DNA from: Paracamarosporium sp. OC-R06-R3
Taxonomy: Eukaryota; Ascomycota; Dothideomycetes; Pleosporales; Didymosphaeriaceae
Length of the DNA: 64,000 nt
NCBI GenBank assembly: GCA_019828545.1
Contig: JACVRA010000089.1
Span: 1 to 64,000 of the forward strand
Reading direction: 5' to 3'
A program made the position numbers and the translations under genes. Within the stretch, counting starts at the first letter, position 1, and each line of letters begins with the position of its first letter. This document shows, in pieces, positions 1-64,000 of this stretch. The notes below the pieces were generated by a model. The model searched no databases and was not told the origin of the DNA. It was given only the letters and a program-made list of their open reading frames with translations.

Positions 1-106
1 GCTGTTGCGCAGCGTCCTTGCGAAGAAAGATCCAAGCCTGCCAGTCCTCAGGCTTGCTAAGGACTACAGTGACGCGTGTGGTCGTAGGATCAGATTCAGT
101 CGCCAT
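1..106 (-). mobile_element. 5' end of a probable Copia-type gag ORF, cut by the window edge
   Basis: An open frame starts at an ATG at 106 on the minus strand and stays open for 35 codons to the window edge. The predicted N-terminus has the form 'VTVVLSKPEDWQAWIF', which resembles the start of Ty1/Copia gag proteins, where a Trp-x2-Trp stretch follows a short Thr/Ser-rich leader. Only the first 35 residues are visible, so this is a resemblance and not an identification. The 450 bp to its right could hold the leader and 5' LTR. A cellular gene start is the alternative. Confidence 0.4.
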
Positions 107-1419
107 GATAGGAACGAGCGTCGTCGATTGATTGTATGTAGGTATCGCGGGATTGAACGATTGCAGGTAAGTAGCAGCTTTAATAAGTGCAAACCGGGCT
201 TATAACTGGAAGATTGAATTGATAGAGTATTGAGGCAAAGCGTTGTTTATTGAGTAGCTACGTTGTGGAAGCTATATACTGTACTGCCTTGATGATCTGA
301 TCACGTACCAGAGTCACGCAAGTGGCACCTGAGGTGATCCATAAGGTGGCCTATGCTTCATGGCTCATATCCGAAACCTCACACCTATAGATCGATGGCG
401 TTGTTTTTTAATCTACCCAGTTAGGACCTTTAGTCACTTTTTTTTGGAGACCAATGCAAAGTGACCTCGCTATTCAGGACTGATCTGACATGAACCTTCA
501 CTGATACAAGATTGGTCCAGACTTATCTACCTTTTTATATGCTTGAGTCAACAAAATCTCGTAAGACAGATAGTACTAAGAGTCTTGTTTCCCTGCTGAT
601 GAACGTAAAGCCCTCGTATCTGATGGCACGCACGATTTGCACCATTTTACATCACTCGTAATAGATGTCAAGTATTTAAAACGATATAATTCTTCAAAGC
701 ACATACACAATGTGTGCTCAGCGAAATCATAAAACCTGCTAGGCAAATCAAAAGGTACAAAACACGGGTATCGCTCGTAGAAACGCCAAAAAGTCAAAAC
801 CATTAGAAGCCAAGCCACAAACCAAGCCAAAATCCGCTTCAATATCTACGTCAAACTCCTATCCGAAGATCAAGATAAAATCCAAGTTCAAGACCACGCC
901 CGCAAAATTCAATTGTTTGGCATTCCTCAAGTTAGAAACCATTTCCATCCACCGATCCAAGCTAGACTCCATTCCTCCAATGTGAAACGATCTCAAGCCA
1001 AACGAATGGCGAAATTGTGACCCAAAGAAAGGCGATGAAGTGATTCTAGCTTGAAAATGCGATGTTCTCACATGGAAATGGTACTAACTTCGAGGGAAAC
1101 TAGACAATTGGTGTTCCCATGAAAACACATCTATCCCGGACAAATACATCTGAAGCGCCACGATTTTCAAGCCTTGTGTCCTCGGCCACTTATGGTACTC
1201 TAGCCTGGGACACAGTGTGTTGCAGTAGCTTAGCAAGAAAATGAGGCTGTAGTTCTATGTAGATGGTCCGGTTTAGATGTTGTTTGGTTCCATGAGTTCT
1301 TCCACGGGCGTTGTGTTGTTCAAGGATGATAAATATATTTCGAAAAGGGTGTTAAGAAACTGGGAGCGGACAGATCAGGCACTCAGAGAAATCTGCTCAA
1401 GGAACTCTTCCGTGGATTT
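107..1419. other. Intergenic; possible LTR/leader of the left-edge element
   Basis: No supported gene. If the left-edge ORF is gag, a 5' LTR should lie here on the minus strand. A stretch beginning TGTTGACTC near 553 with a TATAAAAAGG box just inside, and ending near 225 with CTATCA, is a candidate. No second LTR copy is in the window, so its boundaries cannot be confirmed. The short frames between 576 and 1071 have no recognisable features and look like chance. The last 150 bp are probably the 3' untranslated region of the next gene. Confidence 0.3.
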
Positions 1420-3896
1420 CTAGAAGAGTCCATCAAGCGCTGGGTCGATGGGTATCTCCGGAGCTTGGTTTTCGTTGCTGTTCTGGCCAGAAGTCTGAGG
1501 TCCGTGGTTGTCAGGACCAGGCACTGCGGGCGTTGAGTATACTGACGGGCGATTCTGACCGGTTCGCTCGTAGTTGCGCTCGAATATGTTTGCACTCGGA
1601 TACAAACCCTGGTAGATGCCCTGCTCTGTGTTTGGAGCATCCTGGTATACCGACTGCTGTGTGTGTACTAAGGATTGTGCATAAGATAGTCCTGTTTGGT
1701 TACCGAATGAAACCCCGAGTCCGTAGTGCTCTCCGAACGACGGCTGCATATAAGCCGACCCATCAAATGCAGTGCTTGACTGCTGTGTACCTTGCTGCCA
1801 GCCTTCCACTACGGGATCCCACTCTGCCTGGCTCTGCCACTGGGATACGCCCCCCTGGATGGTACCGGAAGCAGAAGGTGCATACGCGCTTGAAGCGGAA
1901 GGTCCTACATAAGAAGTGCCATAGCCAGGAAGAGTTGGCTGGAAGGGAAAACCTTGCGTAGTCGGCACTGAAGATGACAGGATGTTGGGATCCTTCTGCA
2001 AAGATGCAACTGAGGTCTTCGCTATCTTCCGTGGGCGGCGCTGGGGGATCTGATCACCATCATCTGTGTCTAGATCGTCTTCCTCACGACGACGCTTCGG
2101 GCTGGTGACATGAGCTGTACCTGTGGTTGTAGGAACTTTGGCTGCCTTCTTCTGTGCAGTACTGGCGGCTTTTGACTTCCTACCCGGTGGCGGCTGGGAG
2201 GCCTGGGTATTACTCGGGCCAGCCGCAGGCGCAGAAGCAGCGGTCGGTACCTGGACCGTTGGATATGCGGCTTTCCAAGCCTTCTCTAGATTTGTAGTCG
2301 ACCATTCATCTTGGAGCGGATGTGTCGCCGTGTTCTGACGAAGAATATCTCGCTGCTGTACGAGATACTCCGCAAGATCTAGGTTGCTCAAGTTGTCTAC
2401 ATGCGGAGGCAGAAGATTGTAGTCGGTGAGAAGCTGGACTTGCATCTCTCGGTTGTACTTTTGCTTGATGGTTGTGGCCTTCAGATCTTGCTGCATCGAA
2501 AGAGCTCTACCATTATTATTGCCAGGTAGTGACAAGGGAAACCGTCCAATTTGGCAGGCCATGGCTTTAAGTCGGGCTACCTCACCAGCGTTGGCACCTG
2601 TCTTCTTGCTAGCTCGGGTTGTCGTCCTAGTGGCAGTCGAAATTGCAGTCGTCCCATTGGCTGGTGCCTTGCCTTTGCTGGTAGCCTTAGAGGCACTGTT
2701 TCCACCGGTAGTGGCCGTGGCCAAGGAAGTTGTAGACGCCGTACTATGACCAGCAACGTGAGTGGCCAGGCTTTGTTGAGCGTTGGTACCTGAAGAGTCA
2801 TCAAAACCATATCAAAAAAAAATTATTGTCTGCTACTTGATCTTTACATACCTTTATGATTTGCTGAACCTAAGGCTGAGGAGCCCTCTGGGCGCTGTGC
2901 ATCTGCTGAAGCTTCATGATCCTGAGCAGCATACATGGATGCCATACTGACAGGTTCACCGGCAGGCTCGTTGGCAGCAGTCCCCTCTTCAGTGTCCGCG
3001 AGCAAACCTTCAGGCGCAATCAATGCCTCCTCTCCGTCTTGCGATGTGAGCACAACAGCTGCATCATCAAGCTCGTCCATGATTTCTGCCTCACCAGAGT
3101 GTTGTTCATCACGGCGCTGCTGCCACATGTTGGCAAGTTCGGTGTTGGACTTGTCCCAGAGATCGTCAGCAGCGATGCCGTCGTCGTACAGCGCTCGCTG
3201 GAATTGGATAGTCAAGTAGCGGCTAGCCATACTCTTGAGGCTTCCTTTGCGACCCCAGTGCAGGACCTTCCTAGTCGAAGGTATCTTGCCTGGGAACATC
3301 TCCTCGGCGGTCTGTCGAACAGGTGCAGACGGAGGGACCTCAGCTGCACCAGGCCTATGGACTGGGTGGTTGCGATTGCGGGCTTGATCAGCACCAAGCA
3401 TCTCTTTGATGAGCATGCGTGATTGGAAAGGGAGTGAGTCCACATCCAGCCCGTTCTCGACCATAAACTTGGCAGCAGAGATTGTCAGGTTCATAGGCCT
3501 CTTGCTTGAACGTCCCAAGCGCCTTAGATCCTGGACAGCCCACGCTTTCTGGCCGTACCCCTTCGCAGGCTGGGAAGCCTTGTTGTCTTCGACGGGGGTC
3601 AGTTTCCTGCGCTTGAATCGAATCGAGGGATCGTATTCGGAGTCAGTGTCTGAATCTGTGTCGAGATCCGAGTCAGGGACGGGTCGAGAGGCTGAAGTGC
3701 CATCCGAATCAGAATCGGAATCAGAGCCTGAGAGGGTGTTGTAGGCCAATTTGGAGCCGGAGCTTGAGGCAGATCCTGATACTGATTCAACATCTGTCAG
3801 TGTCGTATCTTGCGGTATGATTCCAGGTAGATCATGCTTACCATATAGATCGGACAACTTGCGCTTGTGCGTGGTCTCACGCGTGCCGGTTGACAT
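1420..3896 (-). CDS. Unknown 804-residue low-complexity protein
   Basis: Two exons, 3896-2852 and 2789-1420, joined across a 62-bp intron (GTATGT to CAG); the join keeps frame and gives 804 residues. I do not recognise a family. The first third is Ser/Asp-rich, with an acidic DSDSDSD-type run near residue 60 followed by a basic patch (RFKRRKL). A more ordered part around residues 120-230 contains SAAKFMVENGLDVDSL and FPGKIPSTRKV. The C-terminal half is Ala/Thr/Ser- then Gln/Tyr/Gly-rich and ends IPIDPALDGLF. The basic clusters (PKRRREEDD, RRPRKIAK) suggest a nuclear protein. That is inference; function is unknown. Confidence 0.8.
2790..2851 (-). other. Intron in the 804-residue protein gene
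   Basis: Donor GTATGT at 2851 and acceptor CAG ending at 2790. The join reads Lys-Gly-Thr across the boundary and links two long open frames that otherwise end or begin without stop or start codons. Confidence 0.8.
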
Positions 3897-6141
3897 TGTG
3901 AGAATCGGGGTGTCTACGTTGATGCGTAGAGCGAAGAGGTGGGTGTAGTGGTGGAGCTGACTATAGCAGGAAGGAGGTTAGCTGAGTTTAGAGAGGTCTC
4001 GAAAGAAGTGTGGTGGTGTTTGCATATAGTGGAAGATCTGGTGTTTACGAATGGGGCTCGTGCTACTGACCTTTCGAGCTGGTTGATGCTGGCGGAAAGC
4101 TGTAGTGGAAGGGGTGCGGTTTACGGTAGGGGGGCGGGTTTATGGTGTTCATATACTCAGTAGTGGAGGCTCACGAATGCGGCGGTCTGTGCGGGCAGCG
4201 GCCACTGCGTCAGACAACTGCCCCGAATCGTAGGCGTGAATTGGCCGTCACGTGAGCCTAGAAAGTCGATATCACCGAAGCGAGTCATCGACGAGATATA
4301 AGAACAAAGAGCTGGCCTGTCGTGGATGACTGAGAACAATGGACATTATTCAACGGTGGCCGGCGTAGCACTCTCAACGGTTTGTGTAGTTTATGTCAAA
4401 TGGTTCGAGATAGCTCGCGGAACGTGCTATCTCTTGTCCACAAGATCAAATGTGCTGATTGTCGTCTTTCATCTGGGTTTCTCTCAGAGTTTCCCAAACC
4501 CCTCGTGTTATGCCAGGAAATCTCATAAGCAATGCGAACCCAGGGAGATCAGCCTGTACTAGAAGGCAGCGCTATATAGCGGGAAGAGGAATAAGATCCT
4601 TCTCTCAAGCACTTCCCATGCTTGTGTGCACTCCAGCTTCAGATTCTTGTCTGCCGTTCCATACTGGCCTCAGGTATGCAGCCATCTCTTGTGCAAGCCT
4701 GAGCAAGGCTCATCAAAGCACACCTACACGCTTCTCTTGTTATCCCTCCACCCCTCGCAGATATCCTAATGCGAGGAGCAGTCGCCACGCCGCCTGCAGC
4801 TACAGAAGCCGTCAGCAGTGAAATCGACTAAGTCAGGTCGAGCACGCGCAATCGTCTGCTTTCTTCGAGCCAGGCTGTGGGAAGTTTCATGTGTATTCTT
4901 GATGTACCCGTGGAACCTGCTTCTGAACTCCCAATCAACGAAAATCACTTATGTGCCCAACCACCATAACCATAATCGTTCCCATCGCCACGCCCAGAAT
5001 CTCAAACGTGAATATGAGCTCATTATGAAGACTAGTTCGATCCGTCCCTATTCATTTGGTTGTCATTGTTCTATCGTATCGTCCTGCGATATGGCAGACT
5101 TTTTGGGCTAAGCTAAGTGGATTGACGTTGTCGTCGTAGCATTCGAGGGACTTCTATCTCCTTAAGAGTGTACGTTAGCGATGGTAGAGAAATGACGAGA
5201 GTGTTGTACACGGTGACCGTCATCATAGCGTCTTGAACGCTATGCGAGGACGTGGGCTCGGAGGGAAGAATGCTAGGCGGGAGGGCCAGGTAGACGTCAG
5301 CTCGGGGCCCATAACGAGGGTATTTTCTGGCAGGGGTGAGGTCGAAGTATGTGTTGAAGGAATGCGCGGCGGTTACTGGTGTTGGACGAACAAAGAGTTT
5401 CCGTGAGCTACAAAACCCAGGTATGGACTGTATCGGGAGTAGTCAATATTTACCCCAATGTCTCGGAATCATCTAGTCATACTAATCGTGATGGAACAAT
5501 ACATATGTAGGTCGAAGAGTAAAGTGTAGTCGCGCTCAACGCGCGAAGGGACGGTGCAATGAGTAGTATTAGACGGGTGTGATGTGAGGTTGTTGACAAG
5601 CTAGAGAGCCTTGCGTCTTGGGCGGGGGTTTCCGGTCGCCTGCTAACACGTCACCGAGTTGTACAAACTAGATTTACACTACAGTATGATGGTAGAAGTA
5701 GTATGGAAAACGCAAATGGTGCGAGAAGCCACTCGCTACATATTGTTTGGGCCGTCTAACCTGATGATGATTGTTAGCGCTATCATTTGCTAGATGGCAA
5801 CTCCCACAAAGCTTGCATCTGGTGGCTGCGAACCAAATGACCACCCACAATATCGGCTTGTTCAATTCGAAAAATGCTTTCTTGATATCCCACATCTTTG
5901 TTCCTGCCTTCAACAGTATGCGCAGCACTGAATGCATACCATCATTGAATATTCACATCGTGTGCACGGTTTCAACGTACCCAGCTTCAGAACTCCGCGA
6001 TATATCTTTGCTATATATCCACTGTATCAACCATAAGCCAGAATAGGGGGGAATCTCCGTGAGTCCAAACCTGCACGTTACGATTTTCCTTTCTACGCTC
6101 TCATTCCTCATCTAACCGTCCAAAAACCCCACCAACCCTCC
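3897..6141. other. Intergenic, 2.2 kb
   Basis: I see no supported gene, tRNA or repeat in it. Frames such as those at 4459-4821, 4818-5111 and 5771-6046 lack coding character, family features and splice-compatible neighbours. The part next to 3896 should be the promoter of the 804-residue protein. The part next to 6142 should be the 3' end of the next minus-strand gene. Confidence 0.5.
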
Positions 6142-7089
6142 TCACGAACCCGTTCTGCATAACCCTCTTCTAAGCCTCCTCAACATACCCCCTTTCTTCC
6201 TCCCCTCCACCGCATCCCCGCTTCCACCCTCAACATTCACCTTACCCCCAATCCCAATCCCAGCCCCAAACCTATTAACAATCCTCCCCAAAAACGCCCA
6301 CCTCCCACTCCCCTTTCCCTCCCCCTTCTCACCCACACCACCACTCTCTCCAAACACCCTTTCCCCCAACCCACGCCCATCATCAACATCATCATCATCA
6401 TCATCCTCAGTCCCAGCCCCAGTCTCAAACGATCCCACAGCCACACCCCTCGCACGCCTCGGCTCAGGACTAGGCGTATACCCTGTATACTCCGGGAGAT
6501 TATAAAACGAGGCATCCGATGGTGCGATAGACTGATTAAGAGGCGAGCGCACGGTCGGAGAAGCGGAGAACAAGGACGATTGGTCTTGGATCTCGCGCTG
6601 TGTGGGGGATACCAGGGTTGAAGGGGATTCGCGTGGATATCCGGTTTCGGGTTCGTTTGTATTTTGGAGGGAGATTGGGAATGGAACGGCGGAAGAGTGG
6701 GGAGTTGCCGTGCGCGAGAGATATCGCAGCTCGGCTGGGCCGCGGTAGAGCGGGGAGTCTCGGATGAAGAGGCTGGGGTTGAAGCCTGGGTGGAGGGATG
6801 TGGTGGATTGTTTTGGGTGGAGATGCAGGGCCTGTGTACGATGCCCAAAGCCCGCTCCAGCCCGAACGCGCTCTGATCGCGCTGGACTGGGATACCTACT
6901 CCTTGGGTACGGTGTAGGTACGCGCGTAGGTTTTTCTTGCTTTGCAACAGGTGTGAGATGGGCTGATTCTGTCTCCGGATTCGAGTGTGTTTCGAGTTGC
7001 TGCTGGTTGACGTGCGGCGTATGTGCGATGCCGCTGTCCGATCGCTCGAGTTCGGGGGAATTCGGTGGTGTTACGGGAACGTTTTGCAT
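6142..7089 (-). CDS. Unknown disordered protein, 315 aa
   Basis: A single open frame of 315 codons. The N-terminal two thirds are rich in Pro, Ser, Thr and Arg, with repeated S/T-P sites (TPPNSPE, YPSPARS, SPTVRSP, TPSPEPRR) that could be targets of proline-directed kinases. A run of Asp (EDDDDDDVDDG) near residue 240 is followed by a Gly/Lys/Arg-rich tail ending MLRRLRRGLCRTGS. No domain is recognised. A competing frame on the same strand (6237-6947) is more skewed in composition and less likely. The gene lies alone between two intergenic stretches. Function unknown. Confidence 0.6.
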   Translation of the reverse strand: MQNVPVTPPNSPELERSDSGIAHTPHVNQQQLETHSNPETESAHLTPVAKQEKPTRVPTPYPRSRYPSPARSERVRAGAGFGHRTQALHLHPKQSTTSLHPGFNPSLFIRDSPLYRGPAELRYLSRTATPHSSAVPFPISLQNTNEPETGYPRESPSTLVSPTQREIQDQSSLFSASPTVRSPLNQSIAPSDASFYNLPEYTGYTPSPEPRRARGVAVGSFETGAGTEDDDDDDVDDGRGLGERVFGESGGVGEKGEGKGSGRWAFLGRIVNRFGAGIGIGGKVNVEGGSGDAVEGRKKGGMLRRLRRGLCRTGS

Positions 7090-7216
7090 GACTGTGAGTT
7101 AGAAGTGGTGCTTGAGATGGGAAGGTGTATGAAGATGGTTGTTAAGTAGATGGAAGGAGCATCACGCGGACATGTGGGCTATCTATACAAGCGTGAGAAG
7201 GAGCGGATGAGAAATC

Positions 7217-7361
7217 GATGGTGGATGTTGATGGGCAACAGAAAACTATTGAATAGATGAATCGAAGCAATGACGAACGAAAGAAAGGGCTCAACACCAC
7301 ATGGTATCATTTAGCGTAGCGAAGATTAACGGGCACCCGCACCTGCATGCACATTAGCAAA
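7217..7361. repeat. Tandem duplication, copy 1
   Basis: About 145 bp running from a GATGGTGGATGTTGATGG-like start to GCACATTAGCAAA. It matches the following block at 7363-7528 over nearly its full length, including GGCTCAACACCACAT and TAGCGTAGCGAAGAT. It lies between two minus-strand genes, upstream of the 315-aa protein. Confidence 0.85.
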
Positions 7362-7362
7362 T

Positions 7363-7528
7363 CACGATAGTGGATATTGATGGATAACAAAAACTGTCGA
7401 ATAGATGAACCATTGATCACACAAACACGGAAGCAATGAAGAACGAAAGAAAAGGCTCAACACCACATAATATCATCTAGCGTAGCGAAGATAAACAGTC
7501 ACCCATACCTGCATGCACATTAGCAAAA
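7363..7528. repeat. Tandem duplication, copy 2
   Basis: Direct second copy, about 166 bp, diverged from copy 1 by scattered substitutions. It carries an extra ~20 bp (CCATTGATCACACAAACACG) after the AATAGATGAA block. The divergence means the duplication is not recent. Confidence 0.85.
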
Positions 7529-7588
7529 CCACACGGGCAGAAGCCACCAAGGAACCACGGTTCACCAAGATATCATATATTGGTACCA

Positions 7589-9076
7589 CTACTGCATCGT
7601 CGTCGAGCTCTCCACATCCACGACCGGTTCCTCAGGCATCCTGAACATGGGCACTTTTCTCGTCGGACTCCCAAACGGATTATCAGGCGCTGATGAAAGA
7701 CCTAATGATACCTCTCCTTGATGCATACCTGCGTCTTGGGCTGCCTTCATGTTCTCCTTCTCTATGTCGTGGTTCAGTGGTGGGAACGCGGAGTCGTTGC
7801 GGTTCGCTTCCTCCACTTTTTGCCTTATGGTTGAGAGCGCTGCTTCGTTGTTTTCGTATGGGTGCGGTGGGTTAGGGGTATTTCCCGAGTTGTTGGGGCG
7901 CGGTGACTGTGGATGAGGTACGTCGGTACCTGTATTATTAATGGGACTCTGTTCCCCTATTTCTTCGCTAGCTTTTGGAGTGACTTTTGCCCGCTTTCTT
8001 GCATTAGCAATGAGGTCGTCAAATTGGTTCTTGTGCGTCGTAGCGTGGTTTTGCCCGTCAAAGTCTTTCCGCATGATGTGTGATTCTTTTGTATTTGCGC
8101 TGCCGCCTTGTGTACGTTCCCATTCATCCAGCTCTTTCAGTAGTTCCCGTTTCGACTTCCTGACTTCCTCCGATGCGTCGCAATTAGAGTTATAGATGTT
8201 CAGCCATTCCTGATGTCTCTTAATCATGAGAGGCTTTGCGCCCCAGGTAGGTATGCCCAGTTCTTGTAGTTTTTTCCGTAACGCCTTCTCGTTCAGCATG
8301 GGATAGTGGAGGCCGGAGAGGCGCGTCGGCGGCGGCCCGTTGTCCTTTTTTCGACGTTGCAAGGCGGCCGGGAAGGCATTATCCGTTCTGTAACCGTTTC
8401 AGTATTGATACAACCCTTGTATCGCTGGGGATAACTACCTTGACCTTGTCTTGCGCGCCCCGTCATCTTCCTGCGCAGCTGGACAAACCGGTATGTGGTT
8501 GAACACCGCCTCCTCCTTCATGGGTTTCTTGCATATTGGACATGGAACCATACCCTCAGGTACATACTCGTCCGCATTCTCCTCATCGCTATCCGGTATG
8601 ACCACGGGCATATCCTTTATGATGTCTTCTTCCTCACCAAACCTTTTGCTCCTCCGTGTCTGTCTAGACCGTGTTACTCTCTTCCCTTCATTACCTTCCC
8701 CATCTGTCGCCTCCCGCTTCCTCTTACGTCCACTAGCCGGTGCAGTTGTCTCATCGTCATCTTTATGCTTCACACGCGCTAGCTCTAGCGCCTTCGGACG
8801 CGCATCTTGGAACTTGGTCGCAATCTCGCGCACCGCAATATTAGGCTGAAGTTTATCGGCCTGGCACGCAGCCTTGCACGCAGGGCATTTGCCATCGGTC
8901 GCAATGCATCGTCGTATGCACAGGGAACAGAACGTGTGCGCGCACGACGTTATGACGGGGTTGTTGTAGAACTCTTTGCAGACTTCGCAGCGGAGCGCGG
9001 CCTCGAGAGGCTCGAAGGCAGGAAGAGACGTCGTGAGCCAATCTGTAGAGTCGGGCAGTTCGAAAGACGATTCCAT
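7589..9076 (-). CDS. RAD18: RAD18 postreplication repair E3 ubiquitin ligase
   Basis: Two exons, 9076-8439 and 8387-7589, joined across a 51-bp intron, giving 478 residues. Domains run in RAD18 order. A RING finger spans residues 30-70 (CEVC, then SCAHTFCSLCIRR, then CPAC). A UBZ4-type zinc finger near 180-200 has CPICKKPM and FNHIPVCP. A SAP-like domain near 230-265 includes KALRKKLQELGIPTWG, followed by a charged helix. In yeast and fungi Rad18 works with Rad6 to monoubiquitinate PCNA at stalled forks. The start was set at the ATG at 9076 because fungal RAD18 proteins begin just before a PDSTDWL motif. The frame is open upstream to 9415 but that part is unlike the family. Confidence 0.93.
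8388..8438 (-). other. Intron in RAD18
   Basis: Donor GTAGTT at 8438 and acceptor ACAG ending at 8388, 51 bp. Splicing joins the UBZ-containing exon to the SAP-containing exon in frame. Without it the first exon stops at a TAG formed by the donor. Confidence 0.85.
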
Positions 9077-9504
9077 CGCGAGTGTGGCGGGAAGTAAGGG
9101 CGGTGCTGATTGTTGCAACTGAGGCGGCGGCGACGGCGCGTCAGGGGACGCGATTGGCGACTCGCTTTCACGTGACGAAAATATCGCCCGCTTTACCGAG
9201 TCTGCTGGATTTAGCGCTTTGTAAGCGGGTACGGGGCATGAATGTCGAGGAGACGGAGAGAAGCTGAGCGTTGACTGTCGCGCCGTTGTTGTTGTGCAGA
9301 CGCTGTTGGGCGGCAGGAGCGCTCTTTTGTTTTGAGAAGGCGCGTTGTTGGAGGTTGCACGGCATAAGTGAGATGAAAGCCGTTTAGCACTCTTTAAACC
9401 AATTGAAATCACCAATTCACCAATTTATGTACTTAGACAAGATACAAGACGATGAATGGCGAGATATGTATAAAGGAGTATTGGTATCATCTATTCTCAC
9501 CGAC

Positions 9505-11979
9505 CTAACCCAAGTTGAACTCATCAGCCATACCCGCATGCCGCATAAACTTCTCCCGCGCCCTGACGGCCTTCCGCATCTTCGCCGCCTCTTCCGTATC
9601 GTCAACCTTCGTATCGTCCAGTGTGGCCTTATTAGCCACTGCGCTCTTGTTAGCTCCTGTTGCGGCGCCCCTAACCTTCGCCGGAGTCTTGTTCTCCCGG
9701 CCAGCTCCTGTCCTGAGACCCGGCACTTTCATACCGCTGGGGCGCTCTCTCAGCGCGAAAGCCTTCGCCAGATGACCCAGGTGAAGTTGCTTAATATCAA
9801 AGTAGCCTCTCTCAGCGGCGACGTGAGTTGTGTAGGCGCGGACGTGGCTCTGGTATCCTCGCCGTGCGCTTTCCAGTCGTGCTGGTGATGCGAGGGCCCA
9901 GCGCTCGACGGCTAGTTGGAGATCGGTTGCTTTTTCCATATACTCGGTCTTGTCCTTCATCACACCGGATGTGACAAGGCCCTTCTTTAGGATCTCGTCA
10001 GCATCTTGGCGACCGATGTGGATGCCTGTTTCGCCGTCCTTCCTGTCGCTCTTCAAGATGTCGACGTAGCCTTCTTCACAACCCGGCATGAGGAATATGC
10101 ACGCACGACCGTCACGACCCGCACGGGCTGTTCGACCGATGCGATGTAGATGGTCCTCGCGCGCAAATGCAGGGTCGAACTCAACTACAAGATCGACGTT
10201 TGGTAGATCTAGACCGCGAGAGGCAACGTCGGTGGCCAACAGTACTGCAGGTTCATTGTTCTTGGTGAAATGCGCAAGTGTCGAGGTACGGAGGGATTGA
10301 GGTAGAGATCCGTGGAGACGATAGGCCGTGACCTTGTGCGTCTTCGGCGAAAGCGATGGTGATTCGGCCTGCGTGACGGTCATCTTGGTTGGATCCGACT
10401 GCACCACCGCCTTCTTCTTGGATTTCTTTGCATCGGCTTCTTCTTCTTCTTTTGCCTCTTTCGCATTGTCCTTAGACGCCGTTTCTTCCTCTTCAAGCTT
10501 GCTAGTGAGGATATCAAAGTGAAAGTCGACCGAGTCAGCACATGAGATGAAAACAATCGCCTTCATAACTGAGCCCTTGCGGGCAAAGGCGCGCTTCAAG
10601 AAGCTGATGAGTGAAACCAGCCGCAGCTTGGGAGCTACAACAGCGAACGACTGCTTGAGCTGTGCCGGAGCGAAGAACGTTTGATCATCTTTGTTTGCTG
10701 CGACATCGTCCATTCTCTCGGTAGGGTCCGGACGTATGTGGACAGCATCCTTCAAACTGATCTCGCCTAAGCGCTCCACGTCTAGCTTCATGGTTGCTGA
10801 ACACAGAACCGTAGTGCGCTTAGCAGGCAACCCAGGGATCTGTGAAGATGCATCTTTCTGCGCCCTCATGCGTAGATTGAGGTTGCCGACAATCTTCTGA
10901 ATTTCATCCTCGAAGCCGAGCTCCATGAGTCGATCTCCTTCGTCGAGCACCAACCACCGCACATTGCTCACATCCAGGGCTTTCGTGTGTTCCAGATGAT
11001 CCGCAAGACGTCCAGGAGTCGCGACTAGAATGTTGATACCCTTTCGTAACCGAGCCTTCTCCGACTTCTTCTTCTCACCACCTATCACGGTCGTCGCAAC
11101 CAGCCAATGCGCACATCTTAACAAGTTATCTAGCACATTTGCAATTTGCTTGCTGAGCTCTCGCGTCGGTGCCAGAATTATTGCGAACAGTCCGGAATCT
11201 CGAGACACAGATTCGTCAACCTTCCGCTTCTTCATATTTGCCGACAACTCCATCAGTCTCTGCACGATCGGGAGCAGGTACGCCAGCGTCTTTCCCGAAC
11301 CAGTTTCAGCTTGTATGAAAGCATCCGAGTCATCCTTCAGCAGTTGCGATACAGCTGCCTTTTGAATCGCCGTAGGCGCCTTCATATCCATCTTTTTCAG
11401 TAGATGTGCAGCGAGTGTAGTCGATATGCCGAGCGAGGTGAAGGTATCGAGTTCGCTGGTAAGCGGCGCATTCGAGGGCTCGACCGGTGCATCTTCTTCG
11501 GCGGGTTTTGTCGACTGCGCTTGTGTCGTAGAAGCAGGGTTGAACGAGAACAGCGACGAGATGATCTGCTTGCCGCCCTTGGATGCATCCTGCTTTGCAG
11601 CCGGGTTCTTCACAACGTTTGCGTCGGAATGCGGTCGGAAATCTGCTGTGGGGGCATCGTCGTCGAATCTCTTATGATCGTTTCCACTAACCCTGGGTCT
11701 CTTTGCAGGACGATCGGTGTCGAACTCTGGGGATCGGCGCGGCCGTTCGATGCGCGGGCCAAGCTCCGTACGGTTCACGTCTGTCGCTTTAGCAGAAAGC
11801 GGCAGAGGAGCCTTGGGAGCCTTCACTCCCGTCAAGCGCTCGGTGGCCTTGGTGTGCCAATGCGCTGCCGCCTTCTTCGCCGTCTGGCGCTGTTTCCAGT
11901 TCCCTCCCTTGAACGAAGGCTTGTTCAGGATTCCCTTGTCCGGAATGGAAAAGTTGAGCAGCATGCCATCGTCGGCCAT
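9505..11979 (-). CDS. DBP7: ATP-dependent RNA helicase DBP7 (DEAD-box)
   Basis: A single exon of 824 residues. The start at 11979 gives MADDGMLLNFSI, the usual N-terminus of fungal Dbp7; the in-frame extension to 12132 is unlike the family. Helicase motifs in order are AETGSGKT (near residue 223), PTRELSKQI, TPGRL, VLDEGD (near 345), CSATM, DVASRGLDLP and HRIGRTARAG (near 612). DEGD in place of DEAD is normal for Dbp7/DDX31. Dbp7 acts in the nucleolus on early 60S pre-ribosomes. A Glu/Lys-rich insert (EEEEADAKKSKKK) sits within the second RecA-like half. The gene is transcribed divergently from pantothenate synthetase. Confidence 0.96.
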   Translation of the reverse strand: MADDGMLLNFSIPDKGILNKPSFKGGNWKQRQTAKKAAAHWHTKATERLTGVKAPKAPLPLSAKATDVNRTELGPRIERPRRSPEFDTDRPAKRPRVSGNDHKRFDDDAPTADFRPHSDANVVKNPAAKQDASKGGKQIISSLFSFNPASTTQAQSTKPAEEDAPVEPSNAPLTSELDTFTSLGISTTLAAHLLKKMDMKAPTAIQKAAVSQLLKDDSDAFIQAETGSGKTLAYLLPIVQRLMELSANMKKRKVDESVSRDSGLFAIILAPTRELSKQIANVLDNLLRCAHWLVATTVIGGEKKKSEKARLRKGINILVATPGRLADHLEHTKALDVSNVRWLVLDEGDRLMELGFEDEIQKIVGNLNLRMRAQKDASSQIPGLPAKRTTVLCSATMKLDVERLGEISLKDAVHIRPDPTERMDDVAANKDDQTFFAPAQLKQSFAVVAPKLRLVSLISFLKRAFARKGSVMKAIVFISCADSVDFHFDILTSKLEEEETASKDNAKEAKEEEEADAKKSKKKAVVQSDPTKMTVTQAESPSLSPKTHKVTAYRLHGSLPQSLRTSTLAHFTKNNEPAVLLATDVASRGLDLPNVDLVVEFDPAFAREDHLHRIGRTARAGRDGRACIFLMPGCEEGYVDILKSDRKDGETGIHIGRQDADEILKKGLVTSGVMKDKTEYMEKATDLQLAVERWALASPARLESARRGYQSHVRAYTTHVAAERGYFDIKQLHLGHLAKAFALRERPSGMKVPGLRTGAGRENKTPAKVRGAATGANKSAVANKATLDDTKVDDTEEAAKMRKAVRAREKFMRHAGMADEFNLG

Positions 11980-12294
11980 GGTGCGTTGGTGCAGCGAATG
12001 TTCAAATCGGCGGGGTCTGAAGTTTCGCAAATCTCGAACACCAACTTTTTGGTGGAGCACCTGCAGACGCACGGCCGAATTCCGAGCTAAGCCGCCGCAC
12101 GTGAGAGCCGTGTTCATATGTGCGCCGCACAATTGAGACTTGCGGCCGCATCTTTGCTACACCCCGACCATGGAGTGTTGGCCTCCTCCTCCTCCCCGCT
12201 CCTCGGCTTCCAAAAGCGCTTTTCATCAGACATTCCATCGGCCACAGCCTTGAGGACGGGATAAGAGCTAGCAGAGACCCTGAGCTCCTCCGCA
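11980..12294. promoter_or_regulatory. Divergent promoter region, DBP7 / pantothenate synthetase
   Basis: The 315 bp between the two start codons are all that is available for both 5' regions. The spacing and orientation are seen directly; shared regulation is inference. No specific element was identified. Confidence 0.5.
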
Positions 12295-13494
12295 ATGGCA
12301 TCCCTCCGACGTCTGCGAGGTATGCGCAAGCCGCCACCCGTTGAAGCATCCACCTAACATATCCAAGCCCCTTCGGCTCTCAAAACCCAAACCCCAAGCT
12401 TCTTCGGCGCCTGCAGAGCTCCCATCGCCCACAATGCCCGGCGATTCTCCACCACTCCCCTCCTCAAAAACGCTCCATCCTTCGCCCCGCACACCCAAAT
12501 CTTCCACGATGTAGGCCCCCTCCGAGAATACAGACGCGACCTCCTCCTTTCCAACCGCACCGTGGGCCTGGTCCCCACCATGGGCGCCCTCCACGAAGGC
12601 CACCTCTCCCTCGTGCGCGCCGCCGCCGCCGAGAACACAGACGTCTTCGTGACAGTCTACGTGAACCCCACGCAATTCGGGCTAAACGAGGATCTCGCGT
12701 CGTACCCCAAGACATGGGAATCCGACCTGCGCATGCTGCACACTCTAGACCGGGAACTCGCGAGCGTGGGCGCGGGTCGCGTCTCCGCTGTCTTCGCGCC
12801 AAGCACAAAGACAATGTACCCCACGCTCCCGCCAGACAGCAGCATACCCGGCGTAGGAAGCTTCATTGAGATGCGACCACTAGGGCAACTCCTAGAAGGT
12901 GCAAGCAGACCGGTCTTCTTCCGCGGCGTAGCCACAGTCTGCATGAAGCTGTTCAACATCTGCGCCCCAGAGCGCGTCTACTTCGGGCAAAAAGACATCC
13001 AGCAGACGGTCGTAATCCGCCGGCTAGTAAAAGACTTCCACCTGCCCCTCGCGGTGAAAATCGTGCCGACCTCCCGCGAACCAGACGGGCTCGCCCTCTC
13101 CAGCAGAAACGTGTACCTCGGCCCGCGCCGCCGCGCCGCTGGCATCGTCCTGCGCCAGGCCCTCTGCAAAGCAGAAGCGCAGTACCACGCCGGGAAGCGC
13201 ACGCGTGGGGACATCCTCTGGCCGGCGAGCGAGCACGCGGACCAGACGAAGATGGCGCAGGATGCGCTTGGTCCCCGGGAGCGCGCGCGCTTCGAAGTAG
13301 ATTACATCAGCCTTGCGGACCCGGAGACGATGGAGGAGCTGGACGAGGTAGATCCCTCGCGCGGCGCTATCCTCAGCGGCGCAGTCAAGATGCTGGCGGT
13401 GGAGGATCCGGGTCCAGCGGAGGAACTAGGCGTTGGGGGCGGACAGATTCCCGTCCGGCTCATCGATAACATCGTTTTAGACCCTGTGTCGTAG
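12295..13494 (+). CDS. PAN6: Pantothenate synthetase (pantoate-beta-alanine ligase)
   Basis: Two exons, 12295-12319 and 12368-13494, with a 48-bp intron carrying CTAAC close to its CAAG end, give 383 residues. The enzyme joins D-pantoate to beta-alanine using ATP, the last step to pantothenate. Family motifs are PTMGALHEGHLSLVRAA (ATP HIGH-like site), VYVNPTQFG, RVYFGQKDIQQ and SREPDGLALSSRNVYL. The N-terminus (MASLRRLR, then ARRFSTT) looks like a mitochondrial presequence. The frame has no ATG between a stop near 12354 and the catalytic region, so the short first exon is needed. A later in-frame acceptor at GCAGAG (about 12420) would give a shorter leader. The protein is longer than bacterial PanC because of the leader and a low-conservation C-terminal half. 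Confidence 0.93.
12320..12367 (+). other. Intron in pantothenate synthetase gene
   Basis: Donor GTATGC, a CTAAC branch-like site, and acceptor CCAAG, 48 bp. It separates an 8-codon start exon from the body of the enzyme. Confidence 0.7.
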
Positions 13495-14303
13495 CTCGGA
13501 CAGAAGCTATGGCTACCCAGATGATAGATAACTTATATACCTTGTCGAGCTAAAATTCGACCCAATCAATGCATTTGATTCCACTTGAATCTGAACGTGA
13601 ACGTGACCCTCACCGTCTCAAGGGAAAAACAAAATGAGTGTACGGTTTGAAGCCGGGCTTGAACTGCCGCCCCGTCTGATCTTCAGAGTCAGAAAAGTCA
13701 AAAGCTAAAAGCCACTTCGAAGCCCGGCTCAAAGAACCCTATTACGGGTTTTTGTTTGATTCGGTGATGTCCTTTGCAGTAAGATAATATATATACTTGG
13801 TGTAAATAGGATATGGGGTGTGGTGAATGTGTGAATGGGGGGCTTGGTGGGTGGGTGGGTGTGAGTGCGTGAATGGATAGCGCAGATGGGTGTGGATAAG
13901 TGTGTGAGTGAGTGGATGCGTGAAATGAATGAGTGAAGAACACTACGGTAGATGGATGGGTTCAAGGCGGATTTGAAGACTGGCTTGCCCTACTAAGCGT
14001 CTAAATCTTCTTCTTTCCTAGATGAGGATTTTAAAGTTTGATTCTTATCTTCAGGATGGGGAGACATGCAAGAAGGGAAGCTAAGGTTGTCTGCTGTGTC
14101 TGGTGCTCGCAGCTTCTGACATGTTTCTAGCTATAAGCGGGAAGATAACACGTTTCCACAGGGAAAAGGGACAAAGGGTGTTGTAGTAACATCGCTATGA
14201 GTCGAAATTATTGGTCCATAATAGGATCAGGGAGACATTCGTAAAGCTGATATGGTAACAATATCCATATTCTAGCGTCGTGTGATGGCTGACACGAACG
14301 TAG
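13495..14303. other. Intergenic with dispersed repeat and G-rich tract
   Basis: No gene. It contains one copy of the 111-bp dispersed repeat (13659-13769) and a G-rich run at 13837-13859. It then has about 100 bp of GTGAGTG/GTGGATG-type low-complexity sequence. It marks the border between the housekeeping block and the accessory island. Confidence 0.6.
13659..13769 (+). repeat. Dispersed repeat, copy A
   Basis: About 111 bp from TTGAACTG to CGGTGAT, matching the reverse complement of 55558-55670. The shared blocks include CTAAAAGCCACTTCGAAGCC and GTTTTTGTTTGATTCGGTGA. Flanking sequences do not match. In this copy the motif GAAGCCGGGCTT just outside the left end forms an inverted pair with GAAGCCCGGCTC inside (near 13720), so it may be a remnant of an element with terminal inverted repeats. 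Confidence 0.85.
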
Positions 14304-15773
14304 CTAGACAAGAGCATCCAAGGATAGCTCGAAGCCGTGTTTCCATTTCTTCAAACGTTCAGCATATAAATCCTGCAAATCGTTTTTGTTGAAAAAAATT
14401 TTTGGGTTATGCGGCTTGGTATGAAGAACTGTAGGTGCTTCTTCAAACGCAGAAAGTGGCAAGCACGGAAAGCTATGCCGCTCCCCTTCGCATTCATACC
14501 ACCAATGCTCGACAAGGTTGGAATTATGGTCGAACGGTGAGGTGGCGGTCGTAGGTTGGGCTGCGTCTATATCGTACGTCTCCCAATTCCACAGCCCCTG
14601 GGCTGCATCGTACAAGAGCATACCCCACCGGTCGGCAGTATCTTCCAAAAACGAAGCGACAAAGGACACCCAGCCATTATGCTGGACATGGGTCAACCCA
14701 AGCTGTGAACCCACAACGGCTAGGAGTTTCATGCGAGTATTTTCTCCAAACTGCTCCGCAAAAAGGTACTCGTACTCATAAGGTAGTCGAGACACCATTT
14801 GGAGGATATCGAAAAGAATCTGATACACGGATTTATCACAATCGACAGGTATCTGAAATCTCTTTTCTATGAGTGCCATGAGGCCGTAGATCTTGTCCTT
14901 CGGATCGCTGCACTCGTTCCCACAATAAGGCACGATAATATTTCTGGGGTCGCGGATCGTAATATGCCTCCAGGCATTCCTAACCTTGCTAAGAGATGCT
15001 ATAAGCTCCAGTCCTCTTGGCTGAGGAGCAAATAACATCCTGACTATATCGAGCCATCGTTCGTTCTCCTCCAAGATGCCCCAGGGGATCCGCATACCAC
15101 CCTCCATCATGATCTGCACTTTCTTAGCTAGCAAGATTTCTTGAATGACCCACAAGCGACTGAAATATGTGTGGCAGATGATCCGCTCATAAATGTCGTA
15201 GAACCTGTTATCTGTGATGGGAATTTCATCATCAACATTCTCTCGTATGTCGCTGGACCAATTGCGTTCGTCGTGCAGCCATATGACTGTCATCAAAGCT
15301 CCTGAATAGATATCTCTCATCTGACCGACCTGATGGTTGCGCTCAGCAGTATCTGCCTGGTTGATGCAGAGCTGGTCGATCCAGAAGTAAATCGTCTTAT
15401 CTTCATCTCCGTCGTGCGCCTTTCCTTTAGCAGGGCTTGAACCAATGATGGAAAATCCACCTCGGCAAAACTCTTGACAGAACTTGAACAGGTTTCTCCC
15501 GATACTCAAAAAACCACTGTTGACAAGAATTTTTCGTGTCGGGGAGGCCGAGCCCCAGGTATACGATAGAGCGTAATATGCCGGAGCCGAATCAAGATCA
15601 AAGATCTCCACGTCACACCATGGCTGAGAGAAGTCTCCGTTTCTGAGTTTTCGAAATTTGAGAAGCCGCACCTGAGTCTTCGAAAGATCCAAGGACTCGT
15701 ACTGGTAGGGCTGTTTCTGATCTAGCATTGGTTTTGATGGAACCGTAGCCTCGCCCTCGGAAGCTGCATTCAT
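14304..15773 (-). CDS. HET-domain protein (heterokaryon incompatibility type)
   Basis: A single exon of 489 residues. HET-domain motifs are clear: YYALSYTWGS near residue 66-75, WIDQLCINQ near 132, a region with AERNHQVGQMRDIYSGA, and SRLWVIQEILLAKKV. A later GNECSDPKDKIYGLMALI is the usual closing motif of this class. HET-domain proteins trigger growth arrest or death after fusion of unlike hyphae, but many have unknown roles. No C-terminal amyloid-like motif is visible, unlike the second HET protein at 28204. It lies at the left end of the accessory island, with a dioxygenase gene upstream. Confidence 0.9.
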   Translation of the reverse strand: MNAASEGEATVPSKPMLDQKQPYQYESLDLSKTQVRLLKFRKLRNGDFSQPWCDVEIFDLDSAPAYYALSYTWGSASPTRKILVNSGFLSIGRNLFKFCQEFCRGGFSIIGSSPAKGKAHDGDEDKTIYFWIDQLCINQADTAERNHQVGQMRDIYSGALMTVIWLHDERNWSSDIRENVDDEIPITDNRFYDIYERIICHTYFSRLWVIQEILLAKKVQIMMEGGMRIPWGILEENERWLDIVRMLFAPQPRGLELIASLSKVRNAWRHITIRDPRNIIVPYCGNECSDPKDKIYGLMALIEKRFQIPVDCDKSVYQILFDILQMVSRLPYEYEYLFAEQFGENTRMKLLAVVGSQLGLTHVQHNGWVSFVASFLEDTADRWGMLLYDAAQGLWNWETYDIDAAQPTTATSPFDHNSNLVEHWWYECEGERHSFPCLPLSAFEEAPTVLHTKPHNPKIFFNKNDLQDLYAERLKKWKHGFELSLDALV

Positions 15774-16482
15774 CGTGAAAAGTCCAAAAAATGGAGCAAT
15801 GATGTGCGCGAGGAATCGATATGCGGGTGGCTAGGTCCCCAAAGAAATAGAACGGTGTATTGATCTTCTCAAGGAAGCGGCGGTGGTAGACGTTAAAAGA
15901 GCACTAAACACATCAATTATGAGGACTGTTTAAGACATACTACTGGATGTTCTAGGCTACATTGACTATCTTCTCTGCGTTGTCCATCAGCCTTCTCGTA
16001 AAGATTTGTGATGATGGAGGTTGTTAGAAAGCCAACGCATACATCTCGATCCTTGTCTCCTAATCCTTGTCTCCAGACCCAAGATTGGCGAGCTTGGCCT
16101 AAGTCCGAGACCGGTGTAACTGTGGCTTGCGCCCGACTGCTTGACCTCCAATGTTGTGTTGCATATTCCAAAAGCCATGAACACTCAATGGTTGCAGAAA
16201 CCCCCATGTGTAGACTATATAGGAGCTTATGTGTTGCTAGGGATTCTGATGAAGAAGGCAGAGCTCAGCGTGACTTCGTCCTGCACGTTAAAGGCCATTG
16301 AATGCTTTTAGCGAATGAGATCCTATATTTTCGGTAAAGTCCGGCTCATTTAAAAGGCTTCATTCGACGGTAATAAGTGAGAATGAGGTATCGTTGCTTC
16401 TATGAAGTATGATGCGTATGTACTTGATGAAACGGAACAAGTCGAAGATGCAAGTTCGTGAAATATGCAGCGATCGTGCACC
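15774..16482. other. Intergenic
   Basis: No gene supported. The part next to 15773 should be the promoter of the HET gene. A segment at about 16240-16370 resembles 25265-25390 (see repeat entries). Confidence 0.4.
16240..16370. repeat. Diverged repeat fragment, partner of 25265-25390
   Basis: Reads GACTTCGTCCTGCACG, then AAAGGCCATTGAATG, then CGAATGAGATCCTAT and CCGGCTCA. It lines up in order with similar blocks at 25265-25390 in the same orientation, at low identity with small gaps. Origin unknown; it may be an old duplicated or transposon fragment. Confidence 0.4.
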
Positions 16483-17901
16483 CTAATTGTTCTGACAGGA
16501 ATTGTAACTCTCCACGGGAAAAGTCTTCTTGAAGAGTTTCTCTGAGATCACATTGGGCTCCATCTCCCGGTTGAGCAACCATCGCCCATTTTGACTTGAC
16601 TCCACATTGAAAACCTCCTCCCAACGCCTCTGCAATGGCTCGGCAACCTTTCTCGCCCTAGCAGGATCTCGAATCCATATCCTCGTCAGGTGTCTTCTTT
16701 TCGATTGTCCCTTGCCGATTTCGTCATCGTCGAATTCTGTTCGTGAGTGTAACACGGCCATATTATTGATAAAATACATATCGCCTTTTTGTGGCGTTAC
16801 CTTTACCGCGTTTTTAGCTGCTGCAAATTGAACAGCATCCAGTGCATCGGCTTGTAGGTTATTAAGAGCAGGGATAGATGTTGGTCGTTTAGCTCGAGGC
16901 CTTCCGGTGTAGTTGCCGCGAAAAAACCAAAAGTAAGGACCCTTGTCGTCTGAATATAGAACGGGCATTCTTCGTATACGTGGCGGGTCCGCAGATCTAT
17001 ATTGTCCCATCATGTTAGCACTTTAGTATAAGTATTAACTGGTGATTTACTGACTTACGTTTGCAATGGCCACTGCTGTTGTGCAAGAGTACCAATGGTC
17101 TCTGGTCGTTGTGCAACGAGCTCATTGTAGATCTGTCCTTGGGATGCCCATAACATATCGCCCCCCAACCGAGACGTCTCGATGGTGTAGAGAGACAGAA
17201 TATCTGTGTCGTCAACATGGAAAGCCTACCCGTGTTAGCTTTAACTTCATTTATTCTTTCAGAATCTTATACCATGTACTCCGTCGAGCAATTAGCTTTC
17301 AGGTCATATGCCGTGGAATTCTTCTCCTGTGAACAGATGTGGACTAAATCTGATGAGCGCGCGTTATAGCAGGAACTTAGAGCTAGGACTTACAGATTTG
17401 ATCCAGCTTGCCGGATTGCGATCCTCTCTGTGGTGCGATATAGCTAGACACACCGGCGTGGATGATGATGTTTTGTTCGATAGTGTAATTGTCCGGATTA
17501 AATCCCTGAATGATCGAAACTCCATTACCTTCGTGTACATTATCAGATATATTGGATAGAATATGACCAAGTTTTCCGAGCTTGAAGTTGCTGGGCGATA
17601 TCGTGTTCAACGAGTATTGACCGTCCGTGGAATGTCAGTCGAATTGCTTCCATGCAAAAGAGAAGATAACTATACCTTGAAATTGCGTCAAAGCATTGGC
17701 GATCTCATGCTTGTCCGAATCTGTCATGTGATATGTCGAGCCGTTGAGGTCTAAAGTGTCCGAGGACCAGACTGTCGGACCGCTCGCAAAGGTAGGGAAG
17801 TGGCATGGTCTCTCCGCTGGATGAGCATCTTCGGTACTAAGGAGCTTCTGTCTTTCTATGTATGCCTGAAAGTCAGGCATGTACTGAATTTTGGTGACCA
17901 T
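16483..17901 (-). pseudogene. TauD/TfdA-type Fe(II)/2-oxoglutarate dioxygenase, first splice junction damaged
   Basis: Five exons can be traced: 17901-17676, about 17625-17394, 17343-17273, 17225-17059 and 16996-16483. Introns 2-4 are normal GT-AG with matching phases. The catalytic residues are present: FHVDDTD gives the HxD iron ligands, VLHSRTEF the distal His, and HLTRIWIRD the Arg that binds 2-oxoglutarate. The protein resembles the clavaminate synthase-like/TauD proteins common in fungi. Between exons 1 and 2 there is a donor (GTATAG) and a CTGAC site, but no AG before the frame resumes, and the phases do not match. The next AG (CCCAG, about 17592) gives the wrong frame. This is either a recent pseudogene, a non-canonical splice or a base error. 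Substrate unknown. Confidence 0.65.
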
Positions 17902-18388
17902 GCTTGCTAGTCCCTGGTTCGCCTTGGAATGTTGAAGCGCTGAGTAGAAGGCTAGGCAAGGCTAGGAGTAAATATCCATAGATATAGACAGAGCCTCAAC
18001 TACCGGTATTAGACATTGACACGGTCTAGCTGGTGCTTATCGCAGGATTTTAAGAGGTATGCAAGATTTTATGAAAGCGGGGTTTCATCCAGTCAGAGGA
18101 AGATGCATGCACTGATCTTTCCAATCGCTTAGAGACGCCCCCCACCGTGCGCTTCTAGGCAAATAGCACACCATATCCACGTGATCGATACAGCCAATCA
18201 ACTTCCATACTCACCATACACGAAACTAAAAGCAAACACGGATGTCTTAGCTTTCGAGCTGTTAGTGGCTTAGATCAGTGCGCGTGGTGGCGCTTCGCCA
18301 CTACTCAGGAAGGTAGTAGCTTTCAGTTCCGCGATCAGAGGGGTCATTTGAATTGGCTTCACTGGGAGTTGATATTTTCGAGAGACCG
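17902..18388. other. Intergenic
   Basis: No gene seen in 487 bp. It contains the 5' region of the dioxygenase gene and the 3' region of the CorA-like gene. Confidence 0.5.
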
Positions 18389-20030
18389 CTATCTAGAGCG
18401 TCTCATAGAATGGCCACTGACTCGATCGTGTATGCCTTCGATCCAAGACCGACGAAGGAACAAAGCAAGTATAGATACACATAACACAGGAATAGAGATA
18501 ATAAAGAAGATCCAGATGCTGAGGGATCCTGTACCGAACTGTGTAAAGTTCATGCCAAAGAAAGAAGTCATGAAAGAGAGCGGAATGTAAAAAGATGCGA
18601 CAATGGTGAATCGGAACAAAGTGTTGTTTTGTTCAATACCTCTCCTTGCTTCGCTGATGTTGGAGAGACTCATAGAAATGGACAATGAGCGATCAATCTT
18701 TGCCAATGCTTCATGCGCCCGCTTGAGGAGATACACCCAGTCTTCCTCGAGTGACTTTGCGTCCTGTTCAATTGTCAACGAGGGTTCGGTGCAATTCGAT
18801 CTTGATGAAAGACCGGCACCAAGTCTCTGGAAAACATTTAGTTTCTCTTGCAATCCTTCTATACAATGTTCAAGAAAATCTTGAAGATAGAGAAGCTCCG
18901 AATGAGCCGACGCGTAACCCAATTTTTTTGTTGTCTCATCTTTCTGGCTTAAGTGTTTCTTGATTTTCTCATCAACCAGATCCAGAATTTGTTGATCCGC
19001 AGACACAATCTTACGGAATAGGTCGTGAAGAAGGTATAACGGGTCCACAGAGCGCACAGTTTCATCCAAAGAAGATCCATAATCCCTGTGTACGGATGAT
19101 AGACTTTGGGCCCATTTTGTGCCAGCCGTCAGATTAGCGTGAGGTCGAGTAGTAAAGTCGCTATTCCAAACACTCCGTAGGAGCCTTTCATGCTCAGGTA
19201 CAGAGACTAATCTGGAAATATTGCTGTGGTTCGCTCGTCCGATCCAGGGACCTTGTGGACTAGAAGACAAATCGTCGCCACAGTCTAAATAAATCATGAC
19301 TGGGAGTTGCTCAGCGGTTGCAGGCTTCATTCAACTGATGTTCCTCACCTGTCCATCTCGAATCATCTGTCCCTTGGATATATACTGTTACATCTTGTTC
19401 AATACTAAAGTGTTCTTTATCGTGAAGGTAGTAGCGGCGCACAATTGAGTCCGCCTGATTCCAACCTCTTCCATCTGACAATGCTGCTCGATACGCAACC
19501 ATATTTCTCTCGGCTTCGTATCGCATGTTTTCGATAGTTTCGTTGGCTCCAAAAAATCTACTCCAGACTCCGACAGTCGCAACGCGGATTTTGAAGATGT
19601 GACTTGTGGCGGATGGTAGGGCACGATCCTGTGACAGATGTTGATTGGTTTGAGAGAAAAATCCAAGGTGACGCCTCCAGTACTCAGGATCCACTTGATA
19701 GGTGTGTCCTAAAAAGGCGAGCCATCTTGGTGAGGGATATCCTCTCAAGAAAATCAGTCTCCCAGCTCTTGCGACTGTGATTGATTCGTTTTCAAGACCT
19801 TGCAGCATCGCGGGGGACAGAACCGAGCGTGGGAGAATCTGCCAGCGAGGTGTCAAAGCACAGTACCACAAGAAGCATTCCTTAACGAGGTCGTGCACAT
19901 CCTGGTGCTGTACATGACTAGTTTCTCTTGCAAGGAACTCGGCGACTGGCGTGTACTGTGTGTATCGTTTCGCAAACTCTGTCACCCTATCCACATATTC
20001 TGAAGATGAACATGCAATTTGATGAGCCAT
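18389..20030 (-). CDS. CorA-like Mg2+ transporter family membrane protein
   Basis: Two exons, 20030-19349 and 19299-18389, joined over a 49-bp intron (GTGAGG to CCCAG), give 530 residues. The last 80 residues hold two hydrophobic segments: FTIVASFYIPLSFMTSFFG, which runs directly into the CorA signature GMN, then a second segment IWIFFIISIPVLCVSILALF. Upstream is a long helical region (roughly residues 300-440) as in the CorA stalk. The N-terminal 230 residues are soluble and I do not recognise them. Large fungal CorA-like proteins of this form are often found in accessory regions; ion transport has rarely been shown. It shares a 224-bp divergent promoter with the NLR gene. Confidence 0.85.
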
Positions 20031-20254
20031 AGATGTCTTATTAACAATGGGCGGGGTAACTTTGTGACGGCACTACATATGTAGTTACGCGATGGGCAGA
20101 AATTTGTCCTATCACCTGGGCGCTATGCAGCCAGGATGCTGCATGATGCAGTCAGCCCACTTTTTTGTGTTGGAATGCCCCGAATTGTTGCCCCACGACT
20201 CTCCAGCCGCGCGCGCTCATTTTCTTCACTCGCAGGTGCAGTTCCGCCCAAACC
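20031..20254. promoter_or_regulatory. Divergent promoter region, CorA-like gene / NLR gene
   Basis: Only 224 bp separate the predicted start codons of the two genes. The arrangement is seen directly; co-expression is inference. Confidence 0.4.
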
Positions 20255-23200
20255 ATGAGATTACCATCGCCTTTGCTAGGCGATGTTTACCATCGGCATT
20301 CAACGAATCCCAATTCTTTTGTGTATGCAATATTCTCAATATCTAGAGTTACCACTAAACTCCACACAGGCTCGTTTACGTTCCAAGCAACGATGATCCG
20401 AAGTCGAAGAAACCAGCGCACTGGGACACGATCATCCCACAACTATCACGACACATCCATAGAGTCCTTGAATACAACCGCGAAGCCTTGCATAAAGATC
20501 TTGCTGTCGTACTTGACATTGGAAAGTCTCTTTTGGAAGAGTTATTCTCGACTCATTTGAGTGATGAGACGGTAAAGCGTTAGCCTTATGGACTGGATGT
20601 TGCTGAGGTCTAGCCAGACATTATACGTGCCACATGTTATATTCATCTGTGAAGGAATCGGTGGACTCATCGTTAAAGAGGTTGGTAACACTATTGTGAG
20701 CTGTGTGCTTCATTGACTTCATGCAGGCTATTGCCTCTGCCCCAGAGGAATTACATAACTGGCAAGAAAGACTGAATCGGATCAAACGGATTGTCTTTAT
20801 CGCAACACCACATCCTGTAGAGCGACCAGGAATCAATAGCTTTATCGAATCCAGTTCGCCCTGGAACTCATGGCTCAAGCATAACGGAATCGCAGAACAG
20901 AGTACGCTAGCGTCCCAATTACAGCTTAGTGGATATTGTTTCGTCCAAACAATTGCCAAAGGGATGGCAGATTTGCGGATCCTTTCAGGATACGAGACTT
21001 CTGCTCCCAAAAAGAAAGTATTCACACGTTTAAAACAAAGAAACCGCCCGGAGGTAATGGTGCGTGTTCCTGACCTTCTAGTCATTTAGATCATGCCTGG
21101 ACTGTAGGCTGCGCTGTTGTTAACATCAAACAGCTTGTCAAAGGATCTCTGGCACAAATAGGACTACCGTGCGAACAGCTGGTCCCAGTTGAGCATGAAG
21201 TCACTCAGACGTTTAATTCTTCCCACAATTCTTCATTCCGAAGACAGATAGAGAGTTTTGTGAAAGATTATACAAATAGCACAGGGTCATCTATAGTAAG
21301 TAATCTCTGTTACATGATCTATTGCTGGTTTTTGGTCTGACATAAGGCCAGCAGGTCCCCGTACGGCCCATCATTATGACGCCTACCTCTACTGAGACGG
21401 GTTCCTCGTTGGACCCTGTACGCTTACCCACTCCAAGTTCGAGTTCAAGTAGGTCTATATGGCAATAGTTGATGATAGATCTAATGCGTATCAAGATTCT
21501 TCTGGTGGACCTGCAGTCATACCTCGCCAAGTACATCTACCGTTTCAGCATCCCAAATTCATGGAATTTGCTGAACCACAATATCATCAAAGTCGTCCAA
21601 AACTGATTACGATAATTGAAAAAGCTATCGTAGCCTCTGTCGCGCAATCTACTGAGAATCTCCTTGCCATTTTTGTCACCGGTCTTGGAGGGGTTGGGAA
21701 GACCGAACTTATCAAAGAGTTCGTTCGAAGAAATCGAACGCAATTTGATGCTATCATCTTTTTAGTGGCTGATGGGCGAGAAAGACTCCGCCAGCAATTT
21801 GCTGATGTAGCTGCTCGGATTGGCCTAATATCTCGAGGTCCGGATCAGAGTGTTGATGATGCAAAGGTGAAATTAAAAGAGTGGTTTGCAAACCCAACTA
21901 GGAACTTAGGTCACTGGGCTACCAAGCCTGAAAGATCTGCTAACAACGCAAAAGACGTAGTAAGATGGTTGCTCATACTTGACAATGTGGATGACATGGA
22001 CAATCTGAAGGAAGTTTGGCCTAGGGATGGATTTGGCTCAATCATCGTCACTAGTCGGGACCCTAATATTGGTTCACACTATGGAGAAAGCGTTCAAAGA
22101 ATTGCTATTGACGGCATGGATAAGGATGAAGCTATCTCACTGTTGAAGAAAGTGACCCAACTTCAGGCAAAGTCCTCGGAAGATGAACTCGCCTTGGCAA
22201 CCATTGTAGAACGCTTGGGTGGGTTGCCATTAGCCATCGAACAAATCGGGTCTATTATTGTTCACCGAAGTTTGTCCTTTCAAGGCTTCGTGAGCGTCTA
22301 TGCAAATGACGCAGACTATCATAGCCTTTACAATGAGCGACGCAACACAAAAGGATATGACCACAGTATTGGGTCAGTCTGGGCGTTCGAAACACTCGAA
22401 AGAGAAGACAAGCCGGCCGCTAGGTTACTCAACGCTCTATCCCTATTGGACTCAAATTGTATTCAAGAGAAATTGCTTGTTGAGAGTATGAGAGACGTCC
22501 ATACGGCTGATTACCCCAACAATTTTCAAGAGTACCTCAAGATATTATCACGCCTGAACGAATGTTCATTGGTTAGGCGAGACCGTGATAGCGGATCAAT
22601 AACCTTACATCGCCTTGTACAAGATGTTTCTCGAGCTAGAACATCCAATAATATGAATGAATTCATGGAAATTTTCATGCTCATAACTACGGCGGTCCGA
22701 AGGTGCTGGGCTGGCAGAAGTGACAAGCTGAACGAGCATGGCCTTGTTCAAAGATGGAAACGATGTCGAGATATGTATCCGCACATTGTCAAGATGCAAC
22801 TAGTAACAAACGAGATGCTCTCGTTGAACAAGAGGTGGGTCGTGTCGCCAGAGTACGTGGATTTACTTTATGAAGCAGCCTGGTAAGATATTAAATCGCT
22901 TTAGTGACACTTGATCACTAACACTTCCATAGGTATCAATGTGAAAAGGGAGAGGTTGCTGAAGCACAGCCTCTTGTTGGCTTAGGGTTGGCTCTTTGCG
23001 ACATGTACGTGGAGCAGACCGGACTTGACGAGATTCCCGACCTTCTTGACAGGTCCAGAAGTGGATTATGGGCATGCAGACTAGTCATGAATCAGATGTT
23101 GGGGAATTATAAACTGGTTTGGCATTACAGCAAACTACGTTTCGCAGCGTCAGAGGCGTTGTACAAGAAAACAGGTAAAAGAATTGGCTTCGATACAGCG

Positions 23201-23941
23201 ACGCATAACACACTTGGGATATCCTACGCTATGAACCACCTCTTCGAAGAAGCGATAGATGTTTTGAAAAAGTCCGTTGAGCTACGCATGGAGATGTCTG
23301 GATTCAAGAAAGATTGGCTGTTCTCTCCCTTTTATCACCTAGGGATTACATATCACTGCATGGGTCAATTCGAAATGTCTGCGCAGATCCTACAAGAAGC
23401 TATCGCCGATCGTATAGCGGCTCTAGGACCCAACGATCGTATATCAGCAAGGAGTGGTGCTTTGTTCTACGTTCTTGGAAACGTGCGACAGTCGCAAGGG
23501 CTTTTCGATGAGGCATTCGCTTTGCATCAGCGTGCGCATATACAATGCAAGCAAACTGCTGGTGAGTGTGCACTTGCAACGCTACGGGTTGCACAGAAAC
23601 TTGCAGAGCATTACGAACGATATGGATCCGAGTCGGAAGCCTGGTATGTTCAAACTCAATTCCAAAAGGCATTGTTCTAATGGTGATATAGCCAAATACT
23701 CCAAAACATTCTCGAGGTCTGCGACGGTAGGGTGGACCGAAAGCTAGAGATACTTCAGGCTACCTTCGTCCTGTCGCGAATTTATCAAAGTCAAGGAAAC
23801 CTACCGGAGTATCGCATATTGCGGGAACAAGCTGTAGACTTGTTCAATGATCTGAAAGTCAGCGAGAAAAGGTCTTGTGACTCTCTGACTTGGAGCGACA
23901 TCCGTAGTGCCTTGCATTATGACTTCCTCTACGTTGGTTAA
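20255..23941 (+). CDS. Fungal NLR: hydrolase-like N-terminus, NB-ARC, TPR-like repeats
   Basis: About nine exons: 20255-20322, 20370-20571, 20618-20680, 20727-~21027 or 21053, ~21090-21295, ~21355-21448, 21517-22882, 22933-23643 and 23692-23941, giving about 1090 residues. All joins keep phase except exon 4 to 5, which needs an atypical donor (GTTTAA near 21028) or another model. The N-terminus resembles the SesB-type alpha/beta hydrolase of fungal NLRs: SFVLVYVPSND, then IFICEGIGGLIVKEA, then KRIVFIATPHP. The nucleophile elbow, normally G-H-S-x-G-G, reads C-E-G-I-G-G. NB-ARC follows, with P-loop VTGLGGVGKTEL, Walker B WLLILDNVDD and GLPLAIEQIG. The C-terminal 320 residues are helical repeats of TPR type (NTLGISYAMNHLFEEAIDVL, FYVLGNVRQSQGLFDEA). 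Such proteins act as sensors in incompatibility and innate immunity. Confidence 0.85.
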
Positions 23942-24004
23942 TATCATTGGGGTAATAATAGTATTATCTGTTATATAGCGGAAACCCAATCTCTACTAAT
24001 AGTC

Positions 24005-24232
24005 GTGATGACGCATTACCAAATCCAGCGGCTGCGGATCGCATTGCACGCTGTAGTAGCCCTTGGAGGGGTGGCGTTCCTTCTAGATACGATTATTGGA
24101 AGTAGAGCATTAAGAGTTACCATTTGGAAATCTAGCACGCTTGCAATGATTTCACTGGTTGTTGGTGATGCGATTAGAGACACGTTAATGGGTGTGGATA
24201 TGTTTGAAGACATAGAAGCAAAAGCTTCGTAG
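24005..24232 (+). CDS. Possible small ORF, 75 aa
   Basis: An ATG-started frame 64 bp after the NLR stop codon. The middle is hydrophobic (HAVVALGGVAFLLDTIIG and LAMISLVVG) and the end is acidic. It has no recognised family and no intron. It could be a small membrane protein, a remnant of a longer gene, or chance. Low confidence. Confidence 0.25.
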   Translation: MMTHYQIQRLRIALHAVVALGGVAFLLDTIIGSRALRVTIWKSSTLAMISLVVGDAIRDTLMGVDMFEDIEAKAS

Positions 24233-24440
24233 AACTTTGTACGGTTGTTCGATAATACATCTGAGCCCGAGTCTAAGAAGCTAGACATTCGAATTGCAAA
24301 AGTCATCGTTTGCCAGCAAGATCACAGAGGTCGGAAGATGGGATTTTATCCGAGGAGACCGAGAGTTTGGGAGCTTCTCATTGAAATAGAAATGTGACAG
24401 AAGCGCTATATGGATGAAAAAACAACGACCAATTTTTAGA

Positions 24441-24468
24441 GTGTCTGGGTTTTTTAACACCCAGACAC
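24441..24468. other. Perfect hairpin downstream of the NLR gene
   Basis: GTGTCTGGGT and ACCCAGACAC form a perfect 10-bp stem around an 8-base T/A-rich loop. Its role is unknown. Hairpin terminators of bacterial type are not used by fungal RNA polymerase II. Confidence 0.5.
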
Positions 24469-25264
24469 GCGAATATCAAAAGAGCTCGGACTCAGCACCA
24501 CTGAATTGATGCAAATACTTGAACTACCTCTACCTTTACTCTAACATACCATTAGCAAGGCGTCCAGGGCGGCTAAGTTGCCGTGCTGATGAGTTGTGCC
24601 GCAGTGTGTCCAACGATCTCGATAGTTGGCATGGATAGGGTGGATTGCAGTTAGCTGAACGGTGTGACGGAATGCAGATAGTCTCCACATCACATCCACA
24701 GCTCTGCATCAGGTTAGGACCAGCAAGATCCTCCATTTGTATCACATTGAAGCTACCATTACCTGTTCTGCAGCCTGCATTACCGATTTTGATGGAGCTT
24801 GTTCATTGCACTGATGTCCCAATCGATCTAATAGGGGCAGCTTAGCCTAGCTTTGGCACAGCAGTCGCTTAGGCATGTGCCGCAATCTGGGAACATGGTG
24901 TCGAAATAACTTGTTTTCCCTTCTTTTCATGAGTACCTGTGCCGCATTTGAGCTTGGCTAATTTTACCTGCATGCCAATAAATTGTGTTGATGCTAGTGA
25001 TACACGTAAGACTTCCTCCGGTTGCGGCGGCAAACGGTGAAGACTCTCTCATCGTCTAGCACCTGGAACATGCATGTAGCATACTTTCTCAGAACGTGTA
25101 GTACTCGGGCAGCTGAGCGCAACTCTCCTATCCAAGAATTACTTGCTAAGTGCAAGCTAATTGCAGCTCGTATGTATCAATCTTTTTCCCTTACTCTCAT
25201 ATGCGGGCCATAACCAATGTTCAGGCCTCATAGAAGATCACATATCAGTACCAATAAATACAGT

Positions 25265-25390
25265 GACGAAAGCAGAAGTCGGCATCACTTCGTCCTGCAC
25301 AAGGCCATTAAGTGTCATCAACGAACGGGCTCCTATCCTTTTGGTGATTTCTGGCTCAGTTGTTCCAATTTCAAGAACTCGACATCATGT
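25265..25390. repeat. Diverged repeat fragment, partner of 16240-16370
   Basis: Blocks CACTTCGTCCTGCAC, AAGGCCATTAAGTG, CGAACGGGCTCCTAT and CTGGCTCA follow the same order as at 16240-16370. Identity is low and boundaries are vague. Confidence 0.4.
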
Positions 25391-25547
25391 GTTAAAGGAA
25401 TATACTGGATTCCACGTGCGTTCGTAAAATGCTCGAGCATAATGAAGGCAAGAGATGTCTTATGCTAGCCTCTGAAATATATCTAACTCAAGCCCTATCT
25501 CCGTGCATCCTCTCATGATGACTTATGGATTCAGTTCCAACTGCATA

Positions 25548-26620
25548 TCATTTTGCTGGAGGGGCTGGAAAGTTGTTGGTTTGTTGAGATGAATCATTGA
25601 AGTGACTCCCCTGTACAGTGTTCGTGCCACTGTTATGGTTTATAATGTTTCTCCCAGACTTCTGCTCATCCGTTAATTTCGATTGAGCGTCACTGCTGTT
25701 GCGACCATGGCTAGAATCAGAAGTCTTGTGGTCATTCGTGCTTCGCGGATCGTTGTTTGATTGGGAGGAGGAAAGCTGGTGTCCTTGGTTCTAATAGAGA
25801 TTAGAGGTGCAATTTCTTAAGTTTTGGGTTTCTAACATCTCTGGCATTTTGAGTCCTCCTTCCCCCCATGTTCCAAGAACTACCTCCGCCGGTTCCACCT
25901 TGAAGTGTAACGGTGCCTGTAGAGCTCATCTTGTTGGTGAAGCTTCGAAGAACAAGTCGTCTTGCTTTGGAAGGAGTGGGAGAAAGGAACACGTCAGTTG
26001 ACCTTAAGTCCCGGACATAACTTACCGGAAAGGTATCCACTTTTTGTACAGCGGATACGGAAGTTCCCACCAGCCTGGCCTCTTCTGATGCACGCGAGTA
26101 TGTGGCACAACGCGCACGGCCCACCATGCCAAGAACCCTATCTTGAATGCCAACAGCGTCAAGACTCAATACCAAGCTTTCTTCTGCATGCAGAGCTTCT
26201 GTATAAACATACAGCCTTATGCGATCAAGACAAAGTCAGACCCATCAAAGAACCTCCCGGAATGGAGTTTCTATCGTGTCCGATGTGATAGAGGTTGTGA
26301 GCTCGGGCTATATCTGCCACTACATAGGAGCGCTAGAGGGCCCTCCAATAGGCATTGGTAGTCGGTGTCTCGGGTCTTGTCGTAGGCTCAACACATCGTT
26401 CAGTGGTGAGAGTGCTTTGCGCTTGTCTCAATACGCTTTTAGAGATGATGCACAACTCTGAAAGCAGCTTAATACTCCCTATGCCAAGGCTTCGATAAAC
26501 CAGACCTACCCCGCCCTCATGCATGTGACACAGCTCGTCAACAGCAGAGAGACACTTTGGGACTGCTCCATCCAATATGATCACACTCTTCGACATGGTA
26601 CTTGCCCTCTTCGTGAGCAT
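25548..26620 (-). CDS. Candidate small effector with C-terminal amyloid-like motif
   Basis: The last exon is well supported: 25790-25548, following a TATTAG acceptor, encodes 80 residues rich in Asn, Ser, Gln and Asp. It ends in a 25-residue motif (25640-25566; GTNTVQGSHFND, then QQTNNFP) matching the C-terminus of the HET protein at 28204. Upstream exons are tentative. A frame at 26175-25801 has helical, coding-like sequence (EALHAEESLVLSLDAVG) and then a Gly-rich stretch (LQGGTGGGSSWNMGGRR), which joins the last exon in phase if the donor is GTTAGA near 25838. A frame at 26620-26333 (VPKCLSAVDELCHMHEGG) could be the start. Short helical domain, Gly-rich linker and C-terminal motif would suit a HeLo/HELL- or Fungal_N-type protein, but I cannot assign a family. 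Confidence 0.5.
25566..25640 (-). other. Amyloid-like motif, small-protein copy
   Basis: Encodes 25 residues starting N-H-N-S-G and ending N-N-F-P, six residues before the stop. Thirteen positions are identical by eye with residues 314-338 of the HET protein, without gaps. The conserved positions are N, N, G, N, V, G-S, F, D, Q, N, F-P. Confidence 0.7.
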
Positions 26621-28203
26621 GGCTCATAACAAACGTGTTTCATATTAAGTAGTCTTCTATTGTTCCCAATTGATCTCAGGCGACGATGACAATCAAGGAA
26701 GAAAGCTGCCTTCGTATAACTTCGTCATTGAAGTACCTGCTTGGCTGTTGTCTGCGTTACCTAATCAAACCACTGATCGTACTAGTTTATCCTCTTTGAG
26801 GATCTTTGCAATCGCGGGCTCTTTACCGGTATGAACACTATATCTCGAGCCTGTGTGTTCCTAGATCTGTTATCCCCAACCATTACGACTTCCTACTTCC
26901 CATCTAGCATACCAGATAAAGACGTTTGATTTGGTTCTATGACGATCATAGTCATTTTCACCTGCTTGGACTACGTATATTAGATGCCTACAAGGCCGCC
27001 CAAGCCTTCGCCTACGATTCAACCTAAGAAAAGAAATTCGGTTTCCTATGCAAGCCTCGTATGGAAGGCCTAAAAGAGGGAGACTCAACGATGGGCTTTT
27101 ATCGTTAGTTCCAGCGGCAAGGCTACGCAACTAATCCGCAAGCGGTTACTACCAAACACAACACCGCCCACTTGTGAATCGTCTCCCACGGTGATCAAGA
27201 GGCATCCAACTATTGTGTGACAGATCAAACTAGTATAGGTAATCAGTTCCCAACACATCATCCAGTGACGTTAGTGGTTTCGCAAAACGGATATCAAAAC
27301 CATGAAGTCCATGTTTTGACTTCGTGAAAGAGAGGTGATACGACACGGTGTGACCGAAAAATGGCCTAATGTTGGAAGGTAAGGGCCGGCGGGAGCCTAG
27401 CGGTGACGACTCCGAGTCGAGAGCGCCTAGTGGAGACGTAGACCGGCCATGTTCGACGGGTCTCTCTGCTTGCAAACCCAACAGACCATAACGTTGATTC
27501 GACACAGCTATGAAACATACACGGTGAGGTAGGCAGGGGTGTGTAGGCACACAATATGTCAGTCAGCAAGCCTCATGACTATGTAGATTTTTAAAGATGG
27601 ATATGTATATCTTCACCGACAGTTCGGTCCTTGCGTTGTGGCTGTTGACTCTTGACGAAGGACCTCGTTTTTACTTACTATTCAGCCTGGGTGGCCTTAG
27701 CGCTGTGCCCGAATGGTCAATCGAGCTCCTTCGTATTCGTATCGATCTTTAGATACTGGTCCTCCAATGAACTTACTGTTGACCCGGGGGGGATCATACG
27801 GGTATCGAACGAATCATCGAGGGCGACAAACAAGGTGACCCTTGCAAGACTGGCTTAAGTAATGCAACTCCTGGGCACAAAGAGCACAATTTTTACCGCC
27901 CATTTCTTTTCCTACCAAACGCGAAACTTTGATTGGCTGAATGGAGGGGTTTCTGGCACGTGACCGGCGTACTACAGCCTTGCTGCATTCCGGTGGCCGC
28001 TCAGTCAATGAGTGGCTGTAGGAACTAGGCTGATCAAGGCTGAGTCCTGCGGCTGTTACCATCCTGGATATAACCTTTCCTCGCTGCTCTTACGTCCTCA
28101 AAGCCTTGTCTATGCGATTCATCCTTTCAAGCTCTTATCGTCCAATCGCGCACGCCCCTCTCTAATTGGATCATCTTATCTCCGGAGCCTGTTGGCTATT
28201 CCC
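26621..28203. other. Intergenic between the small protein and the HET protein
   Basis: No gene supported in 1.6 kb. Minus frames at 26870-27130 and 27230-27550 are open by chance or are remnants; they have no family features. Because the flanking genes point away from each other, both 5' regions lie here. Confidence 0.4.
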
Positions 28204-29250
28204 ATGCGTTTACTACAGTATCAAGGGGATGATGTATTCAGCCTTGTGGAATACCCGAACAACCAAACTCCCCCATACGCAATTCTTTCGCACACTTGGG
28301 CTGAAGAAGATTGCAACGAAGTCACTTTTCAAGACATCGTGACGGGGACGGGCAAGACCAAACCAGGATACCAGAAACTTATCTTCTGCGTAACCCAAGC
28401 AGCAAAAGACGACTTACGACACATCTGGGTGGACACGTGCTGTATCGACAAGTCAAACCATGCGGAGGTTTCAGAAGCTATTAACTGCATGTTTCGCTGG
28501 TACCAGAATGCAGCGAAATGCTACGTATATCTGTCTGATGTTTCTTTCGGCGAGTCCATGGGGCAGGAGAGATTGTCTGGGGAACTAAGTCCGGTGTTCA
28601 GAGACAGCAAGTGGTTCAAACGTGGCTGGACACTGCAAGAGCTTATCGCTCCTGAATCAGTCAGCTTCTTTTCTGTCGAAGGCAAGCATCTTGGCAATAA
28701 GCAATCACTAGAACATATGCTCGTCGAGATAACTGGCATACCTCTGAAAGTTCTACAAGGAAGTCCACTATCTCAGTACACAGTCAAAGAAAGAGTCTCG
28801 TGGGTACGAAAAAGGAAAACAAGAATAGACGAAGACATAATATACTGTCTGCTTGGTTTGCTAGATGTACAAATGCCGCTCATATACGGCGAAGGACGAC
28901 AAAAAGCACAGCTTCGTTTGGGGAAGGAGATACAGGAAAGCAATCTACTCAATCCATGGAAGTACGGCAAACCATGTCTATCAAGCCTCTCCACAGACAC
29001 ACCTCGGTATACGATGGTACCTAAGGACGGTAGTCAAGACCGCGCCACCAAGTCTGACAGCGGAGTTGGCGCGGAGGAATCCGAGTCAGATAAGTCAAGC
29101 AAGCCAAAGAAGAAGACGAAGAGGGACAGTGACGTTTTGAATAATTTCAATTATGGGCACAATGCTGTCATGGGAAGTATCTTCAGAGACCATGCGTCAC
29201 AAAACAACACATTTCCATCTCAGTCTCCGTCATCATCGGTGGGCTTGTGA
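28204..29250 (+). CDS. HET-domain protein with C-terminal amyloid-like motif
   Basis: A single exon of 348 residues from the ATG at 28204, whose product begins MRLLQYQ as HET proteins of the HET-E/NWD class often do. The frame is open further upstream, but that part does not look conserved. HET motifs are PYAILSHTWAEEDCNEVTF (residues 24-42), IWVDTCCIDKSNHAEVSEAI (74-93), an internal CYVYLSDV, and GWTLQELIAPESVSFFS. A charged, Lys/Ser-rich linker (KSSKPKKKTKRDSD) leads to the C-terminal motif at 314-338 (GHNAVMGSIFRD). The HET domain is the executor in several incompatibility systems. A motif placed after a flexible linker at the extreme C-terminus suggests activation by an amyloid template. 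That is inference. Confidence 0.9.
   Translation: MRLLQYQGDDVFSLVEYPNNQTPPYAILSHTWAEEDCNEVTFQDIVTGTGKTKPGYQKLIFCVTQAAKDDLRHIWVDTCCIDKSNHAEVSEAINCMFRWYQNAAKCYVYLSDVSFGESMGQERLSGELSPVFRDSKWFKRGWTLQELIAPESVSFFSVEGKHLGNKQSLEHMLVEITGIPLKVLQGSPLSQYTVKERVSWVRKRKTRIDEDIIYCLLGLLDVQMPLIYGEGRQKAQLRLGKEIQESNLLNPWKYGKPCLSSLSTDTPRYTMVPKDGSQDRATKSDSGVGAEESESDKSSKPKKKTKRDSDVLNNFNYGHNAVMGSIFRDHASQNNTFPSQSPSSSVGL
29143..29217 (+). other. Amyloid-like motif, HET-protein copy
   Basis: Encodes residues 314-338 of the HET protein. It aligns without gaps to the small protein's motif at 25566-25640. The DNA of the two copies is diverged, so the match is at protein level. Confidence 0.7.
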
Positions 29251-30506
29251 TATGCTCGAATGAAGGGATTTCATCTCATTACTGTTTATCTTTCGGTTTG
29301 TATTATGATTATGAGTTCATACTTCCAATACGTTCCATAGCAGCAATTTTTTCGGTTTTTGTTGACTTCATGTTAGAGGTTGGACTTCAACGGCTACGAC
29401 ATCGTTATGACTCGCAACTCATGTGTGTCAGCACTCAGCGTATTTTTTACTTACCTAGACTATTAATTATCTATCGAGGAAATTACATTTCGCTGAGTAT
29501 AACAAAACATGTTTATCTCGTTGCTATGTCTTTTTGACGTGACCACGTAATCTGAAATTGCTACTGTACTGCAGCAAAAGTTCTCATCAGTGAGATCGTA
29601 GCTTACACGAGGAATGGTTCCCAGTACAAACTGTCCATATTTAGGCGGATATAGCCAATAACATCCAAGCTTCTAGCGTCTTGTGATCTTATCATCAAGG
29701 GTCAAGAAGGCTATTAAATCTAAAAGAATCCTATAGCACACGAAGGTACCTACCAGCCTACTCAAAAACGAAGAACAGGCAGATCATCCAAGAACAGCAA
29801 CGACTCCAGCAGCCTACAGTAGCAACCATACCCATCCACATCATACAATCATACATTCACTCCACGACGAATCCCACCCACCAATTCCATTTGCAAGACT
29901 CCTCTCCCCCGCTCACAAGTGAACGTCTCGCTAAAATGAAACACAAAAGTACCATCCAAATGTACTACCCCCGAGTACCTAGAACTCTAAACCTACGCCA
30001 AGGACACCGGTCCAATCCCCCCACAACCACGCTCGACTCCCCACAACTAAGCCCACAGTCCCAGCCGCACGTGTAAACACAGAGCAAACCCCCTCTCCTT
30101 GCAAGCAAGCAAGCCAGCATTAACCTAAACACAACGAACACGTATATACGCACGCATGTATTCCCTCAAAGCTCACGGGGGATGGTTGCGCAGAATACAC
30201 AATACACAACACACATGCTCATGCATTCTCTACGCTAACATACATAGAGTAAGTGCTGCGATGTACATGCATAGATGCATACTCCACTCCGCACAGCCAC
30301 GCCGAAAATACGCCTGAAAAATCGTTCAAATACAAAGGTGATAGCAAAGCAAAGCAAAGCAAAGCCTGGTATATACCTCGTCGGTCCGACGGTCCGTCGC
30401 TGAAAAACACCTTAACACCTTACGCGCTGATCAATCCACGGCATATATATAGAGTAGGAGCAAGAGGAGGAGTAAGTAGAAGGGTAAGAAGAAGAGAACA
30501 CCTCTC
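29251..30506. other. Convergent intergenic region
   Basis: No gene; the 3' ends of the HET gene and the transcription factor gene face each other here. It contains a short (AAAGC)n run near 30345-30366 and C/A-rich low-complexity sequence. Confidence 0.6.
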
Positions 30507-33379
30507 TCACTGATACCACTCCTGCTCGTTATACGCGTTGAGCCCCGCGCCGTACACGTGTCCGACACCCGGATTCGCATTCCCATTTGCACCCGCATTC
30601 CCATTAACGTTTCCATTCGCACCCCCATTAATGTTCCCCACAACCGGGCCCCCATTCATCATCTCCGCCGCGCTCGTCGCCCCAGAATGTACTAACGTGG
30701 GACTCCCCACGCCACCCGCCTGCCCCGCAAACCACCCCGCGATATCATCGACGCCATGATTCCAATTGTCGAACCCAAACGCAAGCTGGTTCTGGTCTCT
30801 GAGCCACCAGTCCTGGCCCTCGCGGATGAGCTGCTCGACGCCGCCGAAGAGCTGGCTGGGGGAGGCGCCTTGGGTGGAGGGCGTGCCGTCGATGGAGTGG
30901 CGGCCGGTGGTGGAGGCGGGGGTTGCGGCGGCGGAGGCGGAGGCGGAGGCGAGGGAGTGTCGCTGTGCGCGCGGGTAAGAGAGGGGGTTTGCGTCGTTGG
31001 GGGGGAGTGAACGTGCCTCTGATGCGCGGCTTGGGAGGGCGGCCATGGAGGCCATCGGGTTGCCTGCGCGGTCGAAGAAGTGCGTTGCTGTGTTTGCGAG
31101 TGTCATGCTGTAGGGTTGTAGCGCGGGGGATGTGTCGACTGGGGCCTGCTCTGTTTCTATGGGCGAGGGGTCGCGCTTTGCGTGCTTGGGCATGCCGACG
31201 TCGGTCCAGGGGCCGAACTTTGTGTCGGTGCGAGAGAGCACTGTGGCGGCTTCTTCGGGGAGCTCGACGGCCCAGCGGCGTGCGAGCACGCTGAGGATAC
31301 CCAGGGTCCGTCGCGCGCAGAGCCAGCCTTCGGCGATCTCCTCGAGGTGCTTGACGCCGTGGATAATGTCGCGTTTTGCATTCTTCTCGGGTAGGTTGAG
31401 GAGGTGTATAGTACAGGCCGAGTGCGCAATGTAGACTACGATGTTGCAAATCTGGCGGAGGCCGTGGGATCGTTTATACAAGCGGAGGAGTTTGGAGATC
31501 ATGGCAGCGGCTTGAGTGCAGAGCTTTCTAGGGGAGACGTGAGCGGGGAGGGGAGAATTGTTTGGGTTGTATTTGAGGAAGGGGCGGAAGAGGTGGATGT
31601 AGAGGAGTTGGAAGAACATGCTTTGAGATGTTAGCCGATGATCATGTTTCAATAAAGGGTCCACTCACTGCATGACGAGCATCGAGGGTAGACCACCTTC
31701 CTTGGGCTCGAGCTCCTTTGGCAATTCTCTTCTCCAGGTCTCCAGTCTCTGGTGTATCTCGCTCAGTTTCTTGAGCTCTGCCTGCTTGCCCTTCACCTTG
31801 TCCATGTCTATGGGGTTGTAGAAATAGTTCATTAGATCGCTGGATATCTCGCATAGTTTCGATATTTGAATAGCCACCTGCTCCATATTAGTCAAGTGAA
31901 GTAACGGGTACAGTTATTACGCACCGCTCGTGTTCGCGAAGGCTGCGAATGTGCCTGGCTGACACCAGAGTCTGTATATGCAGACCAAATCTCTGCATCT
32001 TCGACGGGGAAAACTTCAGGCTTGGGAACCGTGACCATCGTCCTGGGTAATTGTGGTAATCTTCCGAGATAATTGGACCAGCATCTGCCAAAGTCAATTA
32101 TCGTCTTTCTTAGCACACCATCGCGACTTACTTATCGAACAAGAAGCAGCCCCAGAACGTTATCCGCCTCGCATCTTCCTCGGTCTCCTCAATTTTGTCC
32201 TTGCTAGGCATATCGATGTTCAGCCCGAGGTCGCATGCCATCCGGAAGCTCATGCCACTGTACACCCACCCCTTCGCCTCTCTTCCGCAACCCGCTTCCC
32301 GCACGGACATGAGTGCCAGTGCTTGCACAGTAGTCAGAGCCGCCACCTCATGCAGGTCATCCTCGAGTATCAACCTCTTGGCCTCTCTGAAGAAATGGTC
32401 TCCCGCTGTCGCCGAGTCGTCCCGTACAGCCCTCGCCGCAGGCCACGAAGTGAAATGGCAGCCCAGGGCCAACATAGCATTGACGAGCAACGGCGTGCAA
32501 TACTCTGTTTTCCGTCTTGACCCCGGCGGTGGTCTGCCCAGCTGAAACTCCTTCATGAAGAGGTGCTTCGACAGCGTAGTAAAGAAGCTATAATGCCAGC
32601 AGAAATACATGTTGATGAGATGGCGCACGAGTTCCGGGTCCGAGGTGACGGTCGTCCACGACGTGAGCGGGTCTTCCATCTGGGGGTACTGATCCACGTT
32701 GGCGAGCGACGCCGAAGAGTCTGCGCCATCGTTCCCCGCGCCCATGTATATCAGATGCGACGTGCCGCCGATGTACCTCGTGGAGCCGTCTTCGAGCCTC
32801 AGCTCGCCCATCTTGCCGCTCAACTGGCTTTCAAACGTAGTCTGCGTGACGGGCGTCGTCAGCGGGCTGGCCTCGTCGTCGTCGAGGTCCTCGCCATTCT
32901 CCTTCGCGATGATGGCCTCAGCGACGGCATCGAGGCTCTCGCACGTCCGTATCTGCCGCACGAGCGACGCGACGTCGTCCTCGGGGTAGTTCAGTATGGC
33001 CTGGATGAGCGTCTGCAGGGTGGAATTGCGCGTCTTGAGGCCCTCGATGTCCTTCTTGTAGACGCCCTTGCGGCGGTGGTCCGAGTTGGGGTCGTAGACG
33101 CATTCGGTGTTGTATACGGCAGCGCAGGCCGAGCAGGCAGGCGTCGTGCCGTCGCACTGGAGGGAGTCAGCGAAGCGGCTCAGAAGGGTGCGTGTCTGCA
33201 GGCGCCCGGAGAAAGCCAAGATACAATGGCGGGTGTCTCACCTTGCTCTTCCTCTTCCGGCACGGCACGCAAGCGCTGGAAATGCACCTCCGCTTCTTCG
33301 TCTGGTCCTCGCCCGGGCCGTCCTTCTTGGACTTGCGACGCCCCTTGGCCGCCGCGTCGCCTTCCGAGGAGAAGTCCAT
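30507..33379 (-). CDS. Zn2Cys6 transcription factor, NirA-like
   Basis: Five exons, 33379-33242, 33156-32132, 32084-31925, 31880-31669 and 31620-30507, all with matching phases, give 882 residues. The binuclear zinc cluster has Cys at about 37, 40, 47, 54, 57 and 65 (SACVPCRKRKSK, then CDGTTPACSAC); the first intron cuts it just before the third Cys. HRRKGVYKKDIEGLK and LVRQIRTCESLDAV follow. The fungal-specific middle homology region is in exon 2 (LGCHFTSWPAARAV, CDLGLNIDMP, ITFWGCFLFDK). The C-terminus is Ala/Ser- then Asn/Gly-rich (GNINGGANGNVNG). This layout matches proteins usually labelled nitrogen assimilation factor NirA, but many paralogues share that label, so the target pathway is uncertain. 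Confidence 0.9.
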
Positions 33380-34178
33380 GGCTGTGAGCGCCGAGGCGAG
33401 GCGGGGCGCCGCGGGGTCGGTTCGACGTGCCTTGCACGCAATCTGCGCGGAGACGTCGGTCGTGAGGGAGCGCGCGGGCGGCTAGACGCTCGACATAGCT
33501 CGGGCAGTGTTTGTTCGAAGCAGCGCGCGCGGTACAGGATCAGGGCGGGCGACGCATTGAGGATGCTGGGGCGAGGGACGGGGGCGAGCGGGGAGAGACG
33601 CAGAGCGCTGTGGTTGGTCTGATCTGTTCCTTATCGCAGAGGCAAAGAAGGCTCAGAGATTCATCGAGACGTCGGTGGCGGCTGGTACAGGTCACTCTCT
33701 TGCGCGAGAATTGTTGCTTTTGCGACGAGCGGTGCAGTGATGCGTCTGCCATGCCCTTGTTCGCCGCGTGGGTCTGGGCCAGGGTTCGCTCTCTAGCACC
33801 GCGCTGACTGAACACCTCCACATCGCAAACCTCACTGCAATGTGAGCCCACACGTGCGTCTATCCATTGTTGCCTGCAAGGGGCACTGAGTCCTATCAGC
33901 ATGGGCAATGCCAAACTCCATGCCTCGTAATCGCCGCTCTAAGCCCGGGGGAAAAGCAAGACCAAGACGCCCAATCATAGCCCTCGAAGTAATCAATCTG
34001 ACCTTACCCCAGCCGGGGTATACTCGAGCCCTCGAGCGAGCCTCCAGTTTCCACTAAATGTCGCCCAGATATCCGTAGAAATCACGTCCCTCTGATCCCA
34101 GATGATCCAGCCTGAGTTCCCTCTAGCACCTGAATCCCTTCCCCCCACCTCCCACAATGCCACCCCGTCTCCTGATAT
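33380..34178. other. Intergenic
   Basis: Promoter and leader of the Zn2Cys6 factor plus the 3' end of the SNF2 gene. The first 250 bp are GC-rich. No gene seen; frames here run opposite to the zinc-cluster exon and are shadows. Confidence 0.5.
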
Positions 34179-37100
34179 CTAAACCTCATCCGCAAAACCC
34201 TCATGGTCCTTATCCGCAAAGAACCCACCCCTCGGATTCGGATTGTTTACCAGGATAAACGGGTTCCCATTCTCATCATCCTGCACGTTCCCAAACAGCC
34301 GCATCAAATCCCTCGTTCCCAACTTCTTCACCGTCTCCCCATCGTCCTCCATGACAGTATCGATCTCCTTTTGCTTGCGTTCCTGCATGGAAATGAGGCG
34401 TTCGTCGACAGTATTCCTTACGCAGAAGCGCGTTAGAAACGTTTGTTCTGTCTGGCCGAAGCGGAATACGCGGCAGAAGGCTTGTTGCTCGGCGGCAAAG
34501 TTCCACCAGGGGTCGAGAATTACGACGCGTGAGGCCATGGTGAGGTTGAGACCCACTGGATGAGCTTGGTCAGTATGTGAGAGGGAGTGTTGGAGTCTGG
34601 GTGGTACTTACGGCCACCGCAGCGGAGAGACGCTAAGAGGATCCGAACGTTGGTGGTTGAGTCGGCAAAGCGCTCGATTGCTTTGTCGCGCGCAGTTTGG
34701 CTCATTTTGCCTTGGTACTGGAAATTGTCAGTGCCGAAAACATGGCGTAATTGGCGGAAACGTTGATCGAGGTATCAGTGTAAAGGTGACCCTGGAGAAC
34801 CCAGTGGAGTTGCAACACGAGGTGCTCAAACAGAACTACTCACCTGCTCCGTTTTCCAGCCCTCCTCACGGCAGATCTTTTCCATGATCCGGATCCTATA
34901 CTTGTCAGCGCTCTTCCCTATTGCTAGACTAAGAAACACTCACATAGCTAGAAACTGTGTGTAGATGATGATCTTGACGGTAGAATTGTCCGCGATCCTA
35001 GATCGTATTGTCAGTTGAGCCATAACATATCAGTTGAATGCACATACCAATTCAGAAGCTGAGCCTTAAGCGCAAGCGTCTTCGCAGAAGGAAGCACACC
35101 CTCTCCACTCAACGAGAGCCATTCTTCCCCTATATCCTGCTGCTCAATACGCTGCGCCTCCTTGGCATACTGTCTCTTCTTTGAGCGCGTTTCCGGTCCA
35201 GCATGCAACATATCGGTGACATCCTCTTGTATTGGATTGGCGTGGATGAAGACGGTTCCGCAGCTGTCACAGACAGCTCCTTCTCTGCCTGCTTCTCCTG
35301 CTTCGAAAACCGCAAGGTCATAGCATTCATCGCAGAAAAGATGGCCGCAGCTAGTTTCCCAGCATTGACCATGTGGTTGACGCTTGCATTTACTGCACAC
35401 GGCTCTCTTCTTGATCTCTTCCCACCTTTCGCCTTGGGTGAGGCTTTTGAGATACGGGCGGAAGTCGTAAGTTTTGCCGAAGGCTCGTCCACTGGCAGAT
35501 TGATGGCCCAGAAGATATTGATCGTCGTTGTCTGTATCCTGACTGCCTTCGGGTGTTCCTTCCCCGGCGTTTTGCCCGTTGCCTTGCTCCTCATCCAAGT
35601 CGTCGAAAAATGACGAAGTAGGTTTGAAGCTCTTCGACTGTTTTCCGCCCTTTTGTGTCGGTCGTTTTTTGGCCTCGGCTTCTAGGTGATCGAGTTGCTT
35701 GCGGATTGCGAGGATGGTGTGACCGTTCAGGGTACTGCGATCGGTGGCGGCGATTTGTACTACTTCGCGGATTTTCTCGATGTCTTCCCGTTCTATCAGG
35801 TCGATTACAACGTATTGAAGCATCAGGATGTGTGATGTAAGTTGTCGTAGTCGGAGAAGCATGCTTCGAGGTTGAGATGTTAGTTGCGCATGATTCTTTT
35901 GGTGGGATTGATGTAAGGTTACTTACACCAACATATTGCTATACGACTTGTTTAATTCGCCCTTTTTAGATCTTAAGTTGATCCAGTTTATGAACCGCTG
36001 TCTAACAATATCGTAAATGCTGCGCTCCACTGGGTTGAAATCGCACCAGTGAATCATGTGAGATGCTTTGGGTAACTTTAGGATTGGCTTATTGAACAAT
36101 ACATCGGAGTGATCGCGACGTAACATGAACTGCGACAGCCTGGCTAGAAGGCGTTGAGTATGGTCCGGGTTCTTGGCATCTGTGTAGTTACTCTTGAAGA
36201 TCTTGAAGTTGCCGGTGTACGGAACTCCTAAGAATTTGAAATATGGGTAGAGTTCGTTTAGGTTGTTGAGAATGGGAGTTCCGCTCAGTGCCCACTTGTG
36301 TTCGGCCATGAGGGCCCGACAGGCGATTGAAGTCCGTCCGGTGTGGTTCTTGATGGCTTGTGCTTCGTCGAGGACGACTCTATGGAACTAGAGATACGTT
36401 AACTTAGGTAGAGTTTACAATGCCAGTACTGAATTCTGGAAACATGAAGAACAATGTTCCCCGAGAAGTGTTCCGCCAGTTCTGAACAGATTTCGTCTTG
36501 CCTATACTAACGGGATGAAGACGCATACCATAATACGGTGCAGCGCTCCTCGCTGTGTCTCCCATGTCTCTTTCCACCAATCGATCTTCTGTTCTGCAGA
36601 TTGGCAATCCATCGGAGGCTCGTTCTTTGGATAGCTCTTCATAACCTCGTGCCAGGTCGTCATGACGATGTCGTGGTGTTTGAGGATCTCAAATGCGTGC
36701 GTCGATTCGAGCGAGGAGCTCGATTTGTATTTCGTAACGACAAGACCTGCATCGGTATGCAAGGTGATTTCTCTGAACCACTGATTGAGTAGAGCTGGAC
36801 TAGCAACGAGCAAGGTGGTTTTGCACTCAGCGTCCCTATTCGGACGACCATTGACAATATTCGCGAGCACTAATTGTATGTCAACCATAGAGCGTTGCAG
36901 TGAATAAGGCCAACTTACTCATAAGCGTCTTTCCGAGACCCATCTGGTCAGCCAACAGGCCTCCACGTGGCTCATCCCTAGCCCTCTCACGGTTCCTACC
37001 ACCCATTAGCTTATTGGACCGAGTAAGATACTCAGAACCTCTCTCTTACCTCATAAATGCCGTCCCCATAACTTGATAATTCTTCAATTGACTCTTCATA

Positions 37101-38581
37101 CCCTTCACCATCCACATGCCATCAGCCGCCGGCCTGCACGCGCCAAAACCGTCGAAGTCCTTGCTAGCCCTTAGCAGCGCCGCTTTGTCGTCTTGTGCAG
37201 ACTTCTGATGCTCGAGTGGCACACTAGCGATGAGCTCTTTCAGCGCAGCTTGTTTATTCCTCGCGGTAAAGGTCGCTTCTGCAGGTGCGTCTTCGGAAGC
37301 TTGCTGCTCGAAGACGTTGGAGCGGATAAGGGATCTTTGCAAGCGACCTGCTTGCTCCATGGCTTTCTTTTCTTTGGCGGTTGGTGCACGGGGCTTTGCA
37401 CGCGTGCGGCTGCGGTTTGAGGACGGTCCCTGGGCTTCGGTAGGCGGTCCACCTTTCTTTTTCTTTTTCTTGCTCATAGGAAGATCTCCGTCGGCTTGGA
37501 TGGCAACCTGCATGCTGCGTATCTCCGCTTCTTGCATAGATGGAAAGCTTCGCACGGTGGATTCTGCGCGAACGGAACCTGCAAGATCATTGTCGGTCGC
37601 GGCTTCCTCACCCTCGCCATGACCGCCACCAGCACCAAACAAGTCAGGAAAAGGATTCGCTCCACCCTCTTCCCTCGACACCTCCACATCACGCTTCCTC
37701 TTCTGCCTCCTAGATGTCTCGGCAGAATGAATCTTCATCCACTCGATATCTTCCGCGAAGGAAAGCTTACCACCTCTCTTCTTTCGTATCTCGTCGTAAC
37801 GCTTCTTCTGCTTCTGGTATTCGGCTAGTGCATTTTTTTCCGCTTTGTCGTTGATATCGTGAGATGCTGCTGAGGGATTGATGGAAGCTTCTTGGTTAGG
37901 TCGTCGTGAGATAATCGCATCGAGGTATGTTTCGCTGTCCGGTGCTGCCTGAATGCCTGATGTTGACCTGCTTGAAGTAGCTTTCTGTTCTTGAATTCGC
38001 TTTTGAAAAACGCGCATTCTGTTGAGCACGGACCGGGAAGATGTAGCGGGTGTTCTGGACGCAGGAACCGGTGGTGGAGCCATTGGGGACGAAGAAGGTG
38101 GAGTGAAAGGTCCGGGATCTGCGAATGGGCTATGAGTAGCAGATGGTCTACCTGAAAATCCAGGGGATAAAGATGGTAAGATAGGAAACCTTGAAGTTGA
38201 AGATGGATGAGGATCATCGTCCGTGACGAAGAGAGATTCATCATCATCATTGGACCCATTGGCTTGGATTTCCTCGACAGACTCGATGGTCTGGATCACA
38301 TCCTCTTCTGCATCAGCACCATTGTTGCCGAAGGGTGAATCATCCTCTTCGTTAGGCACTTGAGCTCCGATTACATCTGCAACATCTGCGGCACCGACGT
38401 CGCCATCATCTCTGAAAGGTGAATCGTGTTCTTGGTCGGACAGTTGAGCTCCAGCATCATCATACTGCTGGTTCTCGTGGTCTCGAGTACCATTGCTCGG
38501 GAGAAATTGGCTCTCTTGAGTATCTGATACCTGACTCTCATTGCCATCGAGCGCACGGTCGCCGGAGCTTGGATCCGCCAT
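34179..38581 (-). CDS. SNF2-family ATPase with RING insertion (Uls1/Rad5/Rad16 type)
   Basis: Nine exons, 38581-37050, 36995-36919, 36869-36529, 36387-35927, 35863-35048, 34997-34944, 34895-34844, 34717-34612 and 34555-34179, all in phase, give 1271 residues. The first ~490 residues are disordered and acidic, with KKKKKKGG and other basic clusters. Helicase motifs follow: GGLLADQMGLGKT (I), TTWHEVMKSYP, VVLDEAQAIKN (II) and WALSGTPILNN (III). A RING-type cluster is inserted before the C-terminal lobe (CSKCKRQPHGQCWETSCGHL, then CDECYD and CDSCG). Motifs V-VI are GLGLNLT and AFCRVFRFGQ. Related proteins remodel chromatin or act as SUMO/ubiquitin-linked translocases in DNA repair. Which orthologue this is cannot be fixed by eye. 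Confidence 0.92.
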
Positions 38582-40222
38582 ATTGTTTGACTATCTGTCT
38601 CACAGTCAGCTACGTTCAACATCCGTAAGCGAGATATCAAAATACCGTAGTCAAAGCCAGTTGTTCAGTCGTTCTCCAAGACCGACAGACCCCTGTGCTG
38701 CGAGTGTCCCAAGAGAACTAGGAGGTATGAGATTAAGAAGGTTGATTTGTTGATGGAGTATCCAAAGGATGGGAAGTGTATATGAGAAGGTCAGTCCAGG
38801 ATGGGAAGACAAGAAGTTGGACGAGAAGGATAGACGAAGAGAAGCATAGTCCAAGAAAGACTTTGAACCTCAGATGAAGCTTTATATACCTACCCCTTAG
38901 CCTACGCCGTCGCAAGGCTCTCTCTGCAGTAAGAGAAATCATACGGCGTAAAATCCCTAAGACGCTCAAAATGAAGTAAAAGAAAAGCCCATCCTTCTCA
39001 CCACTGAGCAGTAACCAGGTAAAACCCCAATGCAAGCAGCCCCGCCCAGCCCAGCATACAACCCACCCAACAATAAACCGTCCGCAGGTGAAGGACAAAC
39101 CTATACCTCATCCGCTACCTTGCCACACCACATCAAATATCATCAAGTAAGTGACCACCACCAATTTCCCAGACAAGCACAACATACATAATCCTGAAAC
39201 CCAGAACACTTCGACTTACACCTTTCACTCACACAGCTGCACTCCACCGCATCCAGGTCGACCAACCCCCAAAAACATCGCAGCGCATCCGTCTGTATAT
39301 ACATCCCCAAATCAGCATGCCCATCCACAGAATAATGCATTAATCCTCAAGTCCCGTCCTCATTCATCAACACCCATCCACTTAACTTCCCAGAACCCAC
39401 TACACACCCACCCGGACTACACAAACCACCACCGCTCAGCCTCCCCCTTACACATCCATCCACAAAAGCCCACACACACACATAAAACACAAGGTGTGAA
39501 CACACACCACACCACACCACACCACGCCCTTAGACCGAAATACTTCCACCCCTCGTTTCCCGCTGTACATGTACACATTTCCCCTCCCTTTCATCCCCAT
39601 CCCGTCCCCTCTCTTCCCCTTCCCCATCTCCCAATTCTCAAGAAACAAGAAACCCACCCTCTAAAATGACGCGCTGCTGCATAGTTTAGCACCAGCACCA
39701 GCACCAGCACACAACACCCGAAAATAGCATAAAAGCCATGAATGAATAAAGTAATATATTACCCGTACAATACAACATCTTAACCATGCCTGGCCATCCC
39801 TAATTTAACTTAACCCCCTAGTCAAGCATAGACGCTTCTCCCTCCAGCGTGAAAACTCAAGTTTGATATCCAAACTTTGCACTTTATTCCGACAACCGCT
39901 GCTGCTAGACAGGACAGGACAGGGTATCCAGGAAAAAAAAAAAAGGTACCAAACAAACGAGATACACACCCAATATGTATTGCACGGGTGCGAAAAGATA
40001 CCAGGAAAAATCGAAAGAAAGGTAAAAAAAAAAAAAAGGAAATCGTGACGATCCCGCGGATCAGCATAGTGTAGCAACGTAAGAAGAGGTTCGACTCGCG
40101 ACGGGACATTTCGTCCGCGCGCGCTCGGTGAGATAAAGTTAAAGTGTAGTGGATATACATATACAAATCGCGAACTGAAAAGGAGAAAAGAGAGAAGAGA
40201 GGAAGAAGGGGAAATGCATTCC
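38582..40222. other. Intergenic with C/A-rich microsatellites
   Basis: Promoter of the SNF2 gene and 3' region of the exchanger gene. It contains a (CACAC)n-type run near 39503-39530, an (ACCAGC)n run near 39688-39710 and poly-A runs near 39935 and 40025. The long plus-strand frame at 39151-39669 is Pro/His/Thr-rich low complexity and I do not call it a gene. Confidence 0.55.
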
Positions 40223-42290
40223 TCAGCTCTCGGCGCCCTCGGGCAAATCAGGATAGAACCACGCGGCGAGACTAATAATGACATACGACGACATAAGCAG
40301 GACGCCTTCGAGCCAATCTACGATACGTTAGCATCATCTTCATCCCCTTCAAAACAGAGGGTAGAGGGATATATATAAAGGGACAAAACTTACGACTCTT
40401 GCCATCCTGAATGAGATAATTCACCAGCAACACCGCAACAAACAAAATCGCAATCTGGAACGTATCAAAGTAAAGCGTCATATCCTCCTTTCCAGCGATC
40501 CATCCTATGACGACAATACCCGGCAGAACGAGCAGCGCAATCTGCATGCTAGAGCCCACGGCGACACCGATGGAGAGATCCATTTTGTCCTTGATAGCGA
40601 CGGTGACGGCGGTAGCGTGTTCGGCGGCGTTGCCCACGATGGGAAGGAGAATCAGGCCGACGAAGGTGGTGGAAATGCCAGCTTCGCGCGTGAAGCCGTC
40701 GATGCTGGAGACCATGAATTCGGAGCAGAAGGCGACGAGGGTGGTGGAGATGGCGAGCGTGACGAGGGCGCCCCACATGGTGAGGTTGGGCTCTTCGAAG
40801 TCGTCTTCGTCGTCGGCGGCTTCCTGGCTGTTTTGCACGTGGCGGTTGGCGTTGGCGGCGCCGCCTGAGGTCGCGGCTGTGCCAGCGCCGATGGTTGCGA
40901 TGCCCCGTGCGAGACTGCCGTCGACGGATTGCTTGCGCTTTACGGCTTTTTCGCTGGGCTCGTTGTACATGGTGACGTGGGTCCGGAGCTGGAAGAAGAG
41001 GTAGCAGCCGTAGACGAAGAGGAGGATGATGGCTGTGCCGTGGGACTGGAGTGGTGGTTAGTATTGGTGTGGTACGGTGAGGGGTTGTCTTACGAGTTCT
41101 GAGTTGCTCTTCGCGTCTTGCTGAGCGTCTCCAGGCTCGCCTGTGCCAATATCGGCGATCATGTTGTGGAACACGGTCGGAATGATCAGAGAGGCAATGC
41201 AAAGGGCTAAGAGAGAGGCAGCGGTCTGTGCAACAGTGATGTTGAAGAACTGCTCCACGCGGTTGAAGCCACCAGCGAAGAAGGACATGCCCAAAACGAG
41301 CAGCAGGTTAGAAAGCATACTACCGATGAGAGACGTCTTGACAATGGTAATCTCATCCTTGACCAAAGCCTGAACCGAGACAATGAGTTCGACAGCGTTA
41401 CTGAACGTGTTAGTCGCGATGCCTCGCATAATCATGAAAGTGAACCACCTACCCAAAAGACGCGTTGAGCAATCCACCCAGCGTCTCGCCAACTCGAATT
41501 GCTAGCTCTTCCGTGGCATTACTGAGCATGGCAGCCAACGGGATGATGGCAATGAAGTTGATAAGGAAGACACCGATGTCGTTTATTTTGTGGGTGTAGT
41601 AGACACCAAAACCAACCGGGACCATGACGAGCAGAACATTAATCCACGCACCAAACAGCACATAACGTATCTGTTGTCCAACGGGAATCTTCCTCTTCAG
41701 AGCCCTCCTCTTGCGCTCTTCTACGTCTAGCTTCTCGGCTTCGTGTGCAGTGTCGTCGGCCTCGTCGTGCTCTTTCCCATGGATGATCTTCTTGACCCAT
41801 CCGCGCTGCTTCACAGTAGAGCCGTTCGTCTGCGTCTCTGCACCGTTGGTGACGGCGGTTTTGTCGCTGATGTCAGCCGAAGCTTTCTTCGGGGCAGCGC
41901 TCCCAGACGGCTCAAAGTCGGTGGCCGATGGCCCGTCGGCGCTCACTGATCCCCTTGCCGACGTGGGCGACGGCGCTGTGCTCGCATGCTGAGGACCGCC
42001 AAACTCTTTCTCTGCCTGGGCGCTCTCGACAGCTCTTTCTCGCTCGGGATCGAGCTGCATGTGCGCTTCGGAATGTGACCTGTGCGGGGCTTGCTCTGCA
42101 TCGTGGGCTGTCTCCCTGGACCGTACGCGCGAAAAAGGGTTGTACGTGGTGCCCGCTCCGGGCGAACTGGCCACACGGTGCGCCTGTCTTCGTATAGCAT
42201 CTGTACGACCCGTTAGAAGTTGTGAGAGGAGTAAACGAGATGATGGTTTTGAAAGAGCGGTTTGAGGCAGAGAGACATTGACTTACGCAT
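40223..42290 (-). CDS. VCX1: Vacuolar Ca2+/H+ exchanger (CAX family)
   Basis: Five exons, 42290-42287, 42200-41453, 41400-41094, 41045-40394 and 40317-40223, all in phase, give 601 residues. The start codon sits in a 4-nt coding exon (ATG plus one base), spliced to a CGTACAG acceptor after a CTAAC site; no other in-frame ATG precedes the membrane domain except far inside. An N-terminal tail of about 170 residues is disordered and Ala/Ser-rich. The two CAX repeats are clear: LGGLLNASFGNAVELIVSV in the first and LLPIVGNAAEHATAV in the second, with an acidic loop (DDEDDFEE) between. About ten or eleven hydrophobic segments are visible. The family loads Ca2+ into the vacuole using the proton gradient. 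Confidence 0.92.
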
Positions 42291-44789
42291 ATTGAAGTAT
42301 GAGGGCTCCACAAAATAGTCTGAAACTGGTCACTGACGAGCGAGCCAGCTGCGGCAATTGGCGAACAAATACGGACAGAGCCCTATGGTTTTGCAGCTCG
42401 GAACGATGCCTGAGGCTCGGAAGCACGAGCGGGATTGGGGGCGAAACGGCTGTGCTGCTGGGCTCCGCGATTGTTGTTGGTCAAACAGGCGCGAGGAGTC
42501 TGTGTGCCTTGGTGGCGCGTGCTGTACAGCCCTGTGTGTGTGTGTCGAGCGGTGTGTTTTCTGGGTTGCTGCCTGGACGGCTATCTACAGCGCGATGCTG
42601 GAGGAGAGAGGACTGGGGAGAGGACAAAGGGCGCCCAAGGGGATTAAACGGCGGCGGGCTACTTTGACATCGGGCAGGGGTAATGCAGAGTGCGTGCGTA
42701 AGGGCTCCAGCCACAGATGCGGTCAGTGTGCAGCTCACTAGGAGTGATTGCGGTCGACATGGCCTAGTGGCCGGCGAGATTCCTTGTTGTCGCGACGATT
42801 CACTACCGCGCGCCACGATATGACGCTAGCTCCTGAGAAGCCTTCCGCGAAGCTCAACGTCACTCCTTGGCCCACCAAATCAAGGCACCGGTCTTTCTTG
42901 TGGGCGGCTTGATCGCCACGGCTAAACGCTTGAAACGACGACACCACGTCGCCCATCGCCCGTCGTGTGGCGCATATTGCCATCGGGCCTCTCTCCCATC
43001 TCTCTCCCGCGCCTGCGCCACACCCACTACGCTCATGGTTACGTACGGCATCGCAAGCGTGCCACATGTCGATTGCATCTCACCAGCTCCACTGCGGCGA
43101 TGCCGTTCACTAGCGACTGCGGTGGAGAGTGGAGAGCTGGGCGCAGGGAAGCTTGGTGTCTTGGACCTGAGCAGCCGCCAACACCAAACCAGCTGCAAGG
43201 CGCGAGGTCGGCGATCTTACGGGCTCGCGCGAGCATAGAGCACACAAGTAAACCGTGTACAACTCCGCGTCTTATTCTCCAAAAGCGTTTGCACACGCCA
43301 GGCACCGCCGAAGCCACACGACGCTCTACAACTCCGTCGCATCTCCGCCAGGATCACCAACCCCAGCATTCCAGCCCTCCCCCGACAAATCAAAATAATC
43401 CGCGCACCCGGCCAATTCTGATTCGCTGCCCACCCGCTATCCTCGCACGTACACGACATGCAACTTAACTCACCCTCAGGTCTTCGCAGTGGTTACCCGC
43501 AACCTGGGTTCTCGCACCCCCAAAACAAGAATATCCCGCGACCCCGTAAGCTTTCTATTCTGCTCGCCCGCCCGCCCACAATCTCACCCGCATCCGGGCA
43601 AAACACTGCATGAACAGGAATATCTCGCAGGGCGCCAGATACTTGGTATTTGCAGCTGTTGATTATTCCCCGCGCATAATCCCCATCTCACACCGCACCG
43701 CACCGCACCATGCCACGCCACGCCACACCACACCACACCACATAATTGTCACGCTGCCCTTGCACTGCAAATTTAGAAACCAGAGTTGTTTCTGTTTTAC
43801 GCGAATTTAGCATACGCCCGTATACAAATCGTGATGGGAGGCGAATTTAGAATGAACCGAAATATCCCTTGTAATACTTCCTTATTATCCTATTCTAAAC
43901 ACCCAACACAACACAACACAAGATCCGCCCCAAATGTGCGACATGCAAGTGTGATACTTTTAGTCCTCTGTCCTCCACACCCCAATTTCAATGACGTGTC
44001 AACCTTATTCGCGTCCGCACGTAACACAATGATCCCACCTCACCGCGCCCGAAGCAATTCACACCACCCGTACGAAGGACCTAAAGTTCAAGTATATACC
44101 GGTAGATGCCTAGCCAAACGCCCATCAAGCAAGCGGTGTGGCTTAGATATGTACTCCGCGCTACGCTGCGCTGCGTTTCGTTTCGTTTCGTTCCGTCCCG
44201 TTTCACCGGCCGGTCAGTCACTCGGCCGCATGCACTTGCCATGCTGCCATGCTGCCTGAGGCATGCAACACCGGTGTCTACAGAATAATGGTGTATGGCA
44301 CGTCGCAGTGCCCAGGTGTGGTGTATAGCGTAGCACGCGGCATGGCACTGGATCACACCGGATTGCACAGCCCAGTCATGCGCCGCGGGTACTTGTTTTT
44401 CGCTCTGGTACTGCGTGGAGTACCTCGTAGCTAGAATCTGATTATGTTTATAATGTTGGGGTTGGTGTTGGTGCTGGGTTGACATGTCTTCGCGACGACT
44501 ATCCAATGCGCGATGTCCATCGCACAACTAAGTCCAGCATATACAAGCTGCTATCAAAAGCGCAACGCACCAGCCTAGCCCAGCCACAAAACAATTCTAC
44601 GTGCACTACGCAGAGGTCGAACTTCAAAAGGGTATCTCATTCATCCTGCTATCCGCTATATTATCCCCCATATTACACCCATCGCATATCTACACTCCGC
44701 CACGCCATGCCACGTCATGTCATTCCATATGCACAAAAAGGTGCCTGCGCAACATATACATCATCCTCTTCGACATTTACTGTAAACGC
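42291..44789. other. Intergenic, 2.5 kb
   Basis: No supported gene. It has low-complexity runs: TGTGTGTG near 42535, CGCAC/CACAC pentamers near 43695-43742 and GTTTC repeats near 44178. Several long frames on both strands at 42299-43468 are biased (Arg/Ser/Cys-rich) and lack family features. Confidence 0.5.
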
Positions 44790-46703
44790 TCAAACAGCAC
44801 CGGTGCGAATCCCCGTGCCCAAACCGATGAACTCGAAGAGAATAGGATTAGCGCACACGGCGACGTACCCGATGCCTGTTCATACCAAAAGTGAGCGAAA
44901 TGAATGTATACATAGACTGAAGATGTGGGACTTACCCGAGTAAATAATCAGCTTCGTGACGACTTCAACGTCGTACCGCACTCTCGGCTTCATCAGCTGC
45001 ATGAAAATCTCCCGCTTCTCGCTCTCTGCCTCGGCCGGCGTCTGCACGGCGAGCTCCGACTCGCTGTCTGGCGGCGTGAACTCGATGTTGTCCGTGTTCC
45101 CTGTTCCCATCATCTGTTCGTAAGACTGCACTCTTGAGGCTGCTGGGGTGGGAAGGAGGTTGACGCCAAGCGGGCTCTTTTCCCGCTGCTTGGAAGAAGA
45201 CCGAAGGTTTCGGAGAGAAGGCCTCTTCTCTACAGGAGACCAGGCGGCATCTTCCTGGACTACCCCATCGAGCGAGTTGATGCTCTCCCTTCGCCGCCGG
45301 TTGCGGTAGGCAAGCGTCTCGTAAGCATCGGCGGCGGATTGTGGGCCTACGGATACGGAGCGTTTGCGTGGATGGGCGAGGTTCTTGAGCATGTGAGGTA
45401 GCTCCGAGGCAGGGGGGATGACGTTGTCGTCGCCTCGCAGAGTGGGGATTTTTGTGTATTTGCTGTGGGGTATCAGTGGGCAGCTCTCCACTGGGTTAAC
45501 TGTCACTTACGAAGCACTCAGGAAGAAAGCACGGGGCAAATTGAGCCTAAGTTGCTCCAGCAAACGGAACAAGGGCGGCAAGACGGTGAACAAAGTTGGC
45601 TTCATGGTTGCCCGCCACAAGAAAATGACAACAACACCGAGCAGAATTCTGAGCGTCGCCCGAGGCAAGCCGACGGTTTCCAGCCGGAATGGATTGGTGG
45701 AGGGAATTGGGTCGTCAAGGGCTAAGCCAGTCAATGCATAGTGCCATGCACCAAGGTTGATGCCAATGACAACTGCAACGAACGAAACAGTGTCATCAAA
45801 GCATGGACAGTCGTCTGCTGGCTCGGGGTGTATCCGAACAAGTATCAAAATGACTAGGATAATGATCAGAGGCGGCAAGTGGCTCCCACTGAAAAGCCAG
45901 CTGTCGAAGCTCTGCTCATATATCAGTTGGGCCACGGCTATGACCCCGCCGAACATGCTCCCAATGATGACATCGAGAAAGCCGTGCATGCCACAGTAGA
46001 GTCTGCCGAATACGATGGAAATGACAAACCAGTAGCATAGCACTTGAAGGGCTACGAATACGTTGGGGTGATAGTCTTCACGTGCGCTGTGGAACTTGTA
46101 GAGGGCATAGAATGCGACCGAAACGGCGTTGCTGGAGTGCGACGATGGGAAGCCGTATTCCAGGGCGGCCGAGCCCGACATCGTGATGCGTGCAAGTGGG
46201 GGTGACAGCGGGCGAGGAAGGCACAGCATATCCTTGACAAAGCCGGTGAAGAAGATGCCTGCAGCCAGCATGTGGACGGTTCTGCCAGAGTCAATGCGTG
46301 TAGCTGGGCTGGACTGGCCGTACGTACGCTCTGCCGATGTTGGTATACCCACACCAGTACAGGATGGGCAGAAAGATCATGTAGAAGGTGTGCGTGCCCA
46401 GGTTGGCGGTGACGGCGAAGTAGGAGTCGAGCGTGGGCGAGCGCAGCTTCTCCTGCATGAGGGCGAGGTAGGGCGTCTCCCAGCGCACGATGGGGAGCAG
46501 GACGTTCCGTACCGCGTGGCGCCATGGCGGCAGCCGTCGAGCGTCTGTAGGCGCACGTTAGCTGCCGTCGCCGTGGTTGAGGGGGGGTCGGGCGCACAGT
46601 GGTCGTGGTGCTTGTTGCCGGCATCGAGTCTGGGCTCCTTTTCTCTGGCAGCCGGCTGGGTCGCTGGGGCGGGCGACGGGCTGCCCTCATGGCGGGAACT
46701 CAT
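44790..46703 (-). CDS. LCB3: Sphingoid base-1-phosphate phosphatase (PAP2 family)
   Basis: Five exons, 46703-46598, 46544-46328, 46281-45511, 45462-44936 and 44875-44790, all in phase, give 568 residues. The PAP2 motifs are KDMLCLPRP, YGFPSSHSSNAV and GRLYCGMHGFLDVIIG, which fits the Lcb3/Ysr3 type. Before them is the family's conserved VRWETPYLALMQEKLR, LDSYFAVTANLGTHTF stretch. Several membrane segments follow, then a soluble Ser/Arg-rich region (RKRSVSVGP) and a final hydrophobic segment in exons 4-5. In yeast Lcb3 dephosphorylates dihydrosphingosine 1-phosphate in the ER and so directs long-chain bases to ceramide. It is divergent from the RHO4-like gene, with 287 bp between starts. Confidence 0.92.
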
Positions 46704-46990
46704 CTGGGCGACAAAATAGCAGCTCGCGGCGCGCAATGGGCATGGGCATGGACGCAGCGGCGGGGTGGAGCTCGCGGCGAATCGCGATGGTGGTGTTCTG
46801 TGCGTCGTCCGACCCCTGCCCGCTCGGAAGCGCCGTCCTTGGTCCGTCGTCATCGAGGCAGGCGGTTGCTGTGTCAACGCCCGTCGGTCAACAATAACCC
46901 CAGCCGCTCGCTCACCAGATAAGAGCAGGCCGCGCATATTGATACCACTGCCCACACCTGCGCATCCTCGCCATACCTGCACATCCCACA
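46704..46990. promoter_or_regulatory. Divergent promoter region, LCB3 / RHO4-like
   Basis: A total of 287 bp separate the two start codons. GC-rich, with no specific element identified. Confidence 0.4.
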
Positions 46991-47930
46991 ATGTCTGCCA
47001 CCACCGCGCCCTCGCAAAACTACGACTACCTGCGCCGCAAGCAGAGCACAAAGGCGCCCGCGTCGTCCGTCACACCCGTCCGCAGACCCGTGAGGACCCC
47101 CAGCGAGCGCAACAGCAATGGCACCGTCAGCTCCTATGCAACCACGGCCACAAGAGACACCAACATCACCGAGCCGCCCACGTACTCGAAAAAGCTCGTC
47201 GTGGTCGGCGACGGCGGCTGCGGCAAGACGTGTCTCCTGATCAGCTACAGCACAGGCAACTTCCCAGAGGTACGTCGTCGATCAACAATGCGGTGAATTC
47301 CCGCAGCTGACCGGCTCAGAAATATGTACCTACCGTTTTCGAGAACTACATCACCCACACGCCCCACCCGCCTACGGGCAAGATGGTAGAGTTGGCGCTT
47401 TGGGATACTGCTGGACAGGAAGAGTATGACAGACTGCGCCCTCTCTCCTATCCCGAGACCGACATCATTTTCGTGTGCTTCGCAATCGACTGCCCAAACT
47501 CGCTAGAGAATGTCATGGACAAGGTGCGTGCTCAGCTGAATCGTGGCTCAACATCTGCTGATTTCACTAGTGGTACCCCGAAGTCCTCCACTTCTGCCCC
47601 ACCACCCCACTCATGTTACTCGGTCTCAAGTCGGACCTTCGAAACAAGAAAAGCTGCATCGAACTGCTCAAGACACAAGGCCTGACCCCTGTCACCCCCG
47701 ACCAAGGCCGTGCTGTCGCCAAGAAGATGGGCGCCTTGTATATGGAGTGCAGCAGTAAAGAACAGGATGGTGTAGAAGAGATCTTCGACCGTGCCGTCAC
47801 CGAGGCCGTCGGCGACGAGTACAAGGAGCCAGTCATCACATCGACCGCCCCGGGTGCACCGCGACCAGACACGCGATTCCCCACAGGCGGTAAGAAGTCC
47901 AAGAAGCGGGAAAAGTGCACTATTCTATGA
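46991..47930 (+). CDS. RHO4: Rho-family GTPase, RHO4-like
   Basis: Three exons, 46991-47269, 47320-47523 and 47571-47930, in phase, give 280 residues. All G motifs are intact: [11 protein letters not shown] (G1), YVPTVFENY (effector loop), [14 protein letters not shown] (G3) and LGLKSDLR (G4). The protein ends [12 protein letters not shown], a polybasic stretch plus CaaX box, with a terminal Leu pointing to geranylgeranylation. The N-terminal extension of about 65 residues before the G domain is the main reason for choosing RHO4. In filamentous fungi Rho4 is needed for septum formation. The gap between the WDTAG and TKx(N)D-like regions is of normal length. Confidence 0.92.
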
Positions 47931-48852
47931 GGCACTCGTTCATCGCTTCTTTAGAGTCCGTCCCAGCATTGAATTTGAGCGAAAGCGTTCCATCACCATT
48001 ACCCTCGCGTCCGTCTTCTGCATCTCCTTCTACATCAGACGTTAATCATCCGAACACCACTCCTGCATCCACAAAGACGGGCTTCTCAAGATTCACGACG
48101 CTGGACGACACGATCGAGATGCTTAATGACCTTATCATGGATGCGCTGGCCTATTTCCGCAGTCTCTTTCGCTTTCGCGCTACGTAGCAGATGCATGCAT
48201 GCATTGGTAGGTTCACGAGGACCTACTTGGGTTGGGAAGGGATGTGGAACCCCGACCAACATACACATACATAGGTGGGCGTTGGTTTGAGAGCGTTCCA
48301 ACACATGGAGGTACACAAGTCTTCCGAGCTTACATTTCCTTTCTTTTTTCTCTGTCTGTATTCGGTATTTTATGGAGTGTGGCTAGCGTGGCTGCACCGG
48401 TGCAATAAATTTGACAATATCTTCATAACTTTGATGGCGCATCTGATCGTGACTCAATTCTTCAGTGTCGTGATGTTTCTTAACGTAGTGTCCGTATCGT
48501 ATTGCAACACCGTCTGCCATCGTCCGTTTCTGCCTGATTCCATGTCGTGAAGACAGGCCATTTCCAACCAAGTCCCACCCAGGCCATGCCTCACACTTCC
48601 TCTCTGTCACGCCGGCTCATATTGATCATTACCCTCGGCAGCACACCTTCATCTTGCTCATTCTCCATTGCACCCTCGTTCCGTCGATCTTCTTCCCCAC
48701 CAGCGATCCCCCGATCATCTGCTCTCTCCCCACCGATCTCCGAATCCTCGCGCTTCCCTAGCGCAACGCATCTTAGCAATTGATCCACAACCTATCCCCC
48801 TATCCAGGAATCACCATGTATGAAGAAATGAGGGCAGAAAGGTCCAATCTCT
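47931..48852. other. Convergent intergenic region, RHO4-like / DAD1
   Basis: Probably 3' untranslated sequence of both genes. The open frames at 47915-48187 and 48275-48550 have no recognised features. Confidence 0.5.
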
Positions 48853-49149
48853 TCACAACTCACTCTCACCCTCCTCAGCGTTCCCCTCCCTCTTCTCCTC
48901 CTTCTCCTCCTGCCCTTGATCACCCATCACGCTCTCGAAATGGCTCCACAGTGATTCTACGGGCGCAAACTCGTTTCCGACTTGGATGACTTCTTCCAGG
49001 CTTCGGTTTAGGGAATTCAGGTTGTGCAGCGCGGTGTTGAGGGACTGGGCGATTTCGAGGATGAGGAGCTCGCGCTGTTGTTCGTAGTATGATTTTGGCG
49101 CGGCATCGGGGGCGTGATTCGCCGTGGAAGCGCGTGCGTTTGTAGACAT
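48853..49149 (-). CDS. DAD1: DASH complex subunit DAD1
   Basis: A single exon of 98 residues. The core is typical of Dad1: YYEQQRELLILEIAQSLNTA, a run of heptad-like Leu/Asn (LHNLNSLNRSLEEVI), then VGNEFAPVESLWSHFE. The N-terminus is short and disordered and the C-terminus is Glu/Lys-rich (EEKEEKREGNAEE). Dad1 is part of the ten-subunit DASH/Dam1 ring that couples kinetochores to spindle microtubules. The size fits the family. It is divergent from SEN34, with 403 bp between starts. Confidence 0.9.
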   Translation of the reverse strand: MSTNARASTANHAPDAAPKSYYEQQRELLILEIAQSLNTALHNLNSLNRSLEEVIQVGNEFAPVESLWSHFESVMGDQGQEEKEEKREGNAEEGESEL

Positions 49150-49552
49150 TGTGGGCGTGGCGTGGACGCGGGTTTAGAACCTGGTGTAGCTGTGTTGACG
49201 CAACGGCGTTCCGAGATGTTTTGGCTTCGGAACGGAAGCCAGCTTAGTCATTCCCGCACGCCAAGCCGCGATATAAAATCGGTCGAAACCTTCCTCTCAC
49301 TCAACCCTCGCACCACCCTGTCGCTATGAAACCGTTCAAGTGAAGGTAAGTTTTTCCCTGCATTCACTCGCGCATTTTTTCTATGATTATGACTATAATT
49401 AATCTGTCAATCCCCTGAATCCTTCGGGACTTGATGACTCAAATTATTGTATTCACACTATGATTCACTGCTTTTGCATGGACTTCTTTTTTTCCGAGCA
49501 TGTTTTTTGTCTCTGAGAAGGTGTGCTAATTGAAGTCACTGCATAGGACACA
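49150..49552. promoter_or_regulatory. Divergent promoter region, DAD1 / SEN34, with likely 5'UTR intron
   Basis: Between the two starts. On the plus strand a donor-like GTAAGT at 49346 and a GCATAG acceptor ending at 49546, with a GCTAAT-like branch, could form a 201-bp intron in the SEN34 leader. A five-codon upstream ORF (ATG near 49326, stop TGA) lies just before the donor. Confidence 0.4.
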
Positions 49553-50509
49553 ATGGCGTTGGACTCGCCGCCCGTCCAAGAACCTTTTCCAATCTCGTAT
49601 GTAGCGGGTCGATACCTGCTCTTCGATCCGCCGACCGTCGCGTATGCGCGTCGCACGCATAATATTACTGGTGTGCTTATCGGCACGATCCCAAATTTGA
49701 GCCAGCAGAATATCTTCCTTGGTATTCCGCTTGAGCTTACGCCTGAAGAGGCACGTGTGCTCGTCGAGCAGGGCCATGCCTATGTTGTCGATGATGCGGC
49801 GGTGCACCGCGAGGGCTTCCTGGAGATGAGCCGAGAGGACAGACTGGCGTATCTGAGGGACATGGATGAGAGGGGTGCGGAGATCAGTCGCGAGGTTGTT
49901 CGTCGTGCGAACGAGAAGAGTGAGCGCGCATTGCGAGAGAAAGGGCTGTGCGTGAGCAAGAAGAATAACGGGTCAGCTTCTAATGAAGCTGGTTCTTTGT
50001 TTGACGATGATGGGCCCCCGGCACCCGTCGTTTCTGCTCCCGAGAAGAAACTCGAGCCCACCTATATCACGCCAACAACGTCGTACCCACCTCTCTCTGG
50101 GCCTCGAGCGTCACCTGCTCTTGGCTTGCCAGATGTGCCGAAGAGCTTCCCGCTGTTCCGGTATCTGCATTCGAAGGGATACTTCATGATGCCTGGTCTA
50201 CGCTTCGGATGCCATTACTCTGTCTACCCTGGTGATCCTCTACGCTTCCACAGCCACTTTCTCGCAACAGGGATGGACTGGGACGAGGAGTTCGACTTGC
50301 TCGACATTGTCGGAGGTGGAAGGTTGGGCACGGGCGTGAAGAAAGCGTATCTCATCGGAGGAGAGGAGAAAGGAGGCGAGAAAACAGAGGATGTCTCGCT
50401 GCCTGCTCCGTCTTGGAACCCGGCATTACGCCCGAACAAGGAGGAGAAGAAGGAGCGTGTGAAGATAGATCCTGTACGCGCTTTTTCAATTGAGTGGGCC
50501 GGCTTGTGA
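49553..50509 (+). CDS. SEN34: tRNA-splicing endonuclease subunit SEN34
   Basis: A single exon of 318 residues. The C-terminal catalytic fold is clear: FPLFRYLHSKGYFMMPGLRF, then GCHYSVYPGDPLRFHSHF and GTGVKKAYLIG, which carry the Tyr, His and Lys of the nuclease active site. The N-terminal half (YLLFDPPTVAYARRTHNITG, IPNLSQQNIFLG) is also typical of Sen34. A variable Lys/Ser-rich loop separates the two. Sen34 cuts the 3' splice site of intron-containing pre-tRNAs in the four-subunit SEN complex. An insert (EEKGGEKTEDVSLPAP) near residue 275 interrupts the last strands and looks like a loop. The protein ends SIEWAGL. Confidence 0.93.
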   Translation: MALDSPPVQEPFPISYVAGRYLLFDPPTVAYARRTHNITGVLIGTIPNLSQQNIFLGIPLELTPEEARVLVEQGHAYVVDDAAVHREGFLEMSREDRLAYLRDMDERGAEISREVVRRANEKSERALREKGLCVSKKNNGSASNEAGSLFDDDGPPAPVVSAPEKKLEPTYITPTTSYPPLSGPRASPALGLPDVPKSFPLFRYLHSKGYFMMPGLRFGCHYSVYPGDPLRFHSHFLATGMDWDEEFDLLDIVGGGRLGTGVKKAYLIGGEEKGGEKTEDVSLPAPSWNPALRPNKEEKKERVKIDPVRAFSIEWAGL

Positions 50510-51208
50510 GCATGGTACCGTTGGTCACTTGGACCTCGTGAACCATTTTGCGCTATGTGTTTGTTCCTCAATCTGTGGTGACATTGCATGACACAACCAT
50601 CAATGATAAGCGTACAAAACTTGTGTGGCCCCATGTCGTCTCTTGGCTCGCTCAATCCAAGCACATATCTGTAGTGATACCCTCAATTCAAAGTAGATAT
50701 GTTGCGACAACCTCTATTCCCACATTGAGCTTTGCTCAGTGAAGACGCTTATAAAATAAATGGGAACGTTTGCGCTGATTGTGATGGGTTCATCATGTGC
50801 AAGGTACTATGTTGGAAAGAATAGGTGATCTGGAATGTATTCATAACTCAAAGATATGGATGCTTTTAAGTCCCGGATGCTTAACTTCGGAATCGACCAT
50901 CTGCAATATGTACGGTACATGATCTTGATCGAGCCTCTGATGAGGTGGCAAGGTTGCTAGGCTTGTTTGTGTGTGTTGCATTGTGATATATGGGAGTGTT
51001 TCTGGACGGAGATTGGAATTATTTGTACACGAGATTAGTGTGTGGACGGACCGTTGGAGATATTCATCACTGTTGTATCTTTTGGAAGCAATACATACAA
51101 CATGATTAAGCAACCTCTCTCTGAATCCATCGGATTTTGTGATCGGAACAATGTCTCTAAGATTCTTGAATTCTTTGTCAAGAATGACCGCTCTTGTGAA
51201 TATAGCAC
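50510..51208. other. Convergent intergenic region
   Basis: 3' ends of SEN34 and the spherulin-4 gene. No gene seen. Confidence 0.5.
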
Positions 51209-52396
51209 CTAAAAGGTCAAATCCAAGAACTCCTCCCACCGATCGCTGTACCCCCCATACTTGCCATTGCCCGTCCCATTCGTAACAAACAACCACCCCA
51301 AATCCCTTCTCGCGCTATTAATTATCTTCCTGATCCCACCTCTGCTGATATCATGCGGAACGGAATGTACCAACTCAGCGTAATCCTCGCGTCTACCCTT
51401 CAACTCACGCAGCTTACCCTTCATGTCTTGTCTTGTCGGTAAATCCTTATAATCACCCTCAAACACCACCATCACATCAGCATCAAACCCCGTCATATTC
51501 ACACCTGGCACTCTCCCCGGATTATGCACAACGACACTCGGCTGCAAAAAGCCCACCGCATACCTCACCGTCGTGCTAACATTCTTCATGTAAGCCCCCG
51601 CACCATGCTCATCTTCCGCCGGCGTACGATCAAAGAAGATACCAGAGATAGGAATGCCCGCCGTTTTCCACCCCGCGTATATCGCAATGTCCTTACGCAC
51701 CATCTCGCTGTCGCGTGAGCCGTACTCGGTGTCGATGTATCCGATTGTCTGGGCGTTGGGTAGCGTGTTGAGCCGCTTTATGGGCTCGATGTACAGGCCG
51801 GAGGGCCAGACTGTGGTGCTGGGTCCGTGGTCGACGGAGAGGACGACGGTGAAGTTTGTGTCGGCGTGCTTGATGATGCTGTCTCGATGTGATTAGCGTG
51901 GATCGAGTTATACATTGAACAAGATTGAACCAATGGGGTCAGCTTCAAAGCTCGGAACTCACCTTCTAAACAGTCTGTCCCATGATCCTGGGTTTGGATA
52001 TACGTAGAATGGAACGAGGATGTTGACGGGCAGCGGGACGACGTATTTCTGTGGTAGGATTGCACCGAGTGGGACGCCGATGAGGATGAGGATGGCAAGA
52101 GTTATAGTGACTGAAAGGGCAAGAACGTGATCATCGATATGGTGGGGTCGCTTCTTTGGCGGTTGGCGCGCGTGGCCCGGCCAGGTTGGGAGTGAAAGGT
52201 TGGAGGTGGAAGCTTGAGTAGATCCCACAAGCTTCGTTGTTGACGACTCAGCGCGGATGGTTTGCAACGGTATATCCATGGAAGATATGCTGAGTGACGA
52301 CTTGCTATGACTGACATCGCCAGGGCGTTTCGCGTAGGCGGGGTTGGGTGGTCGAAGATGTTTGTCGGAGGAATTTTGGGGGCGAGCGGACAGCAT
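51209..52396 (-). CDS. Membrane-anchored spherulin-4 family protein (GH135/Sph3-like)
   Basis: Two exons, 52396-51963 and 51878-51209, in phase, give 367 residues. The N-terminal 95 residues are cytosolic-like (Ser/Thr/Arg-rich), followed by one hydrophobic segment (VLALSVTITLAILILIGVPL), as in a type II membrane protein. The rest is the spherulin-4 domain: VPFYVYPNPGSWDRLF, TIGYIDTEYGSRD, IAIYAGW and GIFFDRTPAED. GDYKDLPTRQDM and GWLFVTNGTGNGKYGGYSD close the barrel. In Aspergillus Sph3 (GH135) a spherulin-4 domain cleaves galactosaminogalactan, and the acidic residues after IDTEYG and FFD are likely catalytic positions. The other galactosaminogalactan cluster genes are not in this window, so the substrate is inferred. 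Confidence 0.85.
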
Positions 52397-52782
52397 GGTA
52401 GTATCTCGTATTGATGCTTGCTTGATAGTACTTGGAAATCCGGATATCTGTATGCTATCCCCTTACATTCCTCGCTTCCGCGGTGATACAGTCACGTGAC
52501 TTTCACTTTCACTTTCACCTCTGCTTGTTCGAAGGCTTGTGGCGCAGTCTAGGCGGGGGAGGATAATCTTCAGCTCCGATTCTTGTCTGACTCCCATAGG
52601 CCTTCTAGTTTTCACTACCGCCCTCCCGCCACCACCCTCGCTTGCCTACCTCCGAGCCAGCATCAACCTAACGCTGGCTGTGGCGGAAGAAGACCTCATA
52701 ACGGCAAGAACCCCTCCATCCTTTTTTCTCATCTTCCCTCATATACTAATCTTGATTGTCCCAACACACACCAACTTCCACA
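52397..52782. other. Divergent intergenic region
   Basis: 386 bp holding the 5' regions of the spherulin-4 gene and the next plus-strand gene. A run of CTTTCACTTTCACTTTCAC occurs near 52500. No gene. Confidence 0.5.
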
Positions 52783-55070
52783 ATGCGTGAGCCTGTGGAA
52801 GATGCACCTGCGGCATCACAGGCAGATGTACTATCGTCATCATCGTCCTCTTCCAAGCGTGAAGCGACTTCTGATGGCATGAACATTACGTCTCATACTC
52901 CTATTTCTGCCAATAAAAACAGGAAAGCGGCACGGAAACAAAAGCAAACATCAAGCGCGGAGGCCAAGATCCTCGCGGCCGTCGCTCGGGAGCACCAATC
53001 GTTAAAATCAAAATTGAAATTGTCGGTGTATATGGACGGCGCCTCTTCTTCGCCGAAGGAACCTGTCTCATCTGAGGCTTTGGGGTCCATCCCACCTGTA
53101 CTTGGTGGCTCTGGATCTCATCCAATCAAAAAGCCTGCCGCTGAAACGTCGCCCGCTACAAACGCCCGCTCGCCTGACCAGCCCGCACGAACACAAGATG
53201 CTCCGCGTTATGATCGCGCGGGGAATCTTCGACCTCCTAATCGGCGATTTCTCGAACGTGGTAAGCCAAGCAAACAGTATGCGCTTGTCGTTGTCAGTAC
53301 TTAACTAACGGAACCAGATATCACTGGCAAGCTTGTTGCACCAGCAGCGGGCACAGAGGAAAGCACTCAGCTGGAGGAGATCCAAGAATGGATCAAGGAC
53401 AGGCAATACACAAAGTTCGACATGCTCCCGCAAGCATCAGAATACACCTTCGAAGACATGGATCCCAAGTTCGTCACTGAGCCCTTCGCTCTTACGAACC
53501 AAGGTAGAAAACTGCTAGTGGGTAAACACAAAGCCACTGAGGTATGGGCTGTGCTGCCTTATCACCCCGCACGGCTGTACATGTGTCGCCTCATAGTACG
53601 GGATGGTGTGAACGGCACGTATACCGGGATAGTAGGCTGGGAAGAACTAAACGACAGAATAGCCGAGCTTCATTACCCATTTGAAGCTCTCAGGCGTGCT
53701 GGAGATCCACAGTCTTGGACGCAGCTCCAGGCTATCATCGGATACATATTTCTCCTCTGCGGCGAAGCGGATGCTGTCTTCATGAATTCTTCCAAGTGGC
53801 CTGGGACGTTGTCGACTGCAATGACACGTATCAAAGAGGCATATGATCCGAATGGTAAGTGTGTCCATATGACATCATGTACAGAACTAACCGTTTCAGG
53901 GCGTGCTTCAATTGTTGATACTTCCAAGCTTACTCAGTTGGAAACTATCAACGAGTGGTTGCGCGAGAAGCGTCTGCTTGACAAAATGCAGGATATAGTG
54001 TCTATTCCTTCCGTTTTCACTTTCAAGGATTACAAGCCTGGACATCTACAAGCGAAAGGCATCGCAAGTGCCCACAATAGAACTTTATTTCTAGGAAAAA
54101 ACGAAGATGTGGAGACATGGGCAGTTATTTCCCGCACACCGAACAAGGCACTCCTAGGTTGGATCCTCAACTTCGATCAGGTCACAGGTGTACCAAGCGT
54201 GGCGCAGTACTGGCCGGATCTCCCGCCTCTTACATTCCCATTCGAAGCTTTCAGGGCGAAGGGTGACCAACTCAGCTGGCGCAAATTGATGTACACCATT
54301 GGATACGTCTTTCTAGCTTGTGAAGAGACAGAGGTTGCTTTGAACATGGGCAATTCGTTCTTCAAACACTTCTTCTCGATCACCAAGACAGTAGAAAACT
54401 GCTACGGCCCAGGTAGGTTCCTTGTCCCGCTCACATTTGTAACGTACTGAAACATGCAGTTCTTCCTCCAAAAGACGGATCACGCATGCTTAGGCCGAGC
54501 GGCTCCGCGGACGATGACCAAGCGTCGACATTGAGTGATGAAGGCACTGCCTCATCCCCAGCAGGTAGTGTCACAGTATCGGGCACTAAAGCAGTTCGAA
54601 AGCCTCTGCAATCAATCCACGGTTCGAATACCTCACCGCTTGACCGTAAGCCCCGCAAAATTGCCAGGGCAAAGCCCTCAAAGCCTACCCCGGTCGCCGA
54701 CGATACTACTGAGCTTGACGAAGCCGATCGAATTCCAAACGCCGCCCCAGAAGAAGTATATCAAGACGTCCATGATGTGCGCATCCCGCTACTACTTGAT
54801 GAGACTCGCAATGACAACGGCAAGCGGCCTGCCAATGATGATCAAGAGAATCACGCTGCAAAGTACAAGCGGTTGGAGGCTAAGCGAGCAGAAGCAACAG
54901 ATCTCCGGGTGGGCCAAGAGAAAGTGGTCAAGCGGGCTTTACAAGTGTATGAGGAGGAAAAGCAGAAGATGCAACTACTGCAAGATCGCGAGTTGGACTT
55001 CGCCAGCCAGATGGGGCAGCTGACAGCAGATATGACGGATGAGGATGTTGCTGAGCTTAAACGCTGTTGA
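52783..55070 (+). CDS. Unknown 712-residue protein with exon-encoded internal duplication
   Basis: Four exons, 52783-53260, 53318-53854, 53900-54412 and 54460-55070, all split in phase 1, give 712 residues. I do not recognise a family. Exon 1 encodes a disordered, Ser/Ala/Lys-rich region. Exons 2 and 3 each encode one copy of a repeat of about 175 residues. The first has EVWAVLPYHPARL, YPFEALRRAGDPQSW and IIGYIFLLCGEADAV; the second has ETWAVISRTPNKAL, FPFEAFRAKGDQLSW and TIGYVFLACEETEVA. Exon 4 encodes a disordered Ser/Pro/Lys-rich part and a C-terminal coiled coil (AEATDLRVGQEKVVKRAL, then QKMQLLQDRE). The two repeats look like a folded alpha/beta domain in two copies. Function unknown. Confidence 0.85.
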
Positions 55071-56280
55071 TGAACTTTTGCCGTGGTTGTATAACATGAT
55101 TTGGGGTTATTCGCTACAAAGTCTAGACTAAAAGTCTAAACTTAGAGCTCTAACCATGTCGCGTCACGTTAGGTATGATAAGCTTTGTCACATGGGAAAT
55201 CGGGGTGGCAAGAGGCGGCTAGATAAGACGGCCTAATGATGTAGTCATTATCTTGATTAATCAAAAAATGTTTAGGTATCATGAACGAAGCTTTAGATGT
55301 TCTGGCTACGTTCTCATCTGTGACTCTGATGATATAGCTCAATTTACTTCCCCATCCTGGACTCTACTGCTCTCGGTCCCTAGTCAGGCTAAATATGTAT
55401 TTGGCGTTCTTTTCATTCACTCACTCGCTCATCGATCTATTTAGGTATCTACCATCTCGTCCAGTTCATTCACCAACCCACCACACGCGCCTTCCCCGCA
55501 CCGCCCAATCCTACCTACACTTTTATACCCTATATATACTTATTAGTTAGTATTTTTATCACCGAATCAAACAAAAACTCAATTGGGTTCTTTGAGCCGG
55601 GCTTCGAAGTGGCTTTTAGTTTTTGACTTTTTTGGCCCTTCTGCAAGATCAGACGATGCGCCAGTTCAAAACCCCCATCTATCTTTTTACTAATTTTTGC
55701 ACATTGTTTACGTTGATTGCCGGTCTCAAATCTTCCTATCTGCACGAAAGCATCCAATCAATTTCAAAGAGCTAGCCTCAGTTTTCGATGAATGTTGTTA
55801 GTCCAACAGCTCTCATGCGGCCGACTGTATACGCACAATTAGAGAACAAAGTGACAACATCCCGTGAACCATCAATGAACGACTTTAAATAACTTGAAAT
55901 GAGCTGGCGCTAGGATCATCGGCATTCTGCAAATATGGATGAAGGGCAATGCGGAGATGGGTTTTGACTAACGCCATGATAGAGTAATGTGCGCTAGTCA
56001 TTAGACTCATGAGCTGGTTCTGAAAACTTGAACAGCGAAAAACCTACGTAATCAAGCTATGCTATGTGAGAACAGTTCGACACCTGACCCAAGCAATCTT
56101 CAGTAAACGTATTATCAACACAAACACACTGTACACAACAACCGGTACCAAATACGTGCAAGTACCGCTCAAGCTTGTATTTCAGTAACAGACCATGAGC
56201 ATGACCGTGCCGGTAAACATTGCTCGCTGTGCCTCCTCATTCTCATCAAGCGCTAGCTGTCATCCAGATAAATCATTGTC
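55071..56280. other. Intergenic with dispersed repeat copy B
   Basis: No gene. It contains the 55558-55670 repeat; the open frame at 55530-55757 on the minus strand runs through that repeat and is not called. Confidence 0.55.
55558..55670 (-). repeat. Dispersed repeat, copy B
   Basis: Inverted copy of 13659-13769, about 42 kb away. It keeps the AAGCCACTTCGAAGCCCGGC core and the TTTTTGTTTGATTCGGTGAT end. It lacks the second arm of the inverted repeat seen next to copy A. Confidence 0.85.
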
Positions 56281-57246
56281 TCAATAATCATCATCCGGCG
56301 ATTCATAGTCAGAGCCGCTGCTGAAGGCAATGACTTCAGCTTGCGATTCTTGATCCATCATTTCGACATCGCTGTCAACCATTTCACTGCTGCTGAACAC
56401 ACCCTTGTCTGCCTTCTCATTGTTTCCGGCCACGTCATTGTTCACTCGCTTGTTCTTGTCGAATGCACTGTTATCAATAGCAAGGTTCAATGCACCTTTG
56501 AGAACCACTTCGGCCCGCCACTCTCGTGTCTTCTTGTCACCTGGAAGCTGCTCAGCAATTTCCAGCCGAAGCTTCTCCCAGATGGTATCGCGGTTAGCCA
56601 AGTTCATCTCGCGCTGCGTTCGGAGGAAATCGAGGTCTTCGTTGCCCATGTCGATCTGCCAATTCTCCATCTCAAACAAGGCAGCATAGCACAAAACCAA
56701 CCGAATACAATCCTGCGCGCGTCGCGACACAGTCAGCAATCTATGCGGGTTGGCGGCGTCGTCCAGCATGGATTGTTCGATCTTGGTCCGCTTCTTCTTA
56801 TCCACGCCACGCCAGATGAGGTCCTTGACTTCGACGACGAGATACTCTCGTAAGAAAAAGATTTTGTCTTGCATCAGTGCCATCATTTTCTTGACGAACG
56901 TTCTCTCATTCGGAAGCTTCGCGCGCGGGAGCTTGAGCTCATAAGGTACCTGGGGCATCTTGATGTTTTTGAAGCCGTAGTCCTTGAGGTCGAGGTCGAT
57001 GACTTCAGCTTCAGAGAGGCCGATGAGGGGGTGGTCAATGACTGGGGTGTCATCGTTACCATGAACTATGTCGAATACCGTGTTATCTAAAACATTTAGC
57101 GACAGCTTCCAAAGTTGCGGTTGGATACAGCACACACCTTGATTGATGTGTAACACATTAGATCGCTTGCCCGGAAGAGGAACGTGAGCGGGGTTCGCCT
57201 TCTTCACAATATTCTTCGTTCTCTTTACGGTCTTGCGTCTTGTCAT
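56281..57246 (-). CDS. Unknown protein, about 304-321 aa
   Basis: The frame is open for 321 codons from the ATG at 57246. A 51-bp segment (57137-57087) begins GTGTGTGC and ends TTTTAG, with a GCTAAAT-like branch site. If it is an intron, its length leaves the frame unchanged and the product is 304 residues (NVLHINQ joined to DNTVFDIV). The N-terminus is strongly basic (TRRKTVKRTKNIVKKA). The middle is helical (IFFLREYLVVEVKDLIWRG, RAQDCIRLVLCYAALFEMEN), and the C-terminus is acidic and Ser-rich (DSDVEMMDQESQ). No family recognised; the basic start suggests a nuclear or nucleolar protein. Confidence 0.75.
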   Translation of the reverse strand: MTRRKTVKRTKNIVKKANPAHVPLPGKRSNVLHINQGVCCIQPQLWKLSLNVLDNTVFDIVHGNDDTPVIDHPLIGLSEAEVIDLDLKDYGFKNIKMPQVPYELKLPRAKLPNERTFVKKMMALMQDKIFFLREYLVVEVKDLIWRGVDKKKRTKIEQSMLDDAANPHRLLTVSRRAQDCIRLVLCYAALFEMENWQIDMGNEDLDFLRTQREMNLANRDTIWEKLRLEIAEQLPGDKKTREWRAEVVLKGALNLAIDNSAFDKNKRVNNDVAGNNEKADKGVFSSSEMVDSDVEMMDQESQAEVIAFSSGSDYESPDDDY

Positions 57247-57811
57247 CTTGGATGCAACCAGTCTGATGTTGTGTGATGGCAGTGCAGTTGAGGGTGTATG
57301 GTCTGTGACGTGTTCATAATGATACTTGCCGCATTCGCGGCGTGTGATTCATTTTTATAGCTTTGATGTAGCGGTCGCTGGGTCAACGCGTCGGCGTGAG
57401 TGAAAGTTCCTGCCAAAATCGTTCTCACAGAACATACAACAGATTGGAAGCCTCGTGGCGAAAGCTATTTCGCAGATAGAGTATAGGAACTGACACGACT
57501 TAGATCAGTAAGCATCAGCGTACCAATTTTTTGTTTCTCTTGGTCCACTTTGCAAACTGTTTGTTATCAACTCAAAGACGTATCTGTGGCTGACGTCTTT
57601 GTGTCACCATGCTTGCCGTGTTACGTCAGCAACCTTGGACGTTCAAAATTTGTCAGCCTTCATTTGTGCGTAGCTTTCTCATCACTTATCCTCTAAACCT
57701 CAACTGGAATCTATCGGCGAAGCGGCGGTGTTAACAGACGCTCACCTGCACTGCTTACAGTTAGCATCGGAAGTATAAACAAACTGACTTTTGAGACGAA
57801 CAGATCAAATC
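57247..57811. other. Divergent intergenic region
   Basis: 5' regions of the two flanking genes. No element identified. Confidence 0.5.
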
Positions 57812-60319
57812 ATGAACCTACCAACCAAGAGGAGTCAGATGAAGGTCCAAGATCTAACCTTCATTGGCGACTTGTTCCTAGATCACTTAAAAACGATAGA
57901 TGGTGGTGGAGCCGAGGCCGAAAAACTCCGTGACGCGTATCGACCCTTCCTCGAGGAGATTCTGAAAGATGACGATGCGGCCAGAAATGGGGACACGGAC
58001 GAGAATGTCACGACAATCCTTCGCAGGCTTCATAGCCAAGAGGATATGACGCCAGGTCTTGTGGAAGAGATTCGACACCACGCCAAACGCCTCAGTATAT
58101 CTCTTTGCAATGACTTCAAAGTTCTCAGAGCCATCATCGAACGTCATGAGCAATGCATTCATGGCCGATGGGTCAAGAAGACAAAGTCTCAGAGGCGGCG
58201 TATTCTCCTCGAAGCTTGGCCGAATATGCCTGAAAAGCATGGCTCAGATATGGACCAAAGAAAAAACCAGATGTTAGCCATAGTGCACCGGAACATTTTG
58301 TTGGCTGACGCGGTGTTATGGCCTTATATCAACATTGAAGATCTCTCAAAAGCAAAACCATTATTGGTATTCTTGAATGCTAGAGCCCGCAATCTACCGT
58401 CGACCTTTGCCCCAACGGAAATACGATATAGCCCTGTCGCCAAGCTACCCTCATGTCATTGTCGACAAATCGGGATCAATCCGTATTTCTGCTTCATGCA
58501 AGATCCTACACCGGGGAGATATGGTTCACCTTACATCATAGGACAGCATGATGAGCCAGACGTCAATCAACAATCTTGCAACTTTTGTATGCATAAAGGT
58601 CTACAGGTGTTGTATGTTCAACAACGCATGATGGCATTCCTGGTCGCCTGCAGCCGCAAAATCTTGCATGACTTTAATGAAGCGACCCTTACGGGTGGCC
58701 CTATTCCTGAACAAGAAAAGGTGCATACTGCTAGTTCCACGAACAATCAAGGTTTCGAGCATACCATTTTCACAGATACCATTCTCCTGGCGCCGTACCG
58801 TGCCCGCTCGACTGTAGATTTCCAGCGCTTGGGTACATATCTCGAAGGACTGCTTAATAATGCTAAGGATCATATGTGGTCTTTACGGGAAGATCCTGCT
58901 TACCTGGTGGACGCTGTCAGCGCTCTCGATATTCGTCCTCCTGACTTTGACAAGGACAGCTTCGTGGTCGATATTGTACACCGGGTTGTTGTGCTTGCTT
59001 ATTTTGACTTTGTCGTGTGGCAGACCTTGTACGACAGACTAAAAGGCATGTACGACTTAGACAGTAACGATATCATCGATGACCTACACCAGGATTTCCA
59101 TACCATTTTGACTTTCAGAAATCAATGCGAACTCTTACGACGCACCTGGTTGAAAACCATCCGCGAGAACTTTTGGGTAGCCCCTCATACGCGTCATCTC
59201 CAAAAGCGATATAAAGATCTGAGCCGGATATATGATAATCGGTTGGATGAGACTACCCGTTTTATAATCCTTATAGAAAAATTAGAGGACGAGGGCCGTT
59301 CGGAAGGTAGCTACGAAACTTCCGCCCTGCTTCTGGACGAACTGGACTCGTGCATGAATAGCGCCGCCATAGCGAAATTGATCTCTCCGACCATGTCCGG
59401 TAGCATAACAAAATTGTCAATTATTGTAGAGTGTCTTCGGCAAGTCGATCTCTGGCTGAGCACGCCCCGGGTCCTATCGTTTGAAGCAGGTCACACTAAT
59501 TGCCATGGGTCATTCCGGGAAGATAATCTTAAGTCTTTCATTGACTGGAACAAGTGTTTGAATGGATACAGGCCCTTGTGTCATCTAGTGTATCCATCAC
59601 ATGGCCGGCTGAAGTATCCAGTCGACCGCTCCCCCAATCGAATTAACGTGGAAGCAATGCGGGCGGCAGAAGCAAACTTGGACATGTTCTGGAAGGATTT
59701 GGATTCTTTCATGATGAAATCGATGAGCAAGGAACAGCATGAGTACGTTCAACTGTGTCTAGCTGGAAAGATGCGTCGAACTGCACCTTGGCAAGAACAC
59801 AAGAGCTCAAGTTCACTAGAACATGTCTATATTCCGCTCTCAGAATTTTCTCATGACACCTCAAAGCAGTTCACTGGTGTCTTCAACCGACAATCAATGG
59901 AGACGAAAGAGAAGCCCAAGACTCATTCAACCGTAGGGTTGACACAGAATACTACTGCTCCCCTAGAGATTGGCCCAATTCAAGAAACCCCTCACAGTCC
60001 AGAGATTCGCCGCATTGATAAACGTACCTACAAGACGGTCAAGACTATCTTTGGTATGCACACTTACAGTAAAGGCGATGTCCCAAAGACTATAAAGTGG
60101 GACGAGTTCGTTCGCGCAATGAATTGCATCGGGTTCTCTGCTGAGAAACTTCAAGGCTCAGCATGGCAATTCATACCTGGAGATATAGGCGTCGAGCGCA
60201 GCATCCAATTCCATGAACCCCATCCGAGTCGCCACATACCGTACGGCATGGCGCGTCGCTTTGGCCGGCGACTCGAGCGGGTATACGGATGGACGCGCGA
60301 CACTTTTCAGCTTGCTTAG
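57812..60319 (+). CDS. Large unknown fungal protein with conserved C-terminal domain
   Basis: A single exon of 835 residues from the ATG at 57812. The body is helical and Leu-rich with no recognised domain; it has Cys/His pairs near residues 215-260 (SCHCRQIG, CNFCMHKG) that could bind a metal. The last 110 residues are a compact domain found in many large fungal proteins: KTIFGM, then WDEFVRAMNCIGFSAEKLQG, SAWQFIPGD, SIQFHEPHPSRHIP and RRFGRRLERVYGW. The order Gly-Phe, Gly-Ser-x-W, His-x-Pro-His-Pro and a closing helix recalls HicA-like dsRNA-binding folds. That comparison is inference. It stands alone between intergenic stretches. Confidence 0.85.
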   Translation: MNLPTKRSQMKVQDLTFIGDLFLDHLKTIDGGGAEAEKLRDAYRPFLEEILKDDDAARNGDTDENVTTILRRLHSQEDMTPGLVEEIRHHAKRLSISLCNDFKVLRAIIERHEQCIHGRWVKKTKSQRRRILLEAWPNMPEKHGSDMDQRKNQMLAIVHRNILLADAVLWPYINIEDLSKAKPLLVFLNARARNLPSTFAPTEIRYSPVAKLPSCHCRQIGINPYFCFMQDPTPGRYGSPYIIGQHDEPDVNQQSCNFCMHKGLQVLYVQQRMMAFLVACSRKILHDFNEATLTGGPIPEQEKVHTASSTNNQGFEHTIFTDTILLAPYRARSTVDFQRLGTYLEGLLNNAKDHMWSLREDPAYLVDAVSALDIRPPDFDKDSFVVDIVHRVVVLAYFDFVVWQTLYDRLKGMYDLDSNDIIDDLHQDFHTILTFRNQCELLRRTWLKTIRENFWVAPHTRHLQKRYKDLSRIYDNRLDETTRFIILIEKLEDEGRSEGSYETSALLLDELDSCMNSAAIAKLISPTMSGSITKLSIIVECLRQVDLWLSTPRVLSFEAGHTNCHGSFREDNLKSFIDWNKCLNGYRPLCHLVYPSHGRLKYPVDRSPNRINVEAMRAAEANLDMFWKDLDSFMMKSMSKEQHEYVQLCLAGKMRRTAPWQEHKSSSSLEHVYIPLSEFSHDTSKQFTGVFNRQSMETKEKPKTHSTVGLTQNTTAPLEIGPIQETPHSPEIRRIDKRTYKTVKTIFGMHTYSKGDVPKTIKWDEFVRAMNCIGFSAEKLQGSAWQFIPGDIGVERSIQFHEPHPSRHIPYGMARRFGRRLERVYGWTRDTFQLA

Positions 60320-60465
60320 GTTATGAAGATATGGATGCCAGGTTTTAGTCTTTCTGTGGTGATTTCTGGTCGGGAAAGGTGCGTTCGCATGGAATGGTGA
60401 GTTTTCAATAGGGTGGCTTGGGCAATTGCTCGCCTAGCTTTATTGACTCATCACACATAGCACAT

Positions 60466-60553
60466 GGAAGTCGAAATTGTTACGCAGGGAAGTCGAAATT
60501 GTTACGCAGGGAAGTCGAAATTGTTACAAAGGGAAGCCGAAATTGTCACACTC
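60466..60553. repeat. 22-bp tandem repeat, four units
   Basis: Unit GGAAGTCGAAATTGTTACGC plus AG. Units 1 and 2 are identical, unit 3 differs by two bases and unit 4 is more diverged. It begins about 145 bp after the stop codon of the 835-residue protein gene, so it may lie in its 3' untranslated region. Confidence 0.95.
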
Positions 60554-60938
60554 ATTGGACTAGGATTTGGAGTTGTGGTTTTGTTTTACCAAAAACAATC
60601 AAAACAAAAAAAAAGAGTCGGTTTCTTTAGGATATGAATATGAACATCCCTTCCTTGATACATAAAACCTAAATAGGATATGAATAAAAAAATGCTTGGT
60701 GTAGTAACTTGATTTGCGACTAATGTGCACCTCATGAAATCTACGGAGGAGAGATCTGCTATTGAGGCAAACTCTCTCCGGTCCAGATACCCGCGACTTA
60801 AGTCATGAACGGATGAAGAAATAATTTCGCGACGTTTTTCATCTCGTACCTTTCTTCGCGCAGTAAATTATGATGAAGAGGGGTGACCGCGTGACGTCAT
60901 TGCGTTTTCCCTCTGGTATCGTAGAACATAGAAACTCT

Positions 60939-61660
60939 TAGCACGACAATTTGGCACTGGCGAGCAACTCAAGGAGCTCTGTAACATCACGATGGGTTTT
61001 GGCCCAGTCCACAACGTCAAGTGGCTCACTGAGCGACGCGGCGTCTTCTACAAGTCGCTTCTCAACAAGCGGTACTTCGCTCTGGTGCATACGGGTAAGT
61101 GGCAGATAAGGCCTGAACGCTTTACACCACACAAAAGCTAGAGAAACTGCACTTCTTAATATTATCTTAGAATTTAACGTTATATTGATTGCATAAGGCT
61201 ATAGACTTATATATTAAGACTTTAACGCTGCCTCAGCACTTAATTATTATTGTTCTGAGAGCCTACTTGGCAGCGAGGGCCGTGCGCTATCTGCTACTTT
61301 CCTATGTGCACCAGAGCCTCGTCAGCTTGCAACGAAGGGACCGACACTCGGACGTAGAACACCATCGATGTTACTATGGCCAATCGTATCACCGTCGTCT
61401 TCCGTGAATCATCCATCTACAGCACTCCCTGACCGACCTGCACTACCCCGAGAACCTCGGTGTCGGCGTTGCGCAGACCGCTACCCACCAGCTATATTAT
61501 TACCACGACGATCCCGAGTTTCAACCGCTCAACCGTCTGTTCCTCCTATTCTCCCTAAGGCGGCGATCTTACCTCGACCACGCGCCGCAAGTCTACCGTC
61601 GAGGTCACCCTACTCTATATACAGTATGCTTCGCTTAGCGTAGCGCTAAAGAAGCTCGAG
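60939..61660 (+). pseudogene. Coding-like fragments, possible gene relic
   Basis: A plus-strand piece at 60958-61094 reads ELCNITMGFGPVHNVKWL and YKSLLNKRYFALVHTG, then meets a GTAAGT donor. A second piece at about 61424-61639 reads LHYPENLGVGVAQTATHQL and DPEFQPLNRLFLLFSL before a stop. The sequence between does not join them in a clean frame. They may be exons of a decayed gene or of a transposon. No family recognised. Confidence 0.25.
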
Positions 61661-62265
61661 GCCGTGCTGCTCGAGGGCGACGATGACAGGGAGGGTTAGA
61701 CCTCGCTATGTCGACTTGTCTAGAAAGAGCTACCGCGAAACATACAGGGAGTAAACCGAGGGCGGCGCATCCGATACTTCGTGTCACGCAAGCATAGTCA
61801 GAGCAACGACTGGCTCAAGAACCAAGTGCGCGTCGCCCGTATCTACTACAAGATTTGGATGATATGCCCTGCTTGGCAAGGGGACAGTAGGAAGCGGATT
61901 CATGGTTCCACTGTTGAATTTTGGCATGCAATATAAACGTAGTGAATGCTACGTATGGTTTTGAAGACATAGTTTATTTCGGCGGTCGAGCCCACCTAGA
62001 TATTTCAATCCGAGCAGTAACTAAACCCCTACGTTGATTTGTTTGTCCGTATTGTGATGTACCAGTCGTTTATTGAGATACTAACATCGACTAGAGCGTA
62101 ATTCTGACGACTCGTAACGTCGAGCTTCTATTTCTACATCCACAGTTCTGACGTCATGACTCAACCCATCACAAAACACATAGTCTGCCTCAGCATAGGC
62201 GTCCAACCCCAAAGACTACATCACCCGAAAATTTCCAAAAAGACAATCCGAACTGGTAGTTCAAG

Positions 62266-62939
62266 ATGTCTGAATCACGCGCCGAAGCACTTATCCAGGA
62301 CTACGAGAAACGGCCCGACCCAGTTGAACTCACCCAGAACCCCGACCCATCCAAAAACAGCTCCTCTGGCGTCGACTACGAGCCCTATCCCGAAAAGTCT
62401 ATCTCATTAGAACCCGAGCGTGAGCGTATCGTCCAGTCGATATGCAATCTCTACTCTGGCAGTGCAAGCGAGAAAGACATGCAAGTGTACGCTGAAGAAT
62501 CCATCTATGACGATCCTTGGAGTTTCTGCGATACGAGGTACAAGATTGCCGGCCAATGGTATGGTACGTATAAGTTTTCTTTCTTTGAACAGCCGTCTTC
62601 ACGATTCAGATCCAGTCCTTACACCCACGTGATACAGGCATACCCAAGATCATGGCAAAATCACAGACCATCAAAACCGAGGTCGTGTCAAACAAGAAAG
62701 ACGAAATCATCTTCAAGCTACAGCAAGAATATACGCCGAAGCCGATGCCAATTGCGAAGAAAGTTAATTCGCTGGTTACGCTTACGCTGGATGAGCATGG
62801 GAAAGTCAAGTACCATAAGGATATGTGGAATGAGAAGGATTATAGTCACGATGGGCTGGGGAAAGTTATGAAGACGCTGAATGGAGATCACTTAACGAAA
62901 ATTACACAGCCTCCGCAAAACCTAGGGCCGCAGAAGTAG
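62266..62939 (+). CDS. Unknown protein, 199 aa, possibly NTF2/SnoaL-like
   Basis: Two exons, 62266-62563 and 62638-62939, with a 74-bp intron, in phase, give 199 residues. The sequence has the pattern of a small fungal NTF2-like fold: a helical start (RERIVQSICNLYSGSASEKD, YAEESIYDDPWSFCDTRYK), then strands (IKTEVVSNKKDEIIFKLQQE, VNSLVTLTLDEHGKVKYHKD) and a closing part, GLGKVMKTLNGD. The Ser/Glu/Pro-rich N-terminal 45 residues are disordered. The fold assignment is by pattern only and the role is unknown. Confidence 0.75.
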
Positions 62940-63237
62940 GGCGAAAATCTACTTCGTTTCTGATACACGTAGATTGATGCATTTTAAAAAATGACAACGT
63001 TGTCTACACATGCTTGTAGTAATGCTTGCTTCAGGTTCATACCGGATCTGAGATGCAAACATTGAACGTCTTCCTCCCACCACGGACACCTCTTATTGAT
63101 CTTGATATTACAGCTGTTAAGAGGAGTTTCCTTAGGACGGTGAGCTATTACAATCAACATTCAGGTCTATCTCTTGGAAATAATTTGCGAGATCGCACTG
63201 TACTTCGTCCAACCATTTCGTCACAGCAATATCCATT
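62940..63237. other. Convergent intergenic region
   Basis: About 300 bp between the stop codons of the 199-residue protein and the right-edge gene. No feature seen. Confidence 0.5.
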
Positions 63238-64000
63238 TCATAGACCCCACGGATTGTCATGCAAACCGTCTCCAGCTGTCAGATTGGTATCTAATAGTAG
63301 ACCCCCAAAAGATTCATCCCAATGAGCATTACTATCCCCAAGTCCTGTATCAAATGCCATCAACTCTAAAGAGTTTGGATCGATTGTGTCATTTGCCATG
63401 TAAGAAGTCGCGCTTATGTCAGGTAACGTCTGCGACTTAGGGTTTTGATTTGGCTGGTCATTTGTTTGGACATCATCCTGGAACAGCGAATTGGTGCAAT
63501 TCCCGGTAGAAATATTGCCTAGACTGGGCACCAATGATCGAGAAGCCGCAGAGGGTGTTGTGGCTAGGGTTTCATGCTCAGCGTTCCGTTCAACTTGTCG
63601 CGGCATTATGGTAACAGATTCTTGCGTAGAACTCTTTGACACTCGAAGCTCATGGTGCAAATCTACCTTTTCTTGTGTCTTTCGCAGGATCTTTGGCATC
63701 TCTGCTTTTAGTTCGGTGATCAGATTTTCCAGGGTCGCACGGATAACGGGGCCCCACGTATCAGCTAACACCTCCTCGATAGAAGCGGTGAGAGTATCCT
63801 CAAGTTGATTTATCATGACTGGTCTGGCATCTTTATACTATTGTTAATGACATTTTACATTTGAACTAATATAACTTACATGCAGATGGAGCCCTTTCAT
63901 CATCGGGAAAGAGAGCGTTATACAGATACTGCCACTTTTTCTCGACCGGCAAGTCGTTGTATTTCCTAGGTCTTCCATTCACTATTGCTTTCCACTGATT
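63238..64000 (-). CDS. Unknown protein, 3' part, cut by the right window edge
   Basis: Two exons are visible, 64000-63880 and 63830-63238, with a 49-bp intron in phase; the gene continues beyond the window. The first visible exon reads NDLPVEKKWQYLYNALFPDD, then APSAYARP across the splice. This pattern (K-W-x3-Y/W-x2-LFP, then P-S-x-Y) is common after the disordered part of fungal nuclear proteins that carry C2H2 fingers or other DNA-binding parts. The rest is a helix (INQLEDTLTASIEEVLADTW) and a disordered Ser/Asn/Asp-rich tail ending LHDNPWGL. No domain recognised in the visible part. Confidence 0.65.

Follow-up and report, generated by a model that had tools for sequence, protein, structure and literature searches.

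Two divergently transcribed genes, one for a HET-domain protein and the other a small minus-strand gene, encode a common gap-free motif of 25 residues at their C-termini. We consider with moderate confidence that this tail is a homotypic motif, most likely a fungal amyloid-signalling one, and that it joins the small protein and the HET protein in one assembly. The HET domain underlies many fungal incompatibility and cell-death genes, and at least 151 HET-domain matches are present across the 43.09-Mb genome, which marks it as fungal. The window, i.e., the whole stretch of 64,000 nucleotides analysed here, corresponds to positions 1-64000 of contig C330 in an assembly of 337 contigs, and coordinates without a contig name refer to it.

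Shared motif at two C-termini

The motif copy of the HET protein is encoded at 29143..29217 on the plus strand and that of the small protein at 25566..25640 on the minus strand. The first-pass annotation had aligned the two copies by eye and counted 13 identities, and our ungapped alignment confirmed this number (13/25) as well as the core that had been written as G-x-N-x-V-x-G-S-x-F-x-D, followed by Q-x-N-x-F-P, which is present in both copies. The positions at the C-terminus and the head-to-head arrangement of the two genes were also borne out: the HET copy stops 10 residues before the stop, the small copy 5 before its own, and the directions of transcription diverge.

The two tails align locally with a score of 70, where shuffles average 28.1 (sd 5.5); this score was reached in none of 20,000 composition-preserving shuffles and in none of 5,000 block shuffles, the highest shuffle being 69 in both series, and the 13 identities compare with at most 11 in 2,000 shuffles. 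At the DNA level, the best local alignment extends over about 66 columns covering the motif, with a score of 23, 200 shuffles giving 21 at most. Codons are identical at 6 of the 13 shared residues, when 5.4 are predicted from codon usage alone, and this codon drift indicates a motif that was preserved as protein sequence, or acquired, and not a recent copy.

Structures of the two genes

The HET gene (28204..29250, plus strand) is a single open frame of 348 residues that matches PF06985 with an E-value of 1.7e-12 and 48.3 bits (curated cut-off 22.5), and the best-scoring stretch covers residues 25-113 (28276..28542, plus strand). All of the 8000 database candidates scored against this protein were found at E<=0.001. 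In an AlphaFold model based on a 46-sequence alignment, residues of about 1-250 are folded (block-mean pLDDT 62-93), and residues 255-348 are predicted to be disordered (pLDDT below 50), including the polar/basic linker at 28954..29142 (plus strand) between the HET domain and the motif. The motif is therefore placed after a folded HET domain on a predicted-disordered tail, and its shared residues have been kept while the codons drifted. A TIR-like fold of the HET model obtained no support from Foldseek, in which the first rows were zeta-toxin chains (E 0.03-0.06, TM 0.17-0.22); because no PDB relative of the model was found at E<=0.001, the TIR link of the HET domain is taken here from papers only.

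The last exon of the small gene (25548..25790, minus strand; 80 codons and the stop) is identified by its open frame, its coding score and its match to the HET tail, and encodes a polar Ser/Asn/Asp linker followed by the motif. Its coding score of 0.129 bits per codon exceeds those of 50 of 51 non-coding ORFs and is comparable with those of the HET gene and the neighbouring NLR gene, about 0.10 bits per codon each; the codon model was trained on the window's own long ORFs, including the NLR and excluding the HET gene, and the non-coding null ORFs share their stretches with part of the model's background. Candidate upstream exons lie at 25791..26620 on the minus strand, in the ORFs 26620-26336 and 26235-26026, whose coding scores are about zero or lower. 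A splice search with weights set from general knowledge gave four models of 105-125 residues, every one starting at 26127. The acceptor of the last exon is TATTAG with a CTAAT branch-like site, and two of the four models begin this exon at 25775 instead. Of the gene structure proposed in the first-pass annotation, the last exon is thus supported as coding; the upstream exons, which score as non-coding and leave four splice models in competition, are not, and the N-terminal part of the gene may be decaying.

None of our readings of 25.5-26.6 kb gave a Pfam family for the small gene, and the SesA domain (PF17107) had no match in tentative exon readings of the same region, while the same model does match at the locus on contig C306 described below. 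When the joined readable pieces were used as the query, no homologue of the small protein appeared at E<=10 among 2304 candidates. The candidate exon 1 of the small gene has a weak genome match to contig C38 (E 0.137).

Searches for further copies of the motif

We searched the six-frame translation of the whole genome with the two tails including their linkers. With the small-gene tail (80 residues) as the query, nothing apart from the tail itself and the HET tail (E 0.016) was found at E<=10, and the best non-self match of the HET tail (85 residues) is conversely the small tail (E 0.025). One further, weaker match of the HET tail on contig C58 (E 0.34) was discarded as chance, as the locus resembles by eye a zinc-cluster factor. 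Searches with the bare motifs (26- and 36-residue queries) returned self-matches only; because even the known partner was missed, the linkers must contribute to the E-values of the tails, and the bare-motif searches carry no weight on absence.

In a six-frame position-weight scan no third copy was found in the window, the next best score being 25.0, within the range of the top scores from 10 shuffled windows (20.5-31.0), and the true copies scoring 115.5-116. Among database proteins of 191-609 residues, one candidate shared exact words with the tail and none was found at E<=10, and a window-like tail was absent from the 120 listed HET relatives among the 8000 scored candidates (highest tail score 34). 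The suggestion that the motif is a family of its own therefore gained no further member from the genome tail searches or from the proteins of 191-609 residues sharing exact words. To this absence a sigma control is relevant: when the tail of another HET gene was searched against the genome, two cluster mates were recovered, and the sigma copies on contigs C131, C89 and C114, which the PF17106 profile detects, were missed. As the control reached cluster mates only, the absence of the motif elsewhere is weak evidence either way; a receptor copy as similar as a cluster mate should have been found, and a more distant one could escape.

The receptor-side copy was also looked for on the NLR gene at 21453..23680 (plus strand), which has Pfam matches to NB-ARC and DUF7779 (21453-22886) and to TPR (22922-23680). 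A cognate copy at the NLR N-terminus, the arrangement that the first-pass annotation cited for known systems, was found neither on the NLR at 20.2-23.7 kb nor elsewhere in the window; the best score in its 5' region (19900-21500) was 13.0, against 115.5-116 for the true copies with a slightly different matrix. No receptor-borne copy was present among the genome matches of the two tails either, these searches being insensitive to distant copies. The region at 20.2-21.4 kb before NB-ARC resembles SesB by eye only, and a SesB-like identity of the NLR N-terminus was not adopted, as no Pfam family was obtained for the N-terminal pieces.

Paralogous HET loci in the same genome

We compared the window with the loci of the closest HET paralogs, for which at least 59 matches were listed, 30 of them with loci (the window HET and 29 paralogs). 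A testable tail was defined as one of 25-220 residues, and nine of the 30 qualified; the other 21 are truncated, disrupted, of insufficient length, or fused to an NLR or another long frame. Whole tails including linkers were compared with neighbouring ORFs using 200 tail shuffles as the null, and the flank examined was wider for the window (6.2 kb in all) than for the other loci (about 1.5 kb each side). A tail common to the HET protein and a neighbouring ORF was found at three of the nine loci, namely the window (score 93; shuffle maximum 55), C306 (152; 53) and C241 (95; 44), and the remaining six tails were within shuffle range. Identity of the HET domain to the window HET is 56-60% at C306, C114 and C241.

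At C306:552655-556243, the HET tail is sigma (PF17106 at 6.4e-10), and the neighbour has both SesA (2.5e-29) and PF17106 (1.3e-11) matches; judging from these profile matches, this is an authentic sigma locus of HET-sigma plus SesA-sigma type. As in the window, a HET protein of the same subfamily (58% over residues 1-251) has a C-terminal motif in common with a small neighbour; unlike in the window, the motif is sigma, the genes are tail-to-tail, and a third sigma copy is present ahead of a vWA-like ORF. At C114 a sigma frame is located downstream of the HET frame and is probably the next exon of the HET gene.

At C241:198706-201102, the C-terminus of the HET protein (60% over residues 1-246) bears a motif of GPIxGRxVxPG type, apparently undescribed so far, and a head-to-head gene opens with this motif, some 175 nt ahead of an NB-ARC region, where the NB-ARC (0.0073) and DUF7779 (8.9e-5) matches fall below the curated cut-offs. 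This locus is like the window in its head-to-head pair and in the HET C-terminal motif common with the neighbour, and differs in the neighbour: at C241 the second copy stands at the beginning of an NB-ARC gene, in the window at the C-terminus of a small protein. Similarity between the window motif and the C241 motif was not above shuffles. Among the 120 listed HET relatives in the database, four have tails of these types: P0088, possibly a fragment of a longer protein, has a precomputed PF17106 tail, and P0046, P0065 and P0097 have a GPI-type tail by eye.

The same gene design thus recurs with other motifs at other loci, and the sigma and GPI-type tails on paralogs indicate that this HET subfamily carries signalling motifs at its C-terminus, the site that the window motif occupies.

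Comparison with known amyloid signalling motifs

The earlier view that the motif is unlike the HET-s motif and only loosely like the PP/RHIM type agrees with the absence of matches to Pfam models of fungal motifs, including the HET-s related one (HRAM). Neither motif piece has a Pfam family at E<=10, in searches where HMMER filters drop weak matches. The sigma profile (PF17106) did not match the window motif at E<=10, and the window is absent from its 10 genome matches; the same is true of the PP profile (PF17046, named Ses_B), for which the genome matches are four. In pairwise comparison the PP score of the window motif is at shuffle level. Against three local sigma copies, the score of the HET copy was reached by 46-96% of shuffles and that of the small copy by 2-21%; in a panel of six local reference peptides (sigma, PP and GPI), none gave a remarkable score with the HET copy, and two of the sigma peptides gave a marginal one with the small copy, equalled by 2-5% of shuffles.

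In two respects the pair has the features of fungal amyloid signalling motif systems: the same short motif is present in neighbouring genes, and it is located at the C-terminus of a known NLR effector domain (HET, PF06985). In the available part of a 2022 survey (PMC9815663), HET is among the 19 starting NLR effector profiles, and the effector associations named there are HeLo, HeLo-like (pore-forming) and PNP_UDP. According to the accessible text of a targeted search in 2012 (PMC3321046), no HET proteins were paired in trans with an NLR, and we found no report of HET proteins with amyloid motifs in trans among the open-licence titles and abstract openings listed, or in passages of PMC10197012 and PMC12258605.

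In the accounts accessible to us (PMC3321046; PMC5485727), the sigma locus of Nectria haematococca consists of SESA, SESB and HET-eN, and the sigma motif is of 25-27 or about 40 residues, depending on the paper. As in the window, two unlike effectors in one cluster have a common C-terminal motif of Gly, Asn, Gln and aromatic residues. The window differs in that its motif is not sigma by Pfam, a HET protein replaces the SESB lipase, the receptor-side copy was not found, and the small protein has no SesA match in its tentative exons. The GDQN pair of Fusarium oxysporum, as it appears in part of the published text (PMC12261475), is also like the window in having a motif common to neighbours, one of which has a SesA domain; its motif pattern is different by eye and the GDQN partner is a probable NLR.

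Because the receptor copy, one of the defining features of the class, is missing, we have filed the pair as working like this class rather than as a proven member. The amyloid-type module proposed in the first-pass annotation is thus supported in its shared C-terminal motif and in a design recurring at HET loci, and lacks a receptor copy in the window.

Alternative explanations

The pair could be a relic, i.e., a leftover of a receptor/effector cluster in which the receptor copy has been lost, the small gene is decaying and the motif no longer signals. This would agree with a third motif copy being found neither in the window nor among the genome matches of the tails, with the non-coding scores of the upstream ORFs and with the N-terminal domain of the small gene not being recognisable; however, both motif copies are in uninterrupted frames whose codon use resembles that of coding sequence, the HET domain is intact, and the identical residues that persist despite codon drift suggest constraint on both copies until recently, and we regard a relic as unlikely. 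Quite unlikely, in our judgement, is also a short linear docking motif, by which both tails would bind one third protein, or would pair by ordinary beta pairing, without amyloid. A disordered tail with one short conserved block, as predicted in the model of the HET protein, fits such a motif, and so does the weak similarity of both copies to the six sigma, PP and GPI reference peptides, but close HET paralogs carry sigma, a recognised fungal amyloid-signalling motif, at the equivalent position.

Very little credence can be given to the idea that the HET 3' end was duplicated recently, or to a chance likeness of Asn/Ser-rich tails, even though both are polar, low-complexity sequences, the top shuffle (69) is close to the observed score, some DNA similarity is present over 66 columns, and bare-motif queries miss the partner. 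The observed score was not reached in the 20,000 composition-preserving shuffles, and six other HET tails show nothing in the same test; codon identity at the shared residues (6/13 against 5.4 expected) is no more than codon usage gives, which disfavours recent duplication in particular.

Proposed function and implications

If the tail is an amyloid-signalling motif, an upstream trigger would nucleate it, the motif of the HET protein would then be templated into the growing assembly, and the crowding of HET domains would turn on the cell-death activity known for this domain. The amyloid fold, the templating and the death output of the window pair are proposed by analogy with a model from the literature, whereby effectors take up the amyloid fold from an activated receptor that serves as template, at least in the accessible parts of the texts (PMC9815663; PMC12881547), and with the description, in what is available of the latter, of HET domain overexpression as sufficient for cell death induction. 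The small protein may act as a co-effector, an adaptor or an inhibitor, and its role as a second executor is a guess.

A wider reading, which we offer tentatively, is that fungal amyloid signalling generally uses HET (TIR-like) domains as executors acting in trans, and that in one genome three or more insulated channels lead to closely related HET proteins: sigma (C306, C114), GPIxGRxVxPG with NB-ARC (C241) and the private motif of the window. In this last channel the motif would tie HET to a small protein, and the trigger may be other than an NLR. If HET proteins can be switched on via tail motifs that are interchangeable, a TIR-like executor would join the pore-formers among the targets of amyloid signalling, and the small pair with the private motif of the window would allow a direct test of how parallel death channels are insulated from each other.

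A candidate signalling motif shared by HET and NB-ARC genes

At C241:198706-201102 (L029), a gene for a HET paralog close to the HET protein of the window lies head-to-head with an NB-ARC gene, and the two share a motif, GPIxGRxVxPG...NFxFG, which occurs in the tail of the HET protein and again at the start of the NB-ARC gene. We regard it as a candidate for an undescribed signalling motif. Additional copies of this type were found on contigs C81, C99, C112, C256 and C85 (E 1.3e-9 to 3.4e-3; loci L066, L068, L069, L072-L075, L077 and L078). On C81, one copy stands at the start of the frame preceding an NB-ARC frame. The other copy there is on the reverse side, contains an internal stop, and belongs to a frame in which no HET domain was recognised. 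A HET-like start was seen by eye opposite the copy on C99.

Other genes of the window and other motif loci

A second HET-like protein of the window (14304-15830, minus strand) was recognised by eye, and the motif scan of the window did not find the window motif on it. The N-terminal region of the window NLR (20640-21400, plus strand) resembles a SesB-type hydrolase, with the usual catalytic-serine motif altered, both by eye only; a Pfam search of this region gave no match, SesB-type included. The PP motif (PF17046, E 1.6e-6) was found at C327:398355-399780 (L017), where a HeLo-like protein and an NB-ARC/TPR-like frame were noted by eye.

Sigma motifs are clustered at C131:8770-10600 and C89:177694-180560. 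At C114:13700-14871 (L063), the sigma motif (PF17106, E 1.9e-7) lies downstream of a HET frame and in a frame distinct from it, which is probably the second exon of the HET gene. The sigma locus at C306:552655-556243 (L062) contains a HET-sigma and a SesA-sigma protein, whose genes are arranged tail-to-tail. A further sigma copy, the third of the locus, is carried by a frame immediately upstream of a vWA-TerF-like frame (a weak match under the cut-off, E 4.7e-4). The third copy with the adjoining frame may constitute a non-NLR receptor for a sigma system.
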